64,000 nt of DNA from Flavitalea plasmicola. Its GTDB lineage: Bacteria; Bacteroidota; Bacteroidia; Chitinophagales; Chitinophagaceae. The stretch spans positions 682,001 to 746,000 of the forward strand of contig NZ_JAUOTO010000002.1 of NCBI RefSeq assembly GCF_030546645.1. Reading direction: 5' to 3'. Under the pieces are notes generated by a model. That model searched no databases. It saw nothing but the letters and a program-made list of their open reading frames with translations, and was not told the DNA's origin. How positions within the stretch are numbered: the first letter of the stretch is position 1; every line of letters begins with the position of its first letter. A program made the translations under genes and the position numbers. Of the stretch, positions 1 to 64,000 are shown in pieces.

Positions 1-1386
1 GCTGAAACGGAAACGTTCCACCTGCAGGGCATCCAGTGTCCCTTTGACACGGGCATCGACATTCCAGGTATCGTTGGGGTGAAAGGCCGGCTGTGCGGCC
101 AGGGATGGAATGAAGAGCAGCACATCCTTCACCTGTATGCGGCTGCCGGGCAGGTCCAGGTCGACCAGGGTGTGTACCGGGTCTTTTACCATCGCGGCGG
201 GGGAAGAATAATGAAGTGTCAGGCTTCTTTGGATCAGCGTTCCGGGGGTACGGAGCAGGAGGTTCTGCAGGCTGGTGTGGTGGGCGGTATACAGGAAGGA
301 CGACTGCAGCTGCCGCAGGTCGAAGCCGGAACGCTCGGTGAGCTGACCTTTGGTGATGACGCCGCTGAGCGAATCCGCGCTGTAGAAGAGGTTGTTACCA
401 TGCAGAGAGAGATCATGGATATCCAGGTGGGCGTAATCCATTCCCTTCGGCTGGCGACGCTGCGTATTATCGTCATAGCGGGCATCCGTGCTGTCCAGCT
501 CCAGGGCTTTTATCCTGAACACCTGTTTGTCGACGTCGACCGACTGCACTTCTGCCGCCAGCCGTCCCAGCCGGAGGCTGGTGGTCATAGAGGTGACCTC
601 GTTGCTATAGTCGATCCTGCTGTCGGCAAAGCCGATCCTCCCTAATTGAAAGTCCATGGGGGCACCGGTGGCGACAGCGTTGGCAATGGCGGTGTCCGGG
701 ATCACCAGCGGCTTATACTGCCGGATACGAGCCTGCAGCCCTTTCATCTGGAACTGGGTCACATGGAAGGAAAGCTTTGCAGGATCGAAGGCGTCCAGGT
801 GGGTGACGCTGTGATCGATCCATATTTCTATGTCATTCCCTGTCAACGTATCCTTATACAGGAACCGGACCTTATTCAGCTGCAGCTCCCGTAGCGACAT
901 TTTCATAGAGGAAGTGCCTTTATCAGCGGGCTGCTTGCCCGCAGGGCTGGAAAAGGCATCCGCAATGAACTGGAAATTAAAGGTCGTGTCCGGCAGAAGA
1001 CGTTTTATCTTCATCGTAATGGCTTCCAGCTGCACCTTGCCAATGTCGATATTGTTGTGCAGGAGTCCCCACATATGGATGTTGACGTCGATCAGGCCGG
1101 CTGAGAGCAGCGTATCCTTCTGCCTGTCTTCCAGATAAATATTCTTCAGCACTATGTTTTCGGGGAACCTGATATAGAGGTTGCCGATATTAACCCGGGT
1201 TTGCAGCTTCCGGGAAAGGTATTTTTCGGCTTTGCCACGTATAATGTTCTGGATATAAGGGGTCTGTATCAAAAAGATCACGATGATCAGGATGATGATG
1301 ATGGAAGCCGTGATCTTTAGAAATATTCTCGCCAACCTGCGTATGACGGATCTGCGCGGTCTATTTTTAGGCTGGCTGCTCTGCAT
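1..1386 (-). CDS. TamB/AsmA-like outer-membrane assembly protein, 5' part only
   Basis: This reading frame stays open from an ATG at 1386 to the left edge of the window, so only the first 462 codons are present. The N-terminus is basic (QPKNRPRRSVIRR) and is followed by one hydrophobic segment at about residues 21-41. Then comes the pattern typical of Bacteroidota TamB-like proteins: KAEKYLSRKL, then VNIGNLYIRFPE, then repeating beta-rich stretches. TamB-family proteins are inner-membrane-anchored periplasmic proteins that help build or supply the outer membrane. No in-frame ATG lies just upstream of the chosen start. The gene is divergent from rpoN across a 265-base gap. The family call rests on the N-terminus alone; another AsmA-like protein is possible. 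Confidence 0.75.
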   Translation of the reverse strand, partial: MQSSQPKNRPRRSVIRRLARIFLKITASIIIILIIVIFLIQTPYIQNIIRGKAEKYLSRKLQTRVNIGNLYIRFPENIVLKNIYLEDRQKDTLLSAGLIDVNIHMWGLLHNNIDIGKVQLEAITMKIKRLLPDTTFNFQFIADAFSSPAGKQPADKGTSSMKMSLRELQLNKVRFLYKDTLTGNDIEIWIDHSVTHLDAFDPAKLSFHVTQFQMKGLQARIRQYKPLVIPDTAIANAVATGAPMDFQLGRIGFADSRIDYSNEVTSMTTSLRLGRLAAEVQSVDVDKQVFRIKALELDSTDARYDDNTQRRQPKGMDYAHLDIHDLSLHGNNLFYSADSLSGVITKGQLTERSGFDLRQLQSSFLYTAHHTSLQNLLLRTPGTLIQRSLTLHYSSPAAMVKDPVHTLVDLDLPGSRIQVKDVLLFIPSLAAQPAFHPNDTWNVDARVKGTLDALQVERFRFS

Positions 1387-1651
1387 AGTCTGTGATTCGA
1401 TGATATTTAAGTTATAGTATTAACCTTATTTGACAAAATACAGACCATTTTCTCCAACTGTTCAAATTTTCATTTACAAGCTACCGTAAAGGGAAAATAT
1501 TGTAACTCAAGGGATTTGTTACGTTTTTTCCCCAGGGGCGTACCTATTTTTCTACACGGGGCGTCTTTCATCCCACCCCCGGGCATGCTTTAAAGCAGCG
1601 GAATTTCTGGCTTCCGATTTGTCGTACTCCTACTACAAAATTCCGTGGATT

Positions 1652-3076
1652 ATGCTCAAGCAACTTCAAACGCAGAAGCAACAGCACACGATCCTGCCCC
1701 AGCAGATTGAATTACTCAACCTTTTCCATTTGAACACTTTGGAGCTGGAACAACGAATACAGGACGAATTGACCGAGAACCCGGTTCTCGAAGAGACGGC
1801 ATCCGGCGACGAGAGCCTTTCGGACAAGTTCTCCAAAGATACGGTGCAGGATTTTCAGAATTGGGAAGAATATGGCTACGACGATATTCCTGATTATAAG
1901 ACTGAATATAAGAATTATCTTTCTACGGAGAAGATCCCCGAAAAGCCCATGGCCGAGCAAACGGATTTCCGGGAAGAGCTGAAGCGCCAGTGCCGTTATC
2001 TCAGCGTACCGGAGGAAAAGTATTATCTATTCGACTTTCTCATCGACTCTTTGAACGAGAGCGGTTTCCTGGAACAGGACCTGGAAGAGCTGGCCTCTGA
2101 GATATCTTTTTCCAGGAAGACATGGATCGAGCCTTCGGAGCTGGAAGAAACACTTACCCATATACGTGAACTGGACCCATTCGGGGCCGGCTGCAGGAAC
2201 GTACAGGAATATATGCTGCTGCAGCTGAAAAAAATGAATATCAAGCAGCCGGATGTGCGGATGGCTATTTGCCTGCTGGAAGAACATTTCCAGGACCTGC
2301 GGGGCGCCAACCTGGACAAGCTGAAAAAACAGCTGGGCCTGGAGGACGACGAGATCCGGATCGTACTCAGCCTGCTGGCCCATCTGAAAACGCGTCCTTT
2401 CACGCAGCCGGTGGCAGCGATACAGGTGAATCCTTCCATCCTGCCGGATTTTGTCATTCTCGATGAAGGCGAAAAACTGGAAGTGGCGTTGTATCGTCAG
2501 CGATCTTCCAATCTACATATCAGCCAGTCCTGGGTAGAGATGGTGCAAAACGCCGCACATAATGACAAGGTGGAAAAATCCGCCCGTCAATATCTTCGCA
2601 GCAAGCTGTCATCCGCACAATGGTTCATCAACGCCATCCAGCAGCGTGAATCGAATATGCTGAAGATCATGAACGCCATACTCGACATGCAATATGAATA
2701 TTTCAAATACGGGGATATCCTGCTGTTGAAGCCCATGAAGCTAAAGGACATTGCAGACAAAGTAAAAGTAGATATCTCTACCGTCAGCCGCCTGACCTGT
2801 AACAAATATGCCGAGACGCCCTTCGGGACCATACTGCTGAAAGACCTTTTCACAGAAGGCATCGTCAATAAGGAAGGCAATAGCATCAGCAACAAGGTGA
2901 TCCAGAGCATCATCAGCGAGCTGATAGAAACAGAGAACAAAAAAGAGCCTTATACGGACAGGCAGCTGGTGTCCATCCTGGCTAACAGGGGATATTCCAT
3001 CGCCCGACGGACCGTGGCCAAATACAGGGAGTTGTTGAATATACCGGTGGCGCAGATACGGGGGTTGTGGGAATAA
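1652..3076 (+). CDS. rpoN: RNA polymerase sigma-54 factor RpoN
   Basis: This encodes a 474-residue sigma-54 factor, which directs core RNA polymerase to -24/-12 promoters and needs enhancer-binding ATPases to open them. Region I is glutamine- and leucine-rich (LKQLQTQKQQ, ILPQQIELL, LELEQRIQDELTENP). An acidic region II follows, then the core-binding domain. The RpoN box is intact near the C-terminus (ARRTVAKYRE, about residues 451-460). I use the ATG at 1652 because it matches the usual family start (MLKQ...); a TTG eleven codons earlier is less likely. A hairpin with a T-run follows the stop. Several stress genes in this window have sigma-54-like sequences upstream, so this factor may act locally, but that is inference. 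Confidence 0.95.
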   Translation: MLKQLQTQKQQHTILPQQIELLNLFHLNTLELEQRIQDELTENPVLEETASGDESLSDKFSKDTVQDFQNWEEYGYDDIPDYKTEYKNYLSTEKIPEKPMAEQTDFREELKRQCRYLSVPEEKYYLFDFLIDSLNESGFLEQDLEELASEISFSRKTWIEPSELEETLTHIRELDPFGAGCRNVQEYMLLQLKKMNIKQPDVRMAICLLEEHFQDLRGANLDKLKKQLGLEDDEIRIVLSLLAHLKTRPFTQPVAAIQVNPSILPDFVILDEGEKLEVALYRQRSSNLHISQSWVEMVQNAAHNDKVEKSARQYLRSKLSSAQWFINAIQQRESNMLKIMNAILDMQYEYFKYGDILLLKPMKLKDIADKVKVDISTVSRLTCNKYAETPFGTILLKDLFTEGIVNKEGNSISNKVIQSIISELIETENKKEPYTDRQLVSILANRGYSIARRTVAKYRELLNIPVAQIRGLWE

Positions 3077-3084
3077 ATAAAAAA

Positions 3085-3110
3085 ATCCGTCTCTTGCGAG
3101 ACGGATTTTT
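3085..3110. terminator. Bidirectional intrinsic terminator
   Basis: A 9-bp stem (ATCCGTCTC/GAGACGGAT) with a TTGC loop is flanked by an A-run and a T-run. It lies between the convergent rpoN gene and the beta-barrel gene, so it can end transcription from both sides. Confidence 0.85.
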
Positions 3111-3121
3111 TTTTTGCTCAT

Positions 3122-3793
3122 TTAGAATGCAAATCCCGCATAGAACGAGAAACCCGCATTCTTAGCGTTGCCGAGGAGCGTACCCGACGCTTCACCGGAT
3201 TTGCCGATGTGGCTCAGGCCATAGTTGTACCGGGCTCCGAGCGTAACATGCTGGATGTCGAATCCCAGGCCACCTGCCAGACCGAAGTCCCACTTGTTGA
3301 AGTCACTCGTTTTGAGATCCGTCGCGCCCTGGACGTCGCCATTGTTGTTGACGTTCTTCACATTCGCATTGACCAGGTAACCGGCATAAGGTCCCAGGTG
3401 CAGGTTGAAGTTCGACGCCAGGTTTACGACGGCCAGCACAGGCACTTCCACATAGCCCAGGTTAAACCTGTATTCTCCGCTGCCCTGCAAAATGTTGTCG
3501 TAATTTGACTTGTTTCCCTTCAGGCTGTACAATATTTCAGGCTGAATGGAAAAACCCCTGGTGACGGGCAACTTTGCGAATACACCCGCGTTGAATCCGG
3601 CTTTCATATGATCGGTGTTGGCCTGGGAGCTGTAGAGATTGGTCAGGTTGAGCCCGCCCTTGATCCCGAACTTCGCCGTTGGACCGCTATCCGTAGCGGT
3701 TTGCTGTTCCTGCGCGCACACCGTCATCCCGGCGATTAATAAAGCCGCTGTAAATAAAACACTTAGCTTTCGCATCGATTGATTCTTTTTCAT
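3122..3793 (-). CDS. Outer-membrane beta-barrel protein (porin family)
   Basis: A 223-residue secreted protein with a Sec signal peptide at about residues 1-27, cleaved near TVCAQE. Translation could also begin at the second methionine (MRKLSVLF). After the signal come alternating hydrophobic and polar strands: GIKGGLNLTNL, GFSIQPEILYSLKG, YVEVPVLAVVNL, LHLGPYAGYLVNA and a final GFSFYAGFAF ending in phenylalanine, as barrel proteins do. This is the pattern of the small OMP_b-brl_2 family common in Bacteroidota, whose specific roles are mostly unknown. It stands alone, convergent with rpoN and divergent from the Ku gene. I am confident of the barrel fold and make no functional claim. Confidence 0.85.
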   Translation of the reverse strand: MKKNQSMRKLSVLFTAALLIAGMTVCAQEQQTATDSGPTAKFGIKGGLNLTNLYSSQANTDHMKAGFNAGVFAKLPVTRGFSIQPEILYSLKGNKSNYDNILQGSGEYRFNLGYVEVPVLAVVNLASNFNLHLGPYAGYLVNANVKNVNNNGDVQGATDLKTSDFNKWDFGLAGGLGFDIQHVTLGARYNYGLSHIGKSGEASGTLLGNAKNAGFSFYAGFAF

Positions 3794-3888
3794 AACAGAT
3801 CATTTAGTTAATACGTCGGTTTATTTTCATAACTTCTTCAATTGTCGTGCCGCGCCGGGTATGCATGCAGGTGCCACAAGCGTGGTTT

Positions 3889-3904
3889 TGGCATAAAACT
3901 TCGT
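3889..3904 (+). promoter_or_regulatory. Sigma-54-like sequence upstream of the Ku gene
   Basis: TGGCATAAAACTTCGT keeps the TGGCA -24 core. The -12 element is weak (TTCG instead of TTGC). It would place a start site about 14 bases before the Ku ATG. Low confidence. Confidence 0.25.
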
Positions 3905-3927
3905 ATATTTTAATAAAACACTCAGCT

Positions 3928-4710
3928 ATGAGAGCAATATGGACAGGGGCTATCGGCTTCGGCCTCGTAAACATCCCCATCAAGCTATACAGCGCCACGG
4001 AAGAGAGCTCGCTCGACCTGGACATGCTGGACAAGAAGGACCATGCCAATATAAAATTCAAACGCGTGAACGAGCATACGGGCAAGGAGGTGGCCTGGGA
4101 GAACATTGTCAAAGGATATAAGCTGGATGATCGTTATGTGGTGCTGACGGATGAGGATTTCCAGAAAGCCAGCCCGGAGAAAACAAAGATCATCGAGATA
4201 AAGGAGTTTGTCGAAGAGGTGGAAGTGGATGGTCTTTACTACGAGACGCCTTACTACCTGGAGCCGGAGAAATCCGGCGGCAAGGCGTATATCTTATTAC
4301 GGGATGCCTTGTCGAAAACGGGCAAGGTGGCGTTTGGCAGTTTTGTATTACGCAACAAGGAGAGCCTCTGCCTGCTGAAGCCGGTGGACAATGCGCTCGT
4401 GCTCTACAAGATCCGCTGGGCCCAGGAAGTGCGGTCGACGGAGGACCTGAACATCCCTGCCGGCAGCAGCAAGCCGGCTGAGCTGAAAATGGCTATCCAG
4501 CTGATCGATCAGTTGTCGGGTCCGTTTGACATCGACAAGTATAAAGACACCTATTCCGATGAATTGATGAAGCTGATCCATGCCAAGGCGAAGGGACGCA
4601 AGCCTCCGAAGCCCGTGATGAAGGTGGTGCATAGGGAAGGCAAGGATCTGTTGTCTCAGCTGAAAGCCAGTCTGCAGGGCGGCGGGGGTCGCAAGCGCAA
4701 GGCTTCCTAG
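3928..4710 (+). CDS. ku: Ku protein, non-homologous end joining
   Basis: A 260-residue bacterial Ku homologue. Ku forms a homodimeric ring that loads on double-strand DNA ends and recruits DNA ligase D. The start [17 protein letters not shown] is diagnostic and fixes the ATG at 3928. The beta-barrel core continues through [20 protein letters not shown] and [11 protein letters not shown]. The C-terminus is short and basic ([10 protein letters not shown]), as in tails that contact DNA or LigD. Two ligase D genes lie elsewhere in the window (13.1-15.1 kb and 41.0-43.6 kb) rather than beside it. It is convergent with the YihY-like gene, with 7 bases between stops. Confidence 0.96.
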
Positions 4711-4717
4711 ATGTCCC

Positions 4718-5623
4718 TCATTCCAGCTCCTGTACCTCTCTTTTAAGGATAAAGACGGCTGTATCAGAGGGCCTGATGCGGCCACCGAAGAGCTGTGCAT
4801 AGACCTCTGTGAATTCAGCGCCGAAATACAGGATGATCGAGGAATAATATACCCAGGTAAGAATGACCACAATAGAGGCGGCGGCGCCATATGTGATGCC
4901 CAACCTGGAATTTCCCAGGTACAGACCGATGAGAAATTTACCCAAAATAAACAGCAACCCGGTGAAAACAGCCCCAATGAACGCGTCTTTCCAACGTATG
5001 ACGGCATCCGGCAGCACCTTGAAGATGATGGTGAACAGCAGGGTGACGGCTGCCAGGGTCAGTATCATATTGACGATGTAAAAAACTACCACCGTGCCGT
5101 GTGAAAAATAGTTCTTCAGATAGGTGCTCAGGAGGTCCATGAGGGAATTGATCAGCAGCGATACCATGGCGATAAAGCCCAGCCCTACGATCAGGCTGAA
5201 GGACAGAAGACGGTTGCCCAGGAGCTTTAGCCAGCCTTTTTTCGGCTTGGCCTGGATGGACCACATATAGTTGATGGATCCCTGGATCTCCGTGAATACG
5301 CTGGTCGCACCGATCAGCAGGATGATGCCGCCAATGATGGCGCCTGCCATCGTGTGACGGGAAGCCTGGATATTCTTGATGATCTCCTGGATCTGCAGCG
5401 CCGCACCACTGCCTACCAGTCCCTTTATCTGGTGATAGATCCTTCCTTCCACGGCATCATGGCCAAGAAAGATACCTGCCAGTGATATAACGACGATCAG
5501 TAGAGGCCCCATGGCAAAGATAGTGGAGTAAGATAAAGAAGCGGCAAGCTTAAAGCCATTGTCGCCATCGAACTCTATGGCTGCTTTTTTAAACACTTTC
5601 CAAAAGTCTGAAAGCTTCTTCAT
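4718..5623 (-). CDS. YihY/BrkB-family inner-membrane protein
   Basis: A 301-residue integral membrane protein with about six transmembrane segments. Family markers are an amphipathic start (FKKAAIEFDGDNGFKLAASLSYST), the AASLSYSTIFAMGPLL helix and the GAAASIVVILTWVYYSSIILYFGAE end region. YihY/BrkB proteins were once annotated as ribonuclease BN; their transport role is not settled. I use the ATG at 5623 (MKKLSDFWKVF); an upstream in-frame ATG would add 48 residues that do not look like this family. It is divergent from the lmo0937-type peptide gene and convergent with Ku. Confidence 0.9.
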   Translation of the reverse strand: MKKLSDFWKVFKKAAIEFDGDNGFKLAASLSYSTIFAMGPLLIVVISLAGIFLGHDAVEGRIYHQIKGLVGSGAALQIQEIIKNIQASRHTMAGAIIGGIILLIGATSVFTEIQGSINYMWSIQAKPKKGWLKLLGNRLLSFSLIVGLGFIAMVSLLINSLMDLLSTYLKNYFSHGTVVVFYIVNMILTLAAVTLLFTIIFKVLPDAVIRWKDAFIGAVFTGLLFILGKFLIGLYLGNSRLGITYGAAASIVVILTWVYYSSIILYFGAEFTEVYAQLFGGRIRPSDTAVFILKREVQELE

Positions 5624-5733
5624 GTATTTAATATAAATAAGATTATGCCAGGGTGCGGAGCTCCGGGGATTTAATTCCCCAAAACTGGACGAAGATAGGG
5701 CTAAACGACGCTTTATCCCGTTTTGTTCCATAT

Positions 5734-5749
5734 TGGCAAGCATTTTTCT
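5734..5749 (+). promoter_or_regulatory. Sigma-54-like sequence upstream of the small membrane peptide gene
   Basis: TGGCAAGCATTTTTCT has a good -24 core and correct 10-base spacing, with TTTC in place of TTGC at -12. It would give a 5' leader of about 38 bases. Confidence 0.3.
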
Positions 5750-5797
5750 TAGGGTAATAGAAGACAACGAAATTCCTTACTACTTAAAACTTTTTTT

Positions 5798-5944
5798 ATG
5801 AGCGGTCTACTTTATTTAATAGCAGTGATACTTATCATAGGTTGGATCCTGGGTGTGTTTGTATACAGCGTCGGAGGGCTGATCCACGTGCTGATCGTAC
5901 TGGCGCTGATCTCCCTGATACTGGGTATCATCCGGAGAGCCTGA
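5798..5944 (+). CDS. Small lmo0937-family membrane protein
   Basis: A 48-residue peptide, MSGLLYLIAVILIIGWILG followed by VFVYSVGG, a second hydrophobic helix and a basic end (IIRRA). Two transmembrane helices separated by a glycine turn match the lmo0937-type small membrane protein family often seen beside stress genes in Bacteroidota. Function is unknown. A T-rich leader precedes the ATG and a hairpin lies 50 bases after the stop. Confidence 0.8.
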   Translation: MSGLLYLIAVILIIGWILGVFVYSVGGLIHVLIVLALISLILGIIRRA

Positions 5945-5993
5945 CCGGTCCTGAAATGTCTTTGGGGGTAAAGGGTTGATCTATGGACCCTTA

Positions 5994-6020
5994 AAGCCGG
6001 TCGTCGCGACCGGCTTACTT
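5994..6020 (+). terminator. Hairpin after the lmo0937-type gene
   Basis: A perfect 10-bp stem (AAGCCGGTCG/CGACCGGCTT) with a 3-base loop is followed by ACTTTT. The T-run is short, so termination may be partial. It sits 30 bases before the next gene. Confidence 0.55.
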
Positions 6021-6045
6021 TTAATCTTATTGTCACGCGACGTTT

Positions 6046-7203
6046 ATGAATGAAATTAAGTTCGCCAATCCTTTGCGCATTGCGGCTATCCTGATCATAC
6101 TGGTGATCTGCTTTGTTATATTGGCATGGGCTGAAGTGCTGATCATCCCGCTCCTGTTCGCAATTATATTCTCCAGCATGCTGTTCCCTATTTGTCTGCG
6201 GCTGGAAAAATGGGGATGGCATAAGGGATTGGCGTCGTTCTGCGCCGTGCTGGCCGCCGGCGTTCTGCTGGCGTTGTTCCTTGCCGTGGTGGTCATACAG
6301 CTGCTGCACCTGATAGGACAGGCGCCGGAGCTCATTCAAAAAATGGGTGGACTCATTGACAAGGGGGAGACTTATATATCGCAGCATTGGCGGATAGCGA
6401 AATCCATACAGGCGGACCACGTCCATCAGTTGCTGGGCAAAGTGATGGAAAATAGCAGCACTTATTTTTCGTCGGGCATGACCTTTACCGCCAATCTCAT
6501 TTCTCAATTCGTGCTGGTATTGCTCTTCAGCTTTTTCTTATTGTACCTGCGGGTATTCTTCCTGGAATTCTTCTATAAGGTCTTTGCTTCCTCCGACAAG
6601 CTGCTGATAGACGACACGATGCAAAAGATTTACGAAGTCATTCAAAATTACCTGGTAGGCCTGTTGAAGGTCATCGGCATCATCGGCGCGCTGAACTCCG
6701 TCGGACTCTGGTGCCTGGGCATCGAGTCACCTTTGTTCTTCGGTTTCCTCGGGGGTATATTGGTGATCATACCTTATATCGGCATACTCATCGGCAGTGC
6801 GCTGCCCATCCTCGTGGCGTTGATCACAAAGGACTCTTACTGGTATGCGGTGGGTGTGATGGCCGTATTTCTCTTTGTGCATATCCTGGAGGGTAATCTC
6901 ATTACACCGTATGTGGTCGGCTCCAAGGTGAGCATCAATCCGCTGGTGGCCATTTTTGCCCTTTTGCTGTTTGGAAAGCTCTGGGGGCTGTCCGGATTGA
7001 TCCTTGCTTTACCTGTGACGGCCATCTGTAAGATCATCTTCGATCTGCTGCCGGGGTTCAAGGCGGTGGGATTCCTGTTGGGCAAGCCGCAAAAATATCA
7101 TTTCAAGCCTTATTCGCGGCTGCATGCGAAGCTGCGCAGCCGCGTGACGGTGACAGAGCAGGAGACGACCGTGACCACCACCACCACCGTCACGACCCCA
7201 TGA
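6046..7203 (+). CDS. AI-2E family transporter
   Basis: A 385-residue membrane protein of the AI-2E/PerM (UPF0118) family, with about eight transmembrane segments. Paired hydrophobic helices open the protein (residues 10-60), a soluble loop follows, then the conserved segment GFLGGILVIIPYIGILIG and the C-terminal LFGKLWGLSGLILALPVTA. Family members export small molecules or ions; autoinducer-2 export is shown for only some, so the substrate here is open. The C-terminus is an unusual threonine/valine tail (TTVTTTTTVTTP) that lies partly in the 14-base overlap with the convergent topoisomerase gene. Confidence 0.9.
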   Translation: MNEIKFANPLRIAAILIILVICFVILAWAEVLIIPLLFAIIFSSMLFPICLRLEKWGWHKGLASFCAVLAAGVLLALFLAVVVIQLLHLIGQAPELIQKMGGLIDKGETYISQHWRIAKSIQADHVHQLLGKVMENSSTYFSSGMTFTANLISQFVLVLLFSFFLLYLRVFFLEFFYKVFASSDKLLIDDTMQKIYEVIQNYLVGLLKVIGIIGALNSVGLWCLGIESPLFFGFLGGILVIIPYIGILIGSALPILVALITKDSYWYAVGVMAVFLFVHILEGNLITPYVVGSKVSINPLVAIFALLLFGKLWGLSGLILALPVTAICKIIFDLLPGFKAVGFLLGKPQKYHFKPYSRLHAKLRSRVTVTEQETTVTTTTTVTTP

Positions 7204-8305
7204 CGGGCGAAGCGCTGATATATTCCTTCAATATTTTCATCAGGATCTTTTCCTCAGCGGCGAGGCCTGCATCGGCGCCGGGAACAGGGGCATTCTCCAT
7301 TTTATCCAGTTCGTGGAGATATTTCACCAGCTTATTCTCCTCGTACAAACGGATGAGCCCGGGATGGACATAGTATTTGCGGCAAACCGTGCGTGTATTG
7401 CCCAGCTTTCCGCTGACGCTGTCCAGCACGGCGTTGATATTCTTTTTCAAGTCGGCGGCTGTCAGCGCTTCCCCGATGGAGCGAAAGGCCTGCAGGGCTT
7501 CGAGCGAACCGGCCCAGGTGCGGAAGTCCTTGGCGGTGAAATCCTGTTGGGCGGCATCCCTGATATAACCATTGACCATTCCCGAATCAATGGGATGGCG
7601 GTTCCCGTCCGGGTCATAGTACTGGAATAATTCCTTTCCGGGGATGTCGTGGCATTGGCTGACGATGCGGGCAAGGCGTTTGTTGCGCAGGCTGACGTCG
7701 TGGTGGATACCTTTTTTACCCGTAAAAGAGAAGACCAGCTTATCCCCTGAGATGGCTACATGTTTGTTCTTCAATGTAGTCAACCCATAGGAACCGTTGG
7801 TCTTCTCGTATTCGTTATTACCTATGCGTATAAATGTCCGCTCCATCAGGCTGACCACGGTGGCCAGCACTTTTTCCTGGGTGAGCTCCCTGGACTGCAG
7901 GTCCACTTCCAGCCGTGTCCGCAGCAGGGGCAAGGCCTTGCCAAATTCATACAGGCGGTGAAATTTCGTCTCATTGCGCAAAGAATTCCACAATGCATGG
8001 TACCTGTATTGCTTGCGGCCGCGGAGGTCAAGGCCCGTGGCCTGGATATGTCCTTTTTCGCTGGCGCAGATCCACACCTGAGTCCAGGCCGGCGGGATCA
8101 CCAGCTTGCGGATACGTTCGATCTGATGCTTGTCCTTCACCGGCTTGTCCCCGAAGAGATAGGTGAAGCCTTTCCCTTTCTTAAGGCGCACGATGCCCGG
8201 CTGGAGATCCGTCACATATACCAGGTGAGCTGCCGCGGCTGCTTTTTCATGATCCCTGTCCACCGACAGGAACTCTTTATGGGTAAGGGCAAGTAAGGTT
8301 TCCAT
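7190..8305 (-). CDS. DNA topoisomerase IB (poxvirus-like type)
   Basis: A 371-residue type IB topoisomerase, which relaxes supercoils by nicking one strand through a 3'-phosphotyrosyl intermediate. The N-terminal domain contains GIVRLKKGKGFTYLF and IPPAWTQVWIC. The catalytic domain shows the arginine region FIRIGNNEYEKTNGSYGLTTL, the lysine region SFTGKKGI, the second-arginine motif KDFRTWAGS and the active tyrosine in CRKYYVHP (Tyr 311 or 312). All core motifs are present, so the enzyme should be active. It is convergent with the AI-2E gene and lies 44 bases upstream of the susD stop on the same strand, though it looks like a separate unit. Confidence 0.95.
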   Translation of the reverse strand: METLLALTHKEFLSVDRDHEKAAAAAHLVYVTDLQPGIVRLKKGKGFTYLFGDKPVKDKHQIERIRKLVIPPAWTQVWICASEKGHIQATGLDLRGRKQYRYHALWNSLRNETKFHRLYEFGKALPLLRTRLEVDLQSRELTQEKVLATVVSLMERTFIRIGNNEYEKTNGSYGLTTLKNKHVAISGDKLVFSFTGKKGIHHDVSLRNKRLARIVSQCHDIPGKELFQYYDPDGNRHPIDSGMVNGYIRDAAQQDFTAKDFRTWAGSLEALQAFRSIGEALTAADLKKNINAVLDSVSGKLGNTRTVCRKYYVHPGLIRLYEENKLVKYLHELDKMENAPVPGADAGLAAEEKILMKILKEYISASPVMGS

Positions 8306-8316
8306 ACTTTGCCTAA

Positions 8317-8332
8317 GGCCATAATCGTGCCT
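8317..8332 (-). promoter_or_regulatory. Sigma-54-like sequence upstream of topoisomerase IB
   Basis: AGGCACGATTATGGCC has exact GG-N10-GC spacing. A start site about 12 bases after the -12 element would fall almost on the ATG, implying a near-leaderless transcript, which weakens the call. Confidence 0.3.
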
Positions 8333-8349
8333 TGCCTGCGGCGCTGCAA

Positions 8350-9846
8350 CTAATTGTATCCGGGATTCTGGGACACGTTAGGGTTCAGCAACCTTTCATT
8401 ATTCGGGATCGGGAAGATGAAATTCACCGTGGTCCCCGGCGTCACCGTCACACTTTTGTTAATGGCATTTGTCCCATCCTGTGACTGGGGGTGGACAAAG
8501 GTCCTTTGCAGACGATAGAGGTCCCAGAAGCGGTAGCCTTCAAAAGCCAGCTCCTTGGCCCTTTCGTTGAGGATATCCTCCAGCACCTGCGCGCCCGTGG
8601 AGGCGTATCCCGCAAAAGACGGGTCGCGTTGTTTGGCCACCATATTCAGGTATTTCAGGGCGTTGGTCTCATCGTTCAGGTTGTAATAGGATTCCGCCAG
8701 CATCAGCAATACTTCCGCAAACCGTACGATCTTCACGTCATCGTAGTTGACCACATCGATGGGGTATTTCGTGACATAGTAAGCAGTGCCCAGCTGGCCG
8801 CTGCGCGTGGAAGGATTGTACAGGCTTTTGCGTGCATCCGTCGGAGAATAAGAGTCGTAAAACGCCTTGGTCGCCAGGATATCCCCGTAGCTTCCCAGGG
8901 GCTTGGGGACGTAGATATTGGCCAGGGTGCCATCTGCTACGTTGTTATTGGCATCAGAAGTCACCTCGAACATCGTCTCGATCTTATCGTTGGAAACACC
9001 GGCATTCTGCCAGTATCCCACCAACGCCGTGCTGGTGGCCAGGGAATAGCCCCCGTTGTCGACGATGTCCTGCGCCTTGTCATGTACGGCCTGCCAGTTG
9101 CCCATGTGCTGGTAAACGCGGGCCTGCAGGGCCTCGATGACATATTTCGTCACGAAAGTATAGTTCATGGTCCTGTTGACGCCCGTGCTGGTGAAAGCCA
9201 TGGTCGCTGTCTGGGCATATTTTGACAATAGCAGGGCCGAATCCAGGTCCGACAGGATCTGGGTATAGACCTCTCCTACTTTGCTACGGGCCGGCAGCGC
9301 TTTGTAGTCGAAGAATTTTACGATGGGCACGCCGTCATTGTCAGCCCCTGCCGCATAAGGCATGGAGTAATTGCGGGCCAGGTCGAACAGGAAGAGGCCT
9401 CTCAGGGCGTACGCCTCGGCGTACATATGGCTGATGGGATTATTCGTATTCGGCAATCCGCAATTGATGATAAAATTGGCGTTCTTGATGCCCGCGTAGG
9501 CGTTGGACCAGCAATCCCGCGGGTAGGCATTGGTCTTGTCCATATCGTAGTTATTGAAGCCCAGGTACCGTCCGGAGTTGCTGGAAGACAGGAAGGCGTT
9601 GTCGGCCATCAGGTCCCCCTTGATGGCATAGGTCCTGCCATAAAAGTCCGTGGCGCGCATGGAAGAGTACAGGCCCAGGATGGCCGTGTACATGGTGGCC
9701 TCGCTGGTGATGGCCGTGGAAGTCGGCGCTCCGTCCTTCGGCGTCTGGTTCAGGAATGATTTGCTGCAGGAAGAGAGCGTGAACATCAGGTAGCTCACTC
9801 CCAGTATCCCTGCCATATATCGACGTAACAAACTTGTTCTTTTCAT
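8350..9846 (-). CDS. SusD/RagB-family nutrient-binding lipoprotein
   Basis: A 498-residue surface lipoprotein. The signal peptide ends in a lipobox (LSSC, Cys 27). The SusD fold follows: an alpha-helical TPR region containing EAYALRGLFLFDLARNYSM, the ARVYQHMGNWQAVHDKA helix pair, and the C-terminal block LNERAKELAFEGYRFWDLYR. SusD proteins sit over the SusC pore and capture glycans or other substrates. It starts 28 bases after the susC stop and is co-transcribed with it. No glycoside hydrolase, sigma factor or sensor adjoins the pair, so the substrate cannot be inferred. Confidence 0.95.
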   Translation of the reverse strand: MKRTSLLRRYMAGILGVSYLMFTLSSCSKSFLNQTPKDGAPTSTAITSEATMYTAILGLYSSMRATDFYGRTYAIKGDLMADNAFLSSSNSGRYLGFNNYDMDKTNAYPRDCWSNAYAGIKNANFIINCGLPNTNNPISHMYAEAYALRGLFLFDLARNYSMPYAAGADNDGVPIVKFFDYKALPARSKVGEVYTQILSDLDSALLLSKYAQTATMAFTSTGVNRTMNYTFVTKYVIEALQARVYQHMGNWQAVHDKAQDIVDNGGYSLATSTALVGYWQNAGVSNDKIETMFEVTSDANNNVADGTLANIYVPKPLGSYGDILATKAFYDSYSPTDARKSLYNPSTRSGQLGTAYYVTKYPIDVVNYDDVKIVRFAEVLLMLAESYYNLNDETNALKYLNMVAKQRDPSFAGYASTGAQVLEDILNERAKELAFEGYRFWDLYRLQRTFVHPQSQDGTNAINKSVTVTPGTTVNFIFPIPNNERLLNPNVSQNPGYN

Positions 9847-9874
9847 TGTAGTATGAATTTTTACGCTGCTGCGA

Positions 9875-12800
9875 TTAGAATGTAATGTTTATACCGCCCG
9901 TGAAAGATTTGGAGGGCATCACCTGCTGCTGGTTCAATCCCAGGATCCCTTGTTCCGGATCGTTCAGGATGTCCTTGTCATAGCGTTTGGTCCATAGGTT
10001 CGTACCGCGGACATAAACGTTGATGAAACTGACATGCAGCCTTTCTGTGATCGACTTTGCGGTGATCCGGTAGGCCAGCTGCACGTTGCGCAGGCGGATG
10101 TAATCACCCTTGAAAAGCAGGCGGTCGGAACCTGAAGAGGTGTTGGCCAGGCCGAAGACATACTTCGGGACATTGGTCTTGTCGCCGGGCTTTTGCCATC
10201 TTTCCAGGTTGAGGGTATACTTGCCGCGTGTGGCATAGGTACCGTCCAGGAAATACTGAGCGTAAGCCTCCTGGATATAATTGCCATAGTTATAATAGAA
10301 ATCAAAGTTCAGGCTGATGCCTTTCACGGTCACGGTGCTGCCCACGCTGCCGTAGTATTTGGGATCGGCCTGCTTGCCCACGAAGAATAAAGGAGCCGTA
10401 CCACGTGTCTTGGTGGTCGCCTTTCTGCTGCTGTCCGTGTACCACATGGCGGCCCCATCCGCGGGGTCGACGCCTGCCCAGCCCCTGGTATAGAACGAGT
10501 ACATGGAGAGGCCTTTGCGCATGAAGAAGCTGGCGTTCTGCAGGTTCTGCTGGTCTCCGGCAGGGAGGCTGGTGACCTTGTTCCTGTTGTGCGTCAGATT
10601 TGCGTTGATCTCCCAGGTGACGTCCCTGGTCTGCACGGGAATGATGTTGAGCGTGATCTCGTATCCCTTGTTCTCCAGGTCGCCTACGTTGTTGATGAAG
10701 CTGGGAAAACCCGATGTGGGGGAAACATTCTGGGGCAGCAGTGCGTCCTTCGTAATCCTTTTGTAATAATCGAATGTGATATTAATGCGATTGCTTAAAA
10801 GACCGATGTCGACACCGATGTCCGTCTGCTTGTTCTTTTCCCAGGTGAGCTTTTCATTTCCTATCTGGTCAAACCGGCCGCCGGCCACGCCATTGTAGTT
10901 GTAGCCGAAGCTATACAGCTGCCGCCAGCCATAGTTGGGGATCTCTGCGTTACCATTGCTGCCATAGCTGGCGCGGATCTTCAACAGGGAAAGGGTGCGC
11001 GCCAACGGCTTCAGGAACTCCTCGTTGGAGAGGGTCCAGCTGGCGCCAACGGAAGCAAAATTACCCCAGCGATCACTGGTGCTGAACCGTGAGGAAGCGT
11101 CCCGGCGATAGCTGCCATACAGCGAATATTTATCGCTCAGGGACAGCGTCAGGTTGCTGTAATACCCTTCAAACGTATAGTTCGAGCCGGTCACCTTGCC
11201 ATTGGTGGAAGTTGCGCCATTGGTGGACAGGTAGTAATCGAAGTTGGGGAAGTTGGTGACGTTGCCCACCTGCTGGAAGAAATCGTTCTTGATCCCTTCG
11301 TGTCCCAGCTTGGCGTCCAGGGAAAGCTTTTGGTCGCCCAGCACCGAGAAATCATGGTGATAATCGAACTGGTTGATCCAGTCATACAGGAAGTTGCGGG
11401 TGTAATAAGCAATACCCTGTCCCGCGGAGCCGGAGGCGTCTCCATGGTAGGGGTTGTTGAACTGGTATTCTTCGTTGGTGGTGTATTGGAGGCCCATGGT
11501 AGTGGTAAACTTCAGGCCTTCGATGATCCTGTATTCCAGGGATTGGTTGGCCATGCCCTGGAATGCTTTCAGCCAGCGTTTGTCATGGGCGGCAATATAG
11601 AGGGGGTTGTAGTGCGAGGGGAAACCTGTGTTAGCCGTGCTGACATTCAGCGTACCATCCTTATTGTAAGGCGTCTGGGTGGGGCGCAGGGTCAGCGCCA
11701 CATACGTGGGGTTGCCGAAATAGCCGCCGCCGCCTGAAGTACCGCTGGAAGCCAGCGCCGAATTCTGGTTAACAGCACCCACCGTGATCTTCGTTGTGAG
11801 GGTAAGCCTGTTCGTGGCGGCGTAGGTGATCTTCGTATTGCCCGTCACTCTTTTCAGATCCGTACCAATGGTGGTGCCTTCCTGCTTGAAGTAACCGCCG
11901 GAAAGATAGTATTTGATCTTGCCTTCTCCGCCTGTGGCGCTGAGGTTATATTGCTGCTGCGTACCGTTGCGGGTGACCAGTCCCAGCCAGTCCGTGTCAA
12001 GGCCCGAGGTATCGCCATACTGGTGGAGGGAGGACGTGATACTGGCGTCCGTATAACCGCCGTTCACATAGCTTTCCCGCAGCATCATCAGCCAATCTTT
12101 CGCGCGGAGCGGACGTCCTTTGGCTGGAGGCAGGATGGCTTTGTTATTACCAATTTCCACATCCGCCCTGAACTGCGCCTTCCCCTGCTTGCCGCTCTTG
12201 GTCGTGATCAGGATAACTCCGTTGGCTCCACGCGAACCGTAGATCGAGGTGGCGGCGGCATCTTTCAGGACCGTTATGCTTTCGATATCGTTGGCGTTCA
12301 TGGTCGCCAGCACGTTGGTGCTGGGATTGACGTTGAAAGTACCGGCATTGGAGGTGGAGACACCGTTGCCATTGCTCAGGTCGCCACCATTGATCTGCAC
12401 GCCGTCCACTACATAGAGCGGTTGTGCGCCGCCGTAGGTGAAGCTGCCTACGCCCCGGATACGGATGGCCTGGTTGGCGCCGGGCTGGCCAGTGGAAGCC
12501 GATGATTGCAGGCCAGCCGAAGCGCCCTGTAGCATCTGGTCCACGGAAGTAAAGGGCTTGTTCTCCAGCTTGTCTCCTCCGACCTTTACGATAGATGCGG
12601 TGGAAGTAGCCTTACGTTGGGTGCCGTATCCAACCACGACTACTTCATCCAGGCTGGTGTTGCTGGATTCCAGCGTGAAATCGATCACCCCTTTGTTGCC
12701 AATGGACATTTCCAGCGGCTTGAAATTAATGGCTGAAACGACGAGGGTTTTGGCAGCGGGAGGAACAGATATCGAAAAGCTGCCATCTGTGGAAGTGGAA

Positions 12801-12955
12801 GTGCCCAAGGCTTTGCCGCCTCTGACGATCACCGTTGCATTAGGGATGGGGGCTCCCTTTTCATCTGTCACTTTACCTGTGACAATACGGTTTTGTGCAA
12901 ATAACTGACTGACTGCCATGCAAAAGCATGCCAATAACAGCAGAAGTTTTCTCAT
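9875..12955 (-). CDS. SusC/RagA-family TonB-dependent outer-membrane receptor
   Basis: A 1026-residue outer-membrane importer with a signal peptide (residues 1-20, cleaved near LFAQ). A CarboxypepD_reg-like domain follows (VTGKVTDEKGAPIPNATVIV), then the SusC signature (LDEVVVVGYGTQ), a plug with IESITVLKDAAATSIYGSRG and the ANGVILITTKSG motif, and a long beta-barrel ending in SFTGGINITF. There is no N-terminal STN signalling domain, unlike the second SusC in this window. It works with the downstream SusD, energised by TonB-ExbBD. An inverted repeat lies in the upstream gap. Confidence 0.96.
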   Translation of the reverse strand: MRKLLLLLACFCMAVSQLFAQNRIVTGKVTDEKGAPIPNATVIVRGGKALGTSTSTDGSFSISVPPAAKTLVVSAINFKPLEMSIGNKGVIDFTLESSNTSLDEVVVVGYGTQRKATSTASIVKVGGDKLENKPFTSVDQMLQGASAGLQSSASTGQPGANQAIRIRGVGSFTYGGAQPLYVVDGVQINGGDLSNGNGVSTSNAGTFNVNPSTNVLATMNANDIESITVLKDAAATSIYGSRGANGVILITTKSGKQGKAQFRADVEIGNNKAILPPAKGRPLRAKDWLMMLRESYVNGGYTDASITSSLHQYGDTSGLDTDWLGLVTRNGTQQQYNLSATGGEGKIKYYLSGGYFKQEGTTIGTDLKRVTGNTKITYAATNRLTLTTKITVGAVNQNSALASSGTSGGGGYFGNPTYVALTLRPTQTPYNKDGTLNVSTANTGFPSHYNPLYIAAHDKRWLKAFQGMANQSLEYRIIEGLKFTTTMGLQYTTNEEYQFNNPYHGDASGSAGQGIAYYTRNFLYDWINQFDYHHDFSVLGDQKLSLDAKLGHEGIKNDFFQQVGNVTNFPNFDYYLSTNGATSTNGKVTGSNYTFEGYYSNLTLSLSDKYSLYGSYRRDASSRFSTSDRWGNFASVGASWTLSNEEFLKPLARTLSLLKIRASYGSNGNAEIPNYGWRQLYSFGYNYNGVAGGRFDQIGNEKLTWEKNKQTDIGVDIGLLSNRINITFDYYKRITKDALLPQNVSPTSGFPSFINNVGDLENKGYEITLNIIPVQTRDVTWEINANLTHNRNKVTSLPAGDQQNLQNASFFMRKGLSMYSFYTRGWAGVDPADGAAMWYTDSSRKATTKTRGTAPLFFVGKQADPKYYGSVGSTVTVKGISLNFDFYYNYGNYIQEAYAQYFLDGTYATRGKYTLNLERWQKPGDKTNVPKYVFGLANTSSGSDRLLFKGDYIRLRNVQLAYRITAKSITERLHVSFINVYVRGTNLWTKRYDKDILNDPEQGILGLNQQQVMPSKSFTGGINITF

Positions 12956-13050
12956 GTTGATTCGTTTTAGTTTTGGTTTCTAAAAATTAAAAATCAATTA
13001 AAACTACAAACTATTAACATTCGATTAACGTGAAAAAATAGATTAGTTTC

Positions 13051-13072
13051 CTAGCAAATGTGTAAGTGCTAG
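13051..13072. promoter_or_regulatory. Inverted repeat upstream of susC, possible operator
   Basis: CTAGCA and TGCTAG are separated by 10 bases, about 95 bases before the susC ATG. This is the only obvious dyad in the 190-base gap between ligD and susC. No regulator gene lies nearby, so its role is a guess. Confidence 0.3.
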
Positions 13073-13145
13073 AAAATCCAGCGTATGAATTGTAAAAAAA
13101 CCTCGCGAGATAATTACATGTGAAAAAAGCCCATATAATTTTGCC

Positions 13146-15089
13146 TCACCCCATGCGCTCTATTTGCCGGATAGTTTTTTCCAGGTCGATGCCTTTACCC
13201 AGCACCCCCTTGAACAGATCGCCTTCATTCTTCAGCCTGTCCATGATATTCAGCATGGTGAAGCTGGCTGGCGTCAGCCCCTTCTTCAATTCTTCCCAAT
13301 GCAGGGGTGTGGAAACGGTAGCGCCCGGACGGGGTCGCACTGAATAAGGAGCCGCCAGGGTCTGGATCTCCCTGTTCTGGAGAAAATCCAGGTAGATCTT
13401 TTTCTTTCTTTTGGCGGGTGTCCGTACCAGGCTGGTGAAGGGGGCGATGCGCTGGTCCTTATTCGCCATTTCCACGATGAGCCGTGCCAGCATGCGGGAT
13501 TGGTCGTACGTATATTTTGCCTTGAGCGGAATATAGATATGCATACCCGTGGCGCCGGAGGTCTTACAAAAGGCGGGTAATTTCATTTCGTCCAGCAGTT
13601 CCTTTATCACCAGCGCGACCGTCACCACCTGGTCATAGGGATTGTTGTCAGGGTCCAGGTCGATGACACACCAGTCGGGGTGATGAGGGGCGGCGGTGCG
13701 GCTGTGCCAGGGGTTCATTTCGATGCATCCCAGCGAGGCCATGTACAGGAGGGAGGCTTCGCCGGTGCAGACCATAAAGTCGATGGGTCCCTGCGATTCG
13801 CTGTCAAAGCGGTAGGTGGAGATCCAGTCCGCGACTTTTCCCGCCGTATTCTTCTGGTAGAAATTCGATCCTGCGATGCCGTTGGGATGCCGGTTCAGTG
13901 ACTGGGGTCTGTCGAGCATATACGGCAGGATATATGGGGTAATTTCGTGATAGTAGTTCAGCAGGTCCCGTTTGGTATACTTTTCCTTTGGCCAATAGAT
14001 CTTATTGAGGTGCGTGAACTTCAGCTCCCGGCGATCTACCATCATGACCTGTTCATCCGCCGTACCGGCGGGCAGCAATGCCGTCCCCGACTTTTTGGCC
14101 GGCGCTTTTTTTGTGGCATTTTTGGGTGCGTTTACCATTTTTACATTTTTTTCGTTGGATGCATGCTTGTCCTCCCGTAATCCTGCAAAGATGGGATGGC
14201 GGAGGATCCTGTCTGTCGTCCATTCCGAGAATTTCACCTCGCATACCAGCTCGGGTCTCAGCCAGGTAGCAGGCTGGTTCGTGTGAGGGACGGTCGCGAA
14301 AGGGCATTTATCCGTGATCAGCGGCTGGAACTTTTTGGACATTTCCTTCAGGTCTTTGTCTGAAAAGCCGGAGCCGCTGTGCCCGATGTAGACCAATTTT
14401 TTTCTTTCGTACCTACCCAGGATGATGGCACCAAAGAACTTACGGCTGCGCCGGGGAAGGGTAAAGCCGGCAATAATGGCTTCCATCCTGTGATTGTTTT
14501 TCATTTTCAGCCAACTGCCACTGCGTGCGCCCACTTCATAGGTGCTGTCGATCTTTTTCGCCATGACGCCTTCCAGTCCGTGCCGGACGGCCGTTGCGAG
14601 GAAGTCGATCCCTTTTCCCACGATGTGGTCACTGTACCGGATGCGGTCGTCTTTGTTGGGGAAAATGTTTTTCAGGATCTCTTTCCTTTCCAGCAGCGGT
14701 AGTTGGGTAAGGTCTTTCCCTTCGTACCACAGTATGTCGAACACATAGTATACCAGGTGGGCGGTGGCCTTGTTCTTCAACACGTTCTGCAGCTGCTGGA
14801 AATTGGCGTACCCGTGCTCGTCCAGGGCTACGATCTCGCCATCCAGCACCGCCTTGATATTCCATTGTTCCAGTGCGCCCCGGATGACGTCAAATTTCTC
14901 GTTGAAAGAAAGGTTATTACGGCTGCGCATCTCCACTTTCCCCCTGTTGAGATAGCTGACGACCCTGTAGCCGTCCCATTTGATCTCATAGATCCAGTCC
15001 GGGCCATCGAAGGGCTGATCCACGAGGGTGGCCAGCATTGGCTTCACGTCCCTGGGGAACGGCGTCTTTTTAGCCTTTGACAGGTGCAT
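13146..15089 (-). CDS. ligD: DNA ligase D, LIG-POL form without phosphoesterase domain
   Basis: A 647-residue ATP-dependent DNA ligase fused to a primase-like polymerase, acting with Ku in end joining. The ligase domain comes first (about residues 15-310), with the adenylated lysine at K37 in EIKWDGYR and the GLEGVMAKK motif. A linker rich in lysine and alanine follows. The POL domain (about residues 350-647) has catalytic aspartates D477 and D479 in VIDLDPD and the motif SGATGMHIYIPL. The 3'-phosphoesterase domain that opens many LigD proteins is absent. A second, full-length LigD lies at 41.0-43.6 kb. It is divergent from the MscS gene. Confidence 0.95.
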   Translation of the reverse strand: MHLSKAKKTPFPRDVKPMLATLVDQPFDGPDWIYEIKWDGYRVVSYLNRGKVEMRSRNNLSFNEKFDVIRGALEQWNIKAVLDGEIVALDEHGYANFQQLQNVLKNKATAHLVYYVFDILWYEGKDLTQLPLLERKEILKNIFPNKDDRIRYSDHIVGKGIDFLATAVRHGLEGVMAKKIDSTYEVGARSGSWLKMKNNHRMEAIIAGFTLPRRSRKFFGAIILGRYERKKLVYIGHSGSGFSDKDLKEMSKKFQPLITDKCPFATVPHTNQPATWLRPELVCEVKFSEWTTDRILRHPIFAGLREDKHASNEKNVKMVNAPKNATKKAPAKKSGTALLPAGTADEQVMMVDRRELKFTHLNKIYWPKEKYTKRDLLNYYHEITPYILPYMLDRPQSLNRHPNGIAGSNFYQKNTAGKVADWISTYRFDSESQGPIDFMVCTGEASLLYMASLGCIEMNPWHSRTAAPHHPDWCVIDLDPDNNPYDQVVTVALVIKELLDEMKLPAFCKTSGATGMHIYIPLKAKYTYDQSRMLARLIVEMANKDQRIAPFTSLVRTPAKRKKKIYLDFLQNREIQTLAAPYSVRPRPGATVSTPLHWEELKKGLTPASFTMLNIMDRLKNEGDLFKGVLGKGIDLEKTIRQIERMG

Positions 15090-15150
15090 ATGCTGATCGT
15101 TATGGTGCTGTAAGTTAAAAATTCATGCCAGCCGGATAAAACAAGAACTT

Positions 15151-15166
15151 TGGAATGAAGCTTGTA
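15151..15166 (+). promoter_or_regulatory. Sigma-54-like sequence upstream of the MscS channel gene
   Basis: TGGAATGAAGCTTGTA has TGG at -24, correct spacing and TTG(T)A at -12. The predicted start would leave a leader of about 20 bases before the ATG. Confidence 0.35.
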
Positions 15167-15197
15167 ACTTACACGAAATTGCCCAATTCCCCCGGAT

Positions 15198-16310
15198 ATG
15201 GATGATTTTTTAAGCAAGTTCGACCGTTTGCCCGACATAATATGGGACCTGATCTTAATTGCAGTGGCTATTGCCATTGGTCTCCTCGTGAAAACGCTGC
15301 TTTCCCTTTTCTTCAGGAGGAAACCGTCCGTGCAGCCGCATTATTCCATTACGCGCAGCATACTGGTCCGCATGGGCAAACCTTTCAGCTATCTGCTGCC
15401 TCTGCTGACCTTTAATTTCCTTCTTCCTTTAATGAAGATCAAGGCCGCGTTTTACCCGGCGCTGGACAGGACGGTGGGAATCCTGCTCACCCTGGCTTTC
15501 GCCTATGTGCTGATCGGCGTCGTAAAGATCTTTGAAGATTATGCCTACCATTCTTTCGACATAACGAAGGCGGATAACCTGAAAGAGCGTAAGATCCGCA
15601 CGCAGCTGCAGTTCATCCGCAAGCTGGCCATTGGATTGATCGTCATTCTCACCGTTTGTATCATCCTGCTGAGCTTTAACAACCTGCGTAAGCTGGGCGC
15701 CAGCCTGCTGACCGGCGTGGGCGTAGGCGGGATCATCATCGGCTTTGCGGCCCAGAAGTCGTTGGGCAACCTGCTTGCCGGCTTCCAGATAGCCTTTACG
15801 CAGCCCTTACGCATCGACGATGTGCTGGTGGTGGAAGGAGAATGGGGAAGGGTCGAAGAGATCACCCTTACATATGTTGTGCTTAACATCTGGGATCAGC
15901 GCCGCCTGATCCTGCCCATCAATTATTTTATCGAGAAACCATTCCAGAACTGGACAAGGACGACGGCGGATATCCTGGGAACGGTGTTCCTCTACCTCGA
16001 TTATACGGTGCCGTTGGACCCCCTCAGGAAGGAGCTCACCCGCCTGCTGGAGTCCAATCCCTTGTGGGACAAAAGAGTGAAAGTATTGCAGATCACCAAT
16101 GCCACAGAAAAGACCATCGAGGTGCGGGCGCTTATGAGCGCCAGCAGCTCCGGCAATGCATTTGACCTTCGGTGCGACGTTCGCGAGGGTCTTATTAAAT
16201 TCGTACAGGAGCACTTCCCCGACAGTCTTCCTCACGGCCGGACCATAGTGGAAGTTCCTTCGGGCGTGGCTCCTTTGGAAGCCGGTGTTTCCGACGGGGA
16301 AACATCATAG
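15198..16310 (+). CDS. MscS-family mechanosensitive ion channel
   Basis: A 370-residue small-conductance mechanosensitive channel. There are about four N-terminal transmembrane helices. The pore helix region contains GVGVGGIIIGFAAQKSLGN followed by LLAGFQIAFTQPLRIDDVL. The beta domain (WGRVEEITLTYVVLNIWDQR, LPINYFIEKPFQNWTR) and a cytoplasmic cage follow. MscS channels open under membrane tension to release solutes during hypo-osmotic shock, which suits the glycogen/trehalose and stress genes of the window. The stop overlaps the convergent acidic-protein gene by 6 bases. Confidence 0.95.
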   Translation: MDDFLSKFDRLPDIIWDLILIAVAIAIGLLVKTLLSLFFRRKPSVQPHYSITRSILVRMGKPFSYLLPLLTFNFLLPLMKIKAAFYPALDRTVGILLTLAFAYVLIGVVKIFEDYAYHSFDITKADNLKERKIRTQLQFIRKLAIGLIVILTVCIILLSFNNLRKLGASLLTGVGVGGIIIGFAAQKSLGNLLAGFQIAFTQPLRIDDVLVVEGEWGRVEEITLTYVVLNIWDQRRLILPINYFIEKPFQNWTRTTADILGTVFLYLDYTVPLDPLRKELTRLLESNPLWDKRVKVLQITNATEKTIEVRALMSASSSGNAFDLRCDVREGLIKFVQEHFPDSLPHGRTIVEVPSGVAPLEAGVSDGETS

Positions 16311-16751
16311 CTCGTTTTCTTCGTCGTTGTCGTCAAGGCTATATTCGTTGTTCTCTTCGTCCTCCTCTCCTATCTCTTCGTTGAGATCGTCATCTTCGGC
16401 TCCGGGCACGTCCAGGTCTTCGCCCGAGAGGTCGTCATCGTCTTCGTTCAGGGGATCGCCGTCACCGTCCGTGTTGTCCAGCTGGCCTTCTATGAGGGGC
16501 TGGTCCTCACTTTCCGCTTTGCGATAGTCGATGTCTTCCAGCACTTTTCTTTCCTCCGGGGTGACGTCGGCGTCTGTCGCTGAAGTAATGTCTTCGTCGC
16601 CATCGCGTGGTTCCAGCACGTCATCTCCTTCTTCATCGGCGGAAGAGGGCGTAGTGTCGGCCAGCTCGCCCAGCCGGGGGGGACGTACGTGTTCCTGACC
16701 GGGAATATCTTTTACTTCCGGGAGATCGAGCTTCGTTTGTTTGATTGCCAT
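16305..16751 (-). CDS. Highly acidic, probably disordered protein of unknown function
   Basis: A 148-residue protein with no recognisable domain. After a short basic start (MAIKQTKLDLPEV) it is dominated by Asp and Glu, with runs such as DDDDLSGEDLDVPGAEDDD and GEEDEENNEYSLDDNDEENE. It has no signal peptide, membrane segment or cysteine. Such sequences are usually disordered and may bind cations or basic proteins; this window also encodes several lysine-rich peptides. A real start and a stop just inside the MscS gene support it as a gene. No function is claimed. Confidence 0.7.
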   Translation of the reverse strand: MAIKQTKLDLPEVKDIPGQEHVRPPRLGELADTTPSSADEEGDDVLEPRDGDEDITSATDADVTPEERKVLEDIDYRKAESEDQPLIEGQLDNTDGDGDPLNEDDDDLSGEDLDVPGAEDDDLNEEIGEEDEENNEYSLDDNDEENEL

Positions 16752-16805
16752 AAAGCTTTTTCAGGTGTGGATGCAAAAGGAATGCCCCTGACCTGCCCGC
16801 GGCGA

Positions 16806-19451
16806 TCACCCCTCCGTTCGCAGGCTTTTGGCCGGATTGGCCAATGCAGCCTTTAAAGACTGCCAGGTCACCGTCCCCATGGCGATGATAAAGGACAGGC
16901 CTCCCGCAATGACGAAAACCCATGCGCCTATATCGGTGTGATAGGGAAAATCCCGCAGCCAGGCATGCATGACCCATCCGGCCAGGGGTGAGGCAATGAT
17001 AAATGAGATGAAGACCAGGATCATGAACTCTTTTGTCAGCAGGGCTGTAAGTCCCGGTACGGAAGCGCCCAGCACTTTCCGGATACCGATCTCTTTTATC
17101 CGGTTTTCCGCCATGTAGGCTGCCAGCGCGAACAGGCCAAGACAGGAGATAAAAATGGTCAGCCCTGCAAAAATGAGCGCCATGACACCGAAATGCCTTT
17201 CGCCTTCGAATTGTGCCGCATAGGCATCTTCCACGGAATAATATTGAAAAGGATAATTGGGATTGTACTTGTTAAAGATCGCGCTGATCTTCGCCAGGAC
17301 GCCTTTCGCCTTATCATTCAACCTGAAGGTGATGGTGCCAAAGCCGATGGTGGGTCCTTCTATAATGATGGGCGGCACGACGTCGAAAGGAGAACCTGGC
17401 ACAAAATCGCGGATGACGCCCACGATATGCCGGCGGCCTTCGCGATTCTTTACGGTCTGACCGACGGGGTCTTTGAGTTTCATCGCCCGTACAGCAGATT
17501 CGTTCAGCAGGATAGCGGTGGAATCCGTCGGGAAGGCATGCACGTCAATATCCCTGCCGGCCACGAGCGTTAGTCCGATGGTCTTTACAAAATCTTTTTC
17601 CGTGGCGAACTTCGCGAAGTAGGACCGGGTACCCGGGTCTTTCCCGTTCCATTCATAGCTGTCATCACTGGTCCAGATATCGGTGACGGGTGAATTGGTC
17701 CGGGTGATGGAAGTGACGAGCCCCTTGCTCACCAATTCCTGTTTGATCAGGGGATAATTTTTGGCGATGTCTCCTTTTATATACACGAAGGAGAGCCTGT
17801 CCTTGTCGAACCCCGTGTCCCGGTGCTGCGCAAAGAGCAGCTGCCGGTAAACCACCAGCGTACAGATGATGAAGGCGATAGCCGTGGTGAACTGCACCAC
17901 CACCAGGATCTTGCGGGGCGCCACCAGGGCCGTGACGACCTTGAAAGAGCCCTTTAGCACCTGAATGGGCCTGAAACCGGAAAGATAAAAGGCCGGATAG
18001 CTGCCTGCCAGCAGACCAGTGAAGCTTATGAACGCAGCCATGCTGATCCAGAATGTAGCGTCATTATACGGGATCGAGAGCGTCTGTTCCACCAGCGTGT
18101 TGAAAGAAGCCAGCACAGGCTGTACGATCAGCAAGGCAATGATGCCCGCCAGTACGGCCATCAACAACGACTCTCCTATAAACCTTCCTATCAGAGAGCC
18201 CCTGCCGGCGCCCACCACTTTGCGGATGCCTACTTCCCGGGCCCTTTTTTCACTCCGGGCGGTGCTGAGGTTCATATAATTGATACAAGCGATCAGGAGG
18301 ATAAAGGCGGCAATGACGATGAACATCCGGACCTGCTCGATATACCCTCCCGTGTTCTTACCGTTCTCAAAACCCGAATACAGGCGCCATTTGCGCAGGG
18401 GATGGAGAAAGACCTCGTTCTTTACGTCGGGAGCGTGTGCCTGGACGATATGCTCAAAAAGTTTGTCGGCCTGTTGTTCGGTGACACCAGGTTTCAGCAG
18501 CACATAGGTCTGGATGGAATATTTTGCCCAGCTGGGCTCTTCCCACCGCACTTCCCGCATATAGCTCCAGGGCACCAGGTATTCCATCTTGTGGAAGCGT
18601 GTATTGGGAGGCATATCCTTCAGGACGCCTGTCACCATGAAGTCCGAGATGCTGTCCACTCTCAGGCTAGCACCCAAAACGTCGGTGGTGCCAAACAATT
18701 TTCGGGCAGACGACTCTGTAAGAACAATGGAATGCGGGTTGTTCAATGCGGTGTGTACGTCACCCTGCAGGAGGGGAAAGCTGAACATGTTTAAAAATCC
18801 GGTGTCGACGAGATATCCCTGTGTCAGCAGGTGTTTGTCCCCGTTGGAAAGGACAAAGGCCGCCACCCAGTTGGCGCGGACCACATCTTCCGCCTGCGGG
18901 TAGTCTTTTTTTAGCGCGGGGCCTAATACCATGGGCGTTGCCGGCCAGCATTGGATCTTCCCTTCGAATGTTCCCCGGCTGTAAAGCTGGTAGATGCGGT
19001 CCTTCTTTACGTGAAAGAGGTCATGGCTCATCTCATTCCTGATCCACAGCAGGATGAGCAAGGCGCTGGCCATGCCGATGGCAAGCCCTGTAACGTTGAT
19101 GAAGGAAAAAGTCTTGTTGCGGAGAAGATTACGGCCGATGGTCTTTCTATAATTATGCAGGAGGCTGAAGGTTGCGAGAAGGGTCTTTTGCTTTGGCGGC
19201 TTATAGCGGCTGAGGGGTTCAGGTTTTTGAGGTCTGGCATTCAGCCTTGCCATGTGGAGATCGAAAGCACGCTCTGCGGCGGCAGGATCTTTTGGGGCGG
19301 CAGGCCCCCACAGGTCCGTCAACAGCTGCAGGGAAAAAGACTGGTCAGGGTGCGCCTTTAAGAGCTCCTGAAGCTCCTGCAGCTCATCTTCCGTCGCTTC
19401 GCCGGAGAGTTTTCCGGTGATCAATTTCCAAATCCGATCCTGCTCGTTCAT
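16806..19451 (-). CDS. FtsX/MacB-type ABC transporter permease with FecR-like N-terminal segment
   Basis: An 881-residue inner-membrane protein with two MacB_PCD-FtsX units. A first transmembrane helix at about residues 110-125 (GLAIGMASALLILLW) leads into a periplasmic domain. Three helices follow, with the characteristic EKRAREVGIRKVVGAGRGSL, then a second periplasmic domain and a final three helices with ENRIKEIGIRKVLGASVPGL. About 90 cytoplasmic residues precede the first helix (IWKLITGKLSGEATEDELQE, LLKAHPD), resembling the cytosolic start of FecR anti-sigma proteins. No ATPase gene is adjacent, so its partner must be encoded elsewhere. Proteins of this type are common in Chitinophagaceae; substrate unknown. 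Confidence 0.9.
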   Translation of the reverse strand: MNEQDRIWKLITGKLSGEATEDELQELQELLKAHPDQSFSLQLLTDLWGPAAPKDPAAAERAFDLHMARLNARPQKPEPLSRYKPPKQKTLLATFSLLHNYRKTIGRNLLRNKTFSFINVTGLAIGMASALLILLWIRNEMSHDLFHVKKDRIYQLYSRGTFEGKIQCWPATPMVLGPALKKDYPQAEDVVRANWVAAFVLSNGDKHLLTQGYLVDTGFLNMFSFPLLQGDVHTALNNPHSIVLTESSARKLFGTTDVLGASLRVDSISDFMVTGVLKDMPPNTRFHKMEYLVPWSYMREVRWEEPSWAKYSIQTYVLLKPGVTEQQADKLFEHIVQAHAPDVKNEVFLHPLRKWRLYSGFENGKNTGGYIEQVRMFIVIAAFILLIACINYMNLSTARSEKRAREVGIRKVVGAGRGSLIGRFIGESLLMAVLAGIIALLIVQPVLASFNTLVEQTLSIPYNDATFWISMAAFISFTGLLAGSYPAFYLSGFRPIQVLKGSFKVVTALVAPRKILVVVQFTTAIAFIICTLVVYRQLLFAQHRDTGFDKDRLSFVYIKGDIAKNYPLIKQELVSKGLVTSITRTNSPVTDIWTSDDSYEWNGKDPGTRSYFAKFATEKDFVKTIGLTLVAGRDIDVHAFPTDSTAILLNESAVRAMKLKDPVGQTVKNREGRRHIVGVIRDFVPGSPFDVVPPIIIEGPTIGFGTITFRLNDKAKGVLAKISAIFNKYNPNYPFQYYSVEDAYAAQFEGERHFGVMALIFAGLTIFISCLGLFALAAYMAENRIKEIGIRKVLGASVPGLTALLTKEFMILVFISFIIASPLAGWVMHAWLRDFPYHTDIGAWVFVIAGGLSFIIAMGTVTWQSLKAALANPAKSLRTEG

Positions 19452-19720
19452 ATGGATAGCCTTATCAGGGTTCCCTTTTTACGGCTAATATAATGCCATC
19501 ACCACAAATAACTGGAAATTAATTGTTTAATACTCGTTTCGACCCACCTGCTGTCCGCTTACGTTACAATGCCTGTTCGCATTTATTCAATGGAAAGGGG
19601 CTATAGCCCATATTATTAAATAAAAACAACATGTATTAGTTCCCATTTATTCAACAAAGAGGCCTAAACATTAAAAGTCAATCAATTCTCTATATATAAT
19701 ATCCTTTATATTTAGAACTT
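19452..19720. other. AT-rich intergenic region without a protein gene
   Basis: This stretch and the following 73 bases separate the permease start from the uxaC stop. It is notably AT-rich and I see no convincing open reading frame. A promoter-like TATATTTA lies at 19707-19714, just before a structured segment that ends in a plus-strand terminator. The leftward promoter of the permease gene must also lie here. Confidence 0.6.
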
Positions 19721-19793
19721 ATTTAAATTCGCCTTTAGGATAAGGTCTAAATCAGAGTCGACTCATACCCGATATCTTCATATCGGGTTTTTT
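19721..19793 (+). ncRNA. Candidate small RNA ending in an intrinsic terminator
   Basis: The neighbouring protein genes both lie on the minus strand, yet a strong terminator here points to the plus strand. Just before it the sequence can fold into nested stems: ATTTA (19721-19725) with TAAAT (19748-19752), and CCTT (19732-19735) with AAGG (19742-19745). A TATATTTA box, close to the Bacteroidota -7 consensus TAnnTTTG, is centred about 10 bases upstream. A transcript of roughly 70 bases would result. The 5' end is inferred and no known RNA family is recognised. Confidence 0.35.
19768..19793 (+). terminator. Plus-strand intrinsic terminator
   Basis: A perfect 8-bp stem (CCCGATAT/ATATCGGG) with a CTTC loop is followed by six T on the plus strand. 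On the minus strand the hairpin is not followed by a T-run, so it does not terminate uxaC well. The uxaC stop codon lies at the end of the T-run. Confidence 0.75.
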
Positions 19794-21222
19794 ATTCCGC
19801 ATAGGTCAGAGAACTGGCGGGCTGGAAGTTAAAATATTGTTTTGCATTGTAATAGCAGATATCTTTCACCACTTTGCCGATCCATTCCATATCATTGGGC
19901 AATTCTCCGTTGGTGATCTCCTCTCCGAAAAGGTTACAAAGTATGCGGCGGAAATATTCATGACGGGGGAAGGAAAGGAAGCTGCGGGAGTCCGTCAGCA
20001 TACCTACGAATCGGCTGAGCAATCCCATATTGGAAAGCGCATTGATCTGGCGGATCATCCCATCTTTCTGGTCCATGAACCACCAGGCAGAGCCGTATTG
20101 CACTTTTCCGGCGATGGAGCCATCATTGAAATTACCGATCATGGTCGCCATCAGTTCGTTGTCGGCGGGATTGAGGTTGTAGACAATGGTCCTGGCCAGT
20201 TTGTCTTCTTTATCCAGCCTGTCCAGGAATTTCGCCAGGGCTCTTCCCTGGGAGAAATCGCCGATGGAATCCCAGCCTGTGTCTGCTCCCAGCCGTTGCA
20301 TCATACGGCTGTTGTTATTGCGTAAGGCCCCGAGATGGTATTGCTGCACCCATTCCTTTTCCCAGTCCCATTCGGCGAAATGCACCAGCATGGCGGATTT
20401 GAACTTACGACGTTCGATCTCGCTGAGCCATTTGCCGGCCCTTACCTTGTTGAATACGGCCTCTACTTCCCAGGCAGTGAATTCTTCCGAATACATTTCT
20501 TCCAGGCCATGGTCGGAGACGGTGCAACCTACGGAAGCGAAATAGTCGTGCCGGTTCTCCAGGGCAAAAAGATAATCGTTGAAGCTGGAAATGGCTATAT
20601 TGGTCGCGGCTTCCAGGCGGCGGATATATGCATTGAAATGATCCGGGTTGTCCACATTCATGGCGTTATCGGGCCGGAAGGCGGGCAGGATGGGGATCTC
20701 GAAGCCTTCCTGTTTCAGCAGGAGGTGATGTTCCAGTGAATCCACGGGGTCATCGGTGGTGCAAACGGCCCTGACATTCATCTTGCGGAGCAGATGTCGT
20801 ACCGAATATTCCTTTGTCTGTAATTTTTCGGAGCAGGTGTCATAGATCTTTTTTGCCGTCCTGCTGCTGAGGACATCCTTTACGTCGAAATAACGTTGCA
20901 GCTCCAGGTGTGTCCAATGGTAGAGAGGATTGCGCAGCGTATAGGGAACAGTCTCGGCCCATTTGAGGAACTTTTCATAATCAGGCTGATCGCCCGTGCA
21001 GTAGCTTTCGTTGACACCGTTGGTGCGCATGGCCCTCCATTTATAGTGGTCGCCGTACAACCACGCCTGCGTAAGGTTGTTGAACTGGTGATCGGCCGCT
21101 ATCTGCTGAGGAGGAAGATGGCAGTGATAGTCGATGATCGGCATTTCCCTGGCGTAGTCATGATACAATTGCTGCGCTGCCTTTGTATTCAGTAAAAAGT
21201 TCTCGTCCAAAAAATTTTTCAT
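19792..21222 (-). CDS. uxaC: Glucuronate/galacturonate isomerase UxaC
   Basis: A 476-residue uronate isomerase, converting D-glucuronate to fructuronate or D-galacturonate to tagaturonate, the first step of hexuronate breakdown. The metal-binding opening is clear (MPIIDYHCHLPPQQIA), as are WLYGDHYKWRAMR, a CTTDDPVDSLEHH segment, and the C-terminal GMLTDSRSFLSFPRHEYFRR. Length fits the family. It lies 115 bases downstream of the Gfo/Idh gene on the same strand. An 18-bp operator-like sequence occurs about 95 bases before its start and recurs beside the GH28 remnant, suggesting shared control by a hexuronate regulator. Confidence 0.96.
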   Translation of the reverse strand: MKNFLDENFLLNTKAAQQLYHDYAREMPIIDYHCHLPPQQIAADHQFNNLTQAWLYGDHYKWRAMRTNGVNESYCTGDQPDYEKFLKWAETVPYTLRNPLYHWTHLELQRYFDVKDVLSSRTAKKIYDTCSEKLQTKEYSVRHLLRKMNVRAVCTTDDPVDSLEHHLLLKQEGFEIPILPAFRPDNAMNVDNPDHFNAYIRRLEAATNIAISSFNDYLFALENRHDYFASVGCTVSDHGLEEMYSEEFTAWEVEAVFNKVRAGKWLSEIERRKFKSAMLVHFAEWDWEKEWVQQYHLGALRNNNSRMMQRLGADTGWDSIGDFSQGRALAKFLDRLDKEDKLARTIVYNLNPADNELMATMIGNFNDGSIAGKVQYGSAWWFMDQKDGMIRQINALSNMGLLSRFVGMLTDSRSFLSFPRHEYFRRILCNLFGEEITNGELPNDMEWIGKVVKDICYYNAKQYFNFQPASSLTYAE

Positions 21223-21314
21223 AACAATTTAATTTCTGTTGTAATCCGTCTTACAAGGTCGCTGGACAATGTTAGATAGTATTTTCAGATCAGCCGGCCC
21301 TGCCGTCTGATTTT

Positions 21315-21332
21315 TTTACGCAATCGTTACCG
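21315..21332. promoter_or_regulatory. Operator-like site, copy 1 (upstream of uxaC)
   Basis: TTTACGCAATCGTTACCG is a partly palindromic sequence (TnACG-N4-CGTnA) of the kind bound by LacI-family regulators. A second copy with one mismatch lies at 22592-22609. The regulator is not encoded in this window. Confidence 0.5.
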
Positions 21333-21337
21333 AAGGT

Positions 21338-22393
21338 TTATGATATGGGGACGACCCTTTTTTCTTCATTGCTTTTATAGGCTGCTGTGATCACCCGGAT
21401 GATATCGATGCCTTCTTCGGGCGTCACCGGCACCGGCTTGTTATGACGGATGGCCTCGTACATGCCTTCGTAGAATGCTCCGTAATCTCCCTTCAGGGAA
21501 GGAATATATTCTCTGATCACTTTCCCGTCCTTCTCCGTATGCAGCAGTCCTTTCCCGCTGCCGGGCTCTACGCCCCAGTCCTTTTCGTCCGGCATGGCGC
21601 CTGCCAGCAGCCGTTGCTCCTGGGGGTCGGCCTTTGGCTTGAGGAAGGTGCCCAAAGTACCGTACAGCGCCGTGGCGGGGATGGGTTCACGGACGAGGTA
21701 GCTTGATTTGAGCCGCACCCGCAGATTGCGGTGGGCAGGATAATAGAGGAGCAGCTCCATATAATCGTCCACTTTGGAGATGGGCCGGATGATACCGATG
21801 TCCGCGAAAACAGCCGATGGCATACCGAAGAGCTGCAGCACCTGGTCCAGGAGGTGGGACCCCAGGTCATACAGCAGACCGCGGCCCGGACCGGGGGTTT
21901 CCTTATGTACCTTGGGGCTGAGCGCCGTCGTATAGCGATCGTAATGCAGCTCCGCTTCCACGATCTGTCCCAGCCAGCCTTCCTCCACCAGTTTTTTGAT
22001 AGTCCTGGAGTCGCTGTCATAGCGGCGGCTCTGGTAAACCGAAACTTTTTTCCCTGACTCCACCGCGAGCGCCGCCAGTTCCAGCCCCTCCTCCACGGTG
22101 ACCGTGAAAGGTTTCTCCACTACGGCGTGCTTACCTGCCTTCAGGACAGCCTTTGTAAATTCGAAATGCGTATAGTTGGGCGTATTGACCACCACCAGTT
22201 CGACGGCAGCGTCGTTCAGGATCTCTTCGAATGTGCGATAGATCCGGACATTGGGGTACAGGGCCTGTGAGAGGTTCTTATCCCTTTCCCAGATCGCATA
22301 CAATTCAAATCCCGGATTGAGGTGCAGAAAAGGGGCGTGAAATACGCGCCCGGACATTCCGAATGAAAGTAAGGCCGTCTTGATGGGTGTCAT
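21338..22393 (-). CDS. Gfo/Idh/MocA-family NAD(P)-dependent oxidoreductase
   Basis: A 351-residue oxidoreductase with an N-terminal Rossmann fold (IKTALLSFGMSGRVFHAPFL). The family motif follows at VELVVVNTPNYTHFEF and KAGKHAVVEKPFTVTVEEG, where the lysine of EKP is catalytic. The C-terminal beta-sheet domain includes LYDLGSHLLDQVLQLFG. The AFGMSGxxFHAPF-type start resembles YvaA/YdgJ-like scyllo-inositol or sugar dehydrogenases; the substrate is not determined. Its ATG overlaps the stop codon of the GH28 remnant (ATGA), so the two were once translationally coupled. Context suggests a role in uronate or pectin-derived sugar use. Confidence 0.92.
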   Translation of the reverse strand: MTPIKTALLSFGMSGRVFHAPFLHLNPGFELYAIWERDKNLSQALYPNVRIYRTFEEILNDAAVELVVVNTPNYTHFEFTKAVLKAGKHAVVEKPFTVTVEEGLELAALAVESGKKVSVYQSRRYDSDSRTIKKLVEEGWLGQIVEAELHYDRYTTALSPKVHKETPGPGRGLLYDLGSHLLDQVLQLFGMPSAVFADIGIIRPISKVDDYMELLLYYPAHRNLRVRLKSSYLVREPIPATALYGTLGTFLKPKADPQEQRLLAGAMPDEKDWGVEPGSGKGLLHTEKDGKVIREYIPSLKGDYGAFYEGMYEAIRHNKPVPVTPEEGIDIIRVITAAYKSNEEKRVVPIS

Positions 22394-22611
22394 GCTCTAT
22401 GTTCGTTTTTTAATTTCCTGTGCATTCGCTCGGCGATCCCGGCTCCTTTAGCTGCTTTTAGCACCATATTCTCCAGATAAATATCTTTGATCTGCATCTC
22501 CGGCAGGCCGCGCACAAAGATACCTTCTTCGGCGCCATCACAAACAATATTGCTGATGTGAATGTCCAGGGGTAGCCGTAAGTCGGGTTTATTTACGCAA
22601 TCGTTCCCGAC
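22390..22611 (-). pseudogene. Remnant of a GH28 polygalacturonase gene
   Basis: Read on the minus strand in the frame that stops at 22390, this segment encodes LPLDIHISNIVCDGAEEG, then IFVRGLPEM and IKDIYLENMVLKAAKGA. That is the C-terminal parallel beta-helix pattern of GH28 pectinases. No start codon or catalytic region precedes it: upstream it runs straight into the operator-like site and then the xdhC stop. It also ends soon after KGA with an unrelated tail, so both ends are lost. About 45 residues of homologous sequence remain. The stop overlaps the next gene's ATG, which marks the former operon. The frame differs from that of xdhC. Confidence 0.7.
22592..22609. promoter_or_regulatory. 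Operator-like site, copy 2 (at the GH28 remnant junction)
   Basis: TTTACGCAATCGTTCCCG differs from the copy upstream of uxaC by a single base. It lies just before the recognisable GH28 homology and about 200 bases before the oxidoreductase start. Confidence 0.5.
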
Positions 22612-22622
22612 GACGATCCCAA

Positions 22623-23711
22623 CTACTGACGTTGATAGATGGCGCCCTGGCGCAGCCGTAAAGACGTGCCCGTTCTGCCGGCGAAATGGCTTCGGATCTC
22701 GGCCAGGATGGAAAGGGCGATCTCTTCAGGGGTAGCTGAGCCGATGTCCAGGCCGGCGGGAGAATAGACCCGTTGCCTATCCGCGTCGCTGACGGGATAT
22801 CCGTCCGCCTCCAGGGCAGCATAGATCCTTTCCGTGCGTTTGCGGGGGCCGAGGATGCCAATGTAGGAAGCTTTTGTCTTCAGCGCCTGGGGCAGGCGAC
22901 GAAGGTCCGTCTTATAATCATGGGTCATCAGGACGATGGCTGTGTAGGCGTCCCCTTCGGGGATCGTGTCAGTGGAGTGGTCATGGGTTGCCGTGGTCAA
23001 AGCCAGGAGCGCCTTATCCGCCCGAAGGATATTGGTGTAGAGCGAAGTGTCCCAGCCCAGCTCAAGTGCCATGCGCAGGAAAGGGTACAGGTCGTTGTTG
23101 CTGCCGAAGACGACGACATGGATGGGGGGAAGGATCATCTCGATGAACAGCGTGATATCCGTGGAATAGGTGTGGGTACGGGACTGTAGGGAGGCCAGGC
23201 AGTCGTGGATGTCAGGGAGCGCTTGTGCGGCCAGCCCGGGGAAAGGGAAAGTCCGGACAAAAGATTGCGGTTCAAAGAGGACGTTGAACCCCAGGCGGGG
23301 ACCTTGCGTAACAGTGATGAGACAAACGGGTGTGCGGGTGTTGGAAAGGCTTGCCAGGACAGGTACGGGGTTATTTGCGTCATCAGGATCCAGGGGGGTA
23401 AAGAGCACGTCGATGATACCCTGGCATCCCAGGCCTACGCCTACCTGGTGGTCGTCATCCTGTGTCGTGTCGTAGGTAACAACGGATGCATGACGGAGGC
23501 CGATGGCTTTTTGCGCCCGTCGCAGGGCGTCGCCTTCCAGGCATCCCCCGCTGATGCCGCCCAGGTAGGTGCCGTTGTCAAGGACGAGCATCCGGGCGCC
23601 TGCCCTCCTGTAAGAGGAACCTTCTACCCGTACTACTGTGGCCAGCGCCGCGCGGGTAGTGGCGAAGTCGATGGACCGGTAAGCGTTGACGATGGACCTG
23701 ATTTCCTTCAT
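22623..23711 (-). CDS. XdhC/CoxI-family protein
   Basis: A 362-residue protein of the XdhC/CoxI family, which binds and sulfurates molybdenum cofactor and inserts it into xanthine dehydrogenase-type enzymes. The N-terminal XdhC domain has ALATVVRVEGSSYRRAGARM and GGISGGCLEGD. A C-terminal Rossmann domain follows with VVFGSNNDLYPFLRMA and KASYIGILGPRKRTERI. No molybdenum hydroxylase subunit lies in the window, so its client is encoded elsewhere. Its 3' end directly adjoins the GH28 remnant, as if a deletion had joined two unrelated units. Confidence 0.92.
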   Translation of the reverse strand: MKEIRSIVNAYRSIDFATTRAALATVVRVEGSSYRRAGARMLVLDNGTYLGGISGGCLEGDALRRAQKAIGLRHASVVTYDTTQDDDHQVGVGLGCQGIIDVLFTPLDPDDANNPVPVLASLSNTRTPVCLITVTQGPRLGFNVLFEPQSFVRTFPFPGLAAQALPDIHDCLASLQSRTHTYSTDITLFIEMILPPIHVVVFGSNNDLYPFLRMALELGWDTSLYTNILRADKALLALTTATHDHSTDTIPEGDAYTAIVLMTHDYKTDLRRLPQALKTKASYIGILGPRKRTERIYAALEADGYPVSDADRQRVYSPAGLDIGSATPEEIALSILAEIRSHFAGRTGTSLRLRQGAIYQRQ

Positions 23712-23733
23712 TCATTAAAATTACGAAGGGAGG

Positions 23734-23749
23734 GGGAATAATTTTTGCA
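23734..23749 (+). promoter_or_regulatory. Sigma-54-like promoter upstream of the 83-residue protein
   Basis: GGGAATAATTTTTGCA has exact GG-N10-GC spacing and a perfect TTGCA -12 element; the first base differs from the TGG consensus. The start site would lie about 15 bases before the ATG. This is the best sigma-54-like match in the window. Confidence 0.45.
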
Positions 23750-23775
23750 GTTCACCCCTTAAAAATGCATTGCAT

Positions 23776-24027
23776 ATGAAAAATAAAACACACAGGCAAA
23801 ACACGGATATACAGGAAGGAAATCCCAAAAGTAAGGCAACCTATCACCATGGATCGGCAACGCAGGGAGGATCGAATTTCGGACAAGGGTCATACCAACT
23901 GGGAAAACGGGCCAATCAGCAGGGCAGCGAATCCAGTAAAGGAGCGAACTACGACCAGGAACGCGGGTGGAACAACGAAGCCTTGCGGAGATCTGACCTG
24001 GATGTCGCTCCCAAGAGACATAAGTGA
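23776..24027 (+). CDS. Small hydrophilic protein of unknown function
   Basis: An 83-residue, cysteine-free, Gly/Gln/Ser/Asn-rich protein: HHGSATQGGSNFGQGSYQLG is followed by RANQQGSESSKGANY and a charged end (DLDVAPKRHK). There is no signal peptide or membrane segment. The ATG at 23776 is preferred because the earlier ATG at 23765 runs into a stop. A sigma-54-like promoter lies before it and a terminator after it, so it is probably a single-gene unit. Its composition resembles stress-induced hydrophilic proteins, but I recognise no family. Confidence 0.7.
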   Translation: MKNKTHRQNTDIQEGNPKSKATYHHGSATQGGSNFGQGSYQLGKRANQQGSESSKGANYDQERGWNNEALRRSDLDVAPKRHK

Positions 24028-24065
24028 AATGATCTGTCGGGATCTTATGGGTACTCCTGCGCGGC

Positions 24066-24108
24066 AAAGGGAAGAGGCACTATGAAAGTAGCGCCTTTTC
24101 CCTTTTTG
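24066..24108 (+). terminator. Intrinsic terminator after the 83-residue protein gene
   Basis: AAAGGGAAGAGGCAC pairs with GCGCCTTTTCCCTTT with two mismatches around a 10-base loop, followed by a T-run. Confidence 0.7.
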
Positions 24109-24272
24109 TCTTTATTGACACGTAAGTTAATATATCTAAATTCCATTAAAACCATACCTTTATCTTCTACTTCTGCAAGCCAAAGACCTGGTGTGCACAC
24201 TGACCTATCCCAAGATGCTTAGTCCCCTATTTTTACTATTGTATTTATTGCAGACGAACTAAAGCAAAAAGG

Positions 24273-25418
24273 ATGACCTCTTTTACAGACGACCAGTCGC
24301 GGTTAACCCGGCAACTTTTAGAAAGCGTATCCGACATTATTTATCTCCTGGACTTCGAAAACAAGAGAATAGAATTTCTCAGTCCCCGCGCGCATGAGAT
24401 CCTGCGCCTGCCCGGCGGTGCTATGGAGAGCCTGGACGGGGTGATCCATCCGGGGGACAAAGAGAAGATGCAGGCACACCTGGATGCCTGTCAGCGGATG
24501 AACGACCATGAAGCAATGGAAATAGAATTGCGGTTGCAAGCGCCCGATGGGAGCTATCGTCTATTCCACATCAGGGACCTGGTATTCGACAGAAGGAAGG
24601 ATGGCGCTGTCCGCCGCATTACGGGGATCATGCGTCCGGCGGAGGGCGCCAGGGCCGGCGAGGAGATGGCCCAGCTGCTGGCCTGGAAGAACAGGGAACT
24701 GCAGTTCGTGCATTCGGAACTGCAGACCTTCACCACGCTGGTGGCGCACGATTACCTGGAGAACCTGAAGCAGGTGTATATTTCGCTGGAGATGATCATC
24801 AGTGCGGAGGCGCACCGGTTTAGCGATCCCAGCAAGGCACATTTGCGGAAGGCACAGACGATGCTGCAGAAGCTCAGCCTGCTGACGGAAGATATCATTG
24901 CCTATGCCGCCCTCGATGTTTCCGAGGGCAGATCGGTCATTGTAAATCTTAAAGATATGGTGGAAAGGGTGTTGAAGGACCTCAGTGGTAAATTGGAAGC
25001 TGTCCATGCCATTGTCCGATGCGCGGACCTTCCTACCGTCAAGGGACATTCGCTGCTGTTGCCCGTATTATTCAATCATCTTATCTCCAATTCCATCAAA
25101 TTCAGGCATTCTGCGCGGCCCCTGGTCATCGATATTTTTTCAAAGCTACTGGAAGCATCGACTATCCGGCATCCCGGAGCTTATCCCGGCAAGTCCTATT
25201 ACATGGTGGAAGTGAAGGATAATGGTATTGGCTTTTTCCCTGTCGACCGGGAAAAGATATTTGAGATGTTCTACCGGGGGCATGAAAAAGCAAAATTCAA
25301 GGGATCCGGCATGGGGTTGGCCATTGTGCGAAAGATCATGGATATCCACGGAGGGTATGTGGCTGCGGACGGCGTGCCGGGGGAAGGGGCCAGCATCTGC
25401 TGCTATTTTCCCGTATAG
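24273..25418 (+). CDS. PAS-domain sensor histidine kinase
   Basis: A 381-residue soluble histidine kinase with no transmembrane segment. A PAS_3-like domain fills residues 10-120 (SVSDIIYLLDFENKRIEFLS, DGSYRLFHIRDLVFD). The dimerisation segment contains the probable phospho-acceptor in LVAHDYLENLKQ, which departs from the usual SHDLxEPLR. The ATPase domain has the N box (FNHLISNSIKFR), DNGIGF and GSGMGLAIVRKI. No response regulator is adjacent. GlgX begins 113 bases downstream on the same strand, so a link with glycogen metabolism is possible but unproven. Confidence 0.88.
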   Translation: MTSFTDDQSRLTRQLLESVSDIIYLLDFENKRIEFLSPRAHEILRLPGGAMESLDGVIHPGDKEKMQAHLDACQRMNDHEAMEIELRLQAPDGSYRLFHIRDLVFDRRKDGAVRRITGIMRPAEGARAGEEMAQLLAWKNRELQFVHSELQTFTTLVAHDYLENLKQVYISLEMIISAEAHRFSDPSKAHLRKAQTMLQKLSLLTEDIIAYAALDVSEGRSVIVNLKDMVERVLKDLSGKLEAVHAIVRCADLPTVKGHSLLLPVLFNHLISNSIKFRHSARPLVIDIFSKLLEASTIRHPGAYPGKSYYMVEVKDNGIGFFPVDREKIFEMFYRGHEKAKFKGSGMGLAIVRKIMDIHGGYVAADGVPGEGASICCYFPV

Positions 25419-25531
25419 GTTATCCGCCCGATGGCCACACCCGCGCCATCGGCCGCCAGCGGCAGCGGGGCACAATGTTTGAAGACCCTGACGGGAGCGT
25501 GCATTTGCCTCAATTGTAAAAAATCTCATAC

Positions 25532-27664
25532 ATGAATGTATTTCCGGGCGAACCATTCCCACTGGGCGCATACTGGGACGGTAAAGGTGTCAATTTTGCC
25601 CTCTATACCCGGCATGCCGAGGGAGTGGAGTTGTGTTTATTCCGCCAGGCCAAAGGAGAGAAAGAGTACCAGCGGATCCGGCTGACGGAAAGGTCCCATG
25701 ATATCTGGCATATTTATATTGAAGGCCTCGGGCCCGGGCAGCTATATGGATACAGGGTCTATGGACCTTATGAACCGGAAAACGGGCATCGTTTCAACCC
25801 CAACAAGCTGTTGCTGGACCCGTATGCAAAGTCCACCTGCAGCGTAATGGAATGGGACGACAGTCTTTTCGGATACGAGATGGGCAAGGACGACCTGTCT
25901 TTCAGCGAGCTGGATAATGCAGCCCTGGCGCCCAAAGCCGTCGTCATCGATCATCATTTCGACTGGGAAGGCGACGAAGCGCCCAGAACAGCGTATCATA
26001 ACAGCATCATTTACGAGACGCATATAAAGGATCTTACCAGGCTGATGCCCGGCATCCCGGATGAGATAAGAGGTACTTTCTCCGCCCTGGCTCACCCCGT
26101 GCTGATCGACCATTTGAAAAAGCTGGGCATCACGGCGGTCGAGCTGATGCCCGTGCAGCAATCCATATCCGAACGTCATCTGGAGGAAAAAGGGCTTACC
26201 AACTATTGGGGATATCACACGATCGGATTTTTTTCACCCGATATCCGCTTTTACAATGGTAAGGAAATAGGGGGACAGGTACGGGAATTCAAGAATGCCG
26301 TGAAGGAACTGCACAAGGCAGGCATCGAGGTGATCCTGGATGTGGTGTATAATCACACCGGGGAAGGCAATCAACTGGGGCCTACCCTTTCCTTCAAGGG
26401 CATAGACAACGCGGAATACTACCGGCTGGCCGAGGACAAAAGATTCTACTTCGATTATACCGGCACAGGCAATACGCTGAACACGCGGCTGCCGAACGTG
26501 CTGCAGCTGGTGATGGACAGTCTGCGCTATTGGGTGCTGGAGATGCATGTGGATGGATTCCGGTTCGACCTGGCGGCGGCGCTGGCCAGGGAGCTCCACG
26601 ATGTCAACCGGCTGAGCGCTTTTTTCAGCATTATCTACCAGGACCCTGTGCTCTCGCAGGTGAAGCTGATCGCCGAGCCCTGGGATGTGGGTGAAGGCGG
26701 ATACCAGATCGGCCAGTTCCCCCCGGGCTGGGCGGAATGGAACGGACTATACAGGGACAGCATGCGAAATTACTGGCGGGGCGCGGACAGCATGCTGGCG
26801 GAATTCGCGGAAAGGTTCACCGGGAGCTCCGACCTGTACAAGAATGACAACCGCAATCCCACGGCCAGCATTAATTTTATCACTTCGCATGATGGTTTCA
26901 ACCTGACTGACCTTGTCTCTTATGAACGACGGCATAACGAGGCGAATGGAGAGAACAACCAGGATGGACACCAGGACAATCTTTCCTGGAACTGCGGCGT
27001 GGAGGGTCCCACGGAGGATCCGGGCATCAATGCTTTGCGCCGGCGCCAGAAGCTGAACTTCCTGACCACGCTGCTGTTGTCCCAGGGCGTGCCCATGCTG
27101 CTGTGCGGAGATGAGGCCGGCCACACGAAACAAGGTAATAACAATACGTATTGCCAGGACAACGAGCTGTCCTGGATCGACTGGGAAAAAGCCGACCGGG
27201 AGCTGATGGAGCTGACTTCGAGACTGATCCATTTCCGGAGAGTGCACCCTGTTTTTTCCAGGAAGAACTGGTTCATGGGGAAACCGATCCGCCGGAGGGG
27301 TCTGACGGATATCGCGTGGTTCCTTCCTGACGGGGCGGAAATGGAGGAGGAACACTGGAAAACGGGATTTGCGAAGTCGCTGGCCATCTTCCTGAACGGG
27401 AAAGGCATCAGCTCCGTGGACGAGCGGAATGAACCCATCGTGGACGACAGCTTTTATATCATTTTCAACGCGCATTTCGAGTCGCTCGATTTCCGGCTGC
27501 CGGATCAGAAGTTCGGCAAGTGCTGGAAAAAGATCTGGGATACGGCGGATATGGCCGCCTGCACCGCTGGCGAGGAAGGCGTCAAAGAGGATTGTCAGCC
27601 CGCGGAGAGCTCATTGAAGGTAGCCGAGCGGAGTGTCGTCGTGCTGGTCTCGCCCAGGTCATAG
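25532..27664 (+). CDS. glgX: Glycogen debranching enzyme GlgX
   Basis: A 710-residue GH13 isoamylase-type enzyme that cleaves alpha-1,6 branches of limit dextrins during glycogen breakdown. The N-terminal CBM48-like domain starts PGEPFPLGAYWDGKGVNFAL. The catalytic barrel shows DVVYNHTGEG, the nucleophile in DGFRFDLAAAL, the acid in IAEPWDVG and the third acid in FITSHDGFNLTD. GQFPPGWAEWNG is typical of GlgX. Its last 70 bases overlap the end of the convergent treZ gene. The C-terminal segment VAERSVVVLV looks native, so the frame is real to the end. Confidence 0.95.
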   Translation: MNVFPGEPFPLGAYWDGKGVNFALYTRHAEGVELCLFRQAKGEKEYQRIRLTERSHDIWHIYIEGLGPGQLYGYRVYGPYEPENGHRFNPNKLLLDPYAKSTCSVMEWDDSLFGYEMGKDDLSFSELDNAALAPKAVVIDHHFDWEGDEAPRTAYHNSIIYETHIKDLTRLMPGIPDEIRGTFSALAHPVLIDHLKKLGITAVELMPVQQSISERHLEEKGLTNYWGYHTIGFFSPDIRFYNGKEIGGQVREFKNAVKELHKAGIEVILDVVYNHTGEGNQLGPTLSFKGIDNAEYYRLAEDKRFYFDYTGTGNTLNTRLPNVLQLVMDSLRYWVLEMHVDGFRFDLAAALARELHDVNRLSAFFSIIYQDPVLSQVKLIAEPWDVGEGGYQIGQFPPGWAEWNGLYRDSMRNYWRGADSMLAEFAERFTGSSDLYKNDNRNPTASINFITSHDGFNLTDLVSYERRHNEANGENNQDGHQDNLSWNCGVEGPTEDPGINALRRRQKLNFLTTLLLSQGVPMLLCGDEAGHTKQGNNNTYCQDNELSWIDWEKADRELMELTSRLIHFRRVHPVFSRKNWFMGKPIRRRGLTDIAWFLPDGAEMEEEHWKTGFAKSLAIFLNGKGISSVDERNEPIVDDSFYIIFNAHFESLDFRLPDQKFGKCWKKIWDTADMAACTAGEEGVKEDCQPAESSLKVAERSVVVLVSPRS

Positions 27665-29430
27665 ACCGTCACCGACCAGGGGGGAAGGCGAAGAACGGGA
27701 ATGTTTCGCCTCGCGACGGGATCGTGGGAACTGAGAATGCAGGTCCACTCACCCGGGTAGGCGAAACTATAATCCAGTTGTTCCTCTGAGAAATTAAAAA
27801 GGCAAAGGAGCTGGCGGGAATTGTCCCCGTTGTGGCGGTGAACGGCCAGGCCGGATGTCCCGAAGAGGTCCGCCCTGATCCTTTGACGTGAAAGGTCCGT
27901 GAGCAAAGGATGCCGTTTACGCAATGCGATGAGGGAGCGATGCCACTCCAATATCTCCTTGTAATGGCCTTCCTGTCTTTTGTGCCATTGGAGCTTCGAC
28001 TGCATGAAGACGGCTTCATCCAGGGGGTCGGCGGGTTCCTCGCCCCAATCGAATGCTTCAAACTCTTTTTTCCGTCCTTCCTTCAATTCTTTTCGCAGCC
28101 GCGGGTCTTCATAATCTGAAAAGAAATAAAATGGGATATCCTCTCCGTATTCCTCTCCCATGAAGAGCATGGGAAGATAAGGAGCAAGCAACAGTGCAGC
28201 TGCCGCCAGCCTTAGCCTTGGCAGGTCAACGAGCATGGACAAACGTTGTCCACCGGGCCGGTTGCCCGGGATATCGTGATTCTGATTGAAGACGACGAAC
28301 TGGTGACCGGGCAGCCCTGCGGATGAAGCGCCATGCCGCCTTTTGCGAAAGTCCACCCATTCGCCACTGTGCACAAATCCCTCCGTATATGCTTTGGCAA
28401 ACTGGTCGAGGCGGCCGAAGTCCCTGTAATGTTTGATGCCTTCTTTGTCCAGCAGTACATAAAGCGCATGGTGGAAGTCGTCCAGCCATTGTGCGTGGAA
28501 GCCATGGCCTCCCTGGCTCACGGGGGTGACTACGCGTGGGCTGTTGAGATCGCTTTCCGCGATGAGGCAGAGTGAACGTCCTGACGCCTGCCGCCATTCT
28601 TCCACTGCGTCGTGCAGCACGTCCCAGATGCGGACGGCATTCCTGTCGAAGATCTCATGGACGGCGTCCAGGCGCAGCCCATCGATGTGATAGTGCTCCG
28701 CCCAATGCAGTACATTGTCGACGATGAACTTCCGGACACCGTCCGACCAGGCGCCGTCATAGTTGAAGGCTTTGCCCCAGGGCGTATGGTACTTATCGGA
28801 GAAATAAGGGCCGAAGAAAGGCAGGTAATCGCCTTCCGGACCTACGTGATTATACACCACGTCGAGAAAGACCGCGATGCCTTTCTGGTGGCAAGCGTCG
28901 ACGAATTTCTTCAACCCTTCCGGACCGCCATAATTGTTTTGCACGGAATAGAGGAAGGCGCCGTCATAGCCCCAGTTGCGGCTGCCCGGGAACTGGCACA
29001 CGGGCATCAGCTCGATTGCGTTGACACCCGTTGCCACCAGGTCATCCAGCAGAGAGACAGCTGCCATGAAAGTGCCTTCGGCCGTGAAGGCGCCGACGTG
29101 GAGCTCATAGAAGATAAGCGTCTCCAGGGGCAGACCTTTCCAGTCATTGTCGTTCCATTGGTAGCCGACATGGTCCACCACTTCGGAAGGACCATGGATC
29201 CCCTGGGGCTGATAGTGGCTGGCCGGATCGGGATAATCTTTATCTTTTTCAGGCCGATAGTAATAGCGGGCGCCGGGAGGGCAATTGTCAACCTTGCAAT
29301 GAAAATAGCCCGCATTGTCCTTATGCATAGGGATGATACGCCCGTCTGCCGTCAGGCGAAGATCCATTTCCTGCTTTTCGGGCGCCCACACTGTGAAGGT
29401 GCAACTGTTGTTTTTGATCGTTACTGCCAT
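27595..29430 (-). CDS. treZ: Malto-oligosyltrehalose trehalohydrolase TreZ
   Basis: A 611-residue GH13 enzyme that releases trehalose from maltooligosyl-trehalose. The N-terminal domain opens CTFTVWAPEKQEMDLRL. Barrel motifs are DVVYNHVGPEGDYL, the nucleophile in DGLRLDAVHEIFD, the acid in LIAESDLN, and VFNQNHDIPGNRPGG. The FFGPYFSDKYHTPWG segment is characteristic of TreZ. The last roughly 20 residues, after LPPWSVTVYDL, are a Ser/Thr-rich tail encoded in the overlap with glgX. The upstream GH13 gene overlaps it by 10 bases, so the two are translated together. TreY, its usual partner, is not in the window. Confidence 0.94.
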   Translation of the reverse strand: MAVTIKNNSCTFTVWAPEKQEMDLRLTADGRIIPMHKDNAGYFHCKVDNCPPGARYYYRPEKDKDYPDPASHYQPQGIHGPSEVVDHVGYQWNDNDWKGLPLETLIFYELHVGAFTAEGTFMAAVSLLDDLVATGVNAIELMPVCQFPGSRNWGYDGAFLYSVQNNYGGPEGLKKFVDACHQKGIAVFLDVVYNHVGPEGDYLPFFGPYFSDKYHTPWGKAFNYDGAWSDGVRKFIVDNVLHWAEHYHIDGLRLDAVHEIFDRNAVRIWDVLHDAVEEWRQASGRSLCLIAESDLNSPRVVTPVSQGGHGFHAQWLDDFHHALYVLLDKEGIKHYRDFGRLDQFAKAYTEGFVHSGEWVDFRKRRHGASSAGLPGHQFVVFNQNHDIPGNRPGGQRLSMLVDLPRLRLAAAALLLAPYLPMLFMGEEYGEDIPFYFFSDYEDPRLRKELKEGRKKEFEAFDWGEEPADPLDEAVFMQSKLQWHKRQEGHYKEILEWHRSLIALRKRHPLLTDLSRQRIRADLFGTSGLAVHRHNGDNSRQLLCLFNFSEEQLDYSFAYPGEWTCILSSHDPVARRNIPVLRLPPWSVTVYDLGETSTTTLRSATFNELSAG

Positions 29431-31037
29431 TGCTCCAGTTTGATCACCATTGCTTCGTCGCCGCCCAGGTCGATGGTATTTTCCACTTGCAGCGACTCCT
29501 GTTCGGGGAAGGTATCGATCACCACCCGGCCTTTAAATTTGATATTGACGGGTCTGAAATAACAGGGGCGGTGCGTAAGGTTCAGCAGGATGAGGAACCC
29601 GGCATACCCTTCCGACTGTCGGAGATAGGCGATCACTTGGTGATCGGAATACACGGGTCTGTAAGCGCCCGTCATCAGCGACGGTTCCTGTTGCCGAAGC
29701 CTGATCAGGCGTTGGTAGAGACAGAGCGTGGAAAATTTATCCTGCTTTTGCTGCTGCACGTTGACACGCATCCAGGTCCTGTCCAGGCGCAGCCATGGCT
29801 TACCGCCGGTGAAGCCGGCATTCCCGCTGTTGTCCCATTGCATGGGTGTCCGTTCCGGGTCGCGGCTGAGATTCTTTTCAGGCATGTTCAGTCCCTGGGG
29901 ATCCTGCACCTCGTCCTGGGGTATAGGCACGTCACGCATACCGATCTCGTCGCCATAATACAGGGTTGGCGTGCCTCTCAGCGTCAGCAGGAGCACTGCC
30001 GCCACCCTTGCCTGTTGCTGTCCGATGCGGCTGGTGATCCGGGGCTGGTCATGGTTGCCCATTACCCAGTTGGGCCAGCCATCGTCCGGCAGGGCCGCCT
30101 CATACTCGTCGATGGCCGTCGCCACCGTCTTTGGCTCCCAGGGGAGGCTGATCAGCATAAAGTTAAAGGGGAGGTGCGCTTCCCGCTGATGAGGCGCGCC
30201 GTAATAGGCCACCAGCCTGTTGACGGGGAGATAGATCTCGGCAATCATCAATCGTTCGGGATATTCATCCAGCAGCCGCCGCATGCGGCTGACGATGGCA
30301 TGCATTTCCGGCTGGTCCGTGGAATAAACAGGTAAAAGCTGGTTGTAAGTCGCCATCGTCGGCTCATAATCGGGGTTCTGCGGGTTGTCCCGCAGCTGCT
30401 CATCCTTTATCATATGCCACATGGCATCTATCCGGAAACCATCCACGCCTTTATCCAGCCAAAAGCGGATGATGTCCAACATGGCTTTCTCCACTTCCGG
30501 GTTGCGCCAGTTCAGGTCCGGCTGTTTGGTTAAGAAGGCGTGATAATAATATTGCTTTGTCTGCTCATCCCATTCCCAGGCGCTGCCGCCAAAGCAGGCC
30601 AGCCAGTTGTTGGGGGGGCTGCCGTCCGGCCTGGGATCTTTCCAGATATACCAGTCCCGTTTGGGATTGTCGCGCGAGCTGCGGGATTCCACGAACCACG
30701 GATGTTCGTCGGAGCTATGGTTGGGCACCAGGTCCAGTATCAGCTTCATACCGGCGGCATGAACCTGCCTGAGCAGCTCGTCGAAATCCTCCATCGTGCC
30801 GAACCCAGGCCAGATGCCCTTGTAATCCGAGATGTCATATCCAAAGTCAGCCATAGGAGAAGGGTAGATGGGAGAGATCCATATCGCCTTTATTCCCAGC
30901 TCCCTGAGATAATCCAGCCGCCGAAGGATGCCCTTCAGATCCCCTATCCCGTCGTCGTTGCTATCCTGGAAGCTGCGGGGGTAGATCTGGTAAATAATAC
31001 CGTCCTGCCACCACAGATGTTGTTGATGTTGCTTCAT
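29421..31037 (-). CDS. GH13 alpha-glucosidase / alpha-amylase family protein
   Basis: A 538-residue GH13 exo-acting glucosidase. The start WWQDGIIYQIYPRSFQDSN is typical of alpha-glucosidases and oligo-1,6-glucosidases. Catalytic motifs are LVPNHSSDEHPWF, the nucleophile in DGFRIDAMWHM, the acid in IAEIYLPVNR and VMGNHDQPRI. A C-terminal beta domain follows. No signal peptide is seen, so it acts in the cytoplasm on malto-oligosaccharides or related sugars. It is not a clear TreS. The 10-base overlap with treZ points to coordinated use of starch- or glycogen-derived glucans. Confidence 0.92.
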   Translation of the reverse strand: MKQHQQHLWWQDGIIYQIYPRSFQDSNDDGIGDLKGILRRLDYLRELGIKAIWISPIYPSPMADFGYDISDYKGIWPGFGTMEDFDELLRQVHAAGMKLILDLVPNHSSDEHPWFVESRSSRDNPKRDWYIWKDPRPDGSPPNNWLACFGGSAWEWDEQTKQYYYHAFLTKQPDLNWRNPEVEKAMLDIIRFWLDKGVDGFRIDAMWHMIKDEQLRDNPQNPDYEPTMATYNQLLPVYSTDQPEMHAIVSRMRRLLDEYPERLMIAEIYLPVNRLVAYYGAPHQREAHLPFNFMLISLPWEPKTVATAIDEYEAALPDDGWPNWVMGNHDQPRITSRIGQQQARVAAVLLLTLRGTPTLYYGDEIGMRDVPIPQDEVQDPQGLNMPEKNLSRDPERTPMQWDNSGNAGFTGGKPWLRLDRTWMRVNVQQQKQDKFSTLCLYQRLIRLRQQEPSLMTGAYRPVYSDHQVIAYLRQSEGYAGFLILLNLTHRPCYFRPVNIKFKGRVVIDTFPEQESLQVENTIDLGGDEAMVIKLEQWQ

Positions 31038-31057
31038 ATGCCTCTTTATAAATTTTG

Positions 31058-31276
31058 TCAGACGGTCTTCTTACCGGGTGTGACCAGTAATACAATGCCG
31101 GCCACGGCCAGGATGCCGCCGGCGTATGGCGGCCAGTTCACCGTCTTTTTCTTGTCTGCGGAAATTTGTATGGGACCAGCGTCCACTACTTTTTCTTTCC
31201 TGGTGTAACTGAATCCCGTCCAGATAAGCATGACGGCTCCAAGGACGAGCAATACGGCTCCGAGGGTTCTTTTCAT
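31058..31276 (-). CDS. Small DUF3185-like membrane protein
   Basis: A 72-residue protein with two transmembrane helices (TLGAVLLVLGAVMLIWTG and AGGILAVAGIVLLV) joined by a charged loop (KEKVVDAGPIQISADKKK). This layout matches the DUF3185 family, of unknown function. It lies 20 bases upstream of the GH13 gene and 17 bases after the next upstream stop, so it is probably part of the same leftward operon. Confidence 0.75.
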   Translation of the reverse strand: MKRTLGAVLLVLGAVMLIWTGFSYTRKEKVVDAGPIQISADKKKTVNWPPYAGGILAVAGIVLLVTPGKKTV

Positions 31277-31293
31277 TTTTATTGTTTATAGGT

Positions 31294-32010
31294 TTATTCA
31301 AACCATTCCATGATCTGTCCGCCTATGGCATCGACGAGCTTTTGATCTTCGATCAGGTCCATTTTCCAGCCAGTCTTCCCATACCGAATGATCCCGATGC
31401 TGTCATTGTTGAGCCATACTTCCAGCTCATAGCATACGCCGTCCTCGCAGGTCTGGGCAATGGGGATAGCCTCCCCTTTAAAGGTCTTCTCCTTATATTG
31501 GAATGCCAGCGGGATGGGCTTTTTTTCCAGCTGGGCGATGAATTCCTTCAGGAACCTGACCAGGTGCTTACGCTGCGTGGGGCCGGAGGCGGACCATTTC
31601 CCCTTATCGGCCCGTTTGTGCGCCAGCTTGAATTTCAGGCCTGTCATTTTTGTATCGTAGTCATTCGCATTCAGTTTTTTAGCCGACTGGTGGGCCAGGA
31701 TATACCAGTGGTATTCGGTGCCGGTGGGAACGCCGGAGTATTCGGGGGCATGTCCTACCCTTCTCTTGGTGACTGCGTAAGAAATTTCCCAGAGATCGGG
31801 CGTGATCTTCGTCTCTTTCCAATCGCCTTTATCATAGGTCCAGTGATGTCCTCTACCGATCTGGACACCTGTGTAGAGCTTGCCATTAAAGTTCTTGAAT
31901 TTATTGAAGCTTGCGGAAAGATCCCCGGATGCTTTGCTGGGAGCTTTGATCTTTCGGGACGGCTTCTTTGCCGCAGTGGCCGGCTTATGCGCAAGTGATG
32001 CAGAAGGCAT
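31294..32010 (-). CDS. Conserved-looking protein of unknown function, 238 residues
   Basis: I do not recognise this protein. It has a Lys/Ala/Ser-rich start (AHKPATAAKKPSRKIKAPSK) and then a mixed alpha/beta body rich in Trp and Tyr (GRGHHWTYDKGDWKE, EYHWYILAHQSAKK, GKTGWKMDLIEDQ). Two cysteines occur close together in AQTCEDGVCYELEVW. There is no signal peptide or membrane helix. It heads the leftward operon with the DUF3185-like, GH13 and treZ genes and is divergent from the KGG gene across a shared regulatory region. The basic start resembles the tails of the lysine-rich proteins nearby, hinting at nucleic-acid binding. That is inference only. Confidence 0.75.
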   Translation of the reverse strand: MPSASLAHKPATAAKKPSRKIKAPSKASGDLSASFNKFKNFNGKLYTGVQIGRGHHWTYDKGDWKETKITPDLWEISYAVTKRRVGHAPEYSGVPTGTEYHWYILAHQSAKKLNANDYDTKMTGLKFKLAHKRADKGKWSASGPTQRKHLVRFLKEFIAQLEKKPIPLAFQYKEKTFKGEAIPIAQTCEDGVCYELEVWLNNDSIGIIRYGKTGWKMDLIEDQKLVDAIGGQIMEWFE

Positions 32011-32031
32011 ATAAATGTTTACCGAACGGGA

Positions 32032-32047
32032 TATAAATCTTGTGCCA
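32032..32047 (-). promoter_or_regulatory. Sigma-54-like sequence upstream of the 238-residue protein
   Basis: TGGCACAAGATTTATA has a perfect TGGCAC -24 element, but TTAT replaces TTGC at -12. The spacing to the ATG is suitable. Confidence 0.3.
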
Positions 32048-32070
32048 GGGGTCTGGCATAGTTTTTTTGC
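32043..32070 (+). promoter_or_regulatory. Inverted repeat plus T7 element before the KGG gene
   Basis: TGCCAG and CTGGCA flank a 4-base loop, followed by TAG, seven T and GC. The same arrangement lies between the methyltransferase and transketolase genes (36709-36739). It may be a promoter, an operator or a terminator-like hairpin. Confidence 0.4.
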
Positions 32071-32133
32071 GTTGTCCAGCGAAGCGCTTCACTTCACTAA
32101 ATAAGATCTATTTAATCACAAAAACTTAAAGGT

Positions 32134-33030
32134 ATGGCTACGAGAAATTCAGGAAGACGTGGTTTTGCGTCCATGGATCCCGAGGAAAGAAGGCGGATAG
32201 CCCGCAGGGGCGGCCAGGCTTCTCATGGAGGCCGTGATTACCAGCAAGAGGATTATGACGAAGATTACGATGAGGAGGACGATGAATATGATGAGGAGGA
32301 TCGGCCATCTTCCCGGTACCAGGAGTACGACGAAGACGAGGATTACGACGAGGATTATGACGAGGACGAAGAAGATTACCACCGGCCTTATTCACGGTAT
32401 GAAGAGGAGGAAGATGAGGAGGACGAATATGATGGGCGCCGTTACAACCGCGGACGGTATGAGGAGGATGATCGCCGGTATTCGGACAGCAGTCGTTCAG
32501 GGCGTCCCTCCAGCAGCGACCGGGGATATTCCGGCTCTTCCGGCCGCGGATCTTCGGGAGGAAGAGGTTTTGCGGGTATGGACCCGGAACGCCGCCGGGA
32601 GGTTGCCCGCAGGGGCGGTGAACATTCCCATGAGGGAAGGTCTTCTTCCGGGCGCGGGGGGTCATCTTCCAGGAGCCGCAGCGGCTCTTCCGGCAGAGGC
32701 TTCCATTCCGGTGAATCCCGTAACAGCAGCGGTCAGTTCACCAGTCGCAGCGGTCGCAGCGGATATGGCAGCCGTTCCGGCGGCAGTGGCGGTTCCAGCC
32801 GGAGCGGATCCGGCCGGGGCAGCTCCGGGGAAAGCCGTAATTCCAGCGGTCAGTTCACCAATCGTGGACGCAGCGGCAGCAGTGGCCGTTCATCCACCAG
32901 TGGCCGATCAGGCAGCAGTGGACGTTCAGGCAGCAGTAGTCGTTCATCCGCCAGTGGCCGATCGGGCGCCAGTGGCCGTTCAGGCAGCAGTGGTCGTTCA
33001 TCCACCAGCAGTCGTTCCCGCGGTAGATAA
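32134..33030 (+). CDS. KGG-motif low-complexity protein
   Basis: A 298-residue protein with two stress-type KGG motifs: GFASMDPEERRRIARRGGQA near the start and GFAGMDPERRREVARRGGE at about residue 145. Between them lies an acidic Asp/Glu/Tyr-rich stretch (residues 38-115). After the second motif the protein is Ser/Gly/Arg-rich, with ESRNSSGQFT repeated twice and then GRSGSSGRSS-type repeats to the end. KGG proteins (GsiB, YciG-like) are induced by starvation and stress. A DUF892 (YciF-like) gene follows, as in the enterobacterial yciG-yciF arrangement. An alternative frame is also open through the repeats but is not the gene. Confidence 0.88.
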   Translation: MATRNSGRRGFASMDPEERRRIARRGGQASHGGRDYQQEDYDEDYDEEDDEYDEEDRPSSRYQEYDEDEDYDEDYDEDEEDYHRPYSRYEEEEDEEDEYDGRRYNRGRYEEDDRRYSDSSRSGRPSSSDRGYSGSSGRGSSGGRGFAGMDPERRREVARRGGEHSHEGRSSSGRGGSSSRSRSGSSGRGFHSGESRNSSGQFTSRSGRSGYGSRSGGSGGSSRSGSGRGSSGESRNSSGQFTNRGRSGSSGRSSTSGRSGSSGRSGSSSRSSASGRSGASGRSGSSGRSSTSSRSRGR

Positions 33031-33053
33031 ACCTGACGATCCTTTCCATAAAA

Positions 33054-33091
33054 ACAAACAAATAGGGCCTGTCAAGACTCTATTTGTTTGT
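33054..33091 (+). repeat. Perfect 12-bp inverted repeat between the KGG and DUF892 genes
   Basis: ACAAACAAATAG and CTATTTGTTTGT flank a 14-base loop. It ends 30 bases before the next ATG and lacks a T-run, so it may set relative expression of the two genes or stabilise the upstream mRNA. Confidence 0.6.
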
Positions 33092-33120
33092 CTTATACAC
33101 AATTTTAAAATCACCATGCC

Positions 33121-33993
33121 ATGAAACAAGCATCTACTGCCCGCCGCACCAGCGGACAAAAATCCAAGAATACGACCCAAAAGAAACAAAGCAATGCCGG
33201 CAGCCGCCAGGCCAACAGCGGCCGGTCGGGAGACGGCAATAGCCGGTCCGGCAGCAGCCGTATTGAAGCAAGAATGCAGCATGAAAGAACCGCCAATATG
33301 CGACCCACTTCGGGCACAATGGAAAGAAGCGCATCGGCTTCCCGTTCGGGCAGGCCTGCTGCCAACCGATTCCAACCCGGGAACGGCCAGTACCTCGAAA
33401 ATTTCTTTTTAGATCAGCTGAAGGATATTTATTACGCCGAACAGAAGATCGTCCAGTCTCTTCCGAAAATGATCGAGGCCACTACTACGGACGAGCTGAG
33501 GGAGGCATTCGAGGATCATTTACATCAGACACAGCGGCATGTACGCCGGCTGGAAAAAGTTTTTGAGGCGCTGGGGCAAAAGGCGGAAGGCAAGAAATGC
33601 GAAGCCATCGAGGGTATCGTACGAGAGGCGGAACAGATCATAAAAGAGACGGAGCAAAACACGATGACCCGGGACGCTGCGCTGATCATGGCGGCCCAGA
33701 AGGTGGAGCATTACGAGATAGCCAGCTACGGCGGACTGGTACAGCTGGCTATCACTATGGGACAATATGAGGCGGCAGAGATCCTGGACAAGACGCTGAT
33801 GGAAGAAGAGGATACAGACCTGCTGCTGACTGAAATAGCGGAATGCGAGATCAATGTGATGGCGGAGTTCGAGGGTAGCAATGCCGGAGAAGAAGGCGGT
33901 GAAAGTGAAGAAGAGGAAGAAGGTTCCTGGGATGAGGACGAAGATAAGGGAGCGCGGCGGATGCAGAAAAATGACACACCGGAGGAGGGGTAA
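33121..33993 (+). CDS. DUF892 (YciF-like) ferritin-type protein with long tails
   Basis: A 290-residue protein whose central part (about residues 87-245) is a four-helix DUF892 domain: FFLDQLKDIYYAEQKIVQSL, FEDHLHQTQRHVRRLEKVF, KVEHYEIASYGGLVQLA and a final helix with EIAECEIN. Glu/His positions suit a di-iron ferroxidase-like site. Two unusual tails flank it: a basic Ser/Arg/Gly-rich start of about 85 residues and an acidic end (GGESEEEEEGSWDEDEDKG). The family is linked to stress. It is followed after 5 bases by the DUF3175 gene. Confidence 0.9.
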   Translation: MKQASTARRTSGQKSKNTTQKKQSNAGSRQANSGRSGDGNSRSGSSRIEARMQHERTANMRPTSGTMERSASASRSGRPAANRFQPGNGQYLENFFLDQLKDIYYAEQKIVQSLPKMIEATTTDELREAFEDHLHQTQRHVRRLEKVFEALGQKAEGKKCEAIEGIVREAEQIIKETEQNTMTRDAALIMAAQKVEHYEIASYGGLVQLAITMGQYEAAEILDKTLMEEEDTDLLLTEIAECEINVMAEFEGSNAGEEGGESEEEEEGSWDEDEDKGARRMQKNDTPEEG

Positions 33994-33998
33994 ATCAT

Positions 33999-34355
33999 AT
34001 GCCAACGATTAAAAAAAACCATGCACGGCCTAAAAAAGCCGCTGCAAAGAAAAGTGCAAAGAAAAAGTCCTCCGGCGGCCGCAAATGGTCCGCCGGAGTG
34101 ACTCAGCACAGCAATGCGCTGGACCTGGAAAAAGGCGTTTTTACTTCCGGCAGTCCGGAAAAAATAGCCAACTCGCTGGAGCGATCTGCGAAGAACAGCC
34201 GGCGGAAGAAAGGCAGCGCTTATCAGTCCGCCATGTCCATGCTGAATTTTTATATCAACAGGGCCGGGAAAAACCTGCCTGCGAAAAAGAAAGAGGTCCT
34301 GACGCAAGCGAAGGACAAACTGAAAGCAAAACACAAAAAGGAGGACGAGACATGA
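33999..34355 (+). CDS. DUF3175 domain protein
   Basis: A 118-residue basic protein. The Lys/Ala-rich start (KKAAAKKSAKKKSSGG) leads into the DUF3175 core: KWSAGVTQHSNALDLEKGVF, KIANSLERSAKNS and SAMSMLNFYINRAGKNLP. Function is unknown, and the lysine-rich tail suggests nucleic-acid binding. Its stop overlaps the start of the next gene (ATGA), so the two are translationally coupled. Confidence 0.9.
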   Translation: MPTIKKNHARPKKAAAKKSAKKKSSGGRKWSAGVTQHSNALDLEKGVFTSGSPEKIANSLERSAKNSRRKKGSAYQSAMSMLNFYINRAGKNLPAKKKEVLTQAKDKLKAKHKKEDET

Positions 34356-35206
34356 GCACACTAACCAAGCCCGCCAAACCGCGGGCACAGCATACGAATA
34401 CCGAGGAGAACATGCACCCGAAGCCTGTGTATGAGCGGGATTATGACCGGCTGGGAAAGAAACTTTCCGGAAAGGTGGCGTTGATCACCGGTGGTGACAG
34501 CGGCATCGGCAGGGCCGTGGCCGTCCATTTTGCCCGTGAAGGGGCTGATGTGGCTATTGTTTACCATCGTGAGGACGAAGATGCACAGACTACGCGCGAG
34601 CTGGTGGAAGAGAAAGGGAAAAGGGCCATCCTTATCAAGGCCGATATAAAGGACGAGGATGATTGCCGGAGCGCAGTGGAAGCTGCGTTAAAAGAATTCG
34701 GACATATCGATGTCGTTGTCAACAATGCAGCGATCCAGCACCCCCAGGACAGCATCGAGAAGATCACGGCCAAACAACTGGAGGATACGTTCCGGACGAA
34801 TATCTTTTCGCAGTTCTTCATCGTGAAGGCGGCCCTCCCCCATCTGAAGAAGGGATCGGCTATTATCAATACGGCTTCTGTCACTGCGTACAGGGGCAGT
34901 CAGCAATTGCTGGACTACTCCTCCACCAAGGGGGCCATTGTCGCTTTTACCCGGAGCCTGGCCCAGTCCCTCGCAGAAAAAGGGATCAGGGTGAATGCCG
35001 TAGCGCCCGGCCCCATCTGGACGCCGTTGATCACCTCCACTTTCCCGGACGAAAAGATCGAAACGTTTGGGAAGGACACGTTGCTGAAGAGACCGGGGCA
35101 GCCCGCGGAAGTAGCGCCGTGTTATGTATTCCTGGCTTCGGAGGATGGCAGCTATGTCACCGGGCAGGTGCTGCATCCCAATGGCGGAAGTATCGTAAAC
35201 ACATAA
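34352..35206 (+). CDS. SDR-family oxidoreductase (YhdF/YdaD type)
   Basis: A 284-residue short-chain dehydrogenase. About 40 residues precede the Rossmann core, as in general-stress SDRs. The cofactor motif is ALITGGDSGIGRAVAVHFA. The active site has Ser (NTASVTAYRG) and the YSSTKGAIVAF Tyr-Lys pair. The end includes GQVLHPNGGSIV. An unusually strong Shine-Dalgarno (AAGGAGG at 34338-34344) lies 7 bases before the ATG, which is striking in a phylum that rarely uses one. The start overlaps the DUF3175 stop. Probable NADP-dependent enzyme of the stress response; substrate unknown. Confidence 0.92.
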   Translation: MSTLTKPAKPRAQHTNTEENMHPKPVYERDYDRLGKKLSGKVALITGGDSGIGRAVAVHFAREGADVAIVYHREDEDAQTTRELVEEKGKRAILIKADIKDEDDCRSAVEAALKEFGHIDVVVNNAAIQHPQDSIEKITAKQLEDTFRTNIFSQFFIVKAALPHLKKGSAIINTASVTAYRGSQQLLDYSSTKGAIVAFTRSLAQSLAEKGIRVNAVAPGPIWTPLITSTFPDEKIETFGKDTLLKRPGQPAEVAPCYVFLASEDGSYVTGQVLHPNGGSIVNT

Positions 35207-35218
35207 AAAAAGTACAGT

Positions 35219-35563
35219 ATGTCTTATGTAAAATATCAGGCCTGCATCGACGCCTGCGTCTATTGCGCCAGCATGTGCAACCAATGCGCGACGTCCTGCC
35301 TGGAGGAGAAAGAGGTGGAAAAACTAAGAGAATGCATCAAGCTGGACCTGGAATGTGCCGCAGTCTGCCGTGCCACTGCTGAGATCATGGAGATGGATGG
35401 AAAATATGTAGATGCCTTCTGCCAGCTATGTGCAGATATTTGCACCACCTGCGCTGAAGAGTGTGATAAGCATGCCGCCATGGGCATGGAACACTGCCGT
35501 GTCTGCGCCGAAGCCTGCCGGCAGTGCGCGGAAGAATGCATCCATATGTCGGCCCTGGCCTGA
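35219..35563 (+). CDS. Four-helix-bundle copper-binding protein (DUF326, Csp-like)
   Basis: A 114-residue cysteine-rich protein with repeated CxxxC/CxxC units: ACIDACVYCASMCNQCATSC, ECAAVC, CQLCADICTTCAEEC and CRVCAEACRQCAEEC. This is the pattern of Csp copper-storage proteins and DUF326, in which cysteines line the core of a four-helix bundle and hold many Cu(I) ions. There is no signal peptide, so it is cytosolic. It lies 12 bases after the SDR stop and ends the rightward KGG-DUF892-DUF3175-SDR run. Confidence 0.92.
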   Translation: MSYVKYQACIDACVYCASMCNQCATSCLEEKEVEKLRECIKLDLECAAVCRATAEIMEMDGKYVDAFCQLCADICTTCAEECDKHAAMGMEHCRVCAEACRQCAEECIHMSALA

Positions 35564-35573
35564 TCCTACGTAA

Positions 35574-36677
35574 TCACAATGGTTGCGGGAATCGCATGCC
35601 GGAGAGCAGCGGTTTCCGCAGCCCTTTATATTGGATCAGCACATTGAACTTCTGGCCCATGTCCATGAGCAAGGTCTTTATGAGCGACAGCTTTTCATCC
35701 GGCGTCCATTGGTCCATCTGTCCTTTTTCCTCCATGTTCCTCAGATGCGCCGCAAGACCGAGGCCTTGTAAAAAATAGGCCTGGGTGGTAAACCCGCTTA
35801 TTTCAAGACCGTTGTGCAGGCCGAAGTGGCTGAGGGCGGAAAAGTTGATATGGGTGGTGATGTCCTGCTCTCCGATGTTCGTATACGGACTATAATTCAC
35901 CCTATGCCTGTGATAGCATACCAGTGTGCCTTTATTGCGATGCTGGTCATATAAATGCCGGGAGGGGAACCCGTAATCGATGGTGAGCACGAAGCCTTTT
36001 TTCAACGTACCGGATATGCGCGTAATCCAGTCGATCGCCTCCAGGTTGATCTCCGTGCGGAACCCCTTGGGCAGCGTGACCTGCAGTTCCCTGAAGTACT
36101 CATTGAGCGGCTGGGCTGCAGGCCGCAGACATTCGGAGAAATTTCCTTTATGATCCACGAAGACCTCCATGAGCTGATCTTCCATCACCACCTGGTGGAC
36201 GGCAAAATTGTCGATCAGCTCATTGGATAGTATGCAGCCTGTAATGGGCGGGATCTCCGTTATGTCGTTGTGCCAGCTGACCTTCGGGGCATCGGGCAGG
36301 ATCCGGCGGGTCATTTCCCGCATGGCCGCGCTCTTTTCGATGATGTGGTAGTGAAGGCCCGCATACAGCTCCTGGTTCCTTTGCAGGCTTTGCAGGATAT
36401 CCCGGCAGAGCAATCCCGTACCCACCCCATATTCCACCACCGAGAAAGGCGGCTTGCCCAGCCAGCACCACATCTCTTCCAGCTGCCGCGCGATCATTTC
36501 CCCAAAGAGGGATGACACGCAGGGACTGGTGTAGAAATCCCCACCCTTCCCGATCTTATCCCTTGTTGTGGAATAATATCCATACTCCGGATGATATAAG
36601 GATAGTTCCATAAAGTCGTGAAAAGAGATGGGGCCTACTTTCCCGATCTTTTCAGCGATGATACCGGCTAACGACAT
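35574..36677 (-). CDS. MidA/NDUFAF7-family SAM-dependent methyltransferase
   Basis: A 367-residue protein of the MidA family, relatives of the mitochondrial arginine methyltransferase NDUFAF7. The start KVGPISFHDFMELSLYHPEY, then GYYSTTRDKIGKGGDFYTS, is diagnostic. The SAM-binding loop is VVEYGVGTGLLCRDIL. Later motifs include CILSNELIDNFAVHQV and VLTIDYGFPSRHLY. Mitochondrial NDUFAF7 acts in complex I assembly; the bacterial substrate is not established. It is convergent with the DUF326 gene and divergent from transketolase across 74 bases holding a shared inverted repeat. Confidence 0.93.
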   Translation of the reverse strand: MSLAGIIAEKIGKVGPISFHDFMELSLYHPEYGYYSTTRDKIGKGGDFYTSPCVSSLFGEMIARQLEEMWCWLGKPPFSVVEYGVGTGLLCRDILQSLQRNQELYAGLHYHIIEKSAAMREMTRRILPDAPKVSWHNDITEIPPITGCILSNELIDNFAVHQVVMEDQLMEVFVDHKGNFSECLRPAAQPLNEYFRELQVTLPKGFRTEINLEAIDWITRISGTLKKGFVLTIDYGFPSRHLYDQHRNKGTLVCYHRHRVNYSPYTNIGEQDITTHINFSALSHFGLHNGLEISGFTTQAYFLQGLGLAAHLRNMEEKGQMDQWTPDEKLSLIKTLLMDMGQKFNVLIQYKGLRKPLLSGMRFPQPL

Positions 36678-36697
36678 GCAATAATTTTTTCAACTAT

Positions 36698-36713
36698 CTC
36701 AACAGCTGTGCCA
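36698..36713 (-). promoter_or_regulatory. Sigma-54-like promoter of the MidA-family gene
   Basis: TGGCACAGCTGTTGAG has a perfect -24 element, correct spacing and TTG at -12 (A replaces C). It predicts a leader of about 10 bases. Confidence 0.4.
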
Positions 36714-36739
36714 TGGGAGTCATGGCATGATTTTTTTGC
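36709..36739 (+). promoter_or_regulatory. Inverted repeat plus T7 element before transketolase
   Basis: TGCCATG and CATGGCA flank a 5-base loop, then TGA, seven T and GC, ending 12 bases before the tkt ATG. It shares layout with the element before the KGG gene. It could act as an attenuator hairpin, or the two arms could be divergent -24 elements. Confidence 0.4.
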
Positions 36740-36751
36740 CCTTTTCCAGTT

Positions 36752-38773
36752 ATGCTCACCATCACCAAGAACATCGAACAGCTGTGCATCGACACAGTTA
36801 GGGTACTGTCCGTCGACGCCGTGCAAAAAGCCAACTCCGGACATCCCGGCATGCCCATGGGCGCCGCGCCGATGGGTCATGCGCTTTGGTCAACATTCAT
36901 GCGTTATGATCCGAAAGATCCTCAATGGCCTAACAGGGACAGGTTTGTCCTTTCCGCCGGACATGGCTGCATGCTGCAATACAGCTTCCTCTACCTCACC
37001 GGGTACAATGTGACCCTGGACGATCTGAAAAGCTTCCGGCAGCTGCACAGCAAGACTGCAGGGCATCCCGAATATGGGCTTATCGATGGTGTGGATGTCA
37101 CTACGGGCCCGTTGGGACAGGGATTTGCCAATGGAGTAGGTTTTGCGATCGCACAGCGACACCTGGCGGCAAGGTTTAACAAACCTGGCTTCGAGCTTTT
37201 CAACTACAGGGTATTCGCCATCTGCAGCGACGGGGATATGATGGAAGGCGTCACATCGGAGGCGGCCTCGCTGGCCGGGCATTTAGGGTTAGGCAATATT
37301 ATCTATCTGTATGATGACAACCATATCTCCATCGAAGGGGATACGGCCCTGGCATTCACAGAGGATGTGGCCAGGCGGTTTGAAGCCTATGGCTGGCATG
37401 TGCAGGAAGTGAAGGATGGGAATGACGTGGCAGCGATCTCAAAGGCCCTATCAAACGCCATTGAAGAGCAGCATCGGCCTTCGCTGATCAAAGTGCGAAC
37501 GCACATCGCCTATGGCAGTCCCAATAAAGTGGATACGGCCGGAGCCCATGGCTCTCCGCTGGGAGAGGACGAAGTGCGGCTCGTAAAGGAATTCTTTGGT
37601 TTTGATCCTTCGGAGTCTTTTGTCGTACCGGGAAAGGCATTGGAATTCTACAGGGCGGCGGGCGAGAAGGGGGTACAAACGCACAATGAATGGACTGTTC
37701 TGTATGCGGCGTACAAGAAGAAATATCCCGAGCTGGCGTTGGCGTACGAACAGGCGCTGCGGGAGGAGCTGCCTTCGGGATGGGAGGACAAGCTTCCCCT
37801 TTTCAAACCCGGCGATGCAAAAGGGGGTAAAATGGCTACCCGCCAGGCCTCCGGCAAGGCGCTGAACAGCCTGGCTGAAAGCATTCCTGCCCTTATCGGC
37901 GGAGCGGCGGACCTGTCTCCCTCCACGGAGACGTACATGAAGGCCTACGCATCCTTTACGGCAGAGAACCCGGGTGGACGCAACTTCCATTTCGGGATCC
38001 GCGAGCATGCGATGGGCGCCATCCTGAACGGCATGGCGCTGACCAAAGGGATCATTCCTTTTGGCGCTACTTTTCTTATCTTCTCCGAATATATGCGGCC
38101 GCCGATCCGACTGGCCGCCATCATGAAAATCAAGCCCATCTTTATCTACACGCATGACAGCATCGGCCTTGGAGAGGACGGCACCACGCATCAGCCCGTA
38201 GAACAGCTGATCTCTCTCCGGAGCATTCCCAATATCACGTTGATCCGTCCGGCGGACGCCAATGAAACGGCACAGGCGTGGAAGGTCGCTTTGCAGCACA
38301 AGGGTGGACCTGTGGTGCTGGTACTCACACGACAGGGACTTCCTATCCTCGATCCGGACAAATATGGGCTGGGTGCGGGGGTGGAAAAAGGGGCCTATGT
38401 ACTTTCCGACCCTGACGACCTGCAGCCCGAGCTGATCCTGATCGCCACCGGTTCGGAAGTGGAGCTGGCGTTAAAGGCACAGGAGATGCTGCTGAAGGAA
38501 GCGATCCCCGTCCGCGTGGTGAGCATGCCTTCCTGGGAACTGTTCGAGCGGCAGCCTGACGCATATAAAGAGGAGGTTTTTCCCAAGGGCATGAAAAAAA
38601 GGCTGGCCATCGAGGCAGGCTCTCCCCTGGGGTGGCATAAGTACGTGACGGATGAAGGGGATGTGCTGGGGATGACCACTTTTGGTGAATCGGCGCCGGC
38701 GGGTGATCTGTACAAGGAATTCGGCTTTACACCAGAGCGGGTAGTACAGAAAGCAAAAGCGTTACTTGGCTGA
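36752..38773 (+). CDS. tkt: Transketolase
   Basis: A 673-residue thiamine-diphosphate enzyme of the pentose phosphate pathway, moving two-carbon units between ketose and aldose phosphates. The N-terminal half has the substrate-histidine motif [28 protein letters not shown] and the cofactor motif CSDGDMMEG ending at [11 protein letters not shown]. The middle part has [15 protein letters not shown] and [20 protein letters not shown], and the C-terminal part [15 protein letters not shown]. All family motifs are intact. Its end overlaps the convergent SET gene by 12 bases. Confidence 0.97.
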
Positions 38774-39178
38774 GGCGATATTATCCATGATAATGTCCCA
38801 GTATTCCTTTCCATAGGCGACGAGGATCTCGCTGCCGGCAGGGATGTTCTTCACAGCATAGATATACACCTTTAATCCTTCATTATCGTATTTACTGTTG
38901 TTATGCATGCCCGGGGTGCGAATAGGCCCCATTGCATCGTTGGCATAACGGGCGAGCGCCGCTTTATAGGTCCAGGCGTCGATGACATGGTTCCTGTTGA
39001 CATAATAAATATAGCCGTTGAGCCCATTGCGATCGTCCACTTCTTTCCACGTAGAGATCCTGCCTTTGTATTCCACGATCTTTGTCCCTTTTGCGATGGG
39101 CTTTCTGGTGAATAATCCCATTCCTGCTCCTTTCAATTTACTGCGCCTGACATATAACTGCTTTTCCAATAATGCCAT
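38762..39178 (-). CDS. SET-domain protein
   Basis: A 138-residue single-domain SET protein, a fold that methylates lysines with SAM. Motifs are [19 protein letters not shown], a middle [20 protein letters not shown] replacing the usual NHSCxPN, and the end [17 protein letters not shown] with the conserved tyrosine. I use the ATG at 39178 ([13 protein letters not shown]); an upstream start would add 15 hydrophobic residues. Bacterial SET proteins of this kind lack known substrates; lysine-rich proteins encoded nearby are possible targets, which is speculative. Confidence 0.85.
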
Positions 39179-39253
39179 GTTAGATATAAATAAATATGAT
39201 TGGTAAAAATAGGTAAAAAACAACTCACTGCCGTAGAGTAAGAGGGGAATCGA

Positions 39254-40477
39254 TCAAGCGGGCAAAAAGACGTTGAATGTGGCGCCTTTGCCGGGTTCGC
39301 TTGTCGCCGTAATGGCGCCATCATGATTTTCCACGATCTTTTTACATAAGGCAAGGCCGATGCCGCTGCCGCTGTAGGCGTCCTGGCTATTGAGGCGCTG
39401 GAAGATCCCGAAGACCATACCCGCATGCTGCTGTTCGAAGCCGATGCCATTGTCCTGGAAGCTGATGCGAAAAAATTTCGATGTCCCGTTTCGTGGAAGG
39501 GTGTCCGGAAGCTCAGCTGGCGTAGCTTTTTCCGCCCGGACCGAAATGCGGGGCTCCTGTTGAGAAAATTTAAGGGAATTGCCGACCAGGTTGCGAAAAA
39601 GCTGACGGAACTGGGATCCTATCCCGTTGATAACGGGCAACGGGCCAACGGATATGATGGCTTTCTTTTCGGCTACCGAGAGATCGAACTCCATCAGCAC
39701 CTCTTTAATGATCTCGTTGAGATCCACGGGGGCAATGACCAGCTCAGCACGCGACAGCCTGGAATATTCCAGGACATCTTTTATCAGCCGGGACATGCGG
39801 AGAGAAGCGTTTTTGATCCTATGGAGGTATTTGGCCAGGGATGCGGCGTCTGCGCCGCTGTTGAGGCCTTCCTCCAGCAGCTCGGAAAAAACATGGATCT
39901 TTCTCAGCGGCTCCTGCAGGTCGTGACTGGCTATGTAGGCAAATTGTTCCAGTTCGTGGTTGGATTTGGTAAGGCGGTGATTCATCTCGGCCAGCTCGCG
40001 GGTCCTTTCCCGCACGGTGTCTTCCAGCTCCTGCCGGAACCTTTCCTTTCCTTCATTGATAATACGTTCGGCCTCTTTCTGACCGGTGATGTTCCGTGCG
40101 ATCTTACTGGCGCCAATGATCTGTCCTTTACTGTCCCTGATGGGGGAGATGGAAAGCGAGATATCCAGGATGACCCCGTACTTGGTAACTCGTTTGGTCT
40201 CGAAATGATCAACCCGCTCGCCTCTTTTTAATCGTTCCAATATTGCCGGTTCTTCGCCCAGTCTGTCAGGGGGGATCAACCGAAGGATGGGTTGTCCGAT
40301 CATTTCGGCCGCCTCGTAACCGAAGATTCGCCGGGCGCCTTCATTCCAGCTGCTGACAATACCGTCCAGGGTCTTGCTGATAATGGCATCATCGGAAGAA
40401 TGGATGATGGCGGCCAGCCAGGTTTGGGCCGCTCCCTCCAGCTCGCTGGCATTTATATCCTGGAAAAGATCATTCAT
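39254..40477 (-). CDS. PAS-domain sensor histidine kinase
   Basis: A 407-residue soluble histidine kinase. A PAS domain spans residues 20-135 (IHSSDDAIISKTLDGIVSSW, YGVILDISLSISPIRD). A coiled coil follows (RQELEDTVRERTRELAEMNH). The HisKA site is FAYIASHDLQEPLRKI with a normal H box. The ATPase domain has LFRNLVGNSLKFS, FQDNGIGFE and GSGIGLALCKKIVENH. The start MNDLFQ overlaps the stop of the upstream response regulator by 8 bases, so kinase and regulator form a coupled operon. No membrane segment: it senses a cytoplasmic signal. Confidence 0.93.
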   Translation of the reverse strand: MNDLFQDINASELEGAAQTWLAAIIHSSDDAIISKTLDGIVSSWNEGARRIFGYEAAEMIGQPILRLIPPDRLGEEPAILERLKRGERVDHFETKRVTKYGVILDISLSISPIRDSKGQIIGASKIARNITGQKEAERIINEGKERFRQELEDTVRERTRELAEMNHRLTKSNHELEQFAYIASHDLQEPLRKIHVFSELLEEGLNSGADAASLAKYLHRIKNASLRMSRLIKDVLEYSRLSRAELVIAPVDLNEIIKEVLMEFDLSVAEKKAIISVGPLPVINGIGSQFRQLFRNLVGNSLKFSQQEPRISVRAEKATPAELPDTLPRNGTSKFFRISFQDNGIGFEQQHAGMVFGIFQRLNSQDAYSGSGIGLALCKKIVENHDGAITATSEPGKGATFNVFLPA

Positions 40478-40883
40478 GGGTGGGAGATCGGGGGTTATAT
40501 TTTTGCAAGACCTGAGCCAGGTGCTTTTTAATAGTTTGAATTTCATTACCCTTGACGATGTAATCCGTGGCGCCGGCCGCGCGGCTTGCGGAAATGTCAA
40601 CCGGGTTGGAGGAAGTCGAAAGGACGATCACGGGACGCCGGGTCAGGCGTTCGATCCGCCTGATCTCCCGAAGACATTCCAACCCATTCATCCTGGGCAT
40701 ATTGAGGTCCAGGAAAATAAGATCCGGGGTATAGCCATCCCTTTTCAGCTTATCCAGTGCTTCGTAACCGTCAATCGCGTCGTCCGTTTCTGAAAAAGGG
40801 TGTATACTTTTCATTACCAGCGAAAAAATCTCCCGGTCGTCCGAATCGTCATCGATCAGAAGAATTTTTAAAGGTTGATCCAT
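40470..40883 (-). CDS. Single-domain response regulator (CheY-like)
   Basis: A 137-residue receiver domain without output domain. Acidic pocket LLIDDDSDDREIF, phospho-acceptor aspartate in LIFLDLNMPRMNG, switch threonine/serine in VLSTSSNP and the lysine in YIVKGNEI are all present. It precedes and overlaps the PAS kinase gene, so it is likely that kinase's partner. The relatively large insert after the acidic pocket is typical of Rcp1-like regulators linked to phytochrome or PAS kinases. It is divergent from ligD2. Confidence 0.92.
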   Translation of the reverse strand: MDQPLKILLIDDDSDDREIFSLVMKSIHPFSETDDAIDGYEALDKLKRDGYTPDLIFLDLNMPRMNGLECLREIRRIERLTRRPVIVLSTSSNPVDISASRAAGATDYIVKGNEIQTIKKHLAQVLQKYNPRSPTHE

Positions 40884-41001
40884 CTATTCTATAATGGGAG
40901 GTTTGTTTAAGCGATCTTCCCGAAATTACACTAAAACATATACAAACGGTGGACCAAACTATAGTAAGAAGGATGGCAAAGGTTTTGAAGGAATCTCTTT
41001 T

Positions 41002-43647
41002 ATGGCATTAAAAGAATACAAGAAGAAACGTCGGTTTACCGCGACGCCGGAGCCCCAGGGAGGTAAGCCCTCCGGAAAGGCCCTTCAGTTCGTCGTACAG
41101 AAGCATGCCGCGTCGCGCCTGCACTATGATTTCCGGCTGGAAATGGAGGGGGTGCTGAAAAGCTGGGCGATACCCAAGGGCCCTTCATTGAACCCGGCGG
41201 ACAAGCGGCTGGCGATGATGGTGGAGGACCATCCCTGGGATTACAAGGATTTTGAAGGCATTATTCCCGAGGGTAATTATGGGGCCGGTACCGTCATCGT
41301 ATGGGATGAAGGCACTTATGAACCACTGGCGCCGACGAACGGCAGCAAGGAGGCCCAGGACAAGGAGCTCCGTAAGGAGCTGCATGCAGGGTCCCTTAAA
41401 TTCAGGATGAAAGGGAAAAAGCTGAAAGGTGAGTTTGCATTGGTGCGGACCCGGGGCAGAGGGGAGAACTCCTGGCTGCTGATCAAGCACCGGGATAAGT
41501 ATGCATCGGAGGAGCCGGTGACGGAAAAGGAAAAATCGGTCCTCTCGAAAAAAACACTGGAGCAGGTGGCGGCAAATCCCCGCTCGTTGCAGTGGATCAG
41601 CAACCAGGCTGTCAGTGTTTCGAAGAAAGGATCTTCCCCGCCGGCAAAAAAAAAAGCGCCCGCCGGCCGTAGATCCCCCATCCTGAAGAACGTATCCCCC
41701 ATGCTGGCCACGCTGGTGGACAAACCTTTTGATGAAGCAGGATGGTCATACGAGGTCAAATGGGACGGCTACCGGGCTATTGCCTACCTGCGTAAAGGAG
41801 AAGTGGAGGTGCGCAGCCGGAATAATAAGACATTTAATGAGAAGTTCTATCCCATCCACCAGGCATTGAAAGAGTGGAAGGTCGATGCCGTAGTGGACGG
41901 AGAGATCGTGGTCCTGAATGAAAAAGGACTTTCCAATTTCAGCCAACTGCAGGAATGGCGCAGCGAGGCGGACGGCCAGCTCTTTTATTATCTTTTCGAT
42001 ATACTGTGGCTGGATGGCCAGGACCTGACGAAACTCCCGTTGAGCGAAAGAAGGCAATGGCTGGCGTCCATAGCGCCGAAGAACGATATTTTACGCGTCA
42101 GTGAGTACTATGAGGCCAGCGGTACTGAATTCTTTGAAGCGGCCAGTAAAATGGGGCTGGAGGGCATCATCGCCAAAAAGGACGAGAGCGTTTATGCTCC
42201 GGGGATCCGTACGCGAGACTGGCTGAAAATAAAGACGGCCAGCCGGCAGGAGGTCGTCATCGGAGGGTATACGCTTAATAAAGGCAGCAGCAAACCTTTC
42301 AGCTCGTTGCTGGTGGGTGTATTCGAAAAAGGGAAATTACAATATACAGGGAAGATAGGCACCGGGTTTAGCCAGGCGTTGCAAAAAGAGCTGTTACAAC
42401 GATTCAGGCCCCTGGTTCGCAAAACCTGTCCATTTGCCGTGGTACCGGATATCAACAAGCCGTCAAGGTTCAGGCCGGATCCCCCGGAGGCCAAAGCAGT
42501 CTGGCTGAAGCCGGAGCTGCTGTGCGAGGTTTCATTCCGGGAAATGACGGATGACGGCGTCATGCGGCATCCTTCTTTCGAAGGTATGCGGGAGGATAAA
42601 AGCGCAAAGGAAGTGGGCAGGGAAAAAGCGGAGCCAGTGGAAAAAGTGGTGAAGCGGAAGCTGGATACGACAAAGATACTGGCCCCCGGAAAGGACAGGG
42701 GAAGAAGAACTTTACTGAATCCCGGGGATGCGTCGCAGGTGCGATCGGTGAACGGGCATGAGCTGAGCTTTTCCAATCTTGGCAAGATCTTCTGGCCGAA
42801 GGAAAAATACACGAAGCGGGACCTGTTGAACTACTATTACCAGGCAGCGCCGTATATCCTTCCTTATCTGAAAGACCGCCCGCAGTCGCTGAACCGCTAC
42901 CCCAATGGCATTGCCGGCAAGAGCTTTTACCAGAAAGACGTTACGGCTACGGCACCCGGGTGGGTAAAACAATTTCCCTATCATACGTCCAAGGGAGAAG
43001 ATAAGAATTTTCTCGTCGTCGAGGATGAGGCAAGCCTGCTATGGATGGCCAACCTGGGCGCTATCGAGATGAACCCCTGGAACAGCACTATCCTGAAGCC
43101 GGATCACCCCGACTGGTGTATCATCGACCTGGACCCTACGGAAAAGAACCCTTTCGAGCAGGTGATCCAGACCGCGCAGGTGACAAAGGCTATACTGGAT
43201 GACCTGGATGTGCCGGGCTATTGCAAGACTTCGGGATCAACGGGCATTCATATTTATATACCTATGGGCGCTAAATATACGTATGACGAGTGCCAGCTAT
43301 TCGGTAAGCTCATCGCCATCCGTGTTCATGCCGAGCTTCCGGCCTTCACCAGCATTGAAAGGATGACCGATAAGCGAAAAGGGAAAATATATGTAGACTA
43401 TTTGCAGAACAGGCCCAAGGCCACGCTGGCGGCGCCTTATTCGGTGCGACCCAAGCCTGGCGCGACCGTCTCCATGCCCCTGCATTGGGAGGAAGTGAAA
43501 AAAGGCCTGAAGATGGCGCAGTTCACACTGGTCAATGCAATGGACAGGATCAAGGCCGTGGGAGATCTGTTCAAGCCCGTGTTAGGCAAGGGCGTCAACA
43601 TGGAAAAGATCCTGAAGAAGCTCAACCGCCCTCTTCCGGCTGAATAA
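41002..43647 (+). CDS. ligD: DNA ligase D, full PE-LIG-POL form
   Basis: An 881-residue end-joining ligase with all three domains. The 3'-phosphoesterase domain (residues 1-170) has H35, H41, D43, R45 and H77, matching the known metal and phosphate ligands. The ligase domain carries K253 in EVKWDGYR and GLEGIIAKK. A Lys-rich linker leads to the polymerase domain with D709 and D711 in IIDLDPT and SGSTGIHIYIPM. I use the ATG at 41002 (MALKEYKKKRRF); an upstream ATG would add 36 low-quality residues. It overlaps the convergent CDF gene by 26 bases. Together with the shorter LigD and Ku it gives two ligases for one Ku in this window. Confidence 0.96.
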   Translation: MALKEYKKKRRFTATPEPQGGKPSGKALQFVVQKHAASRLHYDFRLEMEGVLKSWAIPKGPSLNPADKRLAMMVEDHPWDYKDFEGIIPEGNYGAGTVIVWDEGTYEPLAPTNGSKEAQDKELRKELHAGSLKFRMKGKKLKGEFALVRTRGRGENSWLLIKHRDKYASEEPVTEKEKSVLSKKTLEQVAANPRSLQWISNQAVSVSKKGSSPPAKKKAPAGRRSPILKNVSPMLATLVDKPFDEAGWSYEVKWDGYRAIAYLRKGEVEVRSRNNKTFNEKFYPIHQALKEWKVDAVVDGEIVVLNEKGLSNFSQLQEWRSEADGQLFYYLFDILWLDGQDLTKLPLSERRQWLASIAPKNDILRVSEYYEASGTEFFEAASKMGLEGIIAKKDESVYAPGIRTRDWLKIKTASRQEVVIGGYTLNKGSSKPFSSLLVGVFEKGKLQYTGKIGTGFSQALQKELLQRFRPLVRKTCPFAVVPDINKPSRFRPDPPEAKAVWLKPELLCEVSFREMTDDGVMRHPSFEGMREDKSAKEVGREKAEPVEKVVKRKLDTTKILAPGKDRGRRTLLNPGDASQVRSVNGHELSFSNLGKIFWPKEKYTKRDLLNYYYQAAPYILPYLKDRPQSLNRYPNGIAGKSFYQKDVTATAPGWVKQFPYHTSKGEDKNFLVVEDEASLLWMANLGAIEMNPWNSTILKPDHPDWCIIDLDPTEKNPFEQVIQTAQVTKAILDDLDVPGYCKTSGSTGIHIYIPMGAKYTYDECQLFGKLIAIRVHAELPAFTSIERMTDKRKGKIYVDYLQNRPKATLAAPYSVRPKPGATVSMPLHWEEVKKGLKMAQFTLVNAMDRIKAVGDLFKPVLGKGVNMEKILKKLNRPLPAE

Positions 43648-44524
43648 CGATATAAGCGATCTTGGGCCATTGCTCGCGGATATTTCTTTTGATGTCGTCG
43701 ATATGATCGTTGAGCTCTCCCACCGTCAGCTTGGGCTTGAAGTTCAGGAGTATGACCAGGAGCACTTCCTCCGGTGACTGGTAAAGGGAAAATATCCGGG
43801 GAGTGGAGACGACGCTGCGATCTCTTTTTATCAGGTCGATGATCGCTTTTTCCGTCTTTGCTGAAATGCCTTCGCCGATGAGCAGGCTGCGGCTTTCCCT
43901 GGCCAGGAGGGCAGAGGCGGCGGTGAGGATCAATCCCACCAGCAGCGACGCGATCCCATCAAAATAAGGGTTGTGGGTGATATCCCCGATGAAAAGGCAG
44001 GCCAGCACCAGCACCAGGCCCGTCACGGCTGCGCCATCCTCGAAAAGCACCATGAATGATGCCGGATCCTTACTGCGAATAACGGCGTCCAGCAATGACC
44101 CTTCCGTATTCGCACTTCGGAACTGCCGGAATGCAATGATTAAAGAAATACCCTCGAAGAGCAGTGAAAAGATGAGCACGATGTAGTTCCAAAACAGGGA
44201 GCCCGTGATGGCCGGCTGTTTCAGGTGGGCAACCCCCTGGTAGAAGGAGACGCCGGCGCCCAATGCGAAAATGAGGATGGAAACAATGAAAGACCAGAAA
44301 TATAATTCCCTCCCATACCCGAAAGGGTGATATTGATCCCTTTCTTTATTGCTGCTGTAAATACCGTACAACAGCAGCAGCTCGTTCACCGAGTCCACGA
44401 TAGAGTGGACCCCTTCGGCGATCATGGCGGCACTGCCCGTGACACCGCCCGCAATAAATTTCACTGCTGCGATGGCGATGTTGGCTCCCAGGGCTGCATA
44501 GATGGATATCTTTGATCTTTTCAT
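43622..44524 (-). CDS. Cation diffusion facilitator (CDF) metal transporter
   Basis: A 300-residue inner-membrane metal/proton antiporter with six transmembrane helices. Metal-site motifs are AEGVHSIVDSVNELLLLYG (HxxxD in helix II) and YFDGIASLLVGLIL in helix V. The ends of the helices are followed by a C-terminal cytoplasmic domain (LTVGELNDHIDDIKRNI). The first site has His-Asp, which favours zinc, cadmium or related ions; the true substrate is unknown. A sigma-54-like sequence lies immediately upstream. Confidence 0.92.
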   Translation of the reverse strand: MKRSKISIYAALGANIAIAAVKFIAGGVTGSAAMIAEGVHSIVDSVNELLLLYGIYSSNKERDQYHPFGYGRELYFWSFIVSILIFALGAGVSFYQGVAHLKQPAITGSLFWNYIVLIFSLLFEGISLIIAFRQFRSANTEGSLLDAVIRSKDPASFMVLFEDGAAVTGLVLVLACLFIGDITHNPYFDGIASLLVGLILTAASALLARESRSLLIGEGISAKTEKAIIDLIKRDRSVVSTPRIFSLYQSPEEVLLVILLNFKPKLTVGELNDHIDDIKRNIREQWPKIAYIVIQPEEGG

Positions 44525-44545
44525 TGTAGAACACTTACGACAGTG

Positions 44546-44561
44546 GGCATTATTTTCCCCA
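44546..44561 (-). promoter_or_regulatory. Sigma-54-like promoter of the CDF transporter gene
   Basis: TGGGGAAAATAATGCC has exact TGG-N10-GC spacing and predicts a start about 11 bases before the ATG. Confidence 0.4.
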
Positions 44562-44563
44562 TC

Positions 44564-45052
44564 TTATTTTTTCTTAATTACGCTGATCTCCCCGTTCCTT
44601 TCGATATAGATCGCCTCCACGTGGTCGATGGATTCTTCATTGATAGCAAGGCGCAGCCCTTCTTTTATATCCTTATCGCTGACGCGTGCCTTGCGCATAT
44701 TTTTTTCGTTGAATGAACCGTTAGCATATAGACAGGCTTTTTCTCCTTTTACGAATTTTCCAATGAGGTCGCTGTAAAGGCTTAGCCAGGCCAACCCACG
44801 ATGTACCAGGACAAACGCAAGACAGCCTGTCACCGTGGCCATGAACGGCGATGCGCCCGCCACAGCGCGGCTTAGGATGGATCCCAGCATAATGATGACG
44901 ACGTTGTCCATCGCGGATCTTTTTCCGAACGTCCTGATCCCTGCAATACGGATCAGCGCGAGGGTAATGAAGAAGACCACCACGGCGCGGCTGGTCATCT
45001 GCAGTGCGTTGAGGTCTTTTCCTTCACCAAAGACCAGTTGAATCCAATCCAT
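44564..45052 (-). CDS. DUF421 (YetF-like) membrane protein
   Basis: A 162-residue protein with three transmembrane helices (FFITLALIRIAGIRTFG, VVIIMLGSILSRAVAG and ATVTGCLAFVLVHRGLAW) and a C-terminal DUF421 domain (KARVSDKDIKEGLRLAINEE, VEAIYIERNGEISVI). YetF-type proteins form dimers through this soluble domain; they occur with stress and spore genes but lack a known activity. I choose the ATG at 45052, since upstream extensions add 36 unrelated residues. It is divergent from the pyrophosphatase gene. Confidence 0.9.
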   Translation of the reverse strand: MDWIQLVFGEGKDLNALQMTSRAVVVFFITLALIRIAGIRTFGKRSAMDNVVIIMLGSILSRAVAGASPFMATVTGCLAFVLVHRGLAWLSLYSDLIGKFVKGEKACLYANGSFNEKNMRKARVSDKDIKEGLRLAINEESIDHVEAIYIERNGEISVIKKK

Positions 45053-45125
45053 GGCCAATTTGTGTTTATGTACGAGCGAACAAATATTGGCCCGTTTTTT
45101 TAACGATAAGATAATAAAGAAAAGT

Positions 45126-45605
45126 ATGAGCTGTGTAAACGTAGTAATAGAAACCCCCAAGGGCAGTGCTCAAAAATATGATTATGATGAGGAGAGCCAT
45201 TTTTTCAAGTTGAAGAAGATCCTGCCTTCGGGCATGGTTTTTCCGTACGATTTTGGGTTCATCCCCGATACCAAAGGCGAGGATGGCGATCCGCTGGACG
45301 TCATTGTCATTTCGGAATTCAACAGCTTTCCCGGCTGTATGATGAAATGCCGGATCATTGGCGGCCTCATGGCCGAACAGTCAAAGGAGAAAGGAAAAAA
45401 GCAATTGATCCGCAACGACCGATTTCTGGCCATTCCGGACTGCTCCAACATTTTTGAAAAAGTAAGGACCCTTTCGGACCTTCCGGAGGAGATCACCAGC
45501 CAGCTGGAGGATTTTTTTATCAATTACAATAAAATAGAGGGGAAGGAATTCAAGGCGTTGAAGAAAATGGAAGCAAAGGAGGCAAAAAAATGTATCGCTA
45601 ACTAA
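45126..45605 (+). CDS. Inorganic pyrophosphatase (short family I type)
   Basis: A 159-residue inorganic diphosphatase-like protein. The N-terminal ETPKGSAQKYDYDEES matches the E-x-P-x-G-S/K-YE region. The PYDFGFIPDT segment and the metal-binding GEDGDPLDVIVISEF (DxDPxD) follow, then QLIRNDRFLAIPDC. Family I enzymes hydrolyse pyrophosphate to phosphate. It is shorter than the E. coli enzyme and has extra Cys residues. I use the ATG at 45126 as the homologous start. The DUF6496 gene follows after 11 bases and is co-transcribed. Confidence 0.9.
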   Translation: MSCVNVVIETPKGSAQKYDYDEESHFFKLKKILPSGMVFPYDFGFIPDTKGEDGDPLDVIVISEFNSFPGCMMKCRIIGGLMAEQSKEKGKKQLIRNDRFLAIPDCSNIFEKVRTLSDLPEEITSQLEDFFINYNKIEGKEFKALKKMEAKEAKKCIAN

Positions 45606-45616
45606 AATTAAATTCT

Positions 45617-45901
45617 ATGGCAAAGTATTCCAAAAAAGCGGGCAACAAAGTGGAAAAGGCTATGCATGAAAAGAAAAGGGGCCAGCTGAAAAGCGGGCGA
45701 AGCGGCAAGACGGTGAAGAGCCGGAAGCAGGCCATCGCCATCGGGCTATCCGAAGCACGTAAGGAAGGAGCGAAGGTGCCGAAGAAGAAGAGCGCCGCAA
45801 AGAAAAAGGCGGCCCCTAAAAAGAAATCAGCGCCGAAGAAAAAATCGGCTGCACGGAAGAGATCGACCACACGGAAAAAGTCCCCGGCCAAAAAGAAATA
45901 A
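45617..45901 (+). CDS. DUF6496 lysine-rich, histone H1-like protein
   Basis: A 94-residue strongly basic protein. The first 55 residues are the DUF6496 core (KYSKKAGNKVEKAMHEKKRG, then LKSGKSGK-like and KSRKQAIAIGLSEARKEG). The rest is a low-complexity tail of KKKSA/APKKK repeats as in histone H1-like bacterial proteins. DNA binding or compaction is likely from composition, but unproven for the family. A good terminator follows. Confidence 0.88.
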   Translation: MAKYSKKAGNKVEKAMHEKKRGQLKSGRSGKTVKSRKQAIAIGLSEARKEGAKVPKKKSAAKKKAAPKKKSAPKKKSAARKRSTTRKKSPAKKK

Positions 45902-45920
45902 TCCCTATAACAACCCAGTG

Positions 45921-45947
45921 GCCGTCGGCGAAAGCCGGCGGCTTTTT
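45921..45947 (+). terminator. Intrinsic terminator after the DUF6496 gene
   Basis: GCCGTCGGC pairs with GCCGGCGGC (one G-U pair) around a GAAA tetraloop, followed by five T. Confidence 0.85.
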
Positions 45948-45953
45948 ATTATT

Positions 45954-47651
45954 CTATGCCGTGTATTTTGTCGAGATATAGGACAATATGTGTTTTTTGG
46001 ATGCCTCGGTGTCGCTGATCCCTTCCGCCTCCTCTCCCACTTTGGACAGTTCTTCATCATGCACGGTATCTCTGAACCAGCGGGAAAAATCTTTTCGGTG
46101 GAGGTGAAACAGCCATGTTTCCGCGTCGATGCCTTCGGCGATATGAGCAAAGAGCATCAGATTGTTGGCTTTCAGATGCATTTTATTCTCTGGCCCCGTA
46201 AAGATGAAGCTGTTGTAGCCCATGTCGCCTTGCGCGTATTTCTTCTTATGCCGCTGTTGCAGCTGCACCGGTAGATGGAACCGCGCTTTGTAGACAGGCT
46301 TGCCGTCCTCTTCCCTGTTCCAGATCGCTATCTCATTTTCAGACAGGTCGGGAATAGGCGCCGGCATGGGTAGCTGCAGCTTTTCGGAGAATTGCCGGAA
46401 AGGATATGCCGCGTCTCTCCCGATGGCAATCACGGTGCCTACCCTGGAAAGAGAGGTTGTGCTTAACTGATGAGGAGAGGTGCTGATGATAATGAAGTTA
46501 TTAAACTCTTCCGGCAGCTTGTCCGCGAGTGTCTCCGCCTGGCCCGGCACCAGGTGATGGGCTTCGTCCAGCAGGAGCCAGTGTGGATGTCCGAATTCCT
46601 TCCGGAGGTCCAGGAAGACGGTGAGGAATTTTGCGAAGAACGCCGGCCTGTCTGCCAGGGGTATGGCCAGGGTACAGATAACCACATTCTGAGCCGGCTC
46701 GATCAGCAGATGACGGATCTCCTCCATTGGCGGAAGCACCTTGTCGTTGCCGATGACCACGGCGCCCGGCAGCTGCAGATAGTCCCCTTCCGGATCGATG
46801 AGGCAGAACTGGTAGTCTTGTTTGATCATGGTTTCCACGATGGACAGCGTGAAAGTAGTTTTTCCGCTGCCGGAAGCGCCGGCCAGCAGGACCCCTTTGC
46901 AATAGGGACTGATCAGAAAAGGCGATCCATCCTCCAGCTCGCCCAGGTGGAGATAATGCCTGGTCAGCCGGCGGTCCCATTCTTTGAGATCCGTGGCCAG
47001 CATGTCATGGATCAGCTCAACCACTCCCAGTCCGTGGCCTGCCTCCGTCACCCTGTCCGCCAGGGATTTCAACCCGGGCAGCGCATTGGAAACCGCTGCG
47101 GCGAACTCGGCCACCTGCAGCAGCGCCCCGTCATTTTCAGCATCGCCTATGGCTACCACATTATGAACCGAGAGGTGTAAGGAGTGCAACAGCTTTTGCA
47201 GGCCGGTGGCTTTGTTGACGCCCGGAGGAAGGATCATCACCGCGCCTTTGTTGAAGATGACCTGTCTTTCGCTGCCCGAGGCTTTTATCACTTCCAGCAC
47301 TGTCTTTTCGTGCGGTTCCCAGGTGGCGATGATCACTTTCCCCACAGATAGGGGGTGCACGCCCCGTTCCTGCAGGGCCTGGACAAACGATGGGTCGGGG
47401 GGAGGTCCCAACAACTGCTCTTTTCCCGTGGCTGGCTCGTGCAGGAGGGCGCCATTCTCCGCGACAATGTAATCGATGATCTTATAGTCGGGGAATACTT
47501 CCACCAGGTCCTTCATTTCCCGGCCTGTCACCAGGATGAGGCGACGGCCCGCCGCCTTAAAAGCCTGAAGCTCATTCAGTATATTTTCTGATACGCACCC
47601 CTGGTCGGCGAGGGTACCGTCATAATCCGTTGCCAGTACGAGATATCGCAT
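45954..47651 (-). CDS. HAD phosphatase fused to a HerA/DUF87-like ATPase
   Basis: A 565-residue fusion. Residues 1-225 form a Cof-type HAD hydrolase: nucleophile motif in LATDYDGTLADQG (D9, D11), LVTGREMKDL and VVAIGDAENDGALLQ. Residues about 240-480 form a P-loop ATPase with Walker A GASGSGKTT (K264), LIDPEGDY and Walker B LLLDEAHH (D362, E363), as in HerA/DUF87 ATPases. The C-terminal part (HLKANNLMLFAHIAEGID, FHLHRKDFSRWFRD) looks like a small helical domain seen in DUF5752-type proteins; that similarity is from memory. Motifs of both enzymes are intact. Function unknown; possibly NTP-driven handling of a phosphorylated ligand. Confidence 0.85.
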   Translation of the reverse strand: MRYLVLATDYDGTLADQGCVSENILNELQAFKAAGRRLILVTGREMKDLVEVFPDYKIIDYIVAENGALLHEPATGKEQLLGPPPDPSFVQALQERGVHPLSVGKVIIATWEPHEKTVLEVIKASGSERQVIFNKGAVMILPPGVNKATGLQKLLHSLHLSVHNVVAIGDAENDGALLQVAEFAAAVSNALPGLKSLADRVTEAGHGLGVVELIHDMLATDLKEWDRRLTRHYLHLGELEDGSPFLISPYCKGVLLAGASGSGKTTFTLSIVETMIKQDYQFCLIDPEGDYLQLPGAVVIGNDKVLPPMEEIRHLLIEPAQNVVICTLAIPLADRPAFFAKFLTVFLDLRKEFGHPHWLLLDEAHHLVPGQAETLADKLPEEFNNFIIISTSPHQLSTTSLSRVGTVIAIGRDAAYPFRQFSEKLQLPMPAPIPDLSENEIAIWNREEDGKPVYKARFHLPVQLQQRHKKKYAQGDMGYNSFIFTGPENKMHLKANNLMLFAHIAEGIDAETWLFHLHRKDFSRWFRDTVHDEELSKVGEEAEGISDTEASKKHILSYISTKYTA

Positions 47652-47987
47652 GGACCAGGGAGATAAAAAACTGTGCCGTGGCAGTGAGCGGATAAACGCA
47701 ATGACTTCAAGACTAAGTGTTTACTTTGGCTCCATGAAAAAGCCTGCCTGGCAGTCGTAGCTTTTTTTCTACATAATCAAAATTATTGTACTTTTAACCC
47801 GAGCCTTAACAACTGCAATTGAGACCAGATTACCCAAATAAAATCTTTTCCGACCGCCGGAATAGGTATTTTCTCCTCATGGAGACCTTGGCAGAGCTTT
47901 CATTGCTCTAACGCTACTGTTTAGTGCATTTTTTCCTCATTAACCCAATGCGGCCTGCCCTTCCGCCGCCTGTCCAATGCTATTTAA
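47652..47987. other. Intergenic region between divergent genes
   Basis: No convincing protein or RNA gene is seen. It must hold the promoters of the HAD-ATPase and FecR-fusion genes. Visible elements are a CTGCC-T-GGCAG palindrome at 47744-47754, followed nearby by a run of seven T, and a GGCAC box near the HAD gene (about 47673-47677 on the minus strand). Confidence 0.5.
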
Positions 47988-49415
47988 ATGAAACAACCAT
48001 CGTTTATCCGCCGTAGCCAAAGAAGCGACAACGACATCAACTGGTTTGTGCTTTTTACAGAAGGTCACCGGGATGCATTCGCCCATTACTTCGAGGCTAT
48101 GTATCCGGGGCTGTATCATTGCGCCTGCAAAGCGGTGGCTGATCCGGCCATAGCAGAAAGCATCATCCTGGCAGGCTTTGTCGACGCCTGGAAGGTGCGG
48201 GAGGGGCTATTCACGCAGGATGAATTGCGGCGGTTGGTCATGGATAAGGTGAGAGAAGGATGCACCAGCCACCGGCTTTCGCTGGTGAGGGATCATAAGC
48301 ATGACAATGCAGGGGGAACGGATGAATCCTTCTTCCCTGAGGATAGTCCGGATGGATTGACGGCGGGCGCCTCCCGGACAATGCCGGCTATGGATGTGGC
48401 AAGTGCGCTTTCCCGGGCGTTGTTGATCATAGGCGGTGGAGAAAAGAAGCCTTTTTATAAGAAGCAGGGCTGGCAAGCCTTGGCGCTTTGTCTTGCCCTG
48501 GTTGCAGCAGGAGGCGGCGTGAGGTTCGCCCTTCGACATCAGGAAAATGCCCCGGACATTCAAAAGGACCAGCTCCGGAGTGCTGTCCCCGGCACTGCGG
48601 CCGACCTATATGGCGGCGGTAATAAAGCGACGCTGACCCTTGCAGGCGGACAGCAGCTTAAGCTGCAATATCTCCCGCGGGGAAATGTAGCCCTGCAATA
48701 CGGCGCCAGGCTGATAAAAACAGACAGCGCCCTCATCTATGTTCCTGCGACTTCAGCCATCCGGGAAGGGATGGAAGGGCCTCAGTTCAACACATTATCC
48801 ACTCCCCGTGCCGGGCAGTATTCGCTGGTATTGCCGGATGGGACCAGGGTCTGGCTGAACAGCGCCTCCACCCTATCCTATCCCACCTGCTTCAACGGGC
48901 GAAGCAGGGAAGTGACGCTCACCGGCGAAGCATATTTTGAAGTGGTTAAGAACGCCGCGCAGCCTTTTCATGTCAATGTACATAATGTCACCATCCGGGT
49001 GCTGGGGACAGGCTTCACCGTCAGGGCCTACCACGATGAAGGACGCGTAACCGCCACGCTATTGAAAGGAAAGATCGCCGTTCATGATGGGCATCGTGAA
49101 AAAATGTTGATGCCGAATGAGCAGGTGAACATCGACCGGCAAAAGAACTGGCAAATACAGCAGTCCGTCGATCCGGAATCTGTCCTGGCCTGGAAGAACC
49201 ACATTTTCTACTTTATTCATGCAGACATTCCGACCGTCATGCATGAGCTGTCCTTGTGGTATGGGATAGACGTGGAAATAAAAGTACCCGCTGCGCAATC
49301 TATTTATGACGGCGAGTATTCCCGGGATGCAAGCCTTTCGGCCATCCTGAATTACCTGACCAACGAGGATGTGCATTTTGTGCGGGAAGGGAACAAAGTG
49401 ACCGTAACACCATAA
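47988..49415 (+). CDS. Sigma-70 region-2-like domain fused to a FecR-family anti-sigma
   Basis: A 475-residue protein, longer than usual FecR homologues. Residues about 18-96 resemble ECF sigma region 2: NWFVLFTEGHRDAFAHYFEA, LYHCACKAVADPAIAES and a WKVREGL segment, then KVREGCTSHR. No region 4 follows. A transmembrane helix spans about 161-179 (GWQALALCLALVAAGG). The periplasmic FecR domain is clear at about 280-375 (LPDGTRVWLNSASTLSYP, EVTLTGEAYFEVVKNAAQPF) and a C-terminal DUF4974-like domain ends the protein (LSLWYGIDVEI, LSAILNYLTNED). No separate sigma-factor gene adjoins. It leads an operon with a TonB receptor (13 bases apart) and SusD. Confidence 0.82.
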   Translation: MKQPSFIRRSQRSDNDINWFVLFTEGHRDAFAHYFEAMYPGLYHCACKAVADPAIAESIILAGFVDAWKVREGLFTQDELRRLVMDKVREGCTSHRLSLVRDHKHDNAGGTDESFFPEDSPDGLTAGASRTMPAMDVASALSRALLIIGGGEKKPFYKKQGWQALALCLALVAAGGGVRFALRHQENAPDIQKDQLRSAVPGTAADLYGGGNKATLTLAGGQQLKLQYLPRGNVALQYGARLIKTDSALIYVPATSAIREGMEGPQFNTLSTPRAGQYSLVLPDGTRVWLNSASTLSYPTCFNGRSREVTLTGEAYFEVVKNAAQPFHVNVHNVTIRVLGTGFTVRAYHDEGRVTATLLKGKIAVHDGHREKMLMPNEQVNIDRQKNWQIQQSVDPESVLAWKNHIFYFIHADIPTVMHELSLWYGIDVEIKVPAAQSIYDGEYSRDASLSAILNYLTNEDVHFVREGNKVTVTP

Positions 49416-49428
49416 ACACTGCTATTCC

Positions 49429-52400
49429 ATGCGTATCTATGCTGCCATTATTATGGTTTTTCTCATGCATGTCAGCTCCTCCGCAGATGCCCAGGCGACT
49501 TTCGATTGCCATGAAAAAAATATAACAGTCCGGAAAATCATCGATATCATCCGGCAGCAGACAGGGTACTTTTGCTTTTTCCAAAACGAATCCAGGCTCA
49601 TGGAGAGGAAAGTAACGGTGGATATACACCAAATGACCGTGGAAAATTTCCTGAAGATCTATTTTGGGGTGGGCCCCGGAGATTATACGCTGGAAGGGAA
49701 AACTTATGTGATCAAAAGGAAGAATCGCACAGCATCCGGGTTCTTCAGGAATGTTGCTTCGGATACACTGATTGGTCTGCGGGGGAGGATCACGGATATG
49801 AAGGGCGATCCCCTCGCCGGCGTCACCATTGTTGTCGAAGGGACAAAGGAAATGACATTGACGGATTCCACCGGAGATTTTGGGCTCCGGGTTGATCCGG
49901 ATGCGGTGCTGTTGTGCCGCCATGTCAGCATGGACCCGTTGCGCGTTGAGACAGCGGGCAGGAGCTCCCTTCACCTGCGGATGAAAGAAAAGCCCGCGGA
50001 GCTGCAGCATTACAATGTAGTTGCTCCCGTTAGCAATGGCTATCAACGGATACCGAAAGAACGGGCCACCGGCTCTTTTGGCTATATCGACCGGCAACTG
50101 CTAAACCGGACCGTATCCACCGGCGTGACGGACCGGATAGAGAACCTCCTGCCCGGCATGTTGTCCAATCATGGGCAATCCTCCGATGGAACGCCCATCC
50201 GCGAAAAGTTCCTGGTCAGGGGACGCAGCACGCTTTATGCGAATGCGGCCCCGCTGATCGTGCTGGATAATTTTCCGTATGATGGCGACCTGGATAATAT
50301 CAACCCTAGCGACATCGAAAGTATCTCGGTATTAAAAGATGGCGCCGCCGCATCTATCTGGGGCGTCCGGGCCAGCAACGGGGTCATTGTGGTCAACACC
50401 CGCAGGGGAAAGGTCGATGACAGCGCCGGTTCTTTCAGGACGCCCCGACCCGTGTTCAGCTATACCAGCTCGGTCACGTTGCAGTCGAAGCCCGACCTGT
50501 ACAATGTATCTAATATTTCCAGCGCCGACTTTATAGAATGGGAGAAAGACCTTTATGGACGGGGATATTTTACTCCAGACAATACTACCCCGTTCACCCC
50601 CGTGGTGGAAAAGCTCTCACAAGGGCAGCAGGATGGTATCGAAGCCATGAAGGGACAGGATATCCGCAGGGACCTCCGTAAATATCTCTATCGCGGCGGC
50701 GTCAGCCAGCAGCATTTCATCCAGGCCTCGGCCAGCACGGAAAATGCAGGCTATTATCTTTCGGCCGGCTGGGACCACAATGCTTTGAACCTGACGGGAT
50801 CCTCCTTTGACCGGGTGTCCCTGCGCCTGCAAAATATCCTAAGGGTCAGCGCTCCCTTGTATTTAGACGCGGGTGTAAACTTTATCCATACTACCAGCCG
50901 GCACGACGGTAATCCCGGATATAACTACCGGAGCACGCATGCAAACAGAGGTTTTTATCCCTATGCCCAATTGGCCGACGCGCAAGGCCATCCCCTTCCA
51001 TTGTCCTTGGACTATGGACCCGATTATCTCCAGGCAGCGTCCCAGCTGGGTTTCCCGGATTGGAGCTATGTACCCCTGAAAGACCGGCAGGCATCTGAAC
51101 ACACTAATAAGCTCCATGACCTCCTCATCAACCTGGGCGCTCACTATACATTTAGTCCTTCACTGAACCTGGAGCTGAAATATCAATATCAGAATGGAGG
51201 TGCAGCGGGAAGCAACCTGTATGGCGGTGATTCTTATTACAGCAGGGACCTGATCAACAGCTATGTCCAGGTGGACCCTGTCACGCATGGCCTGACTTAC
51301 CCGATCCGGCAAGGCGGGATCCTGGATCTCAGCAACCAGGAGACGAATGCTCATCAGGGAAGGCTGCAGGTGAATTACAATCATACCTGGTCCCGTCGCA
51401 ATACGCTGACGGCCATTGCCGGCTATGAGATCAGGAGCCTGGTGACCACAGGGCGTTCGGACAGGCAATATGGATACAATCCCGAGAATGGCTCCTATTA
51501 TTCCTCCATCGACTACGACTCCAGCTACACCGGCTGGCAAATGTTCAGCCCGGCCCCTATCCCCGGCCATGCACCGTCCACGAAGCTGGTGGATCATTTC
51601 ATCAGCTATTACGCAAATGCCTCTTATACTTTCCATAATCTATATACGCTGTCGGCCAGCGCGAGGGAAGATGTAGCCAACCTTTTCGGCGTGAAGACCA
51701 ACCAGAAAGGAGTGCCCCTTTGGTCGGCAGGCGTCGCCTGGCAGATCAACAACGAATCATTTTATCATCTGGCGGCATTGTCCTACCTGAGACTGCGGGC
51801 TACTTATGGCCGCAGCGGCAATATATCGCGGCTGGCTTCCGCCTATACCACCGCCACCTATGCACAGGGAGGGATCACCGGCACGCCGTATACCATCGGG
51901 TATATACAGGGACTCCCCAACCCCCATCTCCGATGGGAACAGGTGGGCGCCATGAGCGTTGGATTGGATTTTGCCGGCAGGAAGCGACTCATCTCGGGCA
52001 GTGTGGAATACTACCGGAAGAAGGCCGCAGATCTGATGGCGCCTGCCGCCGGCGATCCGACGCTGGGGCTCATCCAAAACCCCGGCGTGCCGGGTTTCTA
52101 CTATGGCAATACCGCCTCCATGCAGGGAACGGGCATCGATCTGCAATTGGAGACGCACAATCTGAACGGAATATTGAAATGGACGACGAATTTTATTTTC
52201 AGCAGGGCTGTGTCGAATGTAAAAAGATACCTGCTGCCTGTCGCTGCCGGTAAGAAATACCTGGATCCGAACGTCATCAGTCCACGTGAAGGCCAGCCTT
52301 TATATGCCATCTACAGCTTCAGATGGATGGGGCTTGACCCGGCCACCGGCGACCCCCTGGGCTATTATAATGGAAAGGCCAGCAAGGATTGGGCGTCGAT

Positions 52401-52929
52401 CTATAATAATACGAACATCGATAGCATGATCTATCATGGTCCCTCCCAGCCCTCCATTTTCGGGGCGATGAGAAATACGTTCCGCTGGCGGTCCTTCACG
52501 GCTTCGTGTAACATCAGCTATAAGCTGGGTTATTATTTCAGGCGGCCTTCCATTAGCTACACGGGCCTTTTCAACACCTGGGTAGGCCATGGCGATTATG
52601 CGCGCCGCTGGCAGCATCCGGGGGACGAGCGCACTACCTACGTGCCGTCCACAGGATATCCCGGCAGCAACTTCAGGGACCTTTTCTATGGCAACTCAAG
52701 CACCCTGGTGGAAAGGGCCGATCATATCCGGCTGGAGGATATCCAGCTCAGCTATGACTTTGACAAAACGCAGCATGCGTGGCTGCCATTTGGCAATCTC
52801 CGGCTTTACGGCTATGTCTCCAACCTGGGCTTGCTGTGGAGGGCCAATCATTCGGGGATCGATCCCTATTATATCAATATACCGAAGGAAGGGCGCCGGT
52901 GTTCGGTGGGTGTAAATGTTAATTTTTAA
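49429..52929 (+). CDS. SusC/RagA TonB-dependent receptor with STN signalling domain
   Basis: A 1166-residue outer-membrane receptor. After the signal peptide (about residues 1-22) comes an STN domain (residues 25-98: ITVRKIIDIIRQQTGYFCFF, KVTVDIHQMTVENFLKIYF), which signals to a FecR protein in the periplasm. A CarboxypepD_reg domain follows (GLRGRITDMKGDPLAGVTIV), then the plug (VRGRSTLYANAAPLIVLDN, IESISVLKDGAAASIWGVRA) and a barrel ending in VGVNVNF. The STN domain and the adjacent FecR fusion make this a transducing receptor. The SusD gene follows after 9 bases. Confidence 0.95.
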   Translation: MRIYAAIIMVFLMHVSSSADAQATFDCHEKNITVRKIIDIIRQQTGYFCFFQNESRLMERKVTVDIHQMTVENFLKIYFGVGPGDYTLEGKTYVIKRKNRTASGFFRNVASDTLIGLRGRITDMKGDPLAGVTIVVEGTKEMTLTDSTGDFGLRVDPDAVLLCRHVSMDPLRVETAGRSSLHLRMKEKPAELQHYNVVAPVSNGYQRIPKERATGSFGYIDRQLLNRTVSTGVTDRIENLLPGMLSNHGQSSDGTPIREKFLVRGRSTLYANAAPLIVLDNFPYDGDLDNINPSDIESISVLKDGAAASIWGVRASNGVIVVNTRRGKVDDSAGSFRTPRPVFSYTSSVTLQSKPDLYNVSNISSADFIEWEKDLYGRGYFTPDNTTPFTPVVEKLSQGQQDGIEAMKGQDIRRDLRKYLYRGGVSQQHFIQASASTENAGYYLSAGWDHNALNLTGSSFDRVSLRLQNILRVSAPLYLDAGVNFIHTTSRHDGNPGYNYRSTHANRGFYPYAQLADAQGHPLPLSLDYGPDYLQAASQLGFPDWSYVPLKDRQASEHTNKLHDLLINLGAHYTFSPSLNLELKYQYQNGGAAGSNLYGGDSYYSRDLINSYVQVDPVTHGLTYPIRQGGILDLSNQETNAHQGRLQVNYNHTWSRRNTLTAIAGYEIRSLVTTGRSDRQYGYNPENGSYYSSIDYDSSYTGWQMFSPAPIPGHAPSTKLVDHFISYYANASYTFHNLYTLSASAREDVANLFGVKTNQKGVPLWSAGVAWQINNESFYHLAALSYLRLRATYGRSGNISRLASAYTTATYAQGGITGTPYTIGYIQGLPNPHLRWEQVGAMSVGLDFAGRKRLISGSVEYYRKKAADLMAPAAGDPTLGLIQNPGVPGFYYGNTASMQGTGIDLQLETHNLNGILKWTTNFIFSRAVSNVKRYLLPVAAGKKYLDPNVISPREGQPLYAIYSFRWMGLDPATGDPLGYYNGKASKDWASIYNNTNIDSMIYHGPSQPSIFGAMRNTFRWRSFTASCNISYKLGYYFRRPSISYTGLFNTWVGHGDYARRWQHPGDERTTYVPSTGYPGSNFRDLFYGNSSTLVERADHIRLEDIQLSYDFDKTQHAWLPFGNLRLYGYVSNLGLLWRANHSGIDPYYINIPKEGRRCSVGVNVNF

Positions 52930-52938
52930 TTTCTTATC

Positions 52939-54312
52939 ATGGATCCACGTCAGCTGTTGCGTTTGGTTGTCCTGCAGGCCCTCCTCTGTGGCGCCTGTAA
53001 GAAAGGGGCCTTCCTGGACACGCATCCGGATCAGTCTATCGCCGTGCCGTCCACCATTGCCGACTGCCAGGCGCTGCTGGACAACGATGTGGTGATGAAC
53101 GGGTATGGCGGGCTGGGTTATCCTAGCCTGGGAGAGACGGGTTCCGACGACTATTATGTGACGGGGCCGCAGTATGGACAATACAAGACAATCGACCAGC
53201 GGGCCGTCGTCTGGGCCACCGACATCTATACGGATGAAGAGGTAAATGACTGGGACCTTCCTTACAGGACCGTCCTTTATGCCAATGTGGCATTGGAAGG
53301 ACTGAAAGCCATCCATCCCTCACCCGACGCACAGGCGGCCTGGAATAATGTCCAGGGGAGCGCCTTGTTCTTCCGGGCCTTTGCCTATTACCAGCTGGCA
53401 CAGGTGTTCTCGCCCGTCTATGACAGCGGCACAGCAATGCAGGCCCTGGGACTTCCCCTGAGAAAATCTACGGATGTGAACGAAAAATTCACCCGGGCTT
53501 CCGTACAGGAAACCTATGACCAGGTGATCAATGACCTGGTTGCGGCGTCCACCTTATTGCCGGACACGACCCGGTACGCTACCCGGCCTTCCAGGCTGGC
53601 CGTCTATGCGTTGCTGGCCAGGGTCTACCTCAGCGCAGGCGCCTGGACCAAGGCGCTGCAGTATGCCGGCTCGTGCCTGGAAATACGGCCTGTCTTACAG
53701 GATTATAATACTTTGGACGCCCATAATCCGCTGCCTTTTACCCGAAGCAACCCGGAAGTGATCTTCGGCGCGACCTATACTTCCAGCGGTCCTTCCGTCG
53801 CCGGGCGAAGCTTGACGGACAGCGTTCTCTTCGCCAGTTATGGGGCCAATGACCTGCGGAAAGCCCTCTTCTTCGAGAGCGGCCGTTACTTCTTCGGGTG
53901 GTATGACGAGAGCGCCTATGCTTTTTGCGGCCTTGCCACCGATGAAGTGTATCTCACCCGGGCAGAATGCTTTGCAAGGACCGGGGATGTGCCTTCCGCC
54001 ATGGCGGACCTCAACCATCTCCTGGAGACACGATGGATGAGCGGTACATTTGTACCGCATACGGCCGTCGATGCTGCAGATGCGCTTCAACAGGTGCTGC
54101 AGGAAAGAAGAAAGGAGCTGCTTTACCGCGGTCTCCGGTGGACGGACCTGCGCCGGCTGAACAAGGACACAGCCATGGCCATCACCCTCACCCGTACTGT
54201 GAACGGCACGGCCTATACGCTTCCGCCTAATGATCCACGCTACGTCTATGCCATTCCCCGCAAGGTGCTGGACCTTAATCCGCAGATGCAGCAGAACATC
54301 CGAATCCGATAG
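52939..54312 (+). CDS. SusD/RagB-family nutrient-binding lipoprotein
   Basis: A 457-residue surface lipoprotein with a short signal peptide and cysteines at 17 and 20 (LLCGACKK); Cys 20 is the likelier lipidation site. The SusD fold shows SALFFRAFAYYQLAQVFSPV, AVYALLARVYLSAGAWTKAL and ERRKELLYRGLRWTDLRRL. It is the binding partner of the receptor just upstream. The substrate is not inferable: no hydrolase or protease gene lies in the unit. Its stop lies one base from the stop of the convergent DUF6520 gene. Confidence 0.94.
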   Translation: MDPRQLLRLVVLQALLCGACKKGAFLDTHPDQSIAVPSTIADCQALLDNDVVMNGYGGLGYPSLGETGSDDYYVTGPQYGQYKTIDQRAVVWATDIYTDEEVNDWDLPYRTVLYANVALEGLKAIHPSPDAQAAWNNVQGSALFFRAFAYYQLAQVFSPVYDSGTAMQALGLPLRKSTDVNEKFTRASVQETYDQVINDLVAASTLLPDTTRYATRPSRLAVYALLARVYLSAGAWTKALQYAGSCLEIRPVLQDYNTLDAHNPLPFTRSNPEVIFGATYTSSGPSVAGRSLTDSVLFASYGANDLRKALFFESGRYFFGWYDESAYAFCGLATDEVYLTRAECFARTGDVPSAMADLNHLLETRWMSGTFVPHTAVDAADALQQVLQERRKELLYRGLRWTDLRRLNKDTAMAITLTRTVNGTAYTLPPNDPRYVYAIPRKVLDLNPQMQQNIRIR

Positions 54313-54313
54313 T

Positions 54314-54613
54314 TCATAGCAGATAATAATGCATGGTCACCAGGTAGCCGGCTGCATGGTACCCATATTCATCATGTGTATAGGACGTATAAGCGCCTAC
54401 GCAATAAGCGCCCAGTCCGATGAAGCTGCACCAGTACGGATCATTCGACTGGTAGATCAGATGAGACATTGTCTGCGGTTCGCCGCCGGCATCCAGCTGG
54501 AACCAGTAGTAGGTGCCGAACTTTGCATCCTTCTTCGTTTCGACATGCGTGGTGTAGGCAGAGAGAGAGAGGGCCAGGACGACCACTACCAGGCCAAGGA
54601 TTCTAGGTTTCAT
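54314..54613 (-). CDS. Small secreted DUF6520-like protein
   Basis: A 99-residue protein with an N-terminal signal-like helix (RILGLVVVVLALSLSAYTT) and a Tyr/Gly-rich mature part: GTYYWFQLDAGGEPQTMSHL, then a pair of cysteines in YWCSFIGLGAYC. The organisation matches the DUF6520 family of Bacteroidota, which is typically found beside MauE/DoxX-like membrane proteins as here. It overlaps the upstream gene by 11 bases. Function is unknown; cysteine-based maturation by the neighbour is plausible. Confidence 0.75.
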   Translation of the reverse strand: MKPRILGLVVVVLALSLSAYTTHVETKKDAKFGTYYWFQLDAGGEPQTMSHLIYQSNDPYWCSFIGLGAYCVGAYTSYTHDEYGYHAAGYLVTMHYYLL

Positions 54614-55037
54614 AAAACTTTATTTTAGGTGGTGAGTAAACTAATCCGGCGATGGTGATGCCGATGAAAGCCAGGTTGAATACCAGGTGCTGCCGCCACG
54701 TCATCCATCCAACGACGCCACCGCAGGAGCAAGGCAGGTGTTTTCCGGATCCCAGCATCAACGAGATATACGAAGTGAAGAGCACCATCAGCGCGAGCGA
54801 GACATAAAATCCTATTCTTCTTACCGGTCTTGCCAGCAGCAAGCCCGCCGCCGCCAGCTCCAGGGCGGGCACTGCCCAAACCAGGGTCGTGGCAACGTGC
54901 TGAATCCAGGGAAACCTATCCAACTGGAACTGGAAGAGGTTGAATTGGAAAAGTTTCGCGGTAGCCGTATAGACGAACAAGAAAACAAGGCTGTATGCGC
55001 AGACATCCGCGATCCATTTTCGACACGTAGGTTGCAT
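54603..55037 (-). CDS. MauE/DoxX-like redox-associated membrane protein
   Basis: A 144-residue inner-membrane protein with four transmembrane helices (YSLVFLFVYTATAKLF, LVWAVPALELAAAGLLLA, FYVSLALMVLFTSYISLML and VFNLAFIGITIAGLVY). A cysteine pair lies in HLPCSCGGVVGWMTW, characteristic of MauE-type proteins that support disulfide chemistry. It is upstream of, and overlaps, the DUF6520-like gene. Its regulator may be the AraC gene just upstream on the same strand, 16 bases away. Confidence 0.88.
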   Translation of the reverse strand: MQPTCRKWIADVCAYSLVFLFVYTATAKLFQFNLFQFQLDRFPWIQHVATTLVWAVPALELAAAGLLLARPVRRIGFYVSLALMVLFTSYISLMLGSGKHLPCSCGGVVGWMTWRQHLVFNLAFIGITIAGLVYSPPKIKFYET

Positions 55038-55053
55038 CGGTTTAAGATTTCGA

Positions 55054-55512
55054 TCAAAAAGTTACGTCACAGCACAACCGTATTCCAAATCCGCCGGTGT
55101 AACTTTCGGCAGCATAAGTGTTACTTTTGACCGCACCCTTCCTGTAGGTGGCCGGGGAAAGCTGCCGCCAGCCCTTAAATGCCTTATTGAAGCTGCGGAC
55201 TTTCTTATAGCCGCATTCCACGGCCACGAACTTCACCGGATGGTCTGTTTCGCGCAGGAGGGCCTCCGCTTTTTCCATGCGGCTTTGCAAGAGGAAAGCG
55301 TGCAGCGGCAGGCCGCTGTATTCGCGGAAGTTCTTTTGCAGTGAAGTCTTGTTGGTGTTGAATTCCCGGCAGAGCGCGGCAACGGGAAGCTTACGATGGA
55401 GATTGCTGTCAATGTAGGCTCTTACCTGCAATAGCAGGGCGGCATCCTTGCGGTGCATAAGAGAAGGTTTAATGATTAATAACGCGATCTTTTTATGACA
55501 AGGGAACGTCAA
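55054..55512 (-). CDS. AraC-family transcriptional regulator
   Basis: A 152-residue protein consisting mainly of an AraC DNA-binding domain. First helix-turn-helix: LPVAALCREFNTNKTSLQKN with FREYSGLPLHAFLLQSRM. Second: VKFVAVECGYKKVRSFNKAF and WRQLSPATYRKGA. No sensor domain precedes it. Translation may begin at 55458 (MHRKDAALLLQ), which would remove 18 residues. It is likely co-transcribed with the MauE and DUF6520 genes and may regulate them. Confidence 0.9.
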   Translation of the reverse strand: MTFPCHKKIALLIIKPSLMHRKDAALLLQVRAYIDSNLHRKLPVAALCREFNTNKTSLQKNFREYSGLPLHAFLLQSRMEKAEALLRETDHPVKFVAVECGYKKVRSFNKAFKGWRQLSPATYRKGAVKSNTYAAESYTGGFGIRLCCDVTF

Positions 55513-55553
55513 CGTAGTCTCAGAAGAGGTGATCTTGCAGGGGATATATAGAC

Positions 55554-55570
55554 CATACGAATTGCGTATG
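55554..55570. promoter_or_regulatory. Inverted repeat in the araC-arsR intergenic region
   Basis: CATACG and CGTATG flank 5 bases, about 40 bases before the AraC gene start. It is a possible operator for that gene. Confidence 0.3.
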
Positions 55571-55715
55571 CAGGGAATCCTTTACAAAAGTTAAGGTTTA
55601 TATTTTATTCCCTACCGGGTAAATGGGGGTCTATACGTATTTTCATGTATGGGCTGCCTAAAGGGAAGGACTAAAGAGAAAATTTTTCAGGGTTATTGGT
55701 TTATTCAGCACATTT

Positions 55716-55733
55716 ATCGTAATATTGCAATGA
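55716..55733. promoter_or_regulatory. Candidate ArsR operator, copy 1
   Basis: ATCGTAATATTGCAATGA lies 12 bases before the arsR ATG and closely matches a second copy before arsM. It contains the palindrome ATTGCAAT. Confidence 0.5.
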
Positions 55734-55744
55734 AACAATGAAAC

Positions 55745-56077
55745 ATGGGACTGACCAAATCGGAAATATTCAGTGATAAGCAGAACAGGCTGGCCGGCAT
55801 GATGAAGGCGCTGGCGCATCCGGCCAGGCTCGCTATCATTCAGCATCTGATCAAGACCAATGCCTGCATCTGCGGCGATCTGGTGGATGAACTGGGTCTG
55901 GCGCAGCCGACCATATCCCAGCATTTGAAGGAATTGAAGAACGCCGGATTGATCCAGGGTACTATTGAAGGCACCAGCGTTTGCTATTGCATCGAACCGA
56001 AGGCCTGGAATTATTATCAGAAAGAGATCGGGGCGCTTTTTGCCGCTTATAAAGGCGGTGACAGCTGCTGCGGGTAA
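55745..56077 (+). CDS. arsR: ArsR-family arsenite-responsive repressor
   Basis: A 110-residue winged-helix repressor of the ArsR/SmtB family. The core is ALAHPARLAIIQHLIKTNAC, then ICGDLVDELGLAQPTISQHL (recognition helix) and LKNAGLIQGTIEGTSVCYCI. Cysteines near the DNA-binding region (CICGDL) and at the C-terminus (SCCG) could bind As(III). Loss of DNA binding upon arsenite would induce the operon. arsM follows after 53 bases with its own operator-like site, indicating auto-control and internal promotion. Confidence 0.93.
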   Translation: MGLTKSEIFSDKQNRLAGMMKALAHPARLAIIQHLIKTNACICGDLVDELGLAQPTISQHLKELKNAGLIQGTIEGTSVCYCIEPKAWNYYQKEIGALFAAYKGGDSCCG

Positions 56078-56094
56078 TTTTTTTGCATGAATTC

Positions 56095-56113
56095 ATCGCA
56101 ATATAGCAATATT
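56095..56113. promoter_or_regulatory. Candidate ArsR operator, copy 2
   Basis: ATCGCAATATAGCAATATT lies between arsR and arsM and shares most positions with the copy before arsR. The perfect palindrome ATGAATTCAT adjoins it on the left. Confidence 0.5.
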
Positions 56114-56130
56114 AAATTAAAACATTTACC

Positions 56131-56973
56131 ATGGCAACGAATGAAGAATTGAAGGATCTCGTCCGCCAAAAGTATAGCGAGATCGCCTTACAGGATAAAG
56201 AGACGAACCAGGCTTCCTGCTGCGGCTCAGGCTGCTGCTCAACCGAGGTCTACAATATCATGAGCGACGATTATGGCGCCCTGGAAGGTTACAATCCGGA
56301 TGCGGACCTTGGTCTTGGTTGTGGTCTGCCCACTCAATTCGCGCAGATCAAAAAGGGCGATGTGGTCATCGACCTGGGGTCGGGCGCCGGCAATGACTGT
56401 TTTATCGCAAGGGTGGAGACAGGGGAAGCTGGCAAAGTGATCGGGATCGACTTTACACCCGCCATGATCGACAAGGCTCGTCAAAATGCGGAAAGGCTGG
56501 GTTTCCATAATGTGGAGTTCCGGCAGGGTGATATTGAAAAAGTGCCGGTGACATCCAACATCGCCGATGTGGTCGTCAGCAATTGTGTATTGAACCTGGT
56601 GCCCGACAAGGACCAGGCCTTCAGGGAAATCAGCCGGATCCTGAAGCCGGGCGGGCATTTTAGCATCTCGGATGTGGTGTTGGCGGGTGATCTCCCCGGA
56701 ACTATCCGCAACGCGGCCGAAATGTATGCCGGCTGTGTGGCGGGCGCCTTGCAAAAAAAGGTTTACCTGGAGATCATTGCATCGAATGGATTCGTCAACA
56801 TAACGCTGCAAAAAGAGAAGCCCATCATCATTCCCGATGATATTTTGTCCAATTACCTGGGCGCCGAAGAGATAGCGCAGTTCAAGGTCTCCGGTGCGGG
56901 CATATACAGCATCACGGTATACGGAGAAAAACCGGCGGACGGGGCTTGCTGCGCCCCCGGCTGCTGCAGCTAG
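56131..56973 (+). CDS. arsM: Arsenite S-adenosylmethionine methyltransferase ArsM
   Basis: A 280-residue methyltransferase that converts arsenite to methylated arsenicals. The SAM motif is VVIDLGSGAGNDCFIARV. Conserved family cysteines are seen in LGLGCGLPTQ, VVSNCVLNLVPDK and MYAGCVAGAL. Two further Cys clusters (CCGSGCC near the start and CCAPGCC at the end) are typical of bacterial ArsM and may bind metal. It lies between arsR and the acr3 gene and is probably induced by arsenite. Confidence 0.95.
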   Translation: MATNEELKDLVRQKYSEIALQDKETNQASCCGSGCCSTEVYNIMSDDYGALEGYNPDADLGLGCGLPTQFAQIKKGDVVIDLGSGAGNDCFIARVETGEAGKVIGIDFTPAMIDKARQNAERLGFHNVEFRQGDIEKVPVTSNIADVVVSNCVLNLVPDKDQAFREISRILKPGGHFSISDVVLAGDLPGTIRNAAEMYAGCVAGALQKKVYLEIIASNGFVNITLQKEKPIIIPDDILSNYLGAEEIAQFKVSGAGIYSITVYGEKPADGACCAPGCCS

Positions 56974-56988
56974 TATAAATAATTCAAT

Positions 56989-58062
56989 ATGAGCGCAACT
57001 AATTGCAATCCTGCCCAAAGAAAGAAACTTAGTTTTTTAGATCGTTACCTGACCTTATGGATCTTTCTTGCCATGGCATCAGGCGTGGGCGTGGGATATT
57101 TCCGGCCGGACGCAGCCAACTTTATTCAATCATTCCAGTCCGGAACGACGAATGTGCCCATTGCCATCGGCCTTATCTTAATGATGTACCCGCCATTGGC
57201 CAAAGTAAAATATGAAGAGCTGGGCCGGGTCTTTACGAATACAAAGGTAGTAACGCTCTCCCTGGTCATGAATTGGATCATCGGTCCTGTGCTGATGTTC
57301 ACCTTGGCGATCACTTTTTTGAGGGACAAGCCGGAGTATATGGTGGGTCTGATCATGATCGGTCTGGCCCGCTGCATAGCCATGGTCATCGTGTGGAATG
57401 AGCTGGCGGAAGGCAACCGCGAATATGCGGCCGGGTTGGTGGCCCTGAACAGTATTTTCCAGGTCTTGTTTTACAGTGTATTCGCCTGGCTGTTCATAAC
57501 GGTGTTGCCACCCTATTTCGGTTTGAAGGGGCTGGCTATCCATATCAGCATCGGGCAGATAGCGCAAAGTGTCATGATCTATCTGGGCCTTCCCTTCTTC
57601 GCCGGGTTCATCAGCCGGAGCATCCTGATCAGGATCAAAGGAAAGGAATGGTATGAGCAACAATTCATTCCCCGCATCAGTCCTATTACCCTCGTTGCCC
57701 TGCTCTTCACCATTGTCGTCATGTTCAGCTTAAAAGGACAGCTCATCGTCGCCATCCCCTTCGACGTCGTAAGGATCGCGATCCCATTGGTCATTTATTT
57801 TGCGCTGATGTTCACCGTCACGTTCTTCTTTGGCAAGTCCCTGGGAGCTGATTATGCAGAAAGCGCGGCCCTGTCCTTTACTGCAGCAGGCAATAACTTC
57901 GAGTTGGCGATAGCCGTTGCGATCGGTGTATTTGGCATCAATTCGGGACAGGCTTTTGCAGGGGTCATTGGTCCATTGGTCGAAGTTCCAGCCCTGATCG
58001 CCCTGGTAAACCTGGCCTTTTGGCTGCGATCCAAATGGTTTGGGAAAACAGTGAGCGCTTAG
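56989..58062 (+). CDS. arsB: Acr3-family arsenite efflux transporter
   Basis: A 357-residue inner-membrane arsenite permease with about ten transmembrane helices. The start [19 protein letters not shown] is typical of Acr3. The essential cysteine lies in [19 protein letters not shown], and a helix pair follows with [19 protein letters not shown]. Later motifs include [17 protein letters not shown]. It exports As(III) using the proton motive force. It lies 15 bases after arsM and belongs to the ars operon. The symbol follows common usage; the protein is Acr3-type, not ArsB-type. Confidence 0.95.
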
Positions 58063-58097
58063 TCATGTAAAAAATCCTTACAGCTAATATTTCGTTT

Positions 58098-58871
58098 ATG
58101 AAGATTGCTTTATTCAGCGACATACACGCCAACCTCCCTGCCCTTGAAGCTTTTTTTGCCGACGTCGAAAAACAAAAGCCCGATGCGATCTATTGCCTGG
58201 GCGACCTGGTGGGCTACAATATCTGGCCCAACGAGGTGATCAACGAGGTCCGTAGACGGGGGATCCCCACTATTGCCGGAAACTATGATTTCGGCATCGG
58301 CCGTTCCAGCGACGATTGCGGTTGCGCCTATAAGACAGATGTCGAGAAGGCCAATGGAGCTGTATCCATTTCGTTCACCAATCAGCGGGTGAAAGAGGAA
58401 GAAAGAAAGTACCTGCGTACCCTGCCGGCGCATATCAGAGTGGAATTTCAGTTGAACCAGGATAAGCTGAACCTTCTGCTGGTGCATGGCAGCCCCCGTA
58501 AGATCAATGAATACCTTTTCGAGGACCGCGATGAAAAGAGCCTACTGCGGATCATGGAGCAGGCAGAAGCAGATGTAATGTGCTTTGGCCATACACATAA
58601 GCCCTATCATCGCGTATTAAACGCAGCGATCGATGGACGGGAGCATTTCCGGCACGCGATCAACATCGGGTCTATCGGTAAGCCTAAGGATGGGGATCCC
58701 AGGGGTGGCTACGTACTACTGCATATACAGGAAGATAGCAGTGTCACCCATTCAGAGACTATCCGGGCGGAGTTTATCCGTTTTGCCTACGATGTGGAGA
58801 AGGCTGCCAGGGCAGTAGAGGACAGCCCGTTGCCGAATGCTTACGCAGAAAGCCTCCGAAAAGGGCTTTGA
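58098..58871 (+). CDS. Metallophosphoesterase in the arsenic operon
   Basis: A 257-residue calcineurin-like phosphoesterase of the YfcE/MJ0936-like type. Metal-binding motifs are ALFSDIHANLPAL (DxH), CLGDLVGYN (GDLVG), IAGNYDFGIG (GNxD replaces GNHD), LLVHGSPR and CFGHTHKPY. An unusual Cys pair lies in DDCGCAYKT just after the third motif. It lies 36 bases after the transporter stop, so it is probably part of the ars operon. Metallophosphoesterases recur in Bacteroidota ars operons, but their substrate there is not known. Confidence 0.9.
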   Translation: MKIALFSDIHANLPALEAFFADVEKQKPDAIYCLGDLVGYNIWPNEVINEVRRRGIPTIAGNYDFGIGRSSDDCGCAYKTDVEKANGAVSISFTNQRVKEEERKYLRTLPAHIRVEFQLNQDKLNLLLVHGSPRKINEYLFEDRDEKSLLRIMEQAEADVMCFGHTHKPYHRVLNAAIDGREHFRHAINIGSIGKPKDGDPRGGYVLLHIQEDSSVTHSETIRAEFIRFAYDVEKAARAVEDSPLPNAYAESLRKGL

Positions 58872-58898
58872 TATACCTGCTCCGCAACCCATATGAGG

Positions 58899-60887
58899 TC
58901 ATTTTTTAACTTTTAATAATCCTGCGTTGATGGCTACCACGATAGTGCTCAGGCTCATCAAAACGGCGCCTGCGGCAGGGCTTAACAATATACCCTGTTT
59001 ATATAAAACCCCGGCCGCCAATGGCAGGGCTATGACGTTGTAGCCAGTGGCCCAGAGGAGATTCTGGATCATTTTACGATAGGTGGCTTTGCCGAAGAGA
59101 ATAAGGCTGACGATATCTTTTGGATTGCTGTTCACCAGCACGATGCCCGCAGTTTCAGCGGCTATATCACTACCGCTGCCAACGGCAATGCCGACGTCGG
59201 CCTGCGCCAGGGCGGGCGCGTCGTTCACACCGTCCCCGGTCATGGCCACGAACTCGCCCTGGCCTTGCAACTCTTTAATTTTTTCCAGCTTTTGGTGAGG
59301 CAATACTTCGGCGAAGAAGTTGTCCATTCCCAGGTCTTTGGCCACACCTTCGGCGACGACCTTGTTGTCGCCGGTGAGCAAGGTGGTTTTAATCTGGTTT
59401 TGATGGAGGGTCCTGATGGCGTCCCGGGATTCGGGGCGTACCTGATCGGCCAGGGCTATAAAGCCGGCAACCTGGTCGTTCACTACAACATATACCAGTG
59501 TTTCACCTGCATTGATCTTTTGCAGATGATCTTTGCCCGCAGACAGCCCGGTGACGGATTGCGGGCTGACAACGGCTACTTTTTTCCCATCCACGACGCC
59601 TGTGATCCCTTCGCCGGATAAGGCTTGCACATCCGCCGCATTGCCCGGCGCGATATCCAGGTCTTTTACTTTTTTGAGTATGCCGGTGGCGATGGGATGT
59701 TCGGATCCCTTTTCAAGAGCGGCGGCTAATCGCATTATATCTTCGGGAGTGAATGCTGCGAGGGTGGACTGGTAACGGACGACCTCGAATTTTCCGATGG
59801 TCAGCGTACCTGTCTTATCGAATACCAGGGTAGTGATCCGGCGTGCATTTTCAAAGGCCGTCCGGTTCCTGATGAGCAACCCGTTCTGAGCAGAGAGCGC
59901 GGTGGATTTTGCAACAACCAGTGGGACGGCAAGGCCCAGCGCATGGGGACAGCAAATGACGATGACGGTCACCATTCTTTCGATGGCGAAAGCCAGCCCT
60001 TTACCATCGATGAACCACCAGGTGAAAGTGACCATCCCTGCCAGGAGCGCAATGATGGTTAGCCACCGGGCTGCGGTGTCCGCCAGCAACTGGGTCCTGG
60101 ACCTGGCCTTCTGGGCATCTTTCACCAGCTGGACGACCCGGGAGAGATAAGAATCGGCCGGACTGTGTGTTACGGATACTTTCAGGACACCGTTGCCATT
60201 GATGGCTGCCGCAATGACCTTGTCCCCTTTGGTCTTATGTACCGGCCGGGATTCCCCGGTGAGCATGGATTCATTCAGGAAGCTTTCCCCTTCGGCGATT
60301 ACGCCGTCTGCGGCGATCTTTTCGCCAGGCTTGACGAGGATCCTGTCACCCGCCGCCAGCGTGCTGGCCCTGACCTCCTTCACCTGCCCATTGTCCTGTA
60401 TGAAATGCGCATCCGAGGGCATGAGCCGGACAAGCAATTCAAGCTCCCTGGAAGCGCCGGCAACAGACTTCATTTCTATCCAATGGCCCAGCAACATGAT
60501 GAGTATGAGGGTGTCAAGTTCCCAGAAGAAGTCCATGCCCTTCAGGCCGGCGACAGTGGCGGCACTGTATACATAGGCTACGGTGATGGCAAAGCCGATA
60601 AGGGTCATCATGCCGGGGTTACGGTCTTTCATTTCATCCCACCAGCCGGAAAGAAAGGGGCGGCCTCCGTACAGGAAGACGAAGGTGGACAACAGCAGGA
60701 GGAGGTAGTCGGACCCCGGGAAAGTAAAAGGGATGTGCATCCAGTGAAGGATCATCGGGGAAAGGAACAGAATAGGCGGGGTGAGCGCCAAAACGGTGTA
60801 GAATCGCTTGCGAAAATCCCGGATCATCATGGCGTGATGATCATGGCTTGCCGGGGAATGATGATCCTGCATCTCACTATGGTTCAT
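58899..60887 (-). CDS. CopB-type P1B copper/silver-transporting ATPase
   Basis: A 662-residue heavy-metal ATPase. The N-terminus is His-rich (NHSEMQDHHSPASHDHHAM) and lacks Cys-type metal-binding domains. Motifs are the phosphatase LTGESRPV, the membrane CPH site in VICCPHALGLAVPLV, the phosphorylation site DKTGTLTIG and the hinge MTGDGVNDAPALAQADVG. The CPH site places it with CopB-type exporters of copper or silver. It is alone on the minus strand. A role in metal detoxification fits the arsenic genes nearby. Confidence 0.94.
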   Translation of the reverse strand: MNHSEMQDHHSPASHDHHAMMIRDFRKRFYTVLALTPPILFLSPMILHWMHIPFTFPGSDYLLLLLSTFVFLYGGRPFLSGWWDEMKDRNPGMMTLIGFAITVAYVYSAATVAGLKGMDFFWELDTLILIMLLGHWIEMKSVAGASRELELLVRLMPSDAHFIQDNGQVKEVRASTLAAGDRILVKPGEKIAADGVIAEGESFLNESMLTGESRPVHKTKGDKVIAAAINGNGVLKVSVTHSPADSYLSRVVQLVKDAQKARSRTQLLADTAARWLTIIALLAGMVTFTWWFIDGKGLAFAIERMVTVIVICCPHALGLAVPLVVAKSTALSAQNGLLIRNRTAFENARRITTLVFDKTGTLTIGKFEVVRYQSTLAAFTPEDIMRLAAALEKGSEHPIATGILKKVKDLDIAPGNAADVQALSGEGITGVVDGKKVAVVSPQSVTGLSAGKDHLQKINAGETLVYVVVNDQVAGFIALADQVRPESRDAIRTLHQNQIKTTLLTGDNKVVAEGVAKDLGMDNFFAEVLPHQKLEKIKELQGQGEFVAMTGDGVNDAPALAQADVGIAVGSGSDIAAETAGIVLVNSNPKDIVSLILFGKATYRKMIQNLLWATGYNVIALPLAAGVLYKQGILLSPAAGAVLMSLSTIVVAINAGLLKVKK

Positions 60888-61060
60888 AGTATATCGTTTT
60901 CACGGCTAAGTTAGTGGATCATCTTCCCTACCCGTTATATAATTCCGTTGAAAGATTATATCATATTGCGGATGTCCCTGTATACCCGGATATTATCTGG
61001 ATCATATAATATAAGAAAAAAAAGGCAAAAAATAAAAAAAAAGACTATTATGCTCATCTC

Positions 61061-61068
61061 TATTTTTG
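61061..61068 (+). promoter_or_regulatory. Bacteroidota-type -7 promoter element
   Basis: TATTTTTG fits the TAnnTTTG consensus exactly, 40 bases before the response-regulator ATG. No clear -33 box is visible. Confidence 0.4.
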
Positions 61069-61108
61069 TTCTGTGTAATTGTTTTATTAATTTATAAAAC
61101 AGAGGCAT

Positions 61109-61501
61109 ATGAAAAAACATATACTGCTGATCGACGACGATCAGGACGAACTAACACTTTTCGTAGAGGCGTTAAACAAGGTCAATATCCCTTACAAATG
61201 CACCTGGGCAAAGGATGGCGAGCAAGCGCTCCAACAACTTACTTATCTGACACCGGATATTATTTTCCTCGATATAAATCTGCCAGGCATGAGCGGCTTT
61301 GAATGCCTGGCTGCTATAAAACAACGGGCGCGACTACAGGTCTGTCCGGTCATTCTTCATTCCACTAACATGACGGCGGACTGCCGGGATAAGGGTATAA
61401 AATTAGGCGCGGCGGCCTGCCTTGCAAAATCCGATACGCCTTCGGAGCTTGCAGGGATATTGGAAGAGCTTATACCGGATGACCTGATGACCTTGTTATA
61501 A
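61109..61501 (+). CDS. Orphan single-domain response regulator
   Basis: A 130-residue receiver domain with acidic pocket LLIDDDQDELTLF, phospho-acceptor in IIFLDINLPGMSGFE, switch residues in ILHSTNM and lysine in CLAKSDTP. No output domain and no adjacent kinase. It probably relays a signal from a kinase elsewhere. It is convergent with the universal stress protein gene. Confidence 0.92.
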   Translation: MKKHILLIDDDQDELTLFVEALNKVNIPYKCTWAKDGEQALQQLTYLTPDIIFLDINLPGMSGFECLAAIKQRARLQVCPVILHSTNMTADCRDKGIKLGAAACLAKSDTPSELAGILEELIPDDLMTLL

Positions 61502-61518
61502 AGCATTCGCTGTCTGTT

Positions 61519-62337
61519 CTATTCATGGGTGGTGAATAACGATGCTGCTGTCTTCTCCAGGATGGCATTTGCCAGGCTTTGCCGGAAGAACCGGGAGACG
61601 GCGGTCCTTCCATAGGAACCCATTACGACGATCATATTGTCGGTGTACCGGTTTATAAAACCAGGCAATTCTTCCGATGCCCGGCCCTGCATTATCTCCA
61701 CTTCAACATGGTCGAAATGGCGTGGCAGCCAGCTCCTGATATACTGCTGGTGCTCGAGTTCATTATCCCCGCTGGCTTGAATGGTCACCAGGTAAGCCGG
61801 CAGCGAACGCCATATGGGGAAAAGATAGCTGAAATGCTTCATCGCATAGATGCTGGAATCACTGCCATCGTAAGCCAGCACTATTCTTTCCACCTGGCTG
61901 ATATCTTCCCGGAGCAACAACACGGGACAATGCGCATCGGCCAGGAGATCTTTAAAGGTAATACGCAGGGGAAAGTAAAGCAGGTCCGAGAACATGATCC
62001 GGGCATCTGCCAGGATCAGGTCTGCAAAAGCGCTGTTTTGCAATATTTCTTCCAGGGGGACATCCCCTTGTTCTACGTCGTAATTTACTTTGGACATGGA
62101 AAATGTGTGTTGGATCAGCTGCAGGTTGTCTTCCAGCAACTGCCTATCCTCTTCCTGTTGTGTCTCTACCAGCGGAAGGTCGGTGGTCAGCGGATAGGAT
62201 AAATTGGCTAAAATATACGACCGGTGTAAAAGAATAATATGCACAAATGAATGATCCGTCTTCACTATGCTGAGGATGGAAGTTAAAATGCGGGAGGGTT
62301 CATGTAATCCATCCAGCAGGAGCAGGATCCTTTTCAT
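61519..62337 (-). CDS. Universal stress protein (tandem UspA domains)
   Basis: A 272-residue protein with two USP-like halves. The N-terminal half begins MKRILLLLDGLHEPSRIL and is diverged. The C-terminal half has VERIVLAYDGSDSSIYAMKH and the ATP-binding type motif VMGSYGRTAVSRFFRQSLAN, a G-x2-G-x9-G-S/A pattern in part. Tandem USPs of this kind are common in Bacteroidota under low oxygen or envelope stress. It lies upstream of the pseudo-hydrolase gene region but is separated by 91 bases from it. Confidence 0.9.
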   Translation of the reverse strand: MKRILLLLDGLHEPSRILTSILSIVKTDHSFVHIILLHRSYILANLSYPLTTDLPLVETQQEEDRQLLEDNLQLIQHTFSMSKVNYDVEQGDVPLEEILQNSAFADLILADARIMFSDLLYFPLRITFKDLLADAHCPVLLLREDISQVERIVLAYDGSDSSIYAMKHFSYLFPIWRSLPAYLVTIQASGDNELEHQQYIRSWLPRHFDHVEVEIMQGRASEELPGFINRYTDNMIVVMGSYGRTAVSRFFRQSLANAILEKTAASLFTTHE

Positions 62338-62428
62338 GGCCTTTCATTTACTTTTATTATTCATTGTCCAGGCAGGGGTAATACAGTTTTTTCCACAGTG
62401 TGGAGAATAATTCCTACCCGGACGCCGT

Positions 62429-63121
62429 TCACAGATCATCGTTTATGGAAGTTCCTGCGCTTACCAGCCCCCCTTGTCGCAGTGTATTCATTATCAAATG
62501 CTTTTCAAACCACTCCGTTGTAAGGTGCGCTATCTTATAGGCTTTGCCGGCCGCCTCAAGCGAACCCACGGCGCCTTCCAGCACAACTATCTCTTTTTCA
62601 CAATTCAGCCATTCATAAGCCTGTTTGTTCCATTCATTTATGTATACATTTTCCGAGGCAGTGATCAATAATAAAGCGGGCCTGACCAAGGGCAATTCAT
62701 ATTTTATCAGGTCCGGCCGGCCACAGCGGCTTACGATCGCTTTAATTCTGCTGCCTGCTTTGATGGAAGCCTTCAATGCTGCCGCGGCAGCTACGTTCAC
62801 CGCAAAATAACCCGCGGGTAAAGCCCGTAAAGCCGGCTGCTGAAACGCCCATTTTGTAACTTTTAACAGGCTTTCACTCATTCTATTAATATCGAAAGGA
62901 TTATCAAATTCCTGTTCATCCGCGGAATCCAGTAAATAAGTGAACAGGGTGGCAAAGCGATGCCTGTTCAACATCCTGAAAAGGTATTCGTTCTGGACTT
63001 TTAAGGTCGGACAATCCTTTCCGACCGCGACGATCACCAGGCCCCGGGGTTGGTGGGGTATCTTTAAGGTGGCTGTTAAGCAAATATCCCGGAAAGTGAT
63101 ATGGATTTCATCTGGTCGCAT
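62429..63121 (-). CDS. Alpha/beta-hydrolase-fold protein lacking the catalytic triad
   Basis: A 230-residue protein related to the dienelactone-hydrolase-like family often found beside phosphoribosyltransferases. Landmarks are LVIVAVGKDCPTLKVQNEY, a helical middle and IKAIVSRCGRPDLIKYELP. Relatives, as I recall them, carry GxFGASTGAAAAL (nucleophile Ser), GGED (Asp) and GATHLFEEPG (His). Here these read GYFAVNVAAAAAL, TASENVY and GAVGSLEAAG, so Ser, Asp and His are all replaced. The fold looks intact, so it is probably a pseudoenzyme with a binding role. It lies 36 bases after the truncated-hemoglobin stop on the same strand. Confidence 0.75.
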   Translation of the reverse strand: MRPDEIHITFRDICLTATLKIPHQPRGLVIVAVGKDCPTLKVQNEYLFRMLNRHRFATLFTYLLDSADEQEFDNPFDINRMSESLLKVTKWAFQQPALRALPAGYFAVNVAAAAALKASIKAGSRIKAIVSRCGRPDLIKYELPLVRPALLLITASENVYINEWNKQAYEWLNCEKEIVVLEGAVGSLEAAGKAYKIAHLTTEWFEKHLIMNTLRQGGLVSAGTSINDDL

Positions 63122-63157
63122 ACAAAAACCGGCACAATTCCCGTGCCACCGGGCTGG

Positions 63158-63532
63158 TCAATGGGCAGGCAGCCGGACCTGCATGAGCCGAGCAATGGAC
63201 ATAGCCCGTTGTCTGGCAATCTCTGCGTTCCTGCCCTCGAAAAGCTCGTCTACCGTCCGGGTAAAGAGCCGGATCCACTGATCGAAATGCACCCCGGAGA
63301 GGGGATGCCGCTGATGCAGCTGCATATGGGTCACCATCGGGTTGCCCGTATATCCACCTGTTTGAAACAATACGTTTTCCCAAAAATCATACATGACGGG
63401 CAGATGATGCTTCCAGTCTACTTTTACCACGTCATTGAAGATCGGGCCAATGACGACATCGTTGCGGACCTTCTCATAAAAAGCATCGATCAATTCACGG
63501 ATATCTTCTTTATTTTCAATATCTCTCTTCAT
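63158..63532 (-). CDS. Group III truncated hemoglobin
   Basis: A 124-residue truncated globin. Markers are IDAFYEKVRNDVVIGPIFND, the WKHHLPVMYDFWENVLF segment and the proximal histidine region VTHMQLHQRHPLSGVHFDQW. Group III globins bind haem and are linked to nitric-oxide or low-oxygen stress. It lies between the NosY-like permease and the pseudo-hydrolase, all on the minus strand and closely spaced, so they likely form one unit connected with nitrogen-oxide metabolism. Confidence 0.94.
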   Translation of the reverse strand: MKRDIENKEDIRELIDAFYEKVRNDVVIGPIFNDVVKVDWKHHLPVMYDFWENVLFQTGGYTGNPMVTHMQLHQRHPLSGVHFDQWIRLFTRTVDELFEGRNAEIARQRAMSIARLMQVRLPAH

Positions 63533-63551
63533 ACGACCCGTGGTTTAATTG

Positions 63552-64000
63552 TCACCAATCCTTTCTGTTGAATTTCCGGACAGCCAGCCACAAAGGCACG
63601 AATATCCACATCAGCATGATCAGGCATGCGTACAGGCTGCCCCCTGTACCACCGAAGAACTCCCTGAATACGGCCCCTGTATAGCCCATCATGGCGGAAA
63701 TATCCATTTTAAGAAGCACAACGATCCTGCCCAGGTCGATGGGGTTAAGCGAGCCGAGAACGATGCTTATCTTTTCCAGCGGGTAGTCGCTGAATTGAAA
63801 CAGGATGAACAGAACGATGCCATCATAGATAAGAGAAAAATAAAACCAAAGCAGGATGGCAAGCCCGATGCCTTTCGCCTTGTCCCGGGTGATCATCGAT
63901 CCCAGCAGGGCAAGGGCAACGAAGATGATGGTCAATCCCATGCCGGTGGCCATCAGGACCAGTCCTGCCTGCGAGCCGCTGTAGAAAAGGATGGGCAACC
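63552..64000 (-). CDS. NosY-like ABC-2 permease, 3' part only
   Basis: The last 149 codons of a membrane protein whose start lies beyond the right edge. The visible part holds transmembrane helices (GLTIIFVALALLGSMITRD, GIGLAILLWFYFSLIYDGI and LYACLIMLMWIFVPLWLAV). The segment LGSLNPIDLGRIVVLLKMDI, followed by SAMMGYTGAVFREFFG, is characteristic of NosY, the permease of the NosDFY copper/sulfur transporter needed for nitrous-oxide reductase. The rest of a nos cluster may lie to the right. Confidence 0.85.
   Translation of the reverse strand, partial: LPILFYSGSQAGLVLMATGMGLTIIFVALALLGSMITRDKAKGIGLAILLWFYFSLIYDGIVLFILFQFSDYPLEKISIVLGSLNPIDLGRIVVLLKMDISAMMGYTGAVFREFFGGTGGSLYACLIMLMWIFVPLWLAVRKFNRKDW

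Follow-up and report, generated by a model that had tools for sequence, protein, structure and literature searches.

A sigma region 2-FecR fusion gene heading a SusC/SusD operon, a probable remnant of a cell-surface-signalling module

The fusion gene and its operon partners

The window referred to below is the whole stretch of 64,000 nucleotides that was analyzed. The operon of interest is headed by a single ORF (47988..49415, forward strand) with an ATG start and no internal stops, whose 475-amino acid product was characterized from the reading frame, domain matches and local alignments. From its N-terminus, this protein comprises an ECF sigma region 2-like part (residues ~18-107, 48039..48308), a junction (residues ~115-134, 48330..48389), a transmembrane helix (residues ~164-182, 48477..48533) and FecR and FecR_C periplasmic domains (residues 269-473, 48792..49406), all on the forward strand. 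As had been proposed in a preliminary description of this DNA, TonB-dependent receptor and SusD genes lie downstream, namely a SusC/RagA receptor of 1166 amino acids (49429..52929, forward strand; TIGR04056, E 2e-126) that includes a carboxypeptidase-D-like domain, and a SusD-like lipoprotein of 457 amino acids (52939..54312, forward strand; PF14322, E 2.1e-37). Both assignments, based on Pfam and, for the receptor, NCBIfam, agree with the identities to orthologues given below. An STN domain had also been ascribed to the receptor. While the receptor itself is clear, the STN match is sub-threshold (PF07660, E 0.022; 15.0 bits, the cut-off being 28.4) and covers 17 residues only; of the orthologous receptors considered below, that of G006 matches at E 0.008, again below the cut-off, and that of G013 does not match. 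On the opposite strand, a divergent neighbor (45954..47651) encodes a HAD-type hydrolase/HerA-like ATPase (Pfam Hydrolase_3, E 3.2e-29; DUF87 at its cut-off) and, given its identity to the corresponding genes in G013 and G006, served as a synteny anchor.

The C-terminal portion of the fusion protein presents the features of a FecR-type anti-sigma factor, as previously suggested. Pfam assigns residues 269-363 to FecR (PF04773, E 1.4e-17) and residues 407-473 to FecR_C (E 4.7e-10), both above their cut-offs, and hydropathy reveals one hydrophobic segment, peaking at residues 164-182. Residues ~1-115 are, on the other hand, unlike an ordinary FecR N-terminus, and comparison of residues 1-110 with ordinary FecR N-termini gave no match.

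Pfam found no match at E<=1 when residues 1-141 were considered alone, and a phmmer search of PDB sequences with the N-terminal part yielded nothing useful. The sigma2 homology was thus shown through NCBIfam, the organism's own genome and the orthologue in G013. The NCBIfam model of Bacteroidota sigma-70 factors, TIGR02985, matches residues 30-95 with profile positions 2-67 of 162 (E 1.1e-6), although at 29 bits the match is far below the curated cut-off of 126. Within the organism's own genome, residues 22-102 have matches in three separate ECF genes, with E-values of about 2e-4. Finally, the full-length sigma factor at the orthologous G013 locus is 44% identical over residues 5-112 (E 1.5e-24). 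We consider this last match decisive, and the earlier assignment of sigma region 2 to the N-terminus is upheld. The product of 47988..49415 is, therefore, confirmed as a real sigma2-FecR fusion.

Structure prediction should be considered with more caution. Supplied with an alignment that contained the N-termini of 56 other sigma factors, AlphaFold2 produced a helical, sigma2-like fold with block-mean pLDDT values of 94-98 over residues 21-100, yet this model is biased by its input alignment. A single-sequence control was of low confidence (mean pLDDT 52, pTM 0.41), with helices at residues 25-38, 43-51, 53-71 and 77-94. The expected sigma2 fold was thus obtained with the alignment and not with confidence from the sequence by itself. 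When the alignment-based model was submitted to Foldseek, the nearest solved structures were of ECF sigma region 2 (e.g., 4lup, with a TM-score on the target of 0.75); the top four had a probability of 1.00 and E-values of 0.01-0.31, none being below 0.001.

A sigma2 profile of 57 rows, one of them the fusion gene's own sequence, found 102 places in the organism's genome at E<=1e-5. Within the 64 kb window, the fusion gene was the only such place, in agreement with the earlier statement that no free-standing sigma gene adjoins it.

Orthologous loci, junction and divergence

Orthologous loci in two congeners were recognized by the divergent HAD/ATPase gene, a conserved upstream block and SusC and SusD genes at 61-70% identity. 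The first, in G013, was found by searching 148 relatives with fusion residues 1-161, which gave one strong match besides the query itself, together with weak matches in 5 other genomes (E 1e-8 to 1e-6, 27-33% identity). The G013 record (MKTZ01000001.1) is a metagenome-assembled genome, Sphingobacteriales bacterium 50-39, of the phylum Bacteroidota. The divergent HAD/ATPase gene is here followed by a free-standing sigma gene of 215 amino acids, a FecR gene of 396 amino acids, SusC and SusD. The sigma factor matches TIGR02985 over profile positions 1-158 of 162 (E 2.7e-16) and sigma70-ECF (E 4.8e-9), both below the curated cut-offs, and its region 4 gives Pfam matches with E-values of 0.004-0.011, also below cut-off. 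Identity to the window is 70% for the HAD/ATPase, 61-63% for SusC (63% over 984 aligned columns), 62% for SusD and 58% for the periplasmic part of FecR. Judged by its genes and their order, the G013 locus is the ordinary, separate-gene cell-surface-signalling version of this operon.

The second locus, in G006, was found by searching 33 genomes of the genus with the 194 N-terminal residues of the window receptor. The G006 receptor matched at 61%, the next by E-value among the matches listed being that of G018 at 33%; the G013 orthologue ranks below G018 among these matches, at 36%. The HAD/ATPase gene, upstream block, SusC and SusD are all present in G006 (83%, 69% and 66-67% identity to the window for the HAD/ATPase, SusC and SusD, respectively), while sigma and FecR are both missing from the locus. 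SusC instead starts directly after the upstream block, ~50 bases past the conserved small ORF described below. Elsewhere in G006, identity does not exceed 43% among the FecR matches at E<=1e-40 (n=49) and is 27-28% for the best sigma matches, such that no relocated orthologue of either gene was seen. As the HAD gene places the window nearer to G006 (83%) than to G013 (70%), the G006 state was read as a loss, a reading that relies on these identities and not on a tree; G006 could have lost its sigma and FecR genes independently. The three loci thus form a series of three states, namely separate genes (G013), a fusion (the window) and absence of both from the locus (G006).

Local alignments of the fusion protein to the G013 proteins define the junction. 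Sigma homology ends at residue 114 (residue 116 of the G013 sigma) and FecR homology resumes at residue 135 (residue 62 of the G013 FecR), with the ~20 residues in between being unassigned. Region 4 is thus absent, as was noted in the preliminary description, as is the N-terminal cytoplasmic part of FecR, with residues 1-61 of the G013 FecR having no counterpart. Between the start codon of sigma and the stop codon of FecR, the locus measures 1428 bp in the window and 1850 bp in G013, a net difference of ~420 bp. No family model matched the lost part of FecR, although we take these ~60 first residues, by their position, to be the anti-sigma domain. According to the portions consulted of a study of the FecI-FecR system, the two missing parts, region 4 of the sigma factor and the cytoplasmic N-terminal part of FecR, contact each other (PMC9249621).

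The remaining sigma2 part is itself divergent. Scored with a leave-one-out region 2 profile of 55 other ECF sigma factors from the window genome and G013, the fusion protein reaches 36.4 bits, against 46.1 bits for its G013 orthologue and 61.8-110.8 bits (median 90.1) for the 55 others. Relative to the majority of these, D27, E/D58, Q61 and D/E62 are replaced in both the window and the G013 sigma2; some of these residues presumably belong to the core-polymerase-binding helix. Since both surviving versions lack residues that are usually conserved in region 2, the sigma factor was probably atypical already before the fusion.

Between the window and G013, dN is 0.52 for sigma2, 0.32 for the FecR periplasmic part, 0.32 for SusD, 0.28 for SusC and 0.22 for the HAD gene, it being noted that dS is at or near saturation in this comparison (2.7 for the FecR periplasmic part). 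The periplasmic part of FecR thus diverges about as fast as SusD and slightly faster than SusC. For reference, 29 FecR loci each of the window genome and G013 were compared, yielding 7 reciprocal-best FecR pairs that also have sigma factors. In five of these, with FecR identities of 74, 68, 67, 63 and 47%, sigma region 2 is 84, 77, 81, 61 and 81% identical, respectively. The other two, at 46.7 and 44.0% FecR identity, present sigma region 2 identities of 37 and 34%, and were taken for doubtful orthologues; the value for the window pair is 44%. This division of the pairs at 47% was chosen after the table had been inspected.

A search for the same fusion elsewhere, as the preliminary description had recommended, revealed no second genome among the 148 relatives, 33 genus genomes (searched with the orthologous G013 sigma) and 394 family genomes, which are overlapping sets. 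These searches reach relatives of this particular sigma factor, and a fusion involving a more distant one would escape them. The 394 family genomes were an even draw from a larger group. In the 6 other genomes that matched, the sigma frame is 198-210 amino acids long; G013 was not among the matches, such that a positive control is missing from this set. When a collection of genome contigs was scanned with the two N-terminal parts, the single locus retrieved was that of the G013 record. We also scanned 59 FecR loci of two genomes (L002-L030 and L054-L083), these being the best-scoring part of 92 matches in the window's own genome and 51 in the other. Matches to the sigma profile came from 57 ORFs, all 180-240 amino acids long, and from none of FecR length. 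Three loci had no detected sigma factor, two of which (L021 and L064) encode FecR proteins with ordinary N-termini, with the third (L071) encoding a short FecR. In the organism's own genome, none of the sigma2 places in long frames (287-429 amino acids) coincides with a FecR place, as compared by eye, and of 164 matching plasmid records, none covered more than 80% of the query. None of the literature titles and abstract openings consulted mentioned a Bacteroidota sigma2-FecR fusion.

The conserved small ORF upstream of the operon

The upstream block conserved in all three loci proved to be coding. It contains a small ORF (47819..47911, forward strand) of 30 codons that resembles a leader peptide, is 82-86% identical at the amino acid level in G013 and G006 and varies mostly at third codon positions; the start codon is TTG in the window and G013 and GTG in G006. 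A candidate -7 promoter box (TACTTTTA, 47789..47796, forward strand) precedes it, chosen from the three-locus alignment and its position relative to the small ORF. It reads TA[CT]TTTTA in all three loci and ends 22-24 bases before the small-ORF start; we take TAnnTTTG to be the Bacteroidota -7 consensus behind it. A structured RNA was also considered, with Rfam returning for 47600-48100 a lone, sub-threshold match to an Xist exon (15.7 bits against 50).

At E<=0.01, the peptide matched in 78 of 196 relatives and 49 of 134 genera, a single genome having 4 copies at most. When 295 genomes were drawn from across the class, it appeared in 4 at E<=0.001, of which 3 belong to the same family and 1, a weak match, lies outside. 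We read 39 copies, 30 with loci from the listing of 196 relatives and 9 more from the window genome, G006 and G013. These are ~27-47 codons long, and the first aligned codon is ATG in 26, TTG in 12 and GTG in 1. The peptide follows the motif M-x-P-D-Y-P-x-K-x-F-x-D-x-R...LL-x-E-x-LA, with P3, D4, Y5, K8, F10, D12, R14 and L20 being invariant. Mean entropy by codon position is 0.84, 0.51 and 1.39 bits (1.83 and 1.89 bits in the flanks), meaning that the 39 copies, taken together, present what is expected of a leader peptide, a conserved coding sequence upstream of a gene, with variation concentrated at third positions. None of the three peptides tested matched a Pfam family.

The genes that follow the 39 copies encode 4-hydroxyphenylpyruvate dioxygenase (21), LytTR (8), PEP synthase (3), the present operon (3), tyrosine phenol-lyase/tryptophanase-like proteins (2), a histidine decarboxylase-like protein (1) and an ECF sigma factor (1). 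These labels were tested for one representative each and assigned to the rest by eye, with LytTR at L133 being identified from its first codons only. Of the 39 copies, 24 have a TAnnTTT[GA] box in the 120 bases that precede them, as compared to a mean of 7.05 and a maximum of 14 in mononucleotide shuffles. In 18 copies, 4-10 bases separate the end of such a box from the start codon, suggesting that the message there has a very short leader or none at all. An attenuator was considered, and a terminator-like hairpin was looked for: T-runs are frequent, yet a hairpin with a T-run is not uniform after the 39 small ORFs, and in the window terminator-like matches (47848-47862, both strands) fall inside the small ORF.

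From its sequence pattern, this family looks like an undescribed leader peptide, and the literature listings consulted included nothing that could be connected with it. One could go further and propose that a translated leader peptide found across the family took over control of SusC/SusD from the sigma factor and its anti-sigma factor, that this undescribed peptide is a regulator that senses nutrients, and that the fusion is a fossil of the hand-over. We regard this as a tentative idea that is more doubtful than not; the small ORF stands as a lead, outside the mechanism tested here.

Explanations for the fusion and comparison with known systems

We consider it fairly probable that the fusion gene arose by in-frame deletion from an ordinary sigma-FecR-SusC-SusD operon, and that it represents a signalling module in decay rather than a new tethered sigma factor. 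The ancestral state would have been a Bacteroidota cell-surface-signalling operon with the gene order found in G013. The deletion, of ~420 bp in net terms, would have taken the sigma linker and region 4, the gene boundary and approximately the first 60 residues of FecR, joining sigma region 2 to the transmembrane and periplasmic parts of FecR, with loss being the presumed direction of change. Having no region that binds the -35 element and an altered region 2.2, the product would direct no transcription, nor would it restrain a sigma factor, and the signalling path would be broken. Indeed, a chain that lacks both region 4 and the N-terminal part of FecR, and whose region 2 is degenerate, should be unable to carry a signal from the receptor to a promoter. 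Expression of SusC and SusD would start in the conserved region that precedes the small ORF, with no sigma factor encoded at the locus, as is apparently the case in G006, and the fusion would be a transitional relic, perhaps still in residual periplasmic contact with the receptor. The fusion protein may have a residual role, given that its frame is uninterrupted and its FecR periplasmic part has been conserved to about the same degree as SusD. The intact 475-codon frame and this rate of FecR divergence also count against decay, as a long-dead gene should show damage.

These same observations, together with the sigma2 fold that is confidently predicted with an alignment as input, would suit a working adaptor or decoy, in which tethered sigma2 binds core polymerase, a paralogous FecR or another sigma factor until a receptor signal through the FecR periplasmic domain releases it; the 102 sigma2-like places in the genome offer possible partners. 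We find this unlikely, as usually conserved region 2 residues are replaced, the closer relative G006 manages without the module at this locus and the fusion did not recur in the genomes searched. That the fusion was seen in one genome only might also be expected of an assembly or sequencing artefact, with the organism having both genes and the deletion existing in the assembly only. Such an error is very improbable, as the locus is interior to a 1.19 Mb contig, the junction is in frame, the ~20 unassigned junction residues and the faster divergence of sigma2 do not resemble a fresh join, and G006 likewise has no sequence at the same place. A membrane-tethered sigma factor freed by regulated proteolysis, with region 2 working alone, shares its order of parts (sigma2, transmembrane helix, FecR periplasmic part) with IutY of Pseudomonas putida but is hardly credible with region 4 absent and usually conserved sigma2 positions replaced. 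The preliminary description had offered a tethered sigma freed by proteolysis, a decoy or a holder of another sigma factor; we found no support for any of these, with G013 having separate genes and G006 neither.

Under the deletion reading, the three loci present an apparent stepwise loss of a signalling module, from complete through fused remnant to absent, while the transporter that it governed was kept, and another layer of control is suggested by the small ORF that was retained. Sigma/anti-sigma fusions should accordingly not be read as new signalling designs before the orthologous locus has been viewed.

The fusion is best read as a variant on known sigma/anti-sigma hybrids rather than as a new signalling design. 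The established hybrid is IutY (ECF243), which, in the parts of the reports consulted, is described as a complete sigma factor freed by Prc and RseP (PMC5411451, PMC9249621, PMC8999054), with residues 8-84 resembling sigma2 and residues 100-164 sigma4 (PMC9249621). Like IutY, the window protein combines a cytoplasmic sigma part, a single transmembrane helix and a FecR-like periplasmic part in one chain, and accompanies a TonB-dependent receptor. Unlike IutY, in which sigma2 and sigma4 are complete and activated by proteolysis according to the same excerpts (PMC5411451, PMC9249621, PMC8999054), it has no sigma4, its sigma2 is degenerate and it is apparently a deletion product. Some ECF36 members also carry a sigma factor and a membrane anti-sigma part in one chain, although their extension, as far as the consulted text describes it, is N-terminal, with three to four transmembrane helices and a DUF2275 domain (PMC8999054). 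With separate-gene signalling of the FecI/FecR/FecA type, the locus shares gene order and partners, the ordinary version being that of G013; it differs in having neither a separate sigma factor nor the N-terminal cytoplasmic domain of FecR.

A small open reading frame upstream of the fusion gene

Upstream of the gene that fuses sigma region 2 to FecR, a small open reading frame is conserved on the forward strand (47819-47911), and its family, with a length of about 27-47 codons, is also found at L098-L113, L114, L115-L126 and L127-L135. Our search of relatives found the family in 78 of 196. A 4-hydroxyphenylpyruvate dioxygenase gene follows 21 of the 39 copies read, the remaining copies preceding LytTR, PEP synthase and other genes. 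The family apparently encodes a leader peptide; none of the three members tested gave a Pfam match.

FecR genes at other loci

An ordinary N-terminal part is present in the FecR genes at C15:589751-590719 (L021) of the window's genome and at C9:264458-265417 (L064) of the congener G013, and no sigma gene was detected near either. The gene upstream of each resembles, by eye, a conjugation TraG-type ATPase.

Operon neighbours and the SusC receptor

A HAD hydrolase gene with a HerA-like ATPase part (45954-47651, reverse strand) adjoins the operon in all three congeners (the window's genome, G013 and G006). Downstream, at 55745-60887, lie open reading frames that, reading by eye, we take to be an ArsR-like regulator, an arsenite methyltransferase-like protein, an ACR3-like transporter and a putative P-type ATPase. 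In alignments, the SusC-type receptors of the window and of G006 retain a carboxypeptidase-D-like domain that separates the plug from the N-terminal part; most of this domain seems to be missing from the G013 receptor (L039, 9014-12355, reverse strand).
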